Positions 1 through 31,334 of a DNA stretch of 31,334 nt are shown here, piece after piece. The notes beneath the pieces were generated by a model. It had not been told where the DNA came from, made no database searches, and saw nothing but the letters and a program-made list of their open reading frames with translations. Location of the stretch: the IMG/VR virus record IMGVR_UViG_3300017951_002381, positions 1 to 31,334 of that record; one strand, given 5' to 3'. The translations under genes were made by a program, and so were the position numbers. The first letter of the stretch is position 1, and each line of letters starts with the position of its first letter. Source of the stretch: a virus.

Positions 1-26
1 AAATCAGCTCCACAGTACTGCCACAT
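1..26 (-). CDS. 5' end of a gene running off the window
   Basis: The ATG at 26 shares its A with the TAA stop of the zinc-ribbon gene upstream (TAATG coupling). Only eight codons are visible, reading MWQYCGAD. One Cys at position 5 hints at another small Cys-containing protein, but nothing more can be said. The coupling and the unbroken minus-strand gene order make a real gene likely. Its function is unknown. Confidence 0.45.
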
Positions 27-157
27 TAGTCATCCCACTCGTTGGTGGTGATAGACCCACACATAGGACAATGCGTGGGTTTTTCTTCGTTGTCTTCGAT
101 GATAAGTGTTACGACACTGTCACATACACTACACTCCAGTGTATATTCATACTCCAT
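26..157 (-). CDS. small zinc-ribbon protein
   Basis: This 43-aa ORF starts one base after the nrdB stop. A GAGG ribosome-binding site lies 9 nt upstream, inside the end of nrdB. It contains two Cys pairs, CSVC near residue 9 and CPMC near residue 30, the spacing of a zinc ribbon or rubredoxin-like knuckle. No catalytic domain fits in this length. It is probably a metal-binding accessory protein co-expressed with the ribonucleotide reductase, but its role is unknown. The two CxxC pairs and the tight coupling on both sides argue that it is real. Confidence 0.7.
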   Translation of the reverse strand: MEYEYTLECSVCDSVVTLIIEDNEEKPTHCPMCGSITTNEWDD

Positions 158-158
158 T

Positions 159-1118
159 TTATGCTACCTCATCCCAACCCCATTCGCCCTCCATACCGAC
201 GACGGAGTATTCTGTTACTCGTTTTTCGAAGAAGTTGTCGTGGGAAGCTCCGTTGAGCACCCAGTCCAACCAAGGGAGTGGATTATCTTTCTGCCTAAAC
301 TTAGTACGTAGACCAAGCTGTAAAAGGCGACGATCAGCGATATGGCGAATATAGCGCTTAACTTCCTCTTTAGTGAGTCCTTGTACTTCATTTCCCTTGA
401 ACGCCAAATTAATGAACTTGTCTTCGAGATCTACTGCGTTTCTCGCCATAGTATATATCTTAGATTTAAGTTCATCGTTGACAATACGTGGATGCTCTTC
501 ACAGAATGTACGGAACAACTTTGCGTTACCCTGTACGTGTAGAGTTTCGTCACGGATAGACCACTCGACGATTGTGCCCATACCCTTCATCTTACCGAAG
601 CGTTGGAAGTTCAACAACATCACGAACGAAGAGAACAGTGACATACCCTCGTTGAATACTGACTGTGCAAGAGAAAGTGCAAGACCTGTGTGTGTACTAA
701 CGTCACCTTCTTTCATGAAGTCGACTTTGTCTGCCATCTCTTTGTACTCAAGAAACTTGTGATACTCTTCGTCTGGAAGACCAAGCGTGTCATTAAGAAG
801 GGCATACGCACGTTGGTGGACCGCTTCTCTACCTGCAAAGGAGCTAAGCATATTACGCACTTCGTTATTCCTGAACTTGGGGATGAGTAGTTCATGATAG
901 TTCTCACCCACCTGAACGTCCGATTGAGTAAACAACCGCAACACTTGTGTGATGAATTCCTTTTCGTCTCCGGTGAGTTTTGTTTTCCAGTCTTGGACAT
1001 CTTCGCTCAACTCCGCTTCATCTTCGATCCAGTGGACCTCTTCATGCTTCTTAGACAGTTCAACTGCCCACGGATACTTAAATGGTTTGTACGTGGTACT
1101 AAAGTCTAGTAGTGACAT
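159..1118 (-). CDS. nrdB: ribonucleoside-diphosphate reductase, small (beta) subunit
   Basis: This is the 319-aa R2 subunit of class I ribonucleotide reductase. It houses the diiron-tyrosyl cofactor and passes the radical to NrdA to make dNDPs for phage DNA synthesis. Visible metal ligands include E98 and H101 with the radical Tyr Y105 seven residues after E98 (REAVHQRAY), E157 (FNEG), and E191/H194 (RDETLH); D67 in FTQSD is the likely first ligand. The C-terminal tail (EYSVVGMEGEWGWDEVA) holds the Tyr expected for radical transfer and NrdA binding. Its ATG overlaps the iscU stop as TAATG, so nrdB is translationally coupled to the Fe-S scaffold gene. Length and motifs are intact. Confidence 0.97.
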   Translation of the reverse strand: MSLLDFSTTYKPFKYPWAVELSKKHEEVHWIEDEAELSEDVQDWKTKLTGDEKEFITQVLRLFTQSDVQVGENYHELLIPKFRNNEVRNMLSSFAGREAVHQRAYALLNDTLGLPDEEYHKFLEYKEMADKVDFMKEGDVSTHTGLALSLAQSVFNEGMSLFSSFVMLLNFQRFGKMKGMGTIVEWSIRDETLHVQGNAKLFRTFCEEHPRIVNDELKSKIYTMARNAVDLEDKFINLAFKGNEVQGLTKEEVKRYIRHIADRRLLQLGLRTKFRQKDNPLPWLDWVLNGASHDNFFEKRVTEYSVVGMEGEWGWDEVA

Positions 1119-1498
1119 TAATGCTTTTCCTTGTAGTCTTTTATTGCTGCTTTGATTGCGTCCTCCGCAAGTACGGAGCAGTGAATCTTAACCGGTGGTA
1201 GCGCTAACTCTTGGGCGATCTCCGTGTTTTTAATTTTTCCAGCGTCATCAAGATTCTTACCTTTCACCCATTCGGTAAGTAAACTGGACGATGCGATAGC
1301 ACTTCCGCATCCGTATGTTTTAAACCTCGCGTCTTCGATGATGCGCGTTTCATCGTTGACCTTTATCTGTAACTGCATCACATCACCACAGGCAGGCGCG
1401 CCGACCATACCCGTCCCGACATCTTCATCCTCTTTGTCAAACTTACCCACATTGCGTGGGTTCTCATAGTGATCCATTACTTTATCTGAATAAGCCAT
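1118..1498 (-). CDS. iscU: Fe-S cluster assembly scaffold IscU
   Basis: This 126-aa protein has the family's usual length. IscU assembles [2Fe-2S] and [4Fe-4S] clusters from sulfide delivered by IscS and hands them on through HscA/HscB. All key residues are present: C37 and D39 (GAPACGD), C64 (YGCGS), H106 and C107 (KIHCSVL), and the LPPVK chaperone-recognition motif at 100-104. The N-terminus (AYSDKVMDHYENPRNVG) is typical. I chose the ATG at 1498 because it matches the family start; the longer frame adds 12 unrelated residues. A TATAAATA box lies 48 nt upstream inside the methyltransferase gene. No IscS, IscA or HscA is in the window, so it would have to use host partners. Placement between nrdA and nrdB suggests a link to iron cofactor supply (inference). 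Confidence 0.95.
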   Translation of the reverse strand: MAYSDKVMDHYENPRNVGKFDKEDEDVGTGMVGAPACGDVMQLQIKVNDETRIIEDARFKTYGCGSAIASSSLLTEWVKGKNLDDAGKIKNTEIAQELALPPVKIHCSVLAEDAIKAAIKDYKEKH

Positions 1499-1499
1499 A

Positions 1500-2186
1500 T
1501 TAGTCTTCCGGTGTAAAAATGAAATCACCACCAATGGTGCGGTGGTATTTATATTTTAAGGATTCCATCAACATCATTAAACGATATGCGTTTGTAACGC
1601 AATCTGGATTTTTGATGGACACTTCTACTAAGATCGATGGTCTCCACGTTGTAATGGTTTTCAGACCACCCTGTACAACTTCCAATTCGACACCCTCGAC
1701 ATCTATCTTGATGAGATCAACGTTTTGAAAATTAAAACTGTCCAGTGTCTTAACATCGAAAGTGCGACGATCACTTGGTCTGTGAATGTCACGGTTTTTG
1801 TATTTAGACGTGTGTCCTGTCCACTCCTTTGACATGTAAAAAGTTTCTTTACCTTCATGGTCACTCAAACCACATGGGAAAACCTCGACGTTGGTCATCT
1901 CCCTACTTTCTACATTTAGTTTAAGACATTCGCGTATGTCGTCTGATACCTCAAAACTTTTGACCTCTTCAAACTGTCCACTCAGATGTTCAGTCACAAA
2001 ACCATACGCTGCCCCTACATCAATTGCGGTTCTTTGTGGTCCCTTTCTCCCATCCAAGAATCGTTGCAGTTTCCCGCAATAGTTATTGTCGTATGTCTCT
2101 CGTGCTCCTCTAGCAAACAATAAAAATGATTGCGACTTTTCTGTACTTAAAACGTACCAACCTTTCTTTGTGCGCCTCTTGCCCAT
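1500..2186 (-). CDS. FkbM-family SAM-dependent methyltransferase
   Basis: This 228-aa protein carries the class I methyltransferase motif I (AIDVGAAYGFV, residues 54-64) and the hallmark FkbM segment (LIKIDVEGVELEVVQGG, 158-174). FkbM enzymes O-methylate small molecules or sugars; the substrate cannot be read from the sequence. The basic N-terminus (MGKRRTKKGW) is not a signal peptide, so it acts in the cytoplasm. The ribosome-binding site GAGGG overlaps the nrdA stop, so it is co-transcribed with nrdA. It may modify a surface glycan or a phage component (inference). Confidence 0.88.
   Translation of the reverse strand: MGKRRTKKGWYVLSTEKSQSFLLFARGARETYDNNYCGKLQRFLDGRKGPQRTAIDVGAAYGFVTEHLSGQFEEVKSFEVSDDIRECLKLNVESREMTNVEVFPCGLSDHEGKETFYMSKEWTGHTSKYKNRDIHRPSDRRTFDVKTLDSFNFQNVDLIKIDVEGVELEVVQGGLKTITTWRPSILVEVSIKNPDCVTNAYRLMMLMESLKYKYHRTIGGDFIFTPED
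1546..1553 (-). promoter_or_regulatory. candidate T4-type late promoter box upstream of iscU
   Basis: An exact TATAAATA on the minus strand lies inside the 3' part of the methyltransferase gene. By T4 spacing (box at -13 to -6) transcription would start near 1540, giving a leader of about 42 nt before the iscU ATG. Being inside coding sequence weakens the call, but four other exact copies sit in front of genes in this window. Confidence 0.45.
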
Positions 2187-2189
2187 CTT

Positions 2190-4160
2190 CTATCCCTCAC
2201 AAGCACGACACTCCTCTGACTGTTGTGCATTTGAGGCATCCAACTTCATCATGAGATCGTCGTATCCGCCCACGTATTCACCTTCAATGTAAATTTGTGG
2301 GACGGTGGTTACTCTTCTGCCGGTTACTTCCGCGGCGGTTTTACCGATTTCTTCGAGATCGACCTTATCAAAAGGTATACCTCTCAGTTTTAGTTCCTCC
2401 ATCGCCATGGCACAGAAGGGACAATTCTTTTTAGAATAAACTATAGACCGGTTGTCATCTTGCAAGGCGACACGTTCTACTTTCTCTGACACGTTTTCTG
2501 CACGAGACTTTGCCTCTGTGCGTAGATAGTACAAACCCTTTAGACCCTCTTTCCACGCCTTGATGTGCACTCTGTTCACATATGACTTAGGTGCACCTGC
2601 GGGGAAGAATAGGTTGACAGACTGACCTTGACAGATGTAAGGTTGTCGATCTGCGGCATGTTGTACCACCCAGTTCTGGTCAAGTTCTTGTGCGGTCTTA
2701 AATACCGCCTTCTCACCTTCATTCAAGAATGGTAGGTGTTGCACCGATCCTTTCTGAGTGATGATCGATGTCCAAGTTGATTCGTTGTTCTCACCCTTTT
2801 CTTCGAGTAGTTCTTCAAGGTATCTGTTCTTCACAAGAAAAGAACCCGCACGTGTGCGATGCGTATACGCATTCGCCTTATTTGGTTCTATAGAGGGAGA
2901 GGTTGACAGGATAACTCCGCTGGAGGCATTTGGTGCAATCGCCATAAGATGAGAATTCCGTCGACCTGAACCCACGCCGTCTGGGTATTCCCCACGCTCA
3001 ATAGCGAGGAGTTCGGTTTCGGATACGGCTTCGTCGCGGATGTGACTAAACACAACGTCGTTGATTTCGCTTGCCTTATCAGATTCCCATGCAACGGCGT
3101 GTTTTTGGAGAAGTGAGTGGAAACCCATTGCTCCGAGTCCGAGCGATCTTTCTCTTGTTGCACTATACTTTGCTCTTGAGACGGTGTCGGGAGCGTTGTC
3201 AATAAAATACTGCAATACGTTATCAAGCATCCTAATAAGATCCCGCACAATAGTGGTATCTTTCCATTCATCATAATACTCCAGATTAAGTGAGGACAAA
3301 CAACAAACTGCGGTTCGATCTTCACTCGTAGGTAGGTGGATCTCATTACACAAATTTGACCCGTTGATCCGCAACCCCAAATCTTTCAAGGGTTGTGGTA
3401 AGTGTTCGTTTGCGGTATCGATGAAATTTAGATAGGGTTCACCTGTACGGAAACGAACTTCTAGGATTCGTTCCCACAACTTACGTGCATTGATAGACTC
3501 TTTGACCTCTCCATCTTTAGGGTCACGTAAATCAAAGTCTGTGTTATCGATCACTGCCTGCATAAACTCATCGGTGATATTGAGTGCGTTATGAAGGTTC
3601 AATGCCTTTCGTTGCACATCACCTGTAGGGATACGCATATTCAAGAACTCTACGATATCGGGGTGTGACACGTCCATATACGCAGCATACGACCCCTTAC
3701 GTGTCCTACCTTGACGGTAGGCAATCATGTCTGCGTCTACGGTGTGGAGAAAAGGTATTGGACCAGGCGCGACATCTGATACTGTTCTAACGTCGGACCA
3801 ATGTCCACCAACACCGCCGCCATAAACACTAAGCCAACGCAGTTCAGAAGTATGATCAATGAGTCCTTCAAGAGTGTCCGGAACGTAGGTAAGGAAACAT
3901 GAGATAGGCATACCCTTGCCTTGTCCATGCCCGTTCGGAGCATTCGATAACACTGGCGAAGCAAACATAAACCATTTTTTAGAGACGTAATCATAGAGTC
4001 TCTGCGCGAGGTCATCGTCTCCCGCAGACCACGCGATCGACGCACGTCTAAATCCTTCTTGTGGTGATGATTCATATTCGTTGAGGTAAAAGTCTTTTAA
4101 CATCCCGACTGCATAGTCTTGTAAGAGAGAGTCGCGGGATTGATCTAATTTAACAGGCAT
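2190..4160 (-). CDS. nrdA: ribonucleoside-diphosphate reductase large (alpha) subunit fused to glutaredoxin
   Basis: This 656-aa protein reduces ribonucleotides. The core covers about residues 1-560 and has the active-site cysteines C88 (MPISCF) and C286/C287 (TAVCCLS), the N269-x-C271-x-E273 catalytic triad (NLCNE), and the radical-transfer pair in LYYLRT near 545. There is no N-terminal ATP-cone domain, so dATP allosteric shut-off is probably absent. A complete glutaredoxin follows at about 570-640, with a CPFC active site at 580-583 and a TVPQIYI cis-Pro motif. The usual C-terminal redox pair (CRAC, 651-654) comes after it, so the reductant is inserted between core and tail. A consensus sigma70 promoter lies just upstream. 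The gene precedes the methyltransferase, iscU and nrdB in one apparent operon. Confidence 0.96.
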   Translation of the reverse strand: MPVKLDQSRDSLLQDYAVGMLKDFYLNEYESSPQEGFRRASIAWSAGDDDLAQRLYDYVSKKWFMFASPVLSNAPNGHGQGKGMPISCFLTYVPDTLEGLIDHTSELRWLSVYGGGVGGHWSDVRTVSDVAPGPIPFLHTVDADMIAYRQGRTRKGSYAAYMDVSHPDIVEFLNMRIPTGDVQRKALNLHNALNITDEFMQAVIDNTDFDLRDPKDGEVKESINARKLWERILEVRFRTGEPYLNFIDTANEHLPQPLKDLGLRINGSNLCNEIHLPTSEDRTAVCCLSSLNLEYYDEWKDTTIVRDLIRMLDNVLQYFIDNAPDTVSRAKYSATRERSLGLGAMGFHSLLQKHAVAWESDKASEINDVVFSHIRDEAVSETELLAIERGEYPDGVGSGRRNSHLMAIAPNASSGVILSTSPSIEPNKANAYTHRTRAGSFLVKNRYLEELLEEKGENNESTWTSIITQKGSVQHLPFLNEGEKAVFKTAQELDQNWVVQHAADRQPYICQGQSVNLFFPAGAPKSYVNRVHIKAWKEGLKGLYYLRTEAKSRAENVSEKVERVALQDDNRSIVYSKKNCPFCAMAMEELKLRGIPFDKVDLEEIGKTAAEVTGRRVTTVPQIYIEGEYVGGYDDLMMKLDASNAQQSEECRACEG

Positions 4161-4199
4161 AAAAAAATACTCGATTTACAGAGATTGATAACTTCAGAT

Positions 4200-4228
4200 A
4201 TTATACACTATATCTAGTCTTTTGTCAA
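4200..4228 (-). promoter_or_regulatory. consensus sigma70 promoter of the nrdA operon
   Basis: On the minus strand TTGACA (4228-4223) and TATAAT (4205-4200) are separated by exactly 17 nt, a perfect match to the bacterial housekeeping consensus. The -35 box lies in the last codons and stop of the upstream o-spanin-like gene. It points at nrdA, whose ATG is 40 nt below the -10 box. It should be read by unmodified host RNA polymerase. It lacks the inverted repeat found at the four promoters further upstream. Confidence 0.85.
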
Positions 4229-4669
4229 CTGGTCTTCTACAACCTGTTGGTTCTTTTCCAACCAATCCTCTGCATCGGTATCTTCATCGCCCTGTGTCGC
4301 CTTACGGTAATATAGGATGATTTCCTTCTGTTGACGTATGTAACGTCGGATCTCTTGAAGGTTAAAGGCCATATTCTCATATGCCTGTGGTGTTAGACCG
4401 AACAAAACAAAGGTACCACCCTGCATCTTCTCTAGTCTCACAATCTGTTCTTCCATGTTTTTTTCGGTTATGACAAAGAACTCTACGTCTTCTAGAGAAA
4501 TTTCTTGTGGTAAAGGTGGTTGGTAAATTTCGAGTGTCTCATACTCAGTGACCGTCTTGATAATCGGTTCTGGTGCAGTCACCGGTTGTTGAGGTTTAAG
4601 AAACGGTATACTGGTGCACCCTGAAAGGAACACCAACGCGAGTATAATATTAAAGAGTTTCATCTGCAT
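4214..4669 (-). CDS. outer-membrane lipoprotein, probable o-spanin
   Basis: This is a 151-aa lipoprotein. It has a short hydrophobic signal (KLFNIILALVFLSGC) ending in a lipobox, so it should be lipidated on the Cys near residue 18. A Pro-rich linker (PQQPVTAPEP) follows, then a helical C-terminal half (RRYIRQQKEIILYYRK). It overlaps the end of the TM/coiled-coil gene upstream, the order expected of an i-spanin/o-spanin pair that fuses inner and outer membranes at lysis. I chose the ATG at 4669 because a GAGG site lies 6 nt before it; the ATG at 4663 is the alternative. The spanin role is inferred from architecture and order. Confidence 0.7.
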   Translation of the reverse strand: MQMKLFNIILALVFLSGCTSIPFLKPQQPVTAPEPIIKTVTEYETLEIYQPPLPQEISLEDVEFFVITEKNMEEQIVRLEKMQGGTFVLFGLTPQAYENMAFNLQEIRRYIRQQKEIILYYRKATQGDEDTDAEDWLEKNQQVVEDQLTKD

Positions 4670-5075
4670 CTGCAACCTCGCGTGAGTCTTGTTCAATAGA
4701 ACGGAACACCTTTTCCGTACCATTGTTTATTCTAGGTTCGATCAAGCCGGGTTTTACCCGTGCCAATTTAGTGAGATCGTGTCTCTTGAAAATGGAGACA
4801 TATTCGTCTCGTTCTGCGGCGAGAGTGTTTGCTCTCTCTGTGAGTTCTCCGACCGCTTTGAGTTGATTCTGCAAGTTGTTCTCTGCCTTCTCTCGTGCGC
4901 GAGTCTCTTTCTCCAGCGCACTTTCCATTGTGATGACATTTGTTTTGAGAACAGCGTTATTGGATTCTAACTGTGCGATCTCTGTGTTGAGACCATTGAC
5001 AGTGTATTGATGATATGCATATCCACTACCTGCAAGGATTAGGATCAGTGGTAACATTTTGATGAATGCAAACAT
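4650..5075 (-). CDS. inner-membrane coiled-coil protein, probable i-spanin (Rz-like)
   Basis: This 141-aa protein has an N-terminal membrane anchor (about residues 6-24), a long charged heptad region (about 30-95), and a C-terminal segment containing KHDLTKL-like residues (RHDLTKLARVKPGLIEPRIN). A single N-terminal TM plus a periplasmic coiled coil is the architecture of i-spanins. The neighbouring downstream gene encodes a lipoprotein that overlaps its 3' end, as Rz1 does with Rz. The ATG overlaps the preceding stop (TAATG). No endolysin is visible in the window, so the lysis role rests on architecture alone. Confidence 0.7.
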   Translation of the reverse strand: MFAFIKMLPLILILAGSGYAYHQYTVNGLNTEIAQLESNNAVLKTNVITMESALEKETRAREKAENNLQNQLKAVGELTERANTLAAERDEYVSIFKRHDLTKLARVKPGLIEPRINNGTEKVFRSIEQDSREVADADETL

Positions 5076-5377
5076 TATTTAATTTTCCGTACCTGATAGT
5101 TGAAAGGGTCTTGTGTATTTAGTTCAAACGGTTCTCCAGTAACCAGTTTCCCTTTCAATCTTTTGGGACTAATTATCTCGATGTGGCTGAACTCATAAGA
5201 AGTTTTCTTTTGGGGGTCTAACCAAATAATGACCTCCCATTCATTGACAAAGAATTTTATCCAGAACCAGACAAAGGGTTTAGCAATCCAACGTCCCAGC
5301 GAGGATACAGTTGTTGATAAAATTTGACCAATTTTCTTCAATTTCTTCACGCTCCTTATAGGATCGGTAGAGTGCAT
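5075..5377 (-). CDS. small membrane-associated protein of unknown function
   Basis: A frame of up to 100 aa. It has a basic N-terminus, an aromatic hydrophobic segment (GRWIAKPFVWFWIKFFVNEW, about residues 28-47) that could lie in or along a membrane, and a beta-rich hydrophilic C-terminus ending NYQVRKIK. The start is uncertain. The ATG at 5377 has no ribosome-binding site and overlaps the upstream lipoprotein gene by 98 nt. A strong AAGGAG lies 10 nt before a TTG at 5341 and immediately before a GTG at 5350, so the protein may begin there with about 88-91 aa. It sits between a lipoprotein and the spanin-like pair, so a part in lysis or envelope function is possible. Confidence 0.6.
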   Translation of the reverse strand: MHSTDPIRSVKKLKKIGQILSTTVSSLGRWIAKPFVWFWIKFFVNEWEVIIWLDPQKKTSYEFSHIEIISPKRLKGKLVTGEPFELNTQDPFNYQVRKIK

Positions 5378-5570
5378 CTTTCATACTATCTGGTGATTGA
5401 TGATACTCTTTCCATTCCTCTGGTGTCATAAATTTTTTCGCGGGATATGATACTCCCAATTCCAACGAGTAATACAACTGCCCCGTTACTAAATCTTCAT
5501 GTGACTCAAGATTCGGCGATACTGCAACACAACCGGACAGTAACAACAAGACCGGTAGTAAACGAATCAT
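5280..5570 (-). CDS. lipoprotein of unknown function
   Basis: This 96-aa protein starts with a signal sequence and lipobox (MIRLLPVLLLLSGC), giving a lipidated Cys at residue 14. The mature part is hydrophilic, with an acidic helical stretch (YRSYKEREEIEENW) and a second Cys at the C-terminus (LDC). The ATG overlaps the upstream stop as ATGA. It is the first of four consecutive envelope-associated genes that include the spanin-like pair, so a lysis or envelope role is plausible. No family is recognised. Confidence 0.75.
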   Translation of the reverse strand: MIRLLPVLLLLSGCVAVSPNLESHEDLVTGQLYYSLELGVSYPAKKFMTPEEWKEYHQSPDSMKDALYRSYKEREEIEENWSNFINNCILAGTLDC

Positions 5571-5734
5571 GGTACTAACTTTTTTCTCTTACCTAAAATT
5601 TCAACATAATGACGTGTCAAGATCTTTGGTCGACGTTTCTTTTTCGTCGGACCCATGTTCTTGGTGTCTGCGGGAATACCTGCGTCCGCTGCGGTCATCA
5701 TCTCTTCATCAAACATCTGTTTGAACGTCTTCAT
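5567..5734 (-). CDS. small basic protein with a capsid-targeting-like N-terminus
   Basis: This 55-aa ORF is coupled to its neighbours by ATGA overlaps at both ends, good evidence that it is translated. It begins MKTFKQMFDEE, close to the MK[TK]FK...E start shared by three proteins in the virion-protein block and to the T4 internal-protein capsid-targeting sequence (MKTYQEFIAE). The remainder is strongly basic (PTKKKRRPKILTRH). A small packaged DNA-binding internal protein is a reasonable guess; no family is recognised. Confidence 0.7.
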   Translation of the reverse strand: MKTFKQMFDEEMMTAADAGIPADTKNMGPTKKKRRPKILTRHYVEILGKRKKLVP

Positions 5735-6318
5735 CGGTAAATCTCTCCAAGTGTGACATACAAGGGTTGTCCTGTATTTATGTGTTCGACCACGTACATC
5801 TTGAACCCAAGGAAAACTTCTACTGGGTAACAGTCCTCTTTGACTCTGATCGTATCATTCTTGCTTGCAATGTCTTGACATTGAATTATGTCGAGTTTGT
5901 CTTCTCGCAATCGATACACGCCAGGCGCGAGTTGTTCTTCATCTAAAAGATACCATGCGGTTTGTTCTTTGATGAGATCCTTCTGGTCGACTCCGGACTG
6001 TCTCAGTATCTTGTCTACAGATACCGGCGACAGATCGTATTTCTCTTTCAAAAGAAAAAGTGCGGCAGCATAAGATGCAAGACGACTCTTCCCGCCCGGC
6101 AACTTCTCTAGCATTCGTTTTACGTTGAACACCAGTCTCATAAAAGTACTGTACGCATCCTTCTCTTCGCTTGATTCTATTTTCTTGCTTCTGACTCGTT
6201 TCCCGTCTTTGTCAATGATCCCTAGTTTAAATGCATCGGTTTCATCGAAGGGAGTTGTCAACATCTTCACAAATCTGAAAGTGTAAAAAAGATCGCCTGC
6301 GCGGCTTGCTAATGACAT
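5731..6318 (-). CDS. hypothetical T4-like marine phage protein
   Basis: This 195-aa soluble protein starts MSLASRAGDLFYTFRFVKML. It has a helical middle with FKLGIIDKDGK and KLPGGKSRLASYAAALFLLKEK, and a beta-rich C-terminus. From memory, similar proteins occur next to the 123-aa protein upstream in many T4-like marine phages, without a firm function; I could not check this by search. The start TAATG overlaps the upstream stop. A structural or assembly role is possible but not shown. Confidence 0.8.
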   Translation of the reverse strand: MSLASRAGDLFYTFRFVKMLTTPFDETDAFKLGIIDKDGKRVRSKKIESSEEKDAYSTFMRLVFNVKRMLEKLPGGKSRLASYAAALFLLKEKYDLSPVSVDKILRQSGVDQKDLIKEQTAWYLLDEEQLAPGVYRLREDKLDIIQCQDIASKNDTIRVKEDCYPVEVFLGFKMYVVEHINTGQPLYVTLGEIYR

Positions 6319-6689
6319 TAAATTTTCCTCAGCTCTGCTACTATGTCGTTATCCATTGGTATACTAGCATATTTAGTATTTTCGATAAGTTGAAGATAGA
6401 TCAAAAAGGGTTTAATTATCTGCCAATCTTCCGAATCGGGTATTTTGAACTCCAGCATTTTTAGACCCGGCTCGATCCCAAAACAGTTGAAGATAACAAC
6501 AAGGTGATTGAGTAGTAAATTGACCGGTGGGTTACCATTATCGCGATATCGGGTAATGAGTCTCTTTATGTACTTAAACCGTCTCAGATCCTCGTAGAAT
6601 TCGTCTGCGTCGACGCAACGAGGGTTATAGTAGTTACGGATAGCAAAGAGTTCGAAATTGCTTTCACGGAGTTCATCAAACAACTGCAT
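6318..6689 (-). CDS. hypothetical T4-like marine phage protein
   Basis: This 123-aa protein starts MQLFDELRESNFELFAIRNY and contains YNPRCVDADEFYEDLRRFKYIKRL in its first half. The second half has a hydrophobic core (LLLNHLVVIFNCFG) without a clear TM. From memory it resembles a widespread small protein of T4-like marine phages, usually paired with the 195-aa protein that follows. The ATG at 6689 has only a weak GGA upstream; a partial late-type box (CTAAATAC) lies about 30 nt before it. Function unknown. Confidence 0.8.
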   Translation of the reverse strand: MQLFDELRESNFELFAIRNYYNPRCVDADEFYEDLRRFKYIKRLITRYRDNGNPPVNLLLNHLVVIFNCFGIEPGLKMLEFKIPDSEDWQIIKPFLIYLQLIENTKYASIPMDNDIVAELRKI

Positions 6690-6725
6690 ACAAATAGTCC
6701 AAATAAAAATCTTACAGGTATTTAG

Positions 6726-7127
6726 TTAGAACGCAACCTTCCAACTGACACCTATAGAATCATTATGTATTATCGCACCGACACGACCCATAGTCAATCC
6801 AAGTGTGACGGTGTTCGTTTCGTCCGGTTCATAGTGACCGATTGCCCAATACATACCGCCACTGATCAATAGATTAATCGCAATGGACTTGTCTCTGTGT
6901 GCACTTGGTCCATACAACCACTTGTTCGCCTCAGTATATCCATTCCTGAGACCGACCCTAGTTTGTCTGTGGTCTATGTATGCCGCAGTATTGTACGCAA
7001 GAAACAACCGTCTCTCCGCTGGTGTCCACTCATCAAAGTGTCGGAACTCCGCATAAGCGGGTTCGGCACTAAGAATCAGAAAGAGGATTATCGAGAGATT
7101 TCTGAAGAGTTTCGCGTAGGTCTTCAT
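6726..7127 (-). CDS. secreted or membrane protein with signal peptide
   Basis: This 133-aa protein has a clear Sec signal peptide (hydrophobic core FLILSAEPAYA, cleavage near residue 26). The mature part is aromatic-rich (EFRHFDEWTPAERRLFLAYN, then YIDHRQTR) and has one or two later hydrophobic stretches (INLLISGGMYWAIG and a Gly-rich C-terminus). Export to the periplasm or outer membrane is likely. The start overlaps the upstream gene by 59 nt but has a strong GGAGG 7 nt before it. No function is recognised; it is the last of several exported proteins in this region. Confidence 0.75.
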   Translation of the reverse strand: MKTYAKLFRNLSIILFLILSAEPAYAEFRHFDEWTPAERRLFLAYNTAAYIDHRQTRVGLRNGYTEANKWLYGPSAHRDKSIAINLLISGGMYWAIGHYEPDETNTVTLGLTMGRVGAIIHNDSIGVSWKVAF

Positions 7128-7551
7128 CCAAGTCCTCCATCTTTTGATCGATTCGGTTTTCTACCTCACGAAGTGTATCGCGAACATCTTTCTCCGACTC
7201 TCTAGTCAAAGTGGCCATATCTCGCAGACGTTCATCAATATCGTCTTGAATGTCCTTGACTCGTGTACTGGTCTTGTCAGTGACTCGTTCGACACGATCG
7301 ATGTCTGCTCTCAGACTACCTTTGATGTCTCGTGTGAACTCGATCGCTTCGTCTAGTTTTGTTTCTATAACAGCGTTACGTGCTTCGATCGCACCTACGT
7401 CGATGTTCTGAACGACTTCCCGCATGTCCATGTAATCCTTGTAAAACTCAAAACCTGCCCATGATGCACCACCCAAGGTAGACAATGCAGTGAAAACAAT
7501 CGCAGCCTTACCACCCTTGAATGTCATTCCTGCAAATTCAAACTCTGCCAT
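7069..7551 (-). CDS. membrane-anchored coiled-coil protein
   Basis: This 160-aa protein has an N-terminal segment MAEFEFAGMTFKGGKAAIVF, a TM helix at about residues 16-36, then an unbroken acidic/basic coiled coil to the C-terminus (for example RADIDRVERV and DDIDERLRD). The layout recalls i-spanins and other phage membrane proteins that span the periplasm. From memory, proteins starting with this motif are common in T4-like marine phages, without known function. An AGG site lies 8 nt upstream. It forms a pair with the membrane protein immediately upstream. Confidence 0.75.
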   Translation of the reverse strand: MAEFEFAGMTFKGGKAAIVFTALSTLGGASWAGFEFYKDYMDMREVVQNIDVGAIEARNAVIETKLDEAIEFTRDIKGSLRADIDRVERVTDKTSTRVKDIQDDIDERLRDMATLTRESEKDVRDTLREVENRIDQKMEDLDEDLRETLQKSLDNPLSDS

Positions 7552-7556
7552 TTACT

Positions 7557-8030
7557 TTACCTCGCACTTGCTATCAATGTCACTGTAAATACAATAAGAA
7601 CTACGGCGACAGCCATACCTGCGAGCAGTGCGGCACAATCTATCCAGAACGCTTTACGACGAGCAGCATGAATCTTTGCTTTGGTTCTCGCGGCGCGAAT
7701 GTTTCTTCGCTCCTGCATCATGTCTTCATAGAACTGTGTCTGACCTGTGTAAATCAGATACTCACGCAGTTCCTTTTCCATCATCGCGACTTGGTGTTTT
7801 GCCTGTGTGATTCGTAGTGCCTCTGCTTCAACACTACCACCTTTCAGCAACTTCATGACACCAGCACCGGACTCGTTGTCTATGTTGTGGTCGATAATAG
7901 CATCCTTCGCCTCGAAAAACTTAGCGAAGTATCCTATCGTTTCTGTGACCTCACGTCCCTGTTCAAGTGCCCCTTTTATCCCCTTGAATGCAGCACCTGC
8001 AACTTGAACCGCTACCATGACTTCCATCAT
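7557..8030 (-). CDS. helical membrane protein of unknown function
   Basis: This 157-aa protein is largely alpha-helical with a charged central region (MMEKELREYLIYTGQTQFYE; ERRNIRAARTKAKIHAARRK) and one C-terminal TM (about residues 136-156, ALLAGMAVAVVLIVFTVTLI). AGAGG lies 8 nt before the ATG at 8030, which fixes the start. Together with the next gene it makes a pair of membrane/helical proteins after the block of exported proteins. A virion or membrane-remodelling role is conceivable; no family is assigned. Confidence 0.75.
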   Translation of the reverse strand: MMEVMVAVQVAGAAFKGIKGALEQGREVTETIGYFAKFFEAKDAIIDHNIDNESGAGVMKLLKGGSVEAEALRITQAKHQVAMMEKELREYLIYTGQTQFYEDMMQERRNIRAARTKAKIHAARRKAFWIDCAALLAGMAVAVVLIVFTVTLIASAR

Positions 8031-8065
8031 AGTTAATGCCTCTTATGTTATTATTATGTGACATT

Positions 8066-8509
8066 CTATTGATTCTCTTCAAACTGGAGTCTCCTCAAAT
8101 TCGCGACTTCCGCTTTTAGTTTGGCGACCTCCAACCTTCTTCTTTCGAGTTCTAACTTATAGAGAGTGTTGCAGTTTAGTCTTTCCTTTGGCGCACCAAT
8201 AGGAATGGTAATCCTTGCATACACACCCACGTCTCTCATAAAATCACCACTACTACCATACAACTGTGGATTGTAGGTTGGGTTATTGAACGAACTGTTA
8301 TAACCCTGTTGGTCCAAAATACCAACCACTCCGAACTCCATCTGTGTAGACGATCCGATTGCCATACGACAATCTAAGTCACCTGCACGGATTTGATCCG
8401 ATGCATATGTTTGTGGTGCTGTCGGTATATTTAGGTTCAAAGAGCTATTTGCACTCTGTCCCCACGCAACCGGACTCAACATCATCAAAAATAGTATAAG
8501 TTTTCTCAT
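8066..8509 (-). CDS. exported protein with C-terminal coiled coil
   Basis: This 147-aa protein has a signal peptide (KLILFLMMLSPVAWGQS). The mature part contains IRAGDLDCRMAIGSSTQMEFG, a Gly/Asn/Tyr-rich loop (NSSFNNPTYNPQLYG), a beta segment (GVYARITIPIG), and ends in a coiled coil rich in LEL/RRRLE. An outer-membrane or surface-associated fold is suggested. The ATG at 8509 is preferred over the GTG at 8518 because a signal peptide starting MRK is typical. Function unknown; it is one of five exported proteins in a row. Confidence 0.75.
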   Translation of the reverse strand: MRKLILFLMMLSPVAWGQSANSSLNLNIPTAPQTYASDQIRAGDLDCRMAIGSSTQMEFGVVGILDQQGYNSSFNNPTYNPQLYGSSGDFMRDVGVYARITIPIGAPKERLNCNTLYKLELERRRLEVAKLKAEVANLRRLQFEENQ

Positions 8510-8514
8510 AGATC

Positions 8515-8889
8515 TCACGATTTTATTTTAGAGCATATCCTCGACGTAACAATCGTTCCTTTTTCTTGTTGAGATAGACTTCTAGAACTCGTGCAAAAAT
8601 ATCGAACTCTATCTTTGTCTTTTTCCCTTATATGTATATCTATAGTTTTCCGCGACAAATAATTGACGTTAACTAATTTATCTGTCGTCGCGAACGGAAC
8701 AGAGTTCCAGTCATCGTCAAATACATCGATCTGGAAATACGATATATCACTCCTTGCGTTGTACAAGAGCATTCTTGCTCTAAGAACGCCTGATACATAC
8801 GAAGGTTCAAGGGTTGGATATGTAGGTGTCCATTGGTGGGCAGATGCCTGCCCACTTAGAACAATCAAAAGTAACATAATATATCGCAT
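8515..8889 (-). CDS. exported protein of unknown function
   Basis: This 124-aa protein has a signal peptide (MRYIMLLLIVLSGQASA, cleavage before HQW). The mature chain looks beta-sandwich-like (SYFQIDVFDDDWNSVPFAT; RKTIDIHIREKD) with two Cys (YFCTS and RICSK) that could form a disulfide. The alternating beta pattern loosely recalls periplasmic chaperone or adhesin folds, but no signature supports that. It is 5 nt from its upstream neighbour and in one operon with the other exported proteins. Confidence 0.75.
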   Translation of the reverse strand: MRYIMLLLIVLSGQASAHQWTPTYPTLEPSYVSGVLRARMLLYNARSDISYFQIDVFDDDWNSVPFATTDKLVNVNYLSRKTIDIHIREKDKDRVRYFCTSSRSLSQQEKGTIVTSRICSKIKS

Positions 8890-8894
8890 AGGTT

Positions 8895-9398
8895 TTACTT
8901 AGCGATACATTCTGCACTTACTGAAGCACGGTACACACCGCCGGGGAATGACTTCCCATAACCGTACTCTGCTTCTGAAGTGATTTTGAACCATGCACTC
9001 CCTGCAACGTCAAGATCAAACTCAGTAACATTTTCCCACTCGACTTTGTTGGTTTCGAAGTCCATATTTGCATCCGACACTTCAGATACCTCGACTTCTC
9101 CGTCCCAGTTCACAACATCGTTCAGTGTGGGTGATGTTGTAAATGAGTTGGGCCATGTAATCTGCGCCTTGTAGTAGTCCGCTTCGATAATATCGTAACG
9201 AACAATCGGTAGGACACCACCGTCTGTAGCGACAGTACTCAACTTGTCTGGAGTCGGGTTACCAAATACTCCGGGCGTGTCAGTTGTGATGACACATTTA
9301 GACTCGATATTTCCTGTAATTGGAACATCAACGTTCGCTGCGGCGATTCCGGAAAATGCACACAACGCAGTTGCTGTCACGATTGCTTGCTTTAACAT
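8895..9398 (-). CDS. exported beta-rich protein (fimbrial or coat-like)
   Basis: This 167-aa protein has a signal peptide (LKQAIVTATALCAFSGIAAA). The mature part starts VDVPITGNIESKCVI and ends with a Cys (SAECIAK), so a single N- to C-terminal disulfide is likely. The beta-rich, Thr/Val-rich chain with paired Cys resembles bacterial pilin or spore-coat-U-like subunits in general character, which is a weak analogy only. AGGAA lies before the ATG. It could be displayed on the infected cell or be a virion surface component; neither can be proved here. Confidence 0.75.
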   Translation of the reverse strand: MLKQAIVTATALCAFSGIAAANVDVPITGNIESKCVITTDTPGVFGNPTPDKLSTVATDGGVLPIVRYDIIEADYYKAQITWPNSFTTSPTLNDVVNWDGEVEVSEVSDANMDFETNKVEWENVTEFDLDVAGSAWFKITSEAEYGYGKSFPGGVYRASVSAECIAK

Positions 9399-9407
9399 AT
9401 TGCTTCC

Positions 9408-10310
9408 TTATTTTTTGTTATCTTCGTATTGGGCATTGACCATTTTTTCATGCAGTAATTGTTGCGCCATGCTCACCCTCTTCCCTTTTGGATTGGTAGG
9501 GAGTTTACCATCTACCAAGACCGTGGTTTCTTCGTAGACACCACCGTCTATGACAGTCTCTAGATATGGTTCAGGTAGTGCCCCAAGCGCCAGTAACGCA
9601 TTATACTGCGCCTGAGCGGTGTTATCGAGTAACTGTGGGTTCTGTCCTGCACCAAGTGCGACTTCTAACCTTTCGCGTCTCTTCTGTGCGAGTGCTTTGC
9701 GTCGATCAATTTCTTCCTGTTCTTCATCTGATCTCTCGATTTTCTTAGACTCTTCGTCGTCCTGTACGAACTGTGCGTTCATGTCATCGTACATCGACAA
9801 ATCAACTTCAGGAATATCTGGAATAGGTGGTACATAGTCCGGACAACTTGGATCAGACTGTGGATCAAAACAAGGATCAAACTGGTAATTGTATATGACT
9901 CTCGCGTCCTCTACCGTGCCCTCACCGTCGATCTCAATAGAACCGTCTCCCCACCTTTCTAATCGGATATTCTCTACGGGTACTAACTTAAATATGGAGT
10001 TGCCGGGTCGACCAGACCAGTCGTCCGCTTCTCTGAAAATGTACTCACCCTCGTTCTGAGCGTCCTCATTTTGCACGTAGACGATCATATCTGATTCGGG
10101 GTCTTTGACTGCGACATATCTATAGATGACACCAGTTACCTCAAGACCTGCTTGTTGAGGTAATATGTTCTGCATGACCCAGTTGTAACCAAAGTCTGCC
10201 GCGTTTGTCGTCTGTCCGAATACTATCTCAGAGTAAGAGTAAGAGGAGTAAGACGCCAATGCCACTACTAGCCCAAACGACTTTATTATCCTCGTTAATC
10301 CATTTCTCAT
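9408..10310 (-). CDS. exported 300-aa protein, possible surface or virion component
   Basis: The N-terminus is a signal peptide (about residues 1-27, SFGLVVALASYSSYSYS). The mature part has a beta-rich domain with the motif GVIYRYVAVKDPESDM, then WSGRPGN and RWGDGSIEIDGEG, a Cys pair within FDPCFDPQSDPSCPDYVPP, a Pro-rich linker, an acidic coiled-coil (ESKKIERSDEEQEEIDRR) and a helical tail. From memory, this protein recurs beside the 196-aa one in marine T4-like phages without a known function. Its start overlaps the previous gene by 83 nt, but a good GAGAAG site is present. Confidence 0.78.
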   Translation of the reverse strand: MRNGLTRIIKSFGLVVALASYSSYSYSEIVFGQTTNAADFGYNWVMQNILPQQAGLEVTGVIYRYVAVKDPESDMIVYVQNEDAQNEGEYIFREADDWSGRPGNSIFKLVPVENIRLERWGDGSIEIDGEGTVEDARVIYNYQFDPCFDPQSDPSCPDYVPPIPDIPEVDLSMYDDMNAQFVQDDEESKKIERSDEEQEEIDRRKALAQKRRERLEVALGAGQNPQLLDNTAQAQYNALLALGALPEPYLETVIDGGVYEETTVLVDGKLPTNPKGKRVSMAQQLLHEKMVNAQYEDNKK

Positions 10311-10818
10311 TTACTTCTCCCTCTTCAGGCACCTCAGTCATATCAGTAGACTGCCATGCGAGTTTTGCATCCTCGCCAATCATACCGTCATATGGACATG
10401 GTGTTCCTGCGTTCATCATAGCGTCAAAAACCCGTTTATCTTGACACATTGTACTTACTGCAGCAACTTTCATGCCCATATCGTACAATGTTTTACTTAA
10501 TTTCAACATTTCACACGTCTCATCCGTGACCTGTGATCCCATTGAAATACCAAGTATCTGAGTCTGTACCGCTCCCGCAACACCAAACGTACACAAATCA
10601 GAGTTCGACGTATTGATAGTCGGACTGATCGCAGATGGGGGTGGAGATTCAATTATATTCTTGATCTGCCCATTTGTGGTCACCGTACTATCTGTCGTAG
10701 ACTCTGTCCTAATTACATCGTCAACTGGAGTAGGTTCTTCTGGGGACGTATCGTCCTGTGCAAAAGAAAGACTACTTACCATCAACGCACCTAATAACAT
10801 CCAATTTATTTTACGCAT
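10228..10818 (-). CDS. exported protein under a hairpin-embedded late promoter
   Basis: This 196-aa protein has a signal peptide (INWMLLGALMVSSLSFAQ) followed by an acidic Thr/Ser/Pro-rich stretch. A conserved-looking domain follows with Cys residues (DLCTFGVAG, DETCEML, STMCQDKR, GTPCPYDG) and the segment LYDMGMKVAAVS. The C-terminus is a short hydrophobic run (GIGVLLLLLLL). The ATG at 10818 comes straight after a T-run at the foot of a 12-bp hairpin, so translation is probably controlled by transcript structure. It is the first gene of the exported-protein block. Function unknown. Confidence 0.78.
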   Translation of the reverse strand: MRKINWMLLGALMVSSLSFAQDDTSPEEPTPVDDVIRTESTTDSTVTTNGQIKNIIESPPPSAISPTINTSNSDLCTFGVAGAVQTQILGISMGSQVTDETCEMLKLSKTLYDMGMKVAAVSTMCQDKRVFDAMMNAGTPCPYDGMIGEDAKLAWQSTDMTEVPEEGEVNEKWINEDNKVVWASSGIGVLLLLLLL

Positions 10819-10822
10819 AAAA

Positions 10823-10862
10823 AAATACCCATGATTTAAAATAGTATATATCATGGGTATTT
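10823..10862 (-). other. 12-bp stem-loop plus T-run directly before the gene at 10818
   Basis: AAATACCCATGA (10862-10851) pairs perfectly with TCATGGGTATTT (10834-10823) across a 16-nt loop, and a run of Ts follows down to the ATG at 10818. Read from upstream this could act as an intrinsic terminator or hide the only SD-like sequence (GGGT). The late promoter box overlaps the 5' arm, so late transcripts would lack that arm. Confidence 0.8.
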
Positions 10863-10865
10863 ATA
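10858..10865 (-). promoter_or_regulatory. T4-type late promoter
   Basis: An exact TATAAATA box on the minus strand in a 114-bp intergenic gap. T4 spacing puts the transcript start near 10852, at the end of the 5' arm of the stem-loop and 34 nt before the ATG at 10818. It drives the exported-protein block. Confidence 0.75.
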
Positions 10866-10880
10866 AGAGTTGGGTAGGGG

Positions 10881-10926
10881 GGTGTCGGAAAAATGACACC
10901 TTTGTCTACGTATTAGTACGTACTAA
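10881..10926. repeat. two palindromes in the intergenic gap
   Basis: TTAGTACGTACTAA (10913-10926) is a perfect 14-bp palindrome seven bases past the upstream gene's stop. GGTGTC (10881-10886) pairs with GACACC (10895-10900) around an 8-nt loop, followed on the minus strand by a C-run rather than a T-run. The first could be a dimeric protein-binding site, the second an RNA stem at the 3' end of the upstream transcript. Confidence 0.55.
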
Positions 10927-10932
10927 TGTGAA

Positions 10933-11259
10933 TTATTTTTTCCCAGACCACGCTTGTGCACCGAAAAACGCAGCGACAATACCTGCGACAGCGATAAAGT
11001 ATACGCCTGCCATGTCACCCAATATTCGTGCACCATCGTCTAAGTTTGCAATATTTGCAAGTACAACCATCACTGGATATGCCAACATTCCCCACATGGC
11101 GAACCATGCCATTGAACGTTGTGCATCACGCATCGCGTCTTGGTCTTCGAGTTCCTTTCTCTTGAACTCCATGTACATTGCATGTTCTTGTTCTGTTACT
11201 TTTCCGTCACCGTTCGTATCTGCCGGGTGAAACCCCGCTTCTTTTATGTCTTCACCCAT
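10933..11259 (-). CDS. EF-hand membrane protein
   Basis: This 108-aa protein has a canonical EF-hand loop at residues 14-25 (DTNGDGKVTEQE), with D14, N16, D18 and E25 as calcium ligands. A charged helix follows, then two TM segments (about 48-70 and 83-103). I chose the ATG at 11259 because GAGG lies 9 nt before it; two upstream ATGs lack such a site. Calcium-responsive membrane binding is a plausible role, and two TMs in a small phage protein also fit a holin, but there is no direct evidence. It is the last gene of the internal-protein block. Confidence 0.75.
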   Translation of the reverse strand: MGEDIKEAGFHPADTNGDGKVTEQEHAMYMEFKRKELEDQDAMRDAQRSMAWFAMWGMLAYPVMVVLANIANLDDGARILGDMAGVYFIAVAGIVAAFFGAQAWSGKK

Positions 11260-11548
11260 CTGCGTTTTCCTCATCGATGAGGTCTTGTTCATATCGATCT
11301 AGATCATCCTGCATAGGTTGATGCCACGCAGTTTCTTCTTCTGTTAATTCACGTTCTACTGCGGGTGCTTCATGCAGAGTTTGTGGTGGATGGGGTTGCC
11401 ACTGAGGTTCTGGTGCGGGCGCGGGTGCTTTGTCATGATGCCACGCAGCGATGAACTCAGGAGAGATTCGTTGTGACTTTAACAACTCTCCTGTTCTCTC
11501 GTGTACCCAACCCCTTGTTGTTGGTATTGCGTTTTTAGGATGTGCCAT
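11252..11548 (-). CDS. Pro-rich acidic small protein
   Basis: A 98-aa protein with a basic N-terminus (MAHPKNAIPTTRGWVHERTG), a low-complexity Pro/Ala/His centre (KAPAPAPEPQWQPHPPQ) and a very acidic C-terminus (DDLDRYEQDLIDEENADG). The ATG overlaps the stop of the 28-aa ORF upstream (TAATG), with AAAGGAG 8 nt before it. No domain is recognised. It is probably a disordered linker or virion accessory protein. Confidence 0.7.
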   Translation of the reverse strand: MAHPKNAIPTTRGWVHERTGELLKSQRISPEFIAAWHHDKAPAPAPEPQWQPHPPQTLHEAPAVERELTEEETAWHQPMQDDLDRYEQDLIDEENADG

Positions 11549-11634
11549 TATTGATCTCCTTTTAGTACGTGACCCCACTTACCCCACGCCCATGTCGCGG
11601 CGGCTCCTACTACTACTCCAACAATAAATTCCAT
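11548..11634 (-). CDS. 28-aa hydrophobic mini-protein
   Basis: A 28-codon ORF coupled at both ends by TAATG overlaps, its stop shared with the next ATG. The product has one hydrophobic segment (EFIVGVVVGAAATWAW) followed by a basic tail, so it is a possible single-pass membrane peptide. Its stop region carries the ribosome-binding site of the next gene. The coupling and lack of any gap on either side support translation. Confidence 0.55.
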   Translation of the reverse strand: MEFIVGVVVGAAATWAWGKWGHVLKGDQ

Positions 11635-12887
11635 TACTTGCCTCCTTTTGGCGGTGTCTTGTCTCCTACTCCAAGATTATCATTACCACGAGACTTTGCT
11701 TGCTTTGTTACACGACCCGCTTTTGATGCGTCATCGTGTCCCACTGTGACTGGTGTGATGTCCGCTTCCTTCGGATCATCGATACCATTCTCTTTACCCA
11801 TATCCTGTGCGCCCTTACCCTTGAACTTGTCGAGCATTTTCTTCTCGCCATCATGGGCACCCTTGGTGTGCTGGTCACGTTTTTCTGTAACCGCATCACG
11901 AAGCATTCGACCCAAACGGACTCCATAAGACTCACCCATTCGAGATTGCATTTCCTTCTGCTTCTTGTTGGCAGCATCAGTGTGACCTTGTGCAATTTTA
12001 GAATGTGCGTGTGCCTTTTCATGATTACCGTCAGAGTGATACTCCATAGCCTTCATGTGCGCCTTCTGTGCACGATCATGCATTCTTGCAAGAACTTTGT
12101 GTTGGTCTGCACTGTGATCATTGCTTCCACCCTTCCGTGCTTGTGCTTCGTGATGTCGCGCTTGATCGTCATGGTGATCTATGTGATCGTCATGATGTTG
12201 TGCTTTCTGAGCATTAAACACCTCTTGAACTTTATGCTTCTTCTGAGCGTGCATGTGATGCTTTTCTGCGATGATTGTCAAAGACTCTACGGGAACATTT
12301 ACTTCGACACCGTGCTCGAACATTACGTCGTAGTGAGTTACAACACCTGAACCATCTTCCTGTTCTACGAGTGTGTGCTGACCGGATATGCACTCACCGT
12401 AACCCCACTGTTCAGATGTAACGTGTGTTGCACAGTCGTGCTTCAGTGCCTTGTTAGCAGACTTCGAATCGAGATCGTCTTCTAACTTTTTCTTATCAGA
12501 CTTCTCTGCACGAGGACAGTCGGGTTCATGGTTTTCCATAGACCCACCGCAGTCTGGACACTTCTGCATCTCATCTGCCGCTTCCTTCTGCATTGCTTTA
12601 CCGATCGCCTTACGACGTTTGTGTAGATACTCATCTGAAGAATCTACATCACCATCGTTATCGATGTCCTTGTCCTTACGGTTTGCAAACTTCTTCTTTG
12701 CTGCCTTAGGATCTACTTTGTCCAGACCCTCACCGTCGTCAGACTGGTCGTTAGACGCGTCGTCTGCAAACTGGTGTTTGACTTCTGGTTCTGGTTTCTT
12801 AGGTTGTGGTGGCTTTGGGGGAGTGTTTGCCTTTTCGGTCACCTCCGCCCACAGTTCTGCCATTTTTTTAATCAACATTGGGTTCAT
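11634..12887 (-). CDS. His-rich, EF-hand and zinc-ribbon modular protein, probable internal virion protein
   Basis: This 417-aa highly charged protein has an N-terminal helix, a Pro-rich linker, a DxDxDG calcium loop at residues 74-85 (DIDNDGDVDSSD), a Cys4-type knuckle at 110-125 (CPDCGG...DCPR), a small beta domain (about 150-208), a His-rich region with 20 His in residues 210-302, and a Lys/Gly-rich tail. It is likely a multi-module virion or prohead-core protein: the same EF-type loop followed by an RRKAIGKA helix is familiar, from memory, in T4-like marine phage structural proteins. It may bind Ca, Zn or Fe. GGAG precedes the ATG by 7 nt. Confidence 0.8.
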   Translation of the reverse strand: MNPMLIKKMAELWAEVTEKANTPPKPPQPKKPEPEVKHQFADDASNDQSDDGEGLDKVDPKAAKKKFANRKDKDIDNDGDVDSSDEYLHKRRKAIGKAMQKEAADEMQKCPDCGGSMENHEPDCPRAEKSDKKKLEDDLDSKSANKALKHDCATHVTSEQWGYGECISGQHTLVEQEDGSGVVTHYDVMFEHGVEVNVPVESLTIIAEKHHMHAQKKHKVQEVFNAQKAQHHDDHIDHHDDQARHHEAQARKGGSNDHSADQHKVLARMHDRAQKAHMKAMEYHSDGNHEKAHAHSKIAQGHTDAANKKQKEMQSRMGESYGVRLGRMLRDAVTEKRDQHTKGAHDGEKKMLDKFKGKGAQDMGKENGIDDPKEADITPVTVGHDDASKAGRVTKQAKSRGNDNLGVGDKTPPKGGK

Positions 12888-12900
12888 TTTTTATCTCCGG

Positions 12901-13188
12901 TCAAGAAAGAAAGTTGGTTAATGTTGCACCTACTACAGTCGCAACAACACCGATGAGTGCCCAAGCGAATTTCTGCATAAATGCTACTTTTTCTACTAAA
13001 GTTACAACGTGCGAATCAATGTTGTCGATCTTTGACGACAGACGATTCATACGCTCATGTTGTTCTACGCGACGGACTTCCAAGTCGTCCATCTTTTCTT
13101 CGACGCGAGCCAACTGAATGACAGCTTCTGACATCCTATCTAATTTTTGCTCTATACGGTCTAGTCGACCAGCATTAGTTTCTGCCAT
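12901..13188 (-). CDS. coiled-coil protein with C-terminal TM (XhlA-like)
   Basis: This 95-aa protein is a heptad coiled coil for residues 5-65 (RLDRIEQKLDRM; SSKIDNIDSHVVTLVEKV) with one C-terminal TM (about 72-93, FAWALIGVVATVVGATLTNF). This resembles hemolysin XhlA-type phage proteins that localise to the membrane and assist lysis or tail function. The start overlaps the upstream stop as TAATG. The assignment is by architecture only. Confidence 0.7.
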   Translation of the reverse strand: MAETNAGRLDRIEQKLDRMSEAVIQLARVEEKMDDLEVRRVEQHERMNRLSSKIDNIDSHVVTLVEKVAFMQKFAWALIGVVATVVGATLTNFLS

Positions 13189-13529
13189 TAGTTATCTACT
13201 TTCGCCCCCGCTCTCCACTGCCAACAAGACCAATACCGTGCCTTCCACTTGGGGCCGGGGTTGTCGCAGTTATGTCTTGCGCGAAATGACTTGCGTCTTG
13301 CTGGGTCATCTCGCTTGATTTCCATATCTGGTGAACCGAAAGATACCTTTACCACATTACCTTTCTCGTTCTTGGTATACACATAGAACTTTTTAGTACC
13401 ACCACGCACGGGATCATTCAGAGTAACTTTCTTACCCTGATACTCCGCTTCGGTGATCTCCAGATCTTCGTACAGTGACTCGCACTTACAATCGATTTCG
13501 TCTGCCCGATGATCTTTAAACTTCTTCAT
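13188..13529 (-). CDS. small virion-type protein with capsid-targeting-like N-terminus
   Basis: This 113-aa protein begins MKKFKDHRADE, sharing the MK[KT]FK...E start with its neighbours. The C-terminal half carries the striking segment KRDDPARRKSFRARHNCDNP followed by a Trp/Cys-rich end (KARYWSCWQWR). From memory this end recurs in structural proteins of marine T4-like phages. CKC at 14-16 plus later Cys could bind metal. The start lies 14 nt inside the preceding gene, with GAACGA before it. I expect it in the virion. Confidence 0.75.
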   Translation of the reverse strand: MKKFKDHRADEIDCKCESLYEDLEITEAEYQGKKVTLNDPVRGGTKKFYVYTKNEKGNVVKVSFGSPDMEIKRDDPARRKSFRARHNCDNPGPKWKARYWSCWQWRAGAKVDN

Positions 13530-13761
13530 TTTCGTTCCCTTTCGACTTCAGATAGTCGGTTGCGCTATCAAGGTAGTCGTTTGCTTTTGTAATTTTGTTT
13601 TGAACCCATTCTGGAAGATTGTCATCGTCACCCAACATCTTCATCAAGTCTTGTGCATTCCGCACAATGGTCTTGAGTTGAGTCTTCGCCATTTCCCCTT
13701 CTTGATCATATTCGTTAGGGTCTTTGTCTTCTCTCAGTCTTAGGTTTTTAAACGTTTTCAT
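13516..13761 (-). CDS. small helical virion-type protein with capsid-targeting-like N-terminus
   Basis: This 81-aa protein starts MKTFKNLRLRE, a good match to the T4 capsid-targeting sequence, with an L-x-E end as used by the T4 prohead protease. The rest is helical: EMAKTQLKTIVRNAQDLMKM, then DDNLPEWVQNKITKANDYLD. From memory this second part is common in marine T4-like phage virion proteins. A TATAAATA box ends 5 nt before the ATG and there is no ribosome-binding site, so the mRNA may be leaderless. Confidence 0.8.
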   Translation of the reverse strand: MKTFKNLRLREDKDPNEYDQEGEMAKTQLKTIVRNAQDLMKMLGDDDNLPEWVQNKITKANDYLDSATDYLKSKGNENEEV

Positions 13762-13766
13762 GGTTC

Positions 13767-13774
13767 TATTTATA
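13767..13774 (-). promoter_or_regulatory. T4-type late promoter placed directly at a start codon
   Basis: An exact TATAAATA on the minus strand in the 21-bp gap before the gene at 13761. With the T4 geometry (-13 to -6) the first transcribed base would be 13761, the A of the ATG. This predicts a leaderless late mRNA. Confidence 0.7.
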
Positions 13775-13782
13775 CCTTTGGA

Positions 13783-14544
13783 TTATTGAATGTACATATT
13801 CAATTCATACGACTTACCCGTGTTGTAGACCTGAACGTGCAGATTACGACGCGGGTTATTTGTTTTGAGAATGTAACTATTCGTCTTACCCGTAGATGGT
13901 TTACGAGGACCAGAAGCAACCTTGTCATCGATCTCTGAGTCTTTGACAATCAAACCCTTTTTCTTGGCAAAATCATACGCATGTTTCATTGCCATAGAGA
14001 AATCTTTGTGGTATAGGTCATACCCACTGGCAGACTTACTTGCGTCTCTCTTCTCAGTGACTCTCTTCGCGGTTGCGGTTGCGATCGCCATCTTTTTGTC
14101 CATAGGCATATCAGGGTTATCACGTTGGATTGCTTTTGCGATCTTCTCTCTTTTCTTTAACTCATTTGGAGTAAGAGTTTTTTCTCGCATGATGCGACCG
14201 CGCACCATCTTGAACCCACCTTTCTTGAGTATAATCGCAACTCTGTCACGTGGATCAGTGTCCATTGTTCGGACGTGATGCATCAACTCTTTGTTCGCCT
14301 TGTCCTGTACATTGACGTTAGAGTTTCTACCGATTTTACGCACCAACGTCGCAGTCTTTTCGAAGTCGTCTTTGTCAATACCACCATGCTTCTTGGCGTA
14401 GGTATCCAATTCTTTTGCAGTCTTCTCATAGTCGACTGCCTCGTTCTTGGGTTTCTCTCCACGTTCTTTTTTAGAGATTGCAATCGCTGCCTGTTGTGCG
14501 GCAGAGACTGCTTCTTTCTGACGAACCTCTTTAAATTTTTTCAT
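13783..14544 (-). CDS. modular internal virion-type protein
   Basis: This 253-aa very basic protein begins MKKFKEVRQKEAVSAAQQAA, the shared N-terminal signal. A module with KNEAVDYEKTAKELDTYAKK follows, then a basic helical part (NELKKREKIAKAIQRDNPDM) and a C-terminal beta-rich module (SYILKTNNPRRNLHVQVYN). I chose the ATG at 14544 since AAGGG lies 8 nt before it and the motif aligns with neighbours; the longer frame adds 30 residues that overlap the previous gene. A packaged, DNA-associated internal protein is likely but unproved. Confidence 0.78.
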   Translation of the reverse strand: MKKFKEVRQKEAVSAAQQAAIAISKKERGEKPKNEAVDYEKTAKELDTYAKKHGGIDKDDFEKTATLVRKIGRNSNVNVQDKANKELMHHVRTMDTDPRDRVAIILKKGGFKMVRGRIMREKTLTPNELKKREKIAKAIQRDNPDMPMDKKMAIATATAKRVTEKRDASKSASGYDLYHKDFSMAMKHAYDFAKKKGLIVKDSEIDDKVASGPRKPSTGKTNSYILKTNNPRRNLHVQVYNTGKSYELNMYIQ

Positions 14545-14548
14545 CTCT

Positions 14549-16405
14549 TTACCCTTTGCCGAGTAGTTCTTTTGCTTTGGCACGGTCGTGGAATCTGAAC
14601 TGACGATTCTTACCGTCTTTGTCATCTCTGACAATGTAACCTTGTGCCGTTACCTTTGTGATCTTACCCATTCTCTTGGTACCAGAACCATCGTAGTAAT
14701 CTAACTCAAGACCGACTCGTGCTTCACCTTTCTTCTCTGTACCCATACCCTTCACGGCAAGTTTACGAAAGTCTTCATTCACGGTATCTTCTCTAACACC
14801 TGCAAAAATATCTCTCAACTCTTCGAATGACTTGGGTGCGTTGTGGTCAACAGACTCTTTCTTCCAACTACCACCTGCTGCCTTATACTTTTTTGCTGCC
14901 CAGCCATTTGCGTAAGCGCTGGGATATACATCAAATTTCGCCTTTGCCTGCGCCTTAAACTTCGCCCAGAGTGAGGGATTAGTTGGTACGTTCTTCTCAT
15001 CGAGTGATTCTTCTGCGAGTTCCCAACCCTTTTTCAGATATTCTTTCTCTTTACCCTTATCGATGACGATGACCTTTCCTTTCTTAACGACCATTACATC
15101 TTTCTTGGGGTCTTTCATCTGACGTGCTTCTTCGACTGACTCTTTGACCAACCCACGTTTAATCAACTCTTTTGTGACCGACCTTATGATTTCACCCTTT
15201 TTGCCTTTGTACTTACGGTAAAACATCATCAACTCTTTATTAGTCTGCTTTGACACATTCATCTCTTCGAGTTCGACCGACTCATTGATCTTATAAGACT
15301 TCATGGATGCCGCCATATCACCAAGTGCAAGTGTTGCGTCTTTACCACCACGACTGTACAAGAAGAACTTCATACCGCCTGGCTTACCCTTCAACTGCAT
15401 GGTAACCTTGTCCACGTTATACTTGTTACTTCGTGATTTACTTTTCACAACAAAAGTGTTGGTAGTCCCAGAACGGATTGATGAGTCATAGGTGATCGTG
15501 ATCTCATCTCCCTTTTTTAGTTTATCAAAATCCGACCGCGTCACGGTGGCTTCGTTGATTGATTCTTTCACTGCTTTTTTCTCCTCCGTGTTATAAGTCA
15601 ACTTCATGATTGGACCCATCGCACCTTTATTGTAAAGTCCGTGTTTGGTCAGAAGTTTTCGTATCTCTTTACCTTCTTCTTTATCGAAGGTGTTGTTGAC
15701 AATACCCTGAATCCTTGATGCAGATTTCTGTATAATTTCTTGACCCTTAATATCAGAGTATCCAGTTTTAGATTTACCACTCTGCATCATCCTCATTCTT
15801 AACGCGATCGTTGATAATGCATCTCCGACAGATTGGAAGTTTCTATCCTTGTTTCTATCAAACTCCCGTGCGGCCGTCTTGAACTTATTGATGTTAGACG
15901 ATTCGTTGACTGATTCCTTCATACCCTTAATATGATTGATAGCTGCTTGCTTTGACTTGGTAAATGATTGAAAGGTCTTCCACTCTTTCCCGTCAATGTG
16001 AACAACAACGGGGTCAGTCATCTTTTTGCCTTTACGGAAATGTGTGTGAGTGTGGTCTTTACCATTCGCATCCTTGTAAACATAGGAAGCAATAAATTTC
16101 ATTCCTGCGGGAACCTTCGATGCTTCGTTGACTGATTCTTTTTTATCGGTCTTAACCATAATGGGTTTATTCCCTGTGCCTGGCCGATCCGCCATAGGAT
16201 CTTGTCTTCTCTTACGTCGCGCAGATGATGCACGGTCCTTTTTACTCATCGAGTGTGCCTTGTCGCGGGGCATACACTTAGGTTTACCCTCGCCTGGCTC
16301 TCGTGCACACTGTCCTTTGATCTCTCCATCGGTACCGACACGAACCCAATCACCTTTCTTGCCCTTACCGAACCACTTACGTAGATCTTCGAGTTTACTC
16401 TCCAC
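14549..16405 (-). CDS. 618-aa modular protein with repeated E-S-V-N-E linkers, probable packaged polyprotein
   Basis: The protein is a chain of small, unrelated, basic modules separated by a repeated short motif. It occurs as KESVNEAS (89-96), KESVNESS (163-170), KESINEAT (280-287), INESVELEE (373-381), KESVEEAR (421-428), EESLDEKN (465-472), KESVDHN (516-522) and EDTVNEDF (539-546). Most copies contain hydrophobic-x-Glu, the type of site cut by T4 prohead protease gp21 (L/I-x-E). Module 1 (LRKWFGKGKKGDWVRVGTDG) and the PSLWAKFKAQAKAKFDVYPS module (477-496) recall small DNA-virus domains of unknown function (DUF5872-like, from memory). The start is a GTG at 16405 with a distant AAGGGG. It overlaps the nucleotidyltransferase stop by 11 nt. 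Confidence 0.8.
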   Translation of the reverse strand: MESKLEDLRKWFGKGKKGDWVRVGTDGEIKGQCAREPGEGKPKCMPRDKAHSMSKKDRASSARRKRRQDPMADRPGTGNKPIMVKTDKKESVNEASKVPAGMKFIASYVYKDANGKDHTHTHFRKGKKMTDPVVVHIDGKEWKTFQSFTKSKQAAINHIKGMKESVNESSNINKFKTAAREFDRNKDRNFQSVGDALSTIALRMRMMQSGKSKTGYSDIKGQEIIQKSASRIQGIVNNTFDKEEGKEIRKLLTKHGLYNKGAMGPIMKLTYNTEEKKAVKESINEATVTRSDFDKLKKGDEITITYDSSIRSGTTNTFVVKSKSRSNKYNVDKVTMQLKGKPGGMKFFLYSRGGKDATLALGDMAASMKSYKINESVELEEMNVSKQTNKELMMFYRKYKGKKGEIIRSVTKELIKRGLVKESVEEARQMKDPKKDVMVVKKGKVIVIDKGKEKEYLKKGWELAEESLDEKNVPTNPSLWAKFKAQAKAKFDVYPSAYANGWAAKKYKAAGGSWKKESVDHNAPKSFEELRDIFAGVREDTVNEDFRKLAVKGMGTEKKGEARVGLELDYYDGSGTKRMGKITKVTAQGYIVRDDKDGKNRQFRFHDRAKAKELLGKG

Positions 16406-17870
16406 CGTTCAACTGCCCCTTGTGTTTCTGGTATCCACGTTTTGCGTCTTTCTTTCTGTCCCTGTGCGTTGCAGCTTTGTTAAATCTGTTCATGTTCTTC
16501 GCGACAGGATTAGATTTGATACCCGCTGGTGGATGTGGTCTGTCGTATTTTGATTCGTTTGGATCTGTCTCACGGTTCTTACGACGTGCACGTGCAAGTC
16601 TTGCGCGATCCAACATGCTGTCATGTCGAACTGCATCCTGTTTCTTCTCTCGATCGATACGTGCCTTCGCCTGTTTCACTGCATCTTCATCGACATCTTG
16701 GCCGGGAGTCATCTTTTTCGCTTTCTTGGTCGCTTCAGGTGTACCCCAGTCTAGTTGATAATTCTCTCTTTGGAGTGTAGGGTAGTCAATAAGGTGTTTG
16801 GGTAATGCACCCGCCTTTACCATGTCTCGTAACACTCGATCGATAACGCGGATGTCACCACCCGTCATCTGTGCAACTTTACGTAGGTTTGCAGACGCCT
16901 TGCCGGGATTCTTTTTACGCAAATCCAAGAACATTCTTACAACCTTTTCGTACTTTTTCTTGTGAGCGTTGCGGTCAAAGAACATCTTGATCATGTGGAA
17001 TGTGTCTTTCTCGACAAGGTCTTCGAGATCTCTCCATCTCATTTCTTTGGTAGACTCTATGAGTTCTACATCATCTATCCAATGTCTGCGAACACCATCA
17101 CCGATATCAACAATAACGTAATTGGTACCAAGGCGATGTATAGTCCCTGTATCGCCAGATCGCGTTCGGACTTGATCTCCTTCATTGAACAGTTCTCCCT
17201 CGATATACTTTTCACGTGTCTCAGATACGGGTTCAAGGTTTATCTTATTCTTGAACTCTTTAACTTCTTTCAGACCCATACCCACGCGAACGTCATTGAA
17301 CAGTTTCTTTGCGTCCCTGTTGTTCATCTGTGTAGGTACACCCTGAGAAAACGTTGTGAAATCATTTTTCTTTGCAGACTCACGTTGACGTGTCGCGGAC
17401 ATTCCTGACTCACCATCCGCGTCTGGATCACGATCCGCACTAGCCATCACATTGATGTTTTCGAAGTTATAGAATCCGTGCCGACCTTTCTTGCCGTTGT
17501 ACTTGTTTAGAAGCGCCTCAAACTCTGTTTGACGATCCTGACCAACGACCATGTTGATCTTGTTGAATCCTTGTTCGTAGAGTTTGGTCGCGACATCAAA
17601 GACGGTGCGTGATCCCTTATCCATAATCACATTACGTGCGTGTTTAGGATACATCTTACGGACGTGTTTGATTTTCTGTTCGTAGGTCAAAGGGTTCTTT
17701 CGAGCGTCCTGTGACTGCGACAGATAGACCATGTACGGAGTCTTGCCCGCCTTTGCGGACATGACATTCATGAGTCTACCGTGACCGATATGAGGCGGAT
17801 TCATGCGACCATACGTGAAGTAGATCTCACGTTCCTCTTCGACCAAATATTGTTTAAACGATGGTATCAT
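16395..17870 (-). CDS. cytidylyltransferase-fold nucleotidyltransferase fused to virion-type modules
   Basis: This 491-aa protein starts MIPSFKQYLVEEE, which resembles the T4 capsid-targeting signal with an L-x-E site. A nucleotidyltransferase domain follows at about 15-185, with GRMNPPHIGHGRLM (HxGH, ATP/CTP phosphate binding), VVGQDRQTEF, and SATRQRES in place of the usual ISSTxxR. This fold covers NMN adenylyltransferase and cytidylyltransferases; the substrate is unknown. Then come a KOW-like beta module (FNEGDQVRTRSGDTGTIHRL), a helical module (DTFHMIKMFFDRNAHKKKYE) and a very basic tail. If the N-terminal signal works, the enzyme is packaged in the head (inference). The TAATG start is coupled to the previous gene. 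Confidence 0.85.
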   Translation of the reverse strand: MIPSFKQYLVEEEREIYFTYGRMNPPHIGHGRLMNVMSAKAGKTPYMVYLSQSQDARKNPLTYEQKIKHVRKMYPKHARNVIMDKGSRTVFDVATKLYEQGFNKINMVVGQDRQTEFEALLNKYNGKKGRHGFYNFENINVMASADRDPDADGESGMSATRQRESAKKNDFTTFSQGVPTQMNNRDAKKLFNDVRVGMGLKEVKEFKNKINLEPVSETREKYIEGELFNEGDQVRTRSGDTGTIHRLGTNYVIVDIGDGVRRHWIDDVELIESTKEMRWRDLEDLVEKDTFHMIKMFFDRNAHKKKYEKVVRMFLDLRKKNPGKASANLRKVAQMTGGDIRVIDRVLRDMVKAGALPKHLIDYPTLQRENYQLDWGTPEATKKAKKMTPGQDVDEDAVKQAKARIDREKKQDAVRHDSMLDRARLARARRKNRETDPNESKYDRPHPPAGIKSNPVAKNMNRFNKAATHRDRKKDAKRGYQKHKGQLNGGE

Positions 17871-18352
17871 TATTTTTTACGTGCCTTATCTGCTTTGCGA
17901 ACGTCTGGAAGTAACTTACGTGCAATCGCTTGTATACGCGTAGACATACCCGCAATTTTCTTTTCAATTTCACCACGGCGTTGAGGTGTCAATTCTGAAC
18001 GTGACATCCCCTTTGAGAATTTCTTGAAGAGTTGGTTACGTGCTTGTTTCTGTGCGCGTTTGACTAAAGTCTGTTGGTTTGCAGATTTCTGCATCGCACG
18101 TTTGCGACCCATCTTTAGTTTTGCCTTGTTTCGTTTCATCGCACGAGCGAGGGCACGTCGAGACTGAAAACTCAGTGCTTCTTCGGTATCCTGAAGTTTT
18201 CTTTTCTTTGCCCGATACGCAATCTGATCATCACCCGACTGGGTATAATCGACAGCTATGAAGTCTTTAAATCCAAGTGGTTTAGCCACTATCGTTTCTC
18301 CTGTTGGTTTCTTCCATTTGTCAAAACTAAATGGGTAGAAAGTCTGAGACAA
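17870..18352 (-). CDS. basic helical T4-like phage protein
   Basis: This 160-aa protein has a short aromatic N-terminus (SQTFYPFSFDKWKKPTGE) and a very Arg/Lys-rich helical body (RRALARAMKRNKAKLKMGRK; QARNQLFKKFSKGMSRSELT). From memory the body resembles a conserved hypothetical of T4-like marine phages. The start is a TTG at 18352: the next ATG in frame is near residue 72 and would remove half the protein, and GGTAGAA precedes the TTG. A TATAAATA late promoter lies 26 nt above the start. Nucleic-acid binding or head assembly is a guess. Confidence 0.75.
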   Translation of the reverse strand: MSQTFYPFSFDKWKKPTGETIVAKPLGFKDFIAVDYTQSGDDQIAYRAKKRKLQDTEEALSFQSRRALARAMKRNKAKLKMGRKRAMQKSANQQTLVKRAQKQARNQLFKKFSKGMSRSELTPQRRGEIEKKIAGMSTRIQAIARKLLPDVRKADKARKK

Positions 18353-18383
18353 ATTCTACCAATCACTACCAAGTGTTGTATAT

Positions 18384-18391
18384 TATTTATA
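18384..18391 (-). promoter_or_regulatory. T4-type late promoter for the internal-protein block
   Basis: An exact TATAAATA on the minus strand in the gap between the oxidase gene and the gene at 18352. Predicted start near 18378, giving a 26-nt leader to the TTG start codon. Confidence 0.75.
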
Positions 18392-18396
18392 CAAAT

Positions 18397-18966
18397 TTAA
18401 ATCTCGTTTGCGTACCTGTGATTAACTTCTGCGTGTTTTTCTTCATCTTTACGTATTCGTTCAATCATGTGATAGACGTGTGAGTCCTTTCTCATATTGT
18501 AGTACTCAATAGCAATCTCTGGTGCTGGTGGATTATCTAGTACACCTTTACGGATCAACATCAAATACGTGTCATAACTCTTCACCGCTTCCTCTTCAAA
18601 ATACGCAGTCAACCTGTGTGCGTACTTCGGAAAGAAAATGTACAACGCCAAGTAGTAGTGCCAGAACACACCTTGAATGACGTACACCATAAACCTCTCG
18701 AAAGCGTTTGGTTTCACTACCTCCATCATGAACATCAAGTGTTTGCGTTCGTTCTCCGCTTCTGCAAGTAACTCGTGGATCTTTGCACCGTTCCCGCGTT
18801 GCATACGTCGCAGTGATCTCAGGTGAGTGACCATACCGCCCACCATGCCTGGCACTCCGGCGACTGTCTCTAGAATCAGTGCACGTTTATCATATCGTTT
18901 TCGAAACCAAAGGTCCGCAAATACGCGAAATGCTTTGGTCATTCCTCTTGCAAGTTTGTCTCTCAT
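18397..18966 (-). CDS. aox: alternative oxidase (ubiquinol oxidase, AOX/PTOX family)
   Basis: This 189-aa membrane-associated diiron quinol oxidase passes electrons from ubiquinol straight to oxygen without pumping protons and without haem. All ligand motifs are seen: LET (E33), NERKH (E73, H76), EEEA (E125 region) and DEEKHAEVNH (E175, H178). Interfacial helices (VAGVPGMVGGMVTHLRSL; FWHYYLALYIFF) fit the monotopic fold. It is shorter than plant AOX because it lacks the N-terminal extension, as bacterial forms do. I chose the ATG at 18966 because GAGGGT precedes it by 4 nt; the longer frame uses TTG. It lies in a late transcription unit with a phage unknown gene. Confidence 0.93.
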   Translation of the reverse strand: MRDKLARGMTKAFRVFADLWFRKRYDKRALILETVAGVPGMVGGMVTHLRSLRRMQRGNGAKIHELLAEAENERKHLMFMMEVVKPNAFERFMVYVIQGVFWHYYLALYIFFPKYAHRLTAYFEEEAVKSYDTYLMLIRKGVLDNPPAPEIAIEYYNMRKDSHVYHMIERIRKDEEKHAEVNHRYANEI

Positions 18967-18967
18967 A

Positions 18968-20350
18968 CTAACCCTCAATTTTTGCGTATGGTCCAGAGAA
19001 ACTGTTTTTGGACCCCGCGTAAAAATATAGATCCTTAACGATCTTGTCTTGAACTGTCGATGACTGATTGTTTAGTATCGACGCAATCTTAAATCCAAGA
19101 TACTTCGAGTACCTCCACTTCGGAGACTGTTGCATCGACAGTATCTTATGTTGACCCCTGTCGGGTAGATTGTTAATACCCAACGAATTTGCCATGTCGT
19201 ATATTTCCTCCACCAATCTATCGTCTTTTGTTCGAACTCGTGTTGCGATAGATTCACTTGTGGGAAGTGTGACTCTAGCGTGTTGTTTAAAAATGAATGT
19301 CGCGGGTCCAAGCGACACCTTTCCTTGGTTCGCAGACTGACCCTTGATTTCCCCCTGAAATCCTGTAAGTCCATCACCATCACCAAATGATCTGAACTGA
19401 ATACGGTCGTATGCGTTTACACCGAACTTGAGATAGATGTCCATCGAATCATATATGGTGGCACGATCATTAGCTTTCAATGTGAAACCCCTAAAACCAA
19501 CCGTTGAGGATGTGGTCTCTTCAAGGTTCAACTCAGAGAAAAGAACGGTAGAACTTTCGATCTTTTTGAGTGACACCCCTACGACCTTTTTTTCCTTATA
19601 CAGTTTCTTCATCTCACCGTTGAGTCCCTTTAGACTTTTTGATCCGGTGATAGATGACATGTCATGACCGCTTTTGATCATGTACATGTCTGCTGGAGAC
19701 CATTTGTTCAAGTTACCGAACGCACGTTCTTGACGGTTGACCAACTTGAATGTATTCTCGATCTCATCGACCTTACCACTACCACGGTGAAATCGATAGT
19801 CGGTTACACTTCTAAACTTGTCGTAGAGTTTGTTTGCACCTAGTATCGATGATTTAACCCAGTCGTCGGGTAACTGTTTCATGTTCTCCAATGGTTCGGT
19901 TACGTCGATATAATTACTGGCGGTTTCGAATTGTGCAGGAGAAATGATTTCATCCAGTGACAGTTTTCTTCTGAAAACATACCAGACCAATGCACAATAA
20001 AGACACTGTGCAGATTCTACCAACGCGGTGACATCGGAACCCGCACCTGAACCACCACTACCACCACCAAACTCATCGGTCTTTTTCAGACTATCCATGC
20101 GGATAAGGGTGCCGGTCGTCGCGTCTTTGAAAAGGTTTTGATTACCCTTCAACGATTCTAGGTTACCGTCCTCGAACTTCTTTCCTATGTCATCCGTTGC
20201 ATAATCAAGAATCTTTGACGTGCCATTCAAGAGTTCGAAAGGTTCCCTGCTCGCGATTTTCGAAACAAGTAACGTGTATCTCAGTTTTGGATGTTCTGGA
20301 TGTCTAGGCGCAAATTCCTTGGACAACTCTCTTAGTGATAGTTTCGACAT
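18968..20350 (-). CDS. 460-aa late protein of unknown function
   Basis: No family is recognised. The protein is soluble, with a Gly/Ser-rich hinge at about 95-105 (GGGSGGSGAGS), then a helix with two Cys (ESAQCLYCALVWYVFRRK). The later half is beta-rich and includes DRIQFRSFGDGDGLTGFQGE and FIFKQHARVTLPTSES. It starts behind a TATAAATA late promoter with a strong GGAGG, so it is likely made in large amounts late in infection. A structural protein or packaged enzyme is plausible. Its stop is directly followed by the oxidase gene, so the two are co-transcribed. Confidence 0.8.
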   Translation of the reverse strand: MSKLSLRELSKEFAPRHPEHPKLRYTLLVSKIASREPFELLNGTSKILDYATDDIGKKFEDGNLESLKGNQNLFKDATTGTLIRMDSLKKTDEFGGGSGGSGAGSDVTALVESAQCLYCALVWYVFRRKLSLDEIISPAQFETASNYIDVTEPLENMKQLPDDWVKSSILGANKLYDKFRSVTDYRFHRGSGKVDEIENTFKLVNRQERAFGNLNKWSPADMYMIKSGHDMSSITGSKSLKGLNGEMKKLYKEKKVVGVSLKKIESSTVLFSELNLEETTSSTVGFRGFTLKANDRATIYDSMDIYLKFGVNAYDRIQFRSFGDGDGLTGFQGEIKGQSANQGKVSLGPATFIFKQHARVTLPTSESIATRVRTKDDRLVEEIYDMANSLGINNLPDRGQHKILSMQQSPKWRYSKYLGFKIASILNNQSSTVQDKIVKDLYFYAGSKNSFSGPYAKIEG

Positions 20351-20369
20351 AGTTCCTCCATTGAGTTAC

Positions 20370-20377
20370 TATTTATA
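20370..20377 (-). promoter_or_regulatory. T4-type late promoter opening the late region
   Basis: An exact TATAAATA on the minus strand, 10 nt past the terminator at 20409-20387. Predicted start near 20364; GGAGG and the ATG at 20350 follow. Confidence 0.8.
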
Positions 20378-20386
20378 GTATCACAT

Positions 20387-20409
20387 AAAAAAGGGTGCGT
20401 AAAGCACCC
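20387..20409 (-). terminator. rho-independent terminator ending the HD-protein operon
   Basis: On the minus strand GGGTGC (20409-20404), a 5-nt loop, GCACCC (20398-20393) and six Ts (20392-20387). It lies 26 nt past the stop of the HD hydrolase gene and cleanly separates that unit from the late promoter. Confidence 0.9.
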
Positions 20410-20435
20410 AAGACCCAACTCATCACTGAGCGTTT

Positions 20436-20981
20436 TTACATTCGTTCGTATAACAGGTCGTACAACTTGTCGATCTGACCGTGATCACGATGATTACACA
20501 TCTTGTACCAAACACGTCGTGCCTCTAGTGCATCCAACATGAGTAGTGTCTCTTCGCGCCACTCTTTCCAGAAGTCCGGATCGTGCTCGCGGATACTTTT
20601 CGCGTTGTGTGTGATGTCAAGAATCTTGATAAACTTCACCACGTCTGGTGCAAGAGCAAGTCGTGCACGATCGAGCGCCTTACGCTTGAGTCGATTACCA
20701 ACAAACTCTTCTGGCTTGGTCAAGTACCAAACATACTCTGCGACCTTGTCACCAAAGTGTCGTCGTATCTGATCCATGTCGACCTCTGTGTCTTCTACAG
20801 TGTCGTGCAGAATCGCGGCGTAGAGTGCATCGCGTTCCATCTTCTCAGACCAAGACTGGTACATGAGACCAACCGCCAACACGTGCTGGACGTAGGGTTC
20901 ACCTGTATACTTGCGGACCTGACCTTCGTGGGCGACCCGCGCAAACATCTTTACATAATCTAGACTAACCATAGTTTCCAT
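20436..20981 (-). CDS. HD-domain (p)ppGpp hydrolase-like protein (Mesh1/SpoT type)
   Basis: This 181-aa stand-alone HD domain belongs to the RelA/SpoT hydrolase family, which removes pyrophosphate from (p)ppGpp. Motifs: H18 (AHEGQ..KYTGEPYVQHV with H33), H59-D60 and E63-D64 (LHDTVEDT), and D122 with H125-N126 (KILDITHN). No synthetase or regulatory domain is present, so it would be a small alarmone hydrolase. I prefer the ATG at 20981 because GGTGAG lies 4 nt before it; the ATG at 20972 is possible and the longest frame runs deep into the previous gene. It is the last gene before the terminator. Confidence 0.85.
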   Translation of the reverse strand: METMVSLDYVKMFARVAHEGQVRKYTGEPYVQHVLAVGLMYQSWSEKMERDALYAAILHDTVEDTEVDMDQIRRHFGDKVAEYVWYLTKPEEFVGNRLKRKALDRARLALAPDVVKFIKILDITHNAKSIREHDPDFWKEWREETLLMLDALEARRVWYKMCNHRDHGQIDKLYDLLYERM

Positions 20982-21402
20982 AAAACTCACCACTTGACAC
21001 ACCATCGTAGATACTTGTTCTCTTCTCGATGACGCGTCCATTCATATATCCTTTTATCGGACGACCCGCTTGGGTGATAACCATAGTCACCCCACGAGAA
21101 CCAATATTATAACCGATCTCACGATCGAACGCAACTATTACTGACTGAAAATCTTGGTAATTTTTCACTTCCAGAGGACATCCATCACGTTGAACGTGCA
21201 GTTCAAAGTCGCGCAGGCGAGACTCCTGTTCCTTGAGTTCATAGAACTCCTTTGCATACTCCGAACACTTCTCCAGAGTCACACGTTTCACACGTCGTTC
21301 ACCGGACTCATCAAGAATGTACCGCCGGATTTCCGGCGGGATCTCATTGTAAGAACGAAAGAACCTAGTAGGTTCGGGAATGACAGTTTCCACTATACTC
21401 AT
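20965..21402 (-). CDS. hypothetical protein in the DUF932/HD operon
   Basis: This 145-aa soluble protein has a helical middle (KCSEYAKEFYELKEQESRLR) and a C-terminal beta part (GVTMVITQAGRPIKGYMNGR). No family is recognised. The ATGA overlap with the DUF932-like gene and the GAGG site make it a firm gene. It belongs to the unit driven by the promoter at 22407-22379. Function unknown. Confidence 0.75.
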   Translation of the reverse strand: MSIVETVIPEPTRFFRSYNEIPPEIRRYILDESGERRVKRVTLEKCSEYAKEFYELKEQESRLRDFELHVQRDGCPLEVKNYQDFQSVIVAFDREIGYNIGSRGVTMVITQAGRPIKGYMNGRVIEKRTSIYDGVSSGEFYGNYG

Positions 21403-22343
21403 GCTACCTCCGCCATCTCAAGTGCAAGGTTCATCGCACGTAGTTTCTTAGACTGGTTCGCACCAAACCATGCAGACTGCATTCGAGTATCTGCGTTGCG
21501 ACCCAACTCGTGGTCAGTCATGTAAGTGACTGCGTTGACTGCGTTCCAGTATGAACCCATGGCGAAGTTCGCGCCAGGTTGTGTCTCAAGGACATCGTAG
21601 GTTCGCTTCGCAGTACGAGACAGATCGGCATAAGTCTTGACCTCTTTGTTCTTGTCCGCGATGGGGAACACGTTGTTGAAGAACTGAACCAAGTTCTCTT
21701 CAGTGACTCGCTTCTTCGCGAGGAATCGTGCAGCTTCTTTGTACTGTGCGAACTTCTCGTGAGCGATACCCAACTGATCCTTGACTATCTGTGGATCAAA
21801 CGCACGACGGTGATTCAGTGTCACCTCATTCTTAGAACCCATGTTCAGTGACATAGTCAGAGTGTTGTTGCAGACCACACGAATCGGAGTGAATCGCACG
21901 TTGAGTGACTTACCGTACTGGTGTGGGTTAGAGAACAACAAGTAAGAATCGACTTGGTCATCACCAAGAACATCGAACGACTCGTTCACCTTTGCAAGTG
22001 CCCAGACGTTCTTACCGTCTGCGAGAGAACCCGCAGTGTGCATCTCCATATCACCAGCAAGACAGTACTCAGTAAAGAAGTCAAACGCCTCGACGTTCTG
22101 AACAGGTTCCCAGTTGTCACCGACCATCGGTGCGAGAACTTTGTTATCAGAAGAACGAACCAGAGCAGACGCGCCAGTAGGAATCATTTCCGGACCAGCA
22201 TACGTGGGAACCTTTTCGACCTCCCAATCGCAACCTGCTTTCTCCATCATCTGACGGGGTGTAAGATCAGCAGCGACCTTCGTTCCAAGACCGTGCCATG
22301 GAACCTCACCCGCGTAAGCCATTGTTTCTACCATATGTGACAT
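21399..22343 (-). CDS. DUF932/TIGR03299-like phage-plasmid protein
   Basis: This 314-aa protein resembles the DUF932 family found on phages and plasmids. It has the early motif GEVPWHGLGTKV, then SLNVRFTPIRVVCNNTLTMS in the middle and FNNVFPIADKNK later. The family's function is not known. The ATG at 22343 is chosen because AAAGAGG lies 8 nt upstream; the longer frame starts inside the leader. It is the first gene after an operator-bearing sigma70-like promoter, so it is probably made early. Confidence 0.85.
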   Translation of the reverse strand: MSHMVETMAYAGEVPWHGLGTKVAADLTPRQMMEKAGCDWEVEKVPTYAGPEMIPTGASALVRSSDNKVLAPMVGDNWEPVQNVEAFDFFTEYCLAGDMEMHTAGSLADGKNVWALAKVNESFDVLGDDQVDSYLLFSNPHQYGKSLNVRFTPIRVVCNNTLTMSLNMGSKNEVTLNHRRAFDPQIVKDQLGIAHEKFAQYKEAARFLAKKRVTEENLVQFFNNVFPIADKNKEVKTYADLSRTAKRTYDVLETQPGANFAMGSYWNAVNAVTYMTDHELGRNADTRMQSAWFGANQSKKLRAMNLALEMAEVA

Positions 22344-22366
22344 AATATATCCTCTTTCAATTATCA

Positions 22367-22407
22367 AATTACAAAGTAATTATACTTTATTTCCATAACA
22401 AATGCAA
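22367..22407 (-). promoter_or_regulatory. operator-bearing sigma70-like promoter 1 (DUF932 operon)
   Basis: On the minus strand: -35 TTGCAT (22407-22402), 17-nt spacer, -10 TATAAT (22384-22379), and a perfect inverted repeat AATTAC-TTT-GTAATT (22381-22367) that starts within the -10 box and covers the predicted transcription start. The DUF932 ATG is 36 nt below the -10 box. Confidence 0.85.
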
Positions 22408-22450
22408 GCGTTTTCGAAACATTTTTTTAGATTATTTTGCTATAAGAGCA

Positions 22451-22750
22451 TCACCATTCGCGCAGAATGGTTACAAGCAACATGAACCCCGAAATCGCGT
22501 TCAACATGATCAATGCACGGTCGCGCCAGATTACCGACACCCACAACCACATCATGATTCCGACAAACCCGAATCCTAAATCATACATTCGGTAGTCGAT
22601 ACCCGCAGATCGCATGGCGAGAGAGATCAGTATCAGAACCGATGCTGCCCACTTTAGATACCAATCGAAGTCATCGGGATACCAGTTCCGATCTGGTTTG
22701 ATCCGACCTTGTGCACGGACCATTGGATCACCTTTACGAGAAGGAGTCAT
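22451..22750 (-). CDS. small membrane protein
   Basis: A 99-aa protein with a basic soluble N-terminus (TPSRKGDPMVRAQGRIKPDR) and about three hydrophobic segments (WAASVLILISLAM; GFGFVGIMMWLWVSVIW; IMLNAISGFMLLVTIL). I chose the ATG at 22750 because GAGGGGG ends 9 nt before it; the ATGs at 22759 and 22756 would be too close to that site. Function unknown. It overlaps the 33-aa ORF upstream. Confidence 0.7.
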   Translation of the reverse strand: MTPSRKGDPMVRAQGRIKPDRNWYPDDFDWYLKWAASVLILISLAMRSAGIDYRMYDLGFGFVGIMMWLWVSVIWRDRALIMLNAISGFMLLVTILREW

Positions 22751-22835
22751 TGTCATCATCCCCCTCAATTACCCACCAGACTACCAAGAGTATACCGGCG
22801 ACAATACTTAACGAAACTGTTACTGGATCAATCAT
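22734..22835 (-). CDS. 33-aa single-pass membrane mini-protein
   Basis: An ORF coupled to the previous gene by ATGA. The product has one TM (VSLSIVAGILLVVWWVI) and an acidic tail (EGDDDNDS). Its 3' end overlaps the next gene in another frame and contains that gene's ribosome-binding site. The clear membrane helix and coupling support it, but it is short. Confidence 0.5.
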   Translation of the reverse strand: MIDPVTVSLSIVAGILLVVWWVIEGDDDNDSFS

Positions 22836-23107
22836 GTTATAATCCCACTCGCGGCGCGAATATACTCCTTCTCAACCGCGTCTGCTGTCTTAACGCACAA
22901 TACCACACCCGACTTGTTAAACGTCACCTCACCGACCTGTGGTGTCCCTGTCATCGCAACCGTGGGCATGAAACCCAAACTCTGACCATCCGGTGTCACG
23001 ATGTGTGGATCACCGATGACAATCGTCGTGTCTGTTTCTAAACGGAACTTACCAACGTACTCCGCACCTGTCACGGCAACCACCGTGATCACATCATTAA
23101 TTTGCAT
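22832..23107 (-). CDS. small hypothetical beta-rich protein
   Basis: A 91-aa protein with a beta-rich pattern (DVITVVAVTGAEYVGKFR; TTIVIGDPHIVTPDGQS) that looks like a small Sm-like or OB-type barrel, although no signature proves it. The ATG at 23107 is chosen because GAGG lies 9 nt before it; the ATG at 23122 has no site. It overlaps the end of the dehydrogenase gene by 11 nt. Function unknown. Confidence 0.7.
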   Translation of the reverse strand: MQINDVITVVAVTGAEYVGKFRLETDTTIVIGDPHIVTPDGQSLGFMPTVAMTGTPQVGEVTFNKSGVVLCVKTADAVEKEYIRAASGIIT

Positions 23108-23864
23108 TTCTATAAACCTCATTAGTTGACTGTACTGAATGTAAAAGACGCAGTTCTATATCGTCACACAAATTCAAAAGTGCGGACACGTCTTTTGGAA
23201 AACAATGACCACCATACCCGAACTTGCCGTCTGGGCCTGGCACCTGAGTATGACTGAACCCGATACGTTTATCTAGACAAACTGATTCAATCATACCATC
23301 AAAATCTTGGAATCCTAACTGGTTGTAGAGTCGATACATCTCGTTCATGAACGTAACCTTCGTTGCAAGGAAAGTATTGATCACATACTTACCGAATGCA
23401 GCTTGTTCGAGAGATACGAATCGCACGTCCTTCAGTTTATCGAGACACGGCGCGAATAGTTCATGCCACCATCGCGCAGAACCACCACCATAGATTGCAT
23501 ACGTGCTGTCGAGAAACTCTTGTGTTGGATCATTACCGGTTGTCCCTCGAAGAAACTCAGGTGCAAACGTGGTGTCTGCCGGACAATTGTTTTTCAACCA
23601 CAAAGGATCAATCGTCGACTTCACAAGGTACTTCATTTGAGGACCGTACTTGGTGAAAACATCTTCCACGTTTTCAGTCACACACTTCCCATCTTCACCC
23701 ATCGGGGTTGCAACCGCAACGATAACCGCGTCAATAAAACAATCGTGTTCGTTGTTTTTCCCAAGCGCAGGATCATCAATCAGAACACAGAGATCATCTC
23801 TTTTTTTGAGAGCGGCATGTGCCGCTTTTCCCACTGGACCATAACCAGCAATAACAATATTCAT
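23097..23864 (-). CDS. short nucleotide-sugar dehydrogenase (UDP-glucose/GDP-mannose 6-dehydrogenase family)
   Basis: This 255-aa protein has an N-terminal Rossmann fold (IVIAGYGPVGKAA, residues 3-15), the APEFLRG motif, the central helix motif KYVINTFLATKVTFMNE and the catalytic Cys motif GGHCFPKD near 225-235. The family oxidises a nucleotide sugar to its uronate using two NAD+. Usual members have about 400-450 residues; this one stops soon after the catalytic Cys motif and lacks the C-terminal sugar-nucleotide domain. The ATG at 23864 is coupled by ATGA to the protease gene. It may act on a host or capsule sugar, or be a minimal enzyme. Confidence 0.88.
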   Translation of the reverse strand: MNIVIAGYGPVGKAAHAALKKRDDLCVLIDDPALGKNNEHDCFIDAVIVAVATPMGEDGKCVTENVEDVFTKYGPQMKYLVKSTIDPLWLKNNCPADTTFAPEFLRGTTGNDPTQEFLDSTYAIYGGGSARWWHELFAPCLDKLKDVRFVSLEQAAFGKYVINTFLATKVTFMNEMYRLYNQLGFQDFDGMIESVCLDKRIGFSHTQVPGPDGKFGYGGHCFPKDVSALLNLCDDIELRLLHSVQSTNEVYRNAN

Positions 23865-24514
23865 CGTCGCATCTTCTCCATTCTTTTTTTGGACGCGATC
23901 CACTGATCAAACGTCATCGGTTTACGAGCATCACCATACGGCAGTTTACGCTCTTTGAATTCAGCTTTCAATGCTTTCGCCGCTTTGGTTCCCATGAACC
24001 TCGATGTCAACTTGGCGACTGCTTGTCGGAACGATCGACCGTGGTGTGGATGACCAGCGCAGTGCGCCAGTTCATGCAGTACCGTGTACTCGTTCATTCC
24101 AGTCTTTGTATCTAGCACGATACGATTCAACTCTACGTAGGCTAGTCCCGCGTTACCCGCACCATTCCTTTTCTTCGCGGAGATGGTTACCTTGGTACCT
24201 CGAAGGATAGCACCCACGTCATAATTTTGCCGCGACTCGTAAGCATCTAACCACAAATTAGTATAGGTCTTGGACTTAGTCACTTTGTTGACGTACTTCT
24301 GAACCTCTTCGATCGACTCGAACACTTTACCGTAACCGTTCGTCTCGTGAAACGCCCACTCCGCTTTGTAAGTCTTGAGTCGTTCGGAGTCTTTACCCCG
24401 AGCACCCTTGTTCTGTTTCTTGCAGTGTTCTCGCAAGTAGTCGTTGTACTGATCCTCGATCGAACCATAGAAAGGTCGCTCGAACGCATACTCTTTGTAA
24501 ATACCTGTGTGCAT
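23861..24514 (-). CDS. metzincin-motif zinc metalloprotease-like protein
   Basis: This 217-aa protein has the zinc site HELAHCAGHPHHG at 147-159, matching HExxHxxGxxH, with H147, H151 and H157 as ligands and E148 as the base. Upstream is a charged helical region; a beta part (AGLAYVELNRIVLD) leads into the zinc helix, as in zincin folds. No signal peptide is present, so it acts in the cytoplasm or virion. TAATG couples it to the gene before. The target is unknown; host-protein cleavage or head maturation are options. Confidence 0.8.
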   Translation of the reverse strand: MHTGIYKEYAFERPFYGSIEDQYNDYLREHCKKQNKGARGKDSERLKTYKAEWAFHETNGYGKVFESIEEVQKYVNKVTKSKTYTNLWLDAYESRQNYDVGAILRGTKVTISAKKRNGAGNAGLAYVELNRIVLDTKTGMNEYTVLHELAHCAGHPHHGRSFRQAVAKLTSRFMGTKAAKALKAEFKERKLPYGDARKPMTFDQWIASKKRMEKMRR

Positions 24515-24822
24515 TATGCTACCTCTTGTTCACGAATTTCGAAAACCATCTCACGAACATATTCGCGATCGACAGTGTCACCATCGAAGTCCATAGATGG
24601 TCGATATCCAAATCGTTTGATGGTACCCTCAACGACTTCCCAAGGTTGGAACCCGTAATCGTAGATTCCGCCGTGACCATAGAAGTCAAGGCAGTACTCG
24701 ATGAAGTCTGCGATGTCATTTTCAGATGGTATCATCGCATCGTTAGGACGGAAAGACGTGGTGTACGCCTCGATAATTTTTTTGACCCCGTAGGTCCACT
24801 GAGTACGGTCGTACTTGCTCAT
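24514..24822 (-). CDS. hypothetical early protein
   Basis: A 102-aa soluble protein with an aromatic, acidic middle (DIADFIEYCLDFYGHGGIYD) and a C-terminus rich in Glu/Arg. The ATG at 24822 is chosen because TAAGGA lies 8 nt before it; the longer frame overlaps the real 52-aa gene upstream and has a different composition. No family is recognised. It is the second gene of the unit driven by operator-bearing promoter 2. Confidence 0.7.
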   Translation of the reverse strand: MSKYDRTQWTYGVKKIIEAYTTSFRPNDAMIPSENDIADFIEYCLDFYGHGGIYDYGFQPWEVVEGTIKRFGYRPSMDFDGDTVDREYVREMVFEIREQEVA

Positions 24823-24832
24823 AACAAAATCC

Positions 24833-24991
24833 TTAGGCATACTCTGCGTATGCTTCATCTTCGGGTAAAATTTGATAGTGTGACACATCTTGGTCACACT
24901 CGTAAAGGGCTTGAATTGCCTCGGCAAGATTGCCAAGGTCACCAGCGGCGACAAACTCGCCAGTGCGTGTATCAACAACAATTCCATTCAT
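24833..24991 (-). CDS. 52-aa acidic early protein
   Basis: The first ORF after operator-bearing promoter 2, with AAGGA 8 nt before the ATG. The product (starting MNGIVVDTRTGEFVAAGDLG) is acidic and ends LPEDEAYAEYA. Small acidic early proteins of phages often bind host factors, but nothing specific is seen here. Confidence 0.65.
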   Translation of the reverse strand: MNGIVVDTRTGEFVAAGDLGNLAEAIQALYECDQDVSHYQILPEDEAYAEYA

Positions 24992-25010
24992 AATCTAAAT
25001 CCTTATCTCA

Positions 25011-25051
25011 ATTTACAAAGTAATTTTCTCACGGATTCGCATATAAGTCAA
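25011..25051 (-). promoter_or_regulatory. operator-bearing sigma70-like promoter 2
   Basis: On the minus strand: -35 TTGACT (25051-25046), 17-nt spacer, -10 GAAAAT (25028-25023), and the inverted repeat AATTAC-TTT-GTAAAT (25025-25011, one mismatch). The geometry is identical to the other three copies. The ATG at 24991 is 32 nt below the -10 box. Confidence 0.8.
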
Positions 25052-25099
25052 GCATTATTTTGCGAATTTTTAGACTTTGTTTTCATAAGGATATAACTT

Positions 25100-25249
25100 T
25101 TAAGTATATAGAAGACCGTATCCCATTACAAAACCTAGTGCCATCCCCATGCAAACCAGAAGCAAATACCCTACAAATCCATCGTTAGTGATCTGCACGG
25201 GTTCTTTGCGTTCTCTACGTCGCCACATGTGATCTCTGATCGGTTCCAT
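25100..25249 (-). CDS. 49-aa single-pass membrane protein
   Basis: A short ORF coupled to the previous gene (TAATG). It has a basic N-terminus (DHMWRRRERKEP) and one strong TM segment (FVGYLLLVCMGMALGFVMGY). Positive-inside charge predicts the N-terminus is cytoplasmic. A small membrane effector of early infection is possible; function unknown. Confidence 0.65.
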   Translation of the reverse strand: MEPIRDHMWRRRERKEPVQITNDGFVGYLLLVCMGMALGFVMGYGLLYT

Positions 25250-25434
25250 TATACAACTCCCACGACTATACCAAGTCGTTTTTGCTTGTTCACGTTAACG
25301 GTGACACTGTCACCAATGTTACGGCGAGGACCACCCTCGACATCCAAGTACTTCAACTTTTGGATGATTCGTTCATTGTGTTTGGTGAACTCAATCAAGT
25401 ATTCATTCCAAACGTAAATAGGGTTCTTAAACAT
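25249..25434 (-). CDS. 61-aa hypothetical protein
   Basis: A small protein with an aromatic N-terminal helix (NPIYVWNEYLIEFTKHNERI) and a C-terminal beta part (GDSVTVNVNKQKRLGIVVGV) that could be an SH3-like barrel. The ATG at 25434 has AAGGAG 5-6 nt before it, stronger than the TTG one codon earlier. Second gene of promoter 3's unit. Function unknown. Confidence 0.65.
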   Translation of the reverse strand: MFKNPIYVWNEYLIEFTKHNERIIQKLKYLDVEGGPRRNIGDSVTVNVNKQKRLGIVVGVV

Positions 25435-25443
25435 CAATTCTCC

Positions 25444-25740
25444 TTAAAATTCCAATTCCAACTGGGGCGAGTCGAACAACAAGTCAAACGCGTCAAGTTC
25501 ATTCTTCGCATGGCGTACCGCCTTCTCAAACAACATCCATATCGACTGGCGTCCTTTGCGTGACAACTTGAGAGTTGAACCCGCACGGTTGATGCGTAGG
25601 TAGTCAGACTCAAATTGGCACTGGCGTATGCGTTCAATCTCTTCTAAAATGTGGTGATCCTTCATTCCGATAGACTGGAACGAACCGGAGTCTTGTAACC
25701 ACTTAGCAAGGATTTGTTCTTCACGATTTAACATATTCAT
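25444..25740 (-). CDS. 98-aa hypothetical helical protein
   Basis: A charged helical protein (REEQILAKWLQDSGSFQSIG; LKLSRKGRQSIWMLFEKAVR). First gene after operator-bearing promoter 3. The ATG at 25740 and one at 25734 are both possible; GAGATAAGAG stands right before them. The Arg/Lys-rich helical content could fit nucleic-acid binding, but no motif shows it. Confidence 0.65.
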   Translation of the reverse strand: MNMLNREEQILAKWLQDSGSFQSIGMKDHHILEEIERIRQCQFESDYLRINRAGSTLKLSRKGRQSIWMLFEKAVRHAKNELDAFDLLFDSPQLELEF

Positions 25741-25751
25741 CTCTTATCTCA

Positions 25752-25792
25752 AATTACAGGGTAATTGTCTCACAGATTACCGAAAAAGTCAA
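25752..25792 (-). promoter_or_regulatory. operator-bearing sigma70-like promoter 3
   Basis: On the minus strand: -35 TTGACT (25792-25787), 17-nt spacer, -10 GACAAT (25769-25764), and a perfect inverted repeat AATTAC-CCT-GTAATT (25766-25752). The ATG at 25740 is 24 nt below the -10 box. Confidence 0.82.
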
Positions 25793-25801
25793 TAGCTTTT
25801 G

Positions 25802-25832
25802 GTGAATACTCATCATTCATCAGGCGAATAAT
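25802..25832 (-). repeat. 31-bp repeat upstream of promoter 3 (copy A)
   Basis: On the plus strand it starts GTGAATACTC and ends GAATAAT; it matches the second copy (26194-26224) at 25 of 31 positions by eye. It lies 10 bp above the -35 box. GTGAA/GAATA-type sub-repeats inside suggest a protein-binding site. Confidence 0.65.
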
Positions 25833-25863
25833 ACACTTGGTGTATGATATCGTACACTAGGTG

Positions 25864-26100
25864 TTATGCAACCTCATCAACAATTGGTTTCGCGATCAAG
25901 TAGACACCGACCGCAGTAGGGACATCACAAAATGCGTACTCACTCACAAGCAACCGCCACTTCGCAAAGTAGTGAGTTGAATCATCTTGGGCGCAGTAAA
26001 CCACCACCTGTTCACCTCGATCTGCAACGACCTCACCTAACAGGATCTCGTGCATTGCACCAGAATTGATCTCAACTGAACGACCTAACAAACACTCCAT
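25864..26100 (-). CDS. 78-aa hypothetical protein
   Basis: A small beta-rich protein (VEINSGAMHEILLGEVVADR; AVGVYLIAKPIVDE) with Cys at positions 3, 36 and 58. Sole gene of the unit after operator-bearing promoter 4; GGAG stands 8 nt before the ATG. No family recognised. Confidence 0.65.
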   Translation of the reverse strand: MECLLGRSVEINSGAMHEILLGEVVADRGEQVVVYCAQDDSTHYFAKWRLLVSEYAFCDVPTAVGVYLIAKPIVDEVA

Positions 26101-26121
26101 AACAACTACTCCATATCATCA

Positions 26122-26163
26122 AATTACAGGGTAATTATAACATGGAGTTTTGGAATTTGTCAA
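26122..26163 (-). promoter_or_regulatory. operator-bearing sigma70-like promoter 4
   Basis: On the minus strand: -35 TTGACA (26163-26158), 18-nt spacer, -10 TATAAT (26139-26134), and a perfect inverted repeat AATTAC-CCT-GTAATT (26136-26122). Both boxes are perfect consensus. The ATG at 26100 is 34 nt below the -10 box. Confidence 0.87.
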
Positions 26164-26193
26164 GCCCCCTGAACATGAAATTTTTTCACTTTC

Positions 26194-26224
26194 GTGAATA
26201 CTCGACATTCATGCCGTGAATAAT
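26194..26224 (-). repeat. 31-bp repeat upstream of promoter 4 (copy B)
   Basis: Second copy of the repeat at 25802-25832, starting 30 bp above the -35 box and ending directly after the stop of the nuclease gene. An extra TTCAC/GTGAA inverted repeat (26185-26198) overlaps its edge. Confidence 0.65.
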
Positions 26225-26226
26225 GG

Positions 26227-26652
26227 TCAGGGGTTGATACCTTTCTCAGCGAGGAGTTCGCGGTTGCGAAGATGTTCTTCTTCGATGTCATCTTTAGATT
26301 GGCCATGATATGCAACTGCGATATGTTGTTCGATCATTATATCGTTTACGCTACGATATGAATCTGTGGCTGGATCGTATACAATAAAGGAACCGAGAAT
26401 TCGTCCGAATTTACCCTTGCCGTCCTTCTGCGTTCGTAGAGTAGAGGTTTTCCCAAGGAACTCCTTGAGGTAGTTCTTAGCGTAGAGACCGTACCGCTTC
26501 TCAACTTTGTCACGTGTCCGACTCTCTGGGGTATCGATTCCATAGAGACGTACCCGTTCGTTGCGTAACCACACACCAAATCCAAGATCAATATCGACAT
26601 CTACCGTGTCACCGTCTATTATTTTTATTATTTTGACTTTATATTCGTACAT
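26227..26652 (-). CDS. staphylococcal-nuclease-like (thermonuclease) protein
   Basis: This 141-aa SNase-fold nuclease hydrolyses DNA or RNA using one calcium. Active-site residues are visible: D20/D22 region (DGDTVDVDIDLGF), R35, D40 and E43 in ERVRLYGIDTPES, and R84 in KFGRILG. The length equals a single SNase domain. No signal peptide is present, so it would act inside the cell, perhaps in host nucleic-acid breakdown. GGAG lies 6 nt before the ATG. It closes the operon that begins beyond the window edge. Confidence 0.9.
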   Translation of the reverse strand: MYEYKVKIIKIIDGDTVDVDIDLGFGVWLRNERVRLYGIDTPESRTRDKVEKRYGLYAKNYLKEFLGKTSTLRTQKDGKGKFGRILGSFIVYDPATDSYRSVNDIMIEQHIAVAYHGQSKDDIEEEHLRNRELLAEKGINP

Positions 26653-26680
26653 AGTTTACTCCAGTACTTTATTATTTAGA

Positions 26681-26947
26681 CTAAGCGGCGATAGCGAAAC
26701 GTTCTACTCCATATGATTTTTCAAGATAAAAATCAATTTCCTTCTTGTTCAGTTTTCTGAACCGTCGACGACTGGGGGACCAACTCTGTTTTGGTGTTTT
26801 GAACCAATCGATGTCTGTTGTACCGCACCTAATGTAACCGTACAACGTTGTCCCTCGCGTGATGTATGTGTGCAAGGGATACTCAGACGGGAGTTTGTCA
26901 TTCTGAATCTCTTCACGCCACAAGTATTTATACGGATCGTTAGTCAT
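26681..26947 (-). CDS. 88-aa hypothetical protein
   Basis: A small basic protein (TNDPYKYLWREEIQNDKLPS; PSRRRFRKLNKKEIDFYLEK). The ATG at 26947 is chosen because GGGAGG lies about 9 nt before it; the ATG at 26956 abuts that site and cannot use it. It overlaps the previous gene by 8 nt. Function unknown. Confidence 0.65.
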   Translation of the reverse strand: MTNDPYKYLWREEIQNDKLPSEYPLHTYITRGTTLYGYIRCGTTDIDWFKTPKQSWSPSRRRFRKLNKKEIDFYLEKSYGVERFAIAA

Positions 26948-27134
26948 ACTTACCATCCTCCCAAGAGCCGGGCGGACTGCAAAACGCGACGATGCGATTC
27001 ACTGCGTCCACTATCGATGGATCACCAAAAGGCACATGTTCGATGTCCTCTAGTAGATCAATCAAGAAATCACGCGCCACCTGTTCGCGTTGTTCGTAGG
27101 TCAGTGCGACCGTTGCGGTTGTTATCCTATCCAC
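26940..27134 (-). CDS. 64-aa hypothetical protein with GTG start
   Basis: A mainly helical small protein (TYEQREQVARDFLIDLLEDI) with one Cys. The GTG at 27134 overlaps the stop of the 54-aa ORF upstream and has GGGGGTG before it; no ATG is in reach. Function unknown. Confidence 0.6.
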   Translation of the reverse strand: MDRITTATVALTYEQREQVARDFLIDLLEDIEHVPFGDPSIVDAVNRIVAFCSPPGSWEDGKYD

Positions 27135-27291
27135 GACGCACCCCCAACTTTGCTTCGAGATTCGCGATCTCTTTTTCCTTTCTCTTCAACCAAGACTCTT
27201 CAGTCCGGTCACCCTTCTCAAAGAACACTGAGTTCTTGAGACGCTCCAGTGCACCCTCACGGCGCATCTTCTTCACGTTTTCACCTCTCAT
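27127..27291 (-). CDS. 54-aa basic helical protein
   Basis: A 54-codon ORF filling the gap between the cytochrome and the 64-aa gene, coupled by ATGA to the cytochrome stop. The product is very charged (MRGENVKKMRREGALERLKN; WLKRKEKEIANLEAKLG) and coiled-coil-like. The exact fit between neighbours supports translation; function unknown. Confidence 0.6.
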   Translation of the reverse strand: MRGENVKKMRREGALERLKNSVFFEKGDRTEESWLKRKEKEIANLEAKLGVRRG

Positions 27292-27677
27292 CGACTAGGG
27301 AACCCCTCTTGTACGAAAACTCCAATTAATCCAATCTGACCATCGGTCAGTGCTTTTGCTTGTGGATACATCATCGCGGATTGTGGTCCGATCGGATGAC
27401 CCATTTTGTAGTGCATCAACTTGTCAATAATCATATCAGCACTTTGACCTACCAGTGTTGGTCCAATACCACCTTGACCTTGTGGACCATGACATGCAGC
27501 ACACTGCACCCACGCACCACGAATCATCTGGAATCGATCCTCGACCTGTGCAACCTGAAACCCTTCAGGAAAGACAGACCACTCTTGCAAGTGAATAGGA
27601 CCGTCCAACATGTGAGACTGTGCACTCACTGGTTGAGATAATAACACAGCCATTGCTGCAATCAATACTTTCTTCAT
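27288..27677 (-). CDS. periplasmic class I cytochrome c
   Basis: This 129-aa protein has a Sec signal peptide (residues 1-20, KKVLIAAMAVLLSQPVSAQ) and a single c-type haem site CAACH at 59-63. Met102 or Met103 in SAMMYPQAKALTDGQIGLIG is the expected sixth haem ligand. Small soluble cytochromes of this type carry electrons between periplasmic or membrane redox enzymes. Haem attachment would need the host's Ccm system, as no maturation gene is here. ATGA couples it to the upstream gene. It lies in the same apparent operon as isocitrate lyase. The donor and acceptor are unknown. Confidence 0.92.
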   Translation of the reverse strand: MKKVLIAAMAVLLSQPVSAQSHMLDGPIHLQEWSVFPEGFQVAQVEDRFQMIRGAWVQCAACHGPQGQGGIGPTLVGQSADMIIDKLMHYKMGHPIGPQSAMMYPQAKALTDGQIGLIGVFVQEGFPSR

Positions 27678-28006
27678 TTCGCCATCTCCGAAATCTCTGT
27701 TGCGTGTTTTGGATTGGTCACGGGTACAGCGTTTGACTTGTGCATCGTCGCAATACCGATTACGTAGTCTCCCGTGTATTTTTGGGGTTCGGATTTTTCA
27801 CCTCCCCTGATCGCGAAGTCGTCTCGACTTGGATACTGCGCGAGTTCTCTGCGCCGTTGCTCTGCATATGATAGGACGCCCGACGATTTCTTAGACTCGA
27901 TAGGACGGAACGCTGGCGGTTGGAACTTCGCATAGACTTCTCCTTTTGGTTTTGGTTTTTTTATCTTACGACCTGAGTAGTCGTGTGATGTGGAATAAAA
28001 TTTCAT
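27674..28006 (-). CDS. 110-aa hypothetical phage protein
   Basis: A basic soluble protein starting MKFYSTSHDYSGRKIKKPKP with the C-terminal segment YVIGIATMHKSNAVPVTNPK. From memory that segment is frequent in marine T4-like phage hypotheticals. The ATG at 28006 overlaps the preceding stop as ATGA, which decides it over the TTG two codons earlier. Function unknown. Confidence 0.75.
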   Translation of the reverse strand: MKFYSTSHDYSGRKIKKPKPKGEVYAKFQPPAFRPIESKKSSGVLSYAEQRRRELAQYPSRDDFAIRGGEKSEPQKYTGDYVIGIATMHKSNAVPVTNPKHATEISEMAK

Positions 28007-28341
28007 TTGCAATCCCTTACTTGGTGATTGATGCAGTCTTTGATCTTACGACGAATCTGACTCTTCTCAAGAGCGATATCGAACTCCGCCTTGATCTTCT
28101 GCGCTCGCAATGTACGATCAACCTCATCCATGACAAACGATGATGCGAGACCAAGATCTGCGATCTCACCAGACTCAACCTGTTCAATCACTTCTTTGAT
28201 AAGGTAGATGTCTGCGAGGTCGTCCCATCGGTCTGCACTAGCACATCCACTGGTTCCGATGGCAACCAACGCACACAATGTAACGACACTTTTTCTTTGG
28301 GTATGCAAATTACCGGAGCGACTCCTCGCCCTCCGACACAT
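28003..28341 (-). CDS. lipoprotein-like helical protein overlapping another lipoprotein gene
   Basis: A frame of 112 aa from the ATG at 28341. A hydrophobic signal (RKSVVTLCALVAIGTSGC) ends in a lipobox-like Cys, and a helical acidic mature part follows (DDLADIYLIKEVIEQVES), ending with a Cys pair region (KDCINHQVRDCK). The start is unsure: a TTG at 28308 would give a more normal signal peptide. It overlaps the 88-aa lipoprotein gene by up to 154 nt in another frame. The pairing of two overlapping lipoprotein genes recalls embedded lysis genes, but neither has an i-spanin-like TM and coiled coil. Confidence 0.65.
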   Translation of the reverse strand: MCRRARSRSGNLHTQRKSVVTLCALVAIGTSGCASADRWDDLADIYLIKEVIEQVESGEIADLGLASSFVMDEVDRTLRAQKIKAEFDIALEKSQIRRKIKDCINHQVRDCK

Positions 28342-28454
28342 TCTTCTGATACTGTTGACCATGAAACCCATTCTACACAATCCTCTTTTTTTCTTTCACT
28401 AACTGAACAACCAGTATACAACATAATCAAAACAAATACAAGTACTTTCTTCAT
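28188..28454 (-). CDS. small lipoprotein
   Basis: An 88-aa protein with a short signal and lipobox (KKVLVFVLIMLYTGC, lipidated Cys at 16). Cys pairs follow (EDCVEWVS, EECVGG, VICIPK), suggesting disulfides in the periplasm. GAGAGG stands 8-9 nt before the ATG. The last third lies over the start of the next lipoprotein gene in a different frame, so its sequence there may be less constrained. Function unknown. Confidence 0.7.
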   Translation of the reverse strand: MKKVLVFVLIMLYTGCSVSERKKEDCVEWVSWSTVSEECVGGRGVAPVICIPKEKVSLHCVRWLPSEPVDVLVQTDGTTSQTSTLSKK

Positions 28455-28481
28455 GAATTTTTCCTCTCATAAGTACCCCCA

Positions 28482-28862
28482 TTAATCGATTTTAGCGATG
28501 ATTGATTTTATAATTTCGGGACGAAAATGTTCGTAGTGTTGATATTTTGATAGGTCTTCGTGTTCATTGAACCAACCAAAACACGTAAACTGTCGACACT
28601 GGTTTGGACGATTCTCATAATTGGTGCAAACCTTGTCTTCCCAATGTGCACATCCTATCCATGTTCGACCATCAAATTCTATTTTCTTTATTGGCACCCA
28701 CGACTTAGGATCAGAACCATACTCCTCTTCCGGTGTACAAACGTAGATACCGTTTTGGATTTGGTCTCTTTGATCCAGTGTGTCTTCCCATTCTTCAAAT
28801 AGACAACATCGACCACACGAAACACACACGTCCGATGTGATCAATGATTCGTCTAAGTTCAT
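28482..28862 (-). CDS. YkgJ-family-like Cys-cluster metal-binding protein
   Basis: This 126-aa protein has the motif CVSCGRCC at 13-20 and later NRPNQCRQFTC plus other Cys, matching the CxxCxxCC ... C-x-x-[YF]xxRPxxCrxf pattern of the zinc- or iron-chelating YkgJ/PF03692 family. Members are thought to bind a metal or Fe-S cluster; the reaction is unknown. I chose the ATG at 28862 with GGAG 8 nt before it; the upstream TTG has no site. It follows isocitrate lyase by 30 nt. Given the iron-linked genes nearby, an iron role is possible (inference). Confidence 0.8.
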   Translation of the reverse strand: MNLDESLITSDVCVSCGRCCLFEEWEDTLDQRDQIQNGIYVCTPEEEYGSDPKSWVPIKKIEFDGRTWIGCAHWEDKVCTNYENRPNQCRQFTCFGWFNEHEDLSKYQHYEHFRPEIIKSIIAKID

Positions 28863-28892
28863 CCCTCGTTCTCCAAGTCCCAAATACAAATG

Positions 28893-30107
28893 TTAGAATT
28901 GGTCCTCTTCCGTTGACCCTGCAAACGCCGCTGTCGAACCGCTTCCAAGCGCCGTTGTAATCGCGTCGAAATAGGACACTCCGACTTCTTTTTGGTGTTT
29001 GGTACTGGTGTACCCATATTGTTCTGCATGGAATTCTGCCTCTTGCAAATCCGCGTATGCCAACATGCCGTCACTTTTGTATTGACGGGCGAAGTTAAAC
29101 ACCGACAGATTCGTTGAATGAAATCCCCCTAATGTAATGAACTGGAACACAAATCCCATCTTGGCCAGTTCCCCTTGAAACTCACGTAACTCTTTGTTAC
29201 TTGGAATCGACTTCCTCCAGTTGAACGATGGTGAACAGTTATACGCTAACATCGCATCTGGAACCGCACCCTTCACTGCGTCTGCGAAACGCTTCGCTTC
29301 TTTCAGACATGGTTTGGATGTCTCACACCAAACAAGATCCGCGTACTCTGCGTATACTTGACCACGTTCACATCCATAGTCGAGACCCACCCCGTCTTTG
29401 ATCTTGAAGAATCCTTCGGGTGTTCTCTCTCCGGTGATAAACTTTCTGTCCAGTTCGTCTATATCAGATGAAAGTAACTTAGCAGACTCAGCATCAGTTC
29501 GAGCGATGACCACAGTATCAGTACCGGCAACATCACTAGCAAGACGGGCAGCATTAAGGTTACGCACAGCATTAGATACAGGTATAAGAACTTTTCCTCC
29601 CAAGTGACCGCATTTCTTTTCAGATGCGAGTTGATCCTCGAAATGGACTGCCGCAGCTCCTGCATCGATAAGGTTTTTCGCAAGTTCGTAGGCATTTAAA
29701 ACTCCTCCGAATCCTGCTTCAGCGTCGGCGATGATGGGAGCGTACCTAAACCCCCTTCCAGACTCCAAATAGGAGATTTGGTCTTGACGTTTAAATGCAT
29801 TATTGATAGAGCGCACAACGTCAGGAACGCTATTGACAGCATAAAGGGACTGATCCGGATAAACGTCTTGAGTAGAGTTTGCCGCCGCGGCGACTTGCCA
29901 CCCCGAACAGTAGATTGCTTTGAGTCCCGCTTTAACGTGTTGGACTGCTTGTTGACCATTGTAAGCTCCAAAGGTATTGATATAAAGGTAATCACGAAAC
30001 ATGGCGCGTAGATTGTGCGCTTGGTCCCGTGCGAATTGATTTGTATAATGCCGCGACCCGCGAAGTTTTTCAACTACCTGCGGATCATAATCTCGTTTCT
30101 TTTTCAT
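28893..30107 (-). CDS. aceA: isocitrate lyase
   Basis: This 404-aa enzyme cleaves isocitrate to glyoxylate and succinate, the first step of the glyoxylate shunt. It aligns from memory with E. coli AceA along its full length: YCSGWQVAA (66-74), ADAEAGFGG (128-136), the catalytic loop KKCGHLGGK with Cys166 (164-172), NCSPSFNW, FQFITLGGFH and the terminal GSTEEDQF. It lacks only about 25 N-terminal residues of the E. coli protein. The ATG at 30107 has GGAGG 5 nt before it. No malate synthase is in the window, so glyoxylate would be used by host enzymes. It is intact and likely active. Confidence 0.96.
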   Translation of the reverse strand: MKKKRDYDPQVVEKLRGSRHYTNQFARDQAHNLRAMFRDYLYINTFGAYNGQQAVQHVKAGLKAIYCSGWQVAAAANSTQDVYPDQSLYAVNSVPDVVRSINNAFKRQDQISYLESGRGFRYAPIIADAEAGFGGVLNAYELAKNLIDAGAAAVHFEDQLASEKKCGHLGGKVLIPVSNAVRNLNAARLASDVAGTDTVVIARTDAESAKLLSSDIDELDRKFITGERTPEGFFKIKDGVGLDYGCERGQVYAEYADLVWCETSKPCLKEAKRFADAVKGAVPDAMLAYNCSPSFNWRKSIPSNKELREFQGELAKMGFVFQFITLGGFHSTNLSVFNFARQYKSDGMLAYADLQEAEFHAEQYGYTSTKHQKEVGVSYFDAITTALGSGSTAAFAGSTEEDQF

Positions 30108-30125
30108 AATCACCTCCCGATGATT

Positions 30126-30689
30126 TTAGTCCCATGACAAAGAGATGCGGCTCTTGCCACTCTCATCGAAACTATCTATACGAACGCCGCACTCTTCAAT
30201 TATAGACATAATCTCTTTGAAGTTTGCAACACCCGTTTTACTTCCGTCGAAACAGAAGTATGAGGAATTTTGTTGTTCAGGTGACTGACAGACGAAACCA
30301 CTGACCGATGTGTCGTACTGAGATGCATCAAAACCTTCTTCGATCTCACCCATACCACCACACTCCGGACAATCAATCCACTGTTCGGATTCTTCGTCGT
30401 CCGCATCATAGTCGGGGTTTTCGATCTCACACTCACCGTGACACTCGTAACACTCTTCACCTTCGAGATAGACCTCACAGTCTTGTGAATGATTGAAAAG
30501 AACCTTCGAGTAGTCGACATCGACCTCTTTGTCTTCATCTAGGTAGTCCGGTAGACAGGACCACGCACAACTCTGACAACATGGTTCGTTCCAACCAACG
30601 TACCAACCCTCTTCTTTTAAACGTTCTTGCATTTTTCGAAATGCGTTGGGACGCGGGGTAGTGCGTCCATCCTCTTTAATTGCTGTCAT
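30126..30689 (-). CDS. DnaJ-type zinc-knuckle acidic protein
   Basis: A 187-aa acidic protein. It has CCQSCAWSC near 38-46, and two CxxCxG-like knuckles (CYECHGEC near 80 and CPECGGMG near 107), the pattern of DnaJ Cys-rich zinc domains, but without a J domain. The C-terminal part (NFKEIMSIIEECGVRIDSFD) is a separate small fold. GAGG lies 7 nt before the ATG and ATGA couples it to the 73-aa gene. It may be a nucleic-acid or protein-binding zinc protein; no function is recognised. Confidence 0.75.
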   Translation of the reverse strand: MTAIKEDGRTTPRPNAFRKMQERLKEEGWYVGWNEPCCQSCAWSCLPDYLDEDKEVDVDYSKVLFNHSQDCEVYLEGEECYECHGECEIENPDYDADDEESEQWIDCPECGGMGEIEEGFDASQYDTSVSGFVCQSPEQQNSSYFCFDGSKTGVANFKEIMSIIEECGVRIDSFDESGKSRISLSWD

Positions 30690-30907
30690 AGCGATGCCTC
30701 AAATTTCATTCGGTGGAAGATGCGAGCATTCTTGATCAAGTCGACAGCGGGTAAACCATTGCTGTCGTAATAAAACTGTTGTTGGAACTCAGGGAAACGT
30801 TCCTCCGCAGCTTGAACGATGCGGAACTCCATTTCTTCGGGTGGAAAACCCTCTTCCTGAGTGACACTGAAGTCGTCGTAACCAGCGGACATAGTAATTA
30901 ATCTCAT
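30686..30907 (-). CDS. 73-aa hypothetical protein
   Basis: An acidic small protein (SAGYDDFSVTQEEGFPPEEM; FPEFQQQFYYDSNGLPAVDL). The ATG at 30907 overlaps the upstream stop as ATGA, which decides the start over a longer frame at 30931. No family recognised. Confidence 0.65.
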   Translation of the reverse strand: MRLITMSAGYDDFSVTQEEGFPPEEMEFRIVQAAEERFPEFQQQFYYDSNGLPAVDLIKNARIFHRMKFEASL

Positions 30908-31320
30908 TTCCAAAACATCTCCGTTAACCATTTCTCTTTTTCAAACGCCTCTTGTTCCCAAGGTTGTTGGTGGTAAGGTATCTTGCAACCACCACGAGGA
31001 CCATAGGGAATCTCTTGACGTGCCCAACGAGTCATTGTCTCGTTCAGTTCACCACGAATGAACTGCTTTGCGTGAACCAGTTCGTGTGCGATAGTGCTTG
31101 CGATCGCGTCGGGTTCTTGATCGGTGTTGATCAGAATACCAATCGTCTCTTCGTCAATCTTTTGACAATAACCCAACGTGTCAATCTTTTTCGTGAACCC
31201 AATCACGATGTCGATGTCACGTTTGAAAGCGCGAGGCAACAACTCGTTGATTACCTCGCAAGCAAAGTCTTCGTACATTTTACGATTCTTAACACGACCT
31301 TCGGTAAAGACATTAATCAT
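30904..31320 (-). CDS. SprT-like zinc metalloprotein
   Basis: This 138-aa protein has the zinc motif HELVH at 79-83 in ASTIAHELVHAKQFIRGEL and a C-terminal PWEQEAFEKE segment, as seen in SprT-like and related zincin domains. No second zinc-binding ribbon is obvious. SprT family members act in DNA-protein crosslink repair in other organisms; the role in phages is unknown. TAATG couples it to a gene running in from outside the window. Confidence 0.75.
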   Translation of the reverse strand: MINVFTEGRVKNRKMYEDFACEVINELLPRAFKRDIDIVIGFTKKIDTLGYCQKIDEETIGILINTDQEPDAIASTIAHELVHAKQFIRGELNETMTRWARQEIPYGPRGGCKIPYHQQPWEQEAFEKEKWLTEMFWK

Positions 31321-31334
31321 TATGCAGCTTCCAA
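31320..31334 (-). CDS. 3' end of a gene running in from outside the window
   Basis: The last codons read LEAA then TAA, sharing the A with the next ATG (TAATG). Only four residues are visible, so nothing can be said of the product. Confidence 0.4.
   Translation of the reverse strand: MEAA

Follow-up and report, generated by a model that had tools for sequence, protein, structure and literature searches.

A 618-aa protein encoded by a T4-like marine phage is, with good probability, a cargo polyprotein of the T4 internal-head type, predicted to be cleavable by gp21. With somewhat less assurance, we think it probable that marine T4-like phages carry true head-cargo polyproteins, in which up to about eight interchangeable mini-effectors would be freed in the capsid by the maturation protease, the cleavage site acting as a standard connector through which a phage could combine injected proteins from a common pool in new ways. 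The DNA analyzed, a 31,334-base fragment of the phage genome, is called the window throughout. The ORF lies on its minus strand, from a GTG at 16405 to a stop at 14549, and matches phrog_727 (E 7e-13).

An earlier note on this DNA had placed eight E-S-V-N-E-like linkers in the protein, and we found each of them at the residue it gave. Six fit its motif, [KE]-[ED]-[ST]-[VIL]-[NED]-E, strictly (residues 89, KESVNE; 163, KESVNE; 280, KESINE; 421, KESVEE; 465, EESLDE; and 539, EDTVNE), and two need a looser form (residues 373, INESVELEE, and 516, the degenerate KESVDHN). Their number is far above that in shuffled sequence: the note's regular expression matched six times, whereas 5000 shuffles gave 0.0 matches on average and never more than 1. 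There were also seven ES[VIL] strings where 0.44 are expected, and seven [VIL]xE strings followed by A or S where 0.91 are expected. Among relatives the consensus is longer, K-E-[SE]-V-[ED]-[LIMQ]-[DNE]-E/[AK] (a slash within a sequence marks the edge), and ends in L/I/V-x-E. We conclude that the protein is modular and that the linkers are the edges of its modules (Table 1).

Table 1. Segments of the polyprotein and neighboring genes in the window.
Feature	Coordinates	Strand	Remarks
Polyprotein ORF	14549..16405	-	618 aa, pI 9.8, nine linker-separated segments
Module 1 (res 1-94), DLRKWFGKGKKG domain	16124..16405	-	Common to S-CREM2 virion protein gp160
Linker 1, KESVNE/A	16124..16141	-	
Module 2 (res 95-168), ASKVPAGMKF...	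15902..16123	-	Closing linker KESVNE/S 15902-15919; P1=E in 6/7 contexts
Module 3 (res 169-285)	15551..15901	-	Closing linker KESINE/A 15551-15568
Module 4 (res 286-381), beta domain	15263..15550	-	Closing linker INESVELEE 15263-15289; homologs in C48C1, Melnitz
Module 5 (res 382-426)	15128..15262	-	Closing linker KESVEE/A 15128-15145
Module 6 (res 427-470), ARQMKDPKKD...	14996..15127	-	Closing linker EESLDE/K 14996-15013; P1=E in 22/22 left contexts
Module 7 (res 471-515), DUF5872-like KNVPTNP...	14861..14995	-	Pfam 23.5 bits, cut-off 27.5
Linker 7 + internal CTS-like string + linker 8 (res 516-544), KESVDHNAPKSFEELRDIFAGVREDTVNE/D	14774..14860	-	Acidic, low pLDDT, short helix
Module 9 (res 545-618), SH3-like small barrel (weak)	14552..14773	-	
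Upstream gene, cytidylyltransferase/NMNAT-like, N-terminal CTS-like SFKQYLVEE	16395..17870	-	Homologs are virion proteins in S-CREM2, S-SCSM1
Downstream gene, likely start ATG 14544 (MKKFKEVRQKEA, CTS-like)	13783..14544	-	TLTPAEL + SGYELYH modules, also inside relatives' polyproteins
Small gene MKTFKNLRLRED..., CTS-like N-terminus	13516..13761	-	
Small gene, CTS-like start MKKFKDHRADE, internal ITE/AEYQGKKV	13188..13529	-	
Modular gene with DNDGDVDSSDEYLHKRRKA module	11634..12887	-	Module common to S-SCSM1 virion protein gp280
phrog_1462 gene	18968..20350	-	Homolog of S-SCSM1 virion protein gp282, E 2e-64

All modules are basic (pI 9.0-10.1), and the short linker/CTS segment has a pI of 4.9. 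Two rows from the annotated phage collection were left out of an alignment for AlphaFold2. Module 4 with its two linkers was predicted as a compact beta domain (10-residue blocks at pLDDT 70-90), which starts directly behind KESINE and stops close to the following linker; the residues on either side are mostly below 50. Module 9 was predicted with moderate confidence as a small SH3-like barrel, the segment before it being disordered except for a short helix. Foldseek returned weak SH3/Tudor-like resemblances only, sequence searches of the PDB gave nothing notable, and module 5 had no homolog at the threshold used. By Pfam, the window polyprotein matched only DUF5872 and RHH_6, both below their cut-offs, and its relatives matched DUF3008. 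The idea that several modules are domains known from unrelated DNA viruses stands only tentatively, the DUF5872 match falling short of the Pfam cut-off here.

The modules share a rule at their edges. We gathered every distinct upstream context for eleven module starts and found that the preceding residue (P1) was almost always Glu and that P3 was mostly hydrophobic, the remaining upstream residues being unrelated. For the DUF5872 module, rates were taken only from an unbiased set, the contexts fetched with the whole window protein, in which P1 was Glu in 27 of 27 and P3 was L, I, V, M, or F in 26 of 27. The other DUF5872 set is biased, its query having contained ESLDE; its 12 exceptions mostly look like stand-alone genes of other viruses with the domain just behind Met (e.g., MA/SPKPTNP). 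P3 was L or I in 71 of 92 DUF5872 contexts; in the window itself it is often V. The ARQMKDP module had Glu at P1 in 22/22 contexts and a hydrophobic P3 in 20/22, and the GAENYT module had both in 14/14; in the background, Glu makes up 7% of residues, and P3 is hydrophobic for 27% of these. The DUF3008 module offers a natural control: within phage polyproteins or behind a leader its edge had Glu in 11/11 contexts (LEE/K, LDE/K, VNE/K, LRE/K), and in cellular genomes it has its own Met start at that edge (MP/ATSKAQQ, 10/10). Thirty further viral DUF3008 copies are stand-alone genes with a Met start. A tblastn search of annotated phages with the 45-aa DUF5872 module gave no match, probably owing to the short query or filtering, as S-BM3 carries the module.

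The reported cleavage site of T4 gp21 lies behind L/I-X-E (PMC9026906), and a site of this type, as in the T4 internal proteins, lies at the edge of the modules. The proposal that the hydrophobic-x-Glu core follows the rule of the T4 prohead protease thus held up, and the core coincides exactly with module edges across many contexts that are otherwise unrelated. In T4 IPIII, an Asp in place of the Glu blocks processing. Cutting by gp21 at the linkers would be the best explanation of the edge rule.

The linkers might instead be DNA-level recombination seeds that shuffle modules and have no role in the protein. Three 26-nt copies of linker DNA are detectable as direct repeats, and among the E-S-V codons of five polyproteins 100 of 232 comparisons match where codon usage predicts 86.1, a slight excess that makes some recombination at linkers possible. 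However, synonymous codons vary nearly as by chance, so the constraint on linkers is mainly on the protein; the left contexts VLNE, YIEE, LIE, and LLE have only the L/I/V-x-E rule in common, not DNA; and the amino acids of the linkers were largely seen to be conserved despite fully diverged DNA. On the codon comparison we mostly rejected the linkers as DNA repeats for recombination, and a role confined to DNA seems highly improbable.

At the same edges, modules also follow N-terminal leaders. In T4, the capsid-targeting sequence (CTS) consists of the 10 N-terminal residues of IPIII; positions 4 and 7 are important for targeting, positions 8 and 10 for processing (PMC9026906). The leaders of stand-alone module genes appear to resemble it. 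GAENYT stands behind MKTFKDIRE at gene starts and behind ESVDE inside one polyprotein (L059); KNVPTNP stands behind MITFKQLLE or MIKFTELLE leaders and, inside polyproteins, behind ESLDE, ESVELEE, or ESVDLEE; and DUF3008 is found behind a CTS-like leader in MIDFFQLRE/KAVSQAQQ. To judge from these sequences, CTS-like leaders and linkers are interchangeable at the same module edge. The N-terminus of the window polyprotein has no canonical CTS. CTS-like strings also occur inside several polyproteins, MKSFWDIRE being one example; the window protein has KSFEELRDIF at about residues 524-533.

This exchange bears on the possibility that the protein is a "polyvalent" multidomain virion protein, packaged uncut and ejected whole, with the linkers as flexible joints. 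Phages are known to encode polyvalent proteins of 2-15 domains (PMC5512222), and the linkers are predicted to be disordered, but flexible joints need neither a P1 Glu nor a P3 Leu/Ile/Val at every edge, nor need they trade places with CTS-like leaders at one and the same residue. We regard an uncut protein as unlikely.

Stand-alone phage DUF3008 genes (L250:17490-17699, L299, L308, L311, and others) have no N-terminal leader. Their C-terminal tails read TFKEFLEYIE, TYKEFIEYIR, or RLKELVKEVMTEE, which bacterial homologs lack, and are possibly a C-terminal capsid-targeting signal.

The predicted protease occurs in relatives. A protein search found gp21 in 5 of 6 large module-carrying environmental records and in 3 of 3 isolates (Methylophilales phage Melnitz, C48C1, and S-CREM2), and Melnitz and C48C1 have gp21, gp22, and gp23 in the usual order. 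In the window, a genome fragment, gp21 was not found, by a search that was uninformative since the Pfam protease family matched no control either. Where read, gp23 of relatives has FLTE/T, FLSE/A, FLAE/S, or LNE/V near residue 50-57. From their position these are presumably the capsid protein cleavage sites, and with L-x-E at the expected place the lineage's own inferred capsid cleavage rule matches the linkers. The same rule governs the T4 core proteins, which gp21 cuts at several sites (PMC9026906), and the chain could be a prohead core (scaffold) protein that gp21 breaks into pieces and that mostly leaves the head before the DNA is packaged, as T4 gp22, gp67, and gp68 do. Yet its modules are basic, relatives have a separate gp22, and homologs are found in mature virions, making a scaffold a very unlikely identity.

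As expected of a cargo polyprotein whose modules come and go like beads, relatives show modules gained, lost, and reordered when module orders are compared across loci. A scan of viral contigs yielded 80 loci related to the polyprotein, in whose translations the modules recur in different orders and in different genes. The locus L030, for example, reads DUF3008, ESLDE, a module, KESVELDEA, module 4, KESIEE, the SGYELYH module, ESVNEA, module 2, ESVELDEA, and another module; SGYELYH lies within the polyprotein here and in L005, and in the downstream gene in the window. The linkers of relatives are often longer (KESVELDEA, EEVEQIDEA) and have the same ending, L/I/V/M-x-E. Many module-1 proteins of relatives have few ES[VIL] linkers, so the number of sites varies widely. 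BLAST alignment ends were noisy, with 30% of starts at most 3 aa from a site versus 12% at random. The polyprotein and its relatives combine several different domains per polypeptide in mosaic architectures, a feature of the polyvalent type; typical polyvalent domains (ParB, MPTase, ART, methylase, primase, and similar) were absent from them by Pfam.

Homologs of the polyprotein and of its neighbors are virion proteins in two cyanophages, S-CREM2 and S-SCSM1, which supports the assignment of the protein to the virion in the earlier note. Table 3 of the S-CREM2 study lists proteins detected by mass spectrometry in CsCl-purified virions, including gp160 with 7 unique peptides (PMC10665884). In this protein, NLEE links the module-1 domain to a short Cys module, which EISE links in turn to a DUF5872-like domain; BLASTP aligns it with the window protein at module 1 (E 9e-7) and module 7 (E 1e-4), and both match phrog_727. 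The GenBank record of S-SCSM1 labels the products of five consecutive genes virion proteins (gp089, gp282, gp281, gp280, and gp279), a label that, from the paper, we take to mean detection by mass spectrometry (PMC9602691). Of these, gp281 is an NMNAT with the N-terminus MKSFLQFLKEA, and gp279 (69 aa) is a lone DUF3008 module (82% identity). The authors of both studies state that non-structural proteins were possibly carried over in CsCl purification (PMC9602691, PMC10665884). By homology, the window polyprotein is likely packaged in the virion. A multidomain protein that acts inside the cell and outside virions, as an early host take-over or DNA-binding factor, would suit a window that lies near metabolic, not structural, genes, and the proteomics come from homologs, not from this phage; against it, the gp160 homolog and the syntenic S-SCSM1 block are virion-associated, and we give such a role very little credence.

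The polyprotein start overlaps the end of the cytidylyltransferase gene by 11 bases, and the ATG at 14544 comes 4 bases after the polyprotein, so the block reads as one operon. The closest match to the window cytidylyltransferase is that of phage C48C1 (59% identity), and most of the other close ones come from cyanophages. A domain similar to the gene at 13188..13529 is found in Melnitz at the end of the cytidylyltransferase gene.

Several metabolic genes, all on the minus strand, lie in the window. An alternative oxidase (18397-18978; Pfam AOX 3.5e-66) sits within the cargo block and is kept in L004 and L007. A member of the isocitrate lyase family (28893-30113; Pfam ICL, 4.5e-88), a glyoxylate-shunt enzyme, seems unusual for a phage. 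The window also encodes a ribonucleotide reductase large subunit with a glutaredoxin domain fused C-terminally (2190-4160) and a homolog of the NifU N-terminal (iron-sulfur scaffold) domain (1118-1534), which is also annotated in C48C1.

The upstream cytidylyltransferase gene follows a strict T4-derived CTS rule. Applied to S-CREM2, this rule picked 4 of 213 ORFs, and all four are on the virion list, with a chance of about 0.002 (about 45 of 206 genes are listed) for a rule applied after some N-termini had been seen. A looser pattern was only modestly enriched among virion proteins (5/26 vs 7/161, P=0.014), so that the strict rule performed better. Enzymes on the S-CREM2 virion list with CTS-like N-termini are a SAM hydrolase (MKDFDSFLEE), a kinase (MKRFDAFLTEE), a cytidylyltransferase (MKNFSSFLTEA), and a Cas9-like protein (RFASFMAEA).

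The last of these, annotated Cas9/Csn1 (OR473000, 7704-10313; L247), has RFASFMAE/A near its N-terminus, which suggests an injected nuclease. In C48C1 (OQ984149, 61824-68408), the cytidylyltransferase gene and the polyprotein homolog stand amid five genes whose CTS leaders are of the strict T4-like type, and this cluster lies near ribonucleotide reductase genes, as in the window.

In the literature searched, the nearest in kind are the T4 internal proteins, the ejection proteins of giant phages, and polyvalent proteins. T4 IPI, IPII, IPIII, and Alt (PMC9026906) share the L/I-x-E rule and would also share small basic virion proteins, CTS-like leaders, a gp21-type protease, and a variable set of cargo genes, but each T4 cargo has its own gene and one N-terminal CTS, whereas here a chain holds up to about eight domains with a site between each pair. 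The polyprotein appears to work like these proteins; its membership of the class is only partly established, because the window protein lacks an N-terminal CTS and its cleavage is predicted rather than observed. Polyvalent proteins (Iyer et al. 2017, PMC5512222) also have many domains per phage protein, mosaic architectures, and predicted co-packaging with DNA; their domains are largely enzymatic, some with an embedded peptidase, whereas here very small basic domains would be cut apart by the head-maturation protease. The ejection proteins of phiKZ and SPN3US (PMC10052503, PMC9026906) are packaged in the head and cut behind x-x-E by a gp21 relative at several sites per propeptide, but these multiple sites lie in discarded propeptides, the mature part is one protein, and the SPN3US rule is A-x-E. 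T4 gp22, gp67, and gp68 are each cut by gp21 into several peptides and differ in serving as a scaffold that is largely cleared from the head rather than as modular cargo. None of the three nearest kinds is described as a chain of cargo domains with a cut at each junction, and we found no earlier description of such a polyprotein in this literature, which covered few subscription papers and no bioRxiv preprints.

In the mechanism we propose for the cargo polyprotein, one gene would yield about eight small basic domains in a single chain, which would enter the prohead core, probably aided by the internal CTS-like element (KSFEELRDIF...) and its basic charge. During head maturation, a gp21-type prohead protease would cut each L/I/V-x-E linker behind its Glu and so release individual proteins of 5-13 kDa, which would remain with the DNA and be ejected into the host. 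Linker cleavage, targeting by the internal element, ejection, and function are steps that we infer. Domains could be added, lost, or swapped among the polyprotein and neighboring cargo genes without harm to either neighbor, because every domain would carry its own protease site at its edge.

A rule of this kind (a CTS-like leader, or L/I/V-x-E at a module edge) would flag injected proteins among the thousands of uncharacterized genes of marine T4-like phages and would account for many unidentified ocean phage proteins. It would explain the NMNAT/cytidylyltransferase, SAM hydrolase, kinase, and Cas9-like proteins that were found in cyanophage virions and that their discoverers were unable to distinguish from contaminants. 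Confirmed cleavage would make this, to judge by the literature searched, the first cargo polyprotein from the head of a tailed phage, and it would offer a natural toolkit with which many proteins could be loaded into a single capsid.

Follow-up and report, generated by a model that had tools for sequence, protein, structure and literature searches.

Isocitrate lyase (ICL) genes have been reported from viruses before. Three sources describe an aceBA operon in the T4-like environmental virus TARA_ERS478052_N000008 (PMC5332604), aceAB or phage aceA in ocean viromes (PMC4053976), and ICL in viruses found below the Ross Ice Shelf (PMC10721903). Phage-borne aceA is already in print, and ICL on a phage is not new by itself. 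The window analyzed here is the whole stretch of 31,334 bases, a fragment taken from an IMG/VR virus record. What our loci have in common with TARA_ERS478052_N000008 is ICL on a marine virus with T4-like structural genes (PMC5332604), and with the aceAB genes of the ocean viromes it is ICL on a marine virus (PMC4053976). They differ from the aceBA and aceAB loci in that malate synthase was absent from all 41 ICL-bearing viral records and that the partners of ICL are alternative oxidase (AOX), cytochrome c and sometimes SdhB.

The original prediction placed the enzyme in the glyoxylate shunt and proposed a search for malate synthase in the rest of the genome. None was found among the window ORFs scanned for families, the window being a fragment that lies outside the 41-record set. 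A tblastn search of the DNA around the viral ICL loci gave no malate synthase either, and an IMG/VR scan with one malate synthase query, the reach of which is close relatives, found none. A phage-borne malate synthase was rejected on these results together with the 41 records, and the idea of a complete glyoxylate shunt on the phage was not upheld.

Cyanophages, which carry photosynthetic electron-transport genes, offer another comparison. Their plastoquinol terminal oxidase (PTOX, phrog_4235) is, like the AOX of the window, a quinol oxidase of the AOX/PTOX superfamily found on T4-like phages, and a common role as an electron safety valve is likely for both. Of what is known so far, PTOX comes closest to the pairing of ICL and AOX on a phage. 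The match of the window AOX to phrog_4235 is weak (E 2.2e-4), its assignment rests on PF01786 (Table 1; 223 bits, cut-off 22.7), and no cyanophage record matched it at E 1e-5. No paper joining phage ICL with AOX was found in the open-licence literature, and the combination looks new.

Isocitrate lyase on a T4-like phage

The ICL frame of the window runs on the minus strand from an ATG at 30107 to a stop codon that ends at 28893, and no ICL frame exists on the plus strand of this interval, where stops occur throughout. An in-frame GTG is located two codons upstream, at 30113. Since this GTG falls within the ribosome-binding-like run GGGAGGTGATT directly before the ATG, 30107 is the better start. 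The protein matches the Pfam ICL family PF00463 (E 3.6e-88), passes the NCBIfam equivalog NF011645 (601.5 bits, cut-off 562), and has bacterial ICLs as its closest solved structures, aligned over residues 5-404. The set of catalytic motifs, the C-terminus and the equivalog cut-off are shared with bacterial AceA (PF00463/NF011645; 6lrp, 7cmx, 1igw), while the phage form lacks about 20-30 N-terminal residues that are present in many cellular ICLs.

Twenty active-site positions were assigned from known ICL structures and were then read from the alignment. No change at any of the 20 occurs in the 78 viral ICLs, the window included, or in the 79 cellular ICLs; they are also kept in the six sequences from the small-genome bacteria discussed below, one of which has unread letters at two sites. 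Four short viral ICLs (L047, L072, L076 and L078) had been removed before this count and before the trees were built. The KKCGH catalytic loop and the metal- and substrate-binding residues are retained in the window and in every viral row. Comparison of the eight nearest viral copies gave dN/dS values of 0.045-0.162 across all 28 pairs. The gene is neither a chance frame nor a decayed gene, and its product is very probably a functional enzyme. The full-length ICL with intact catalytic motifs that had been predicted for a phage was therefore borne out by the 404 residues, the family cut-offs, the 20 positions and the ORFs that the window shares with phage C48C1.

Weaker matches of the protein to the PrpB and PEP_mutase models raised the question of whether it is a methylisocitrate lyase (PrpB) or some other enzyme from the PEP mutase superfamily. 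This identity is highly improbable, as the score against the PrpB model is 102 bits with a cut-off of 354, i.e., about 250 bits below it, whereas the ICL equivalog cut-off is exceeded, and the loop reads KKCGH in all 78 viral ICLs instead of the K-R form that marks PrpB. Methylisocitrate lyase was rejected on the equivalog scores and the loop.

Table 1. Features of the 31,334-base window.
Feature	Position	Strand	Evidence or remarks
Ribonucleotide reductase beta	159-1118	minus	Family match; together with alpha, phrog_84 and 80-87% to C48C1
IscU/NifU_N iron-sulfur scaffold	1118..1534	minus	PF01592 E 2e-56; 83% to C48C1
Ribonucleotide reductase alpha + C-terminal glutaredoxin, one frame	2190-4160	minus	Family match; together with beta, phrog_84 and 80-87% to C48C1
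Alternative oxidase (AOX), 193 aa	18397..18978	minus	PF01786 E 3.5e-66; phage AOX clade
DUF6552 membrane protein	22451..22768	minus	PF20189 E 1.2e-15; in relatives, frequently close to ICL or AOX
Small cytochrome c, CAACH haem motif, signal-peptide-like leader	27288..27677	minus	Weak PF00034, 23.0 bits vs 21.3
CxxCxxCC metal-chelating-like protein following ICL after a 3-base gap	28482..28889	minus	PF03692 E 8.7e-5
Isocitrate lyase (ICL, AceA type), 404 aa, complete	28893..30107	minus	Pfam, NCBIfam, solved-structure alignment, active-site residues
Conserved 187-aa protein just upstream of ICL	30126..30689	minus	Likewise upstream of ICL in L003-L009

Twenty-one of the 50 window ORFs match phage C48C1, and both subunits of ribonucleotide reductase are close to those of this phage (Table 1). 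C48C1 is a complete T4-like genome of 156 kb with terminase, portal, major head protein and tail genes; it is filed under Kyanoviridae, and the record does not give its host. No capsid or terminase gene was seen among the window ORFs scanned for families, and megablast of window positions 7000-31334 against phage records returned no match. The window represents a piece of a T4-like phage genome. It also encodes an FkbM methyltransferase (1500-2186), an HD-domain phosphohydrolase (20436-21041) and a UDP-glucose dehydrogenase-like protein (23097-23903).

Nine ICL matches were obtained among 50,697 named phage records. The ICL of C48C1 is 72.5% identical to that of the window, and C48C1 is the sole phage with a phage-type ICL in this collection, in line with the expectation that the gene is uncommon in isolated phage genomes. 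Four host-like records match at 52.8-55.6%: two carry the label of Salmonella genomes, the third that of a Salmonella phage (4.5 kb) and the fourth that of an Escherichia phage (1.8 kb). Four Acinetobacter phage records match at 29-31%. The records labelled as Salmonella phage (OR850939.1, 52.8%) and Escherichia phage (OR845679.1, 55.6%) are short, carry no annotation and are probably host DNA.

Matches such as these last two indicate that cellular ICL contaminates phage collections, and the original prediction had foreseen that the contig might prove to be a host chromosome. Host chromosome or contamination is extremely improbable for the window. It is contradicted by the phage genes shared with C48C1, a genome complete with structural genes; in addition, the ICL relative L074 carries T4 gp45, gp44 and RegA, and the viral ICLs form a clade of their own against the ordinary cellular ones. 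As a host-type metabolic gene that is located on a genuine phage and is under selection, the ICL gene is a phage auxiliary metabolic gene.

Phylogeny and exchange with small-genome bacteria

A scan of 2.9 million IMG/VR contigs identified ICL relatives on 122 of them; 80 were taken for comparison and showed 61-90% identity, and the remaining 42 were left out. The viral ICLs formed one clade apart from ordinary cellular ICLs in a tree of 119 rows in which every second cellular row was used, and this clade had 100/100 support in a tree of 88 rows from which viral rows more than 95% alike had first been removed. Phage ICL and cellular AceA also differ at the residue just after GWQVAA, which is A or S in 78/78 viral and 6/6 small-genome rows and D in 79/79 ordinary cellular ICLs.

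The first genome scan gave a single match of cellular origin close to the phage ICLs, L093, from the metagenome-assembled genome (MAG) Nau_16, with an ICL at 77%. The contig has the layout of phage contig L031 (tRNA-Arg, tRNA-Gly, ICL, AOX, membrane protein), and in the trees its ICL is placed together with the L031 ICL. Because of this layout and grouping, which point to a phage contig, it was dismissed as an ICL donor and treated as a mis-binned phage, which it probably is. Taken as a whole (C37, L195, 6 kb), the Nau_16 contig consists of this phage-like part followed by coxB, coxA and ctaG, and may instead be an insertion or a chimera. The viral contig L211 (IMGVR_UViG_3300048036_000455) encodes a partial 5-aminolevulinate synthase, AOX, a ClpP-like protease, CoxB, CoxA, CtaG and SdhB at 642-6472 and 13233-13952, and its CoxA is 90% identical to that of the Nau_16 contig. 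L307 matches L211 over 7.1 kb at 99.9%, a stretch that includes SdhB and leaves the cox part outside. The Nau_16 contig and L211 are the only two contigs behind a possible carriage of cox genes by phages, and 44 of the 45 large records have no COX1.

A group of small-genome bacteria was not returned by the first genome-contig scan, since its short patterns probably did not fit, and was recovered by a later genome search. In a set of 147 relatives of Nau_16 that counts Nau_16 itself, an ICL 67-73% identical to that of the window was found in seven genomes, which are 1.1-1.5 Mb in size; the other matches listed are at most 59%, save the phage-like Nau_16 contig (78%) and one partial stretch at 63%. 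A class-wide search of 369 genomes gave 93 matches at a strict threshold, all of which, except the query G128, are at most 60% identical to the G128 ICL.

In four of the small genomes (G128, G137, G150 and G168) an intact run of REG, AceB and ICL occupies a common chromosomal setting, and in G164 the run is present with a broken ICL. In the same setting, G106 has an ordinary ICL after AceB; in G154, the ICL-family protein is 526 aa long and AceB is missing from the site. The slot after REG and AceB, compared in L188, L189, L192, L193 and L194 versus L285 and L287, can therefore hold a phage-type, an ordinary or a 526-aa ICL. The neighbors of G106 and G150 are about equally distant from those of G128 (AceB 69.3% and 69.5%, REG 63% and 61%, respectively), while their ICLs are 53% and 87% identical to the G128 ICL. 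In a tree of the neighbor genes, G106, with its ordinary ICL, groups with the phage-type G150 and G164. The ICL type thus departs from the species tree, which implies that ICL has moved within or into the small-genome family; swaps inside the family, in either direction, are possible.

Within the viral clade, the six small-genome ICLs are the sister group of L071 and L073 (100/99), and close kin to this group is L074, the contig with the T4-like genes named above. A topology in which all viral ICLs and that of the Nau_16 contig form one clade without the small-genome cells was rejected (p-AU 0.0185), and an alternative with L071 and L073 grouped with the cells was not (p 0.125); the constraint groups of these tests were named after inspection of the tree. 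These sequence comparisons support gene exchange between phages and small-genome bacteria, with transfer from phage to cell favored but not proven. The comparison with bacterial AceA that had been suggested to find the donor yielded a distinct viral clade.

Respiratory genes in the window and in related viruses

Besides an intact ICL of a distinct phage clade, the phage encodes AOX, cytochrome c and IscU (Table 1), none of which the original prediction included. AOX is located about 10 kb from ICL. Its translation includes ENERKH and DEEKH, which correspond to the di-iron ExxH ligand pattern of AOX. Phage AOX sequences formed one clade against three cellular rows (44-48% to the window AOX) in a tree from which rows more than 93% alike or shorter than 165 aa had been removed, and which, with three cellular rows, holds little information on origin. 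The cytochrome c gene belongs to a co-directional run with ICL and recurs near ICL in relatives. The protein encoded just upstream of ICL has no Pfam or PHROGs family match. C48C1 also provided the only AOX match among the named phage records. In its annotation, the ICL as well as the AOX appears as a hypothetical protein; the combination may therefore escape notice in current annotation.

Two IMG/VR scans identified 5 and 68 AOX loci. AOX was found in 14 of the 41 ICL-bearing viral records of at least 20 kb. Conversely, 13 of the 73 AOX-seeded loci, a group with many short fragments, also have ICL; of a further 20 AOX records of at least 20 kb, 3 have it and 17 do not. Irregular AOX matches were seen in G001 (C1:14576-14698, a second, partial match in a frame with one TAA) and G005 (C1:11447-12019, a match that spans one TGA), possibly as a result of decay, duplication or frame error.

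Of the 55 loci with at least 3 kb of sequence downstream of ICL, 12 have the start of a 111-aa membrane protein in that 3-kb stretch; cytochrome c starts there in 7 loci and AOX in 8. In L015, ICL, membrane protein, a small ORF, cytochrome c and AOX form a tight run with overlapping ends near a UvsX-like gene (named by eye). SdhB was found in 34 viral contigs, some of them possibly cellular; AOX occurs in 4 and ICL in 1 of these SdhB-seeded loci, and none of the 80 ICL-seeded loci has SdhB. L309 combines, in 3.2 kb, the end of ICL with cytochrome c, membrane protein, SdhB and AOX, and SdhB adjoins AOX in L329 and L330.

Two readings of this distribution were weighed. In one, ICL is a stand-alone auxiliary metabolic gene that supplies glyoxylate for glycine and purines or feeds the host glyoxylate shunt, and its co-occurrence with AOX reflects a lineage that gathers respiratory genes. 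AOX was not seen in 27 of the 41 ICL-bearing records; most of these are fragments, but the near-full-length records G017, G025, G031 and G040 (147-164 kb) are without it as well. No AOX starts within 3 kb downstream of ICL in 47 of the 55 loci, and ribonucleotide reductase is encoded in the ICL window, as this reading would have it. Against it stand the close runs of ICL, membrane protein, cytochrome c and AOX that recur in L014, L015, L032, L033 and others, and the joint occurrence of ICL and AOX in C48C1. We regard it as unlikely, although ICL may also act alone, because many ICL phages show no AOX. The other reading, in which the production of succinate by ICL is coupled to quinol oxidation by AOX, is as a whole moderately probable and the explanation we prefer; the coupling itself, the less certain step, is about as likely as not.

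Proposed rerouting of host respiration

ICL yields succinate and glyoxylate, succinate dehydrogenase hands electrons to quinone, and AOX oxidizes quinol using oxygen and pumps no protons. The linked genes stand at the two ends of this succinate-quinol path, IscU serves iron-sulfur supply, and one contig adds SdhB, the iron-sulfur subunit of the enzyme in the middle of the path. We therefore infer that the phage moves carbon and discards electrons. During infection, phage ICL would cleave isocitrate ahead of the two CO2-releasing steps, and the succinate would be oxidized by host succinate dehydrogenase, filling the quinone pool. Phage SdhB, in some relatives, could supplement that enzyme, and phage IscU could aid it. 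Phage AOX would drain the quinol pool to oxygen without proton pumping, so that carbon could keep flowing while the host chain is a bottleneck or is being taken apart. Host malate synthase could use the glyoxylate, or it could be turned into glycine for making nucleotides.

A broader proposal is put forward tentatively, and we consider it somewhat doubtful. T4-like phages of heterotrophs would carry a movable respiratory module (ICL, membrane protein, cytochrome c, AOX, at times SdhB and perhaps an aa3-type cytochrome oxidase) that turns the infected cell away from the oxidative Krebs cycle and towards a succinate-driven respiration without proton pumping, as a counterpart of the photosynthesis genes of cyanophages, and phage ICL would have displaced the native gene in the aceBA operon of a bacterial family. 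If this is true, phages of heterotrophs unite a carbon branch point with a terminal electron sink, the respiratory equivalent of the cyanophage strategy, and the way in which a phage sustains central metabolism during host shutdown becomes testable. The chromosomal phage-type ICL would then be a gene of viral lineage in a core-metabolism slot of a bacterial chromosome.
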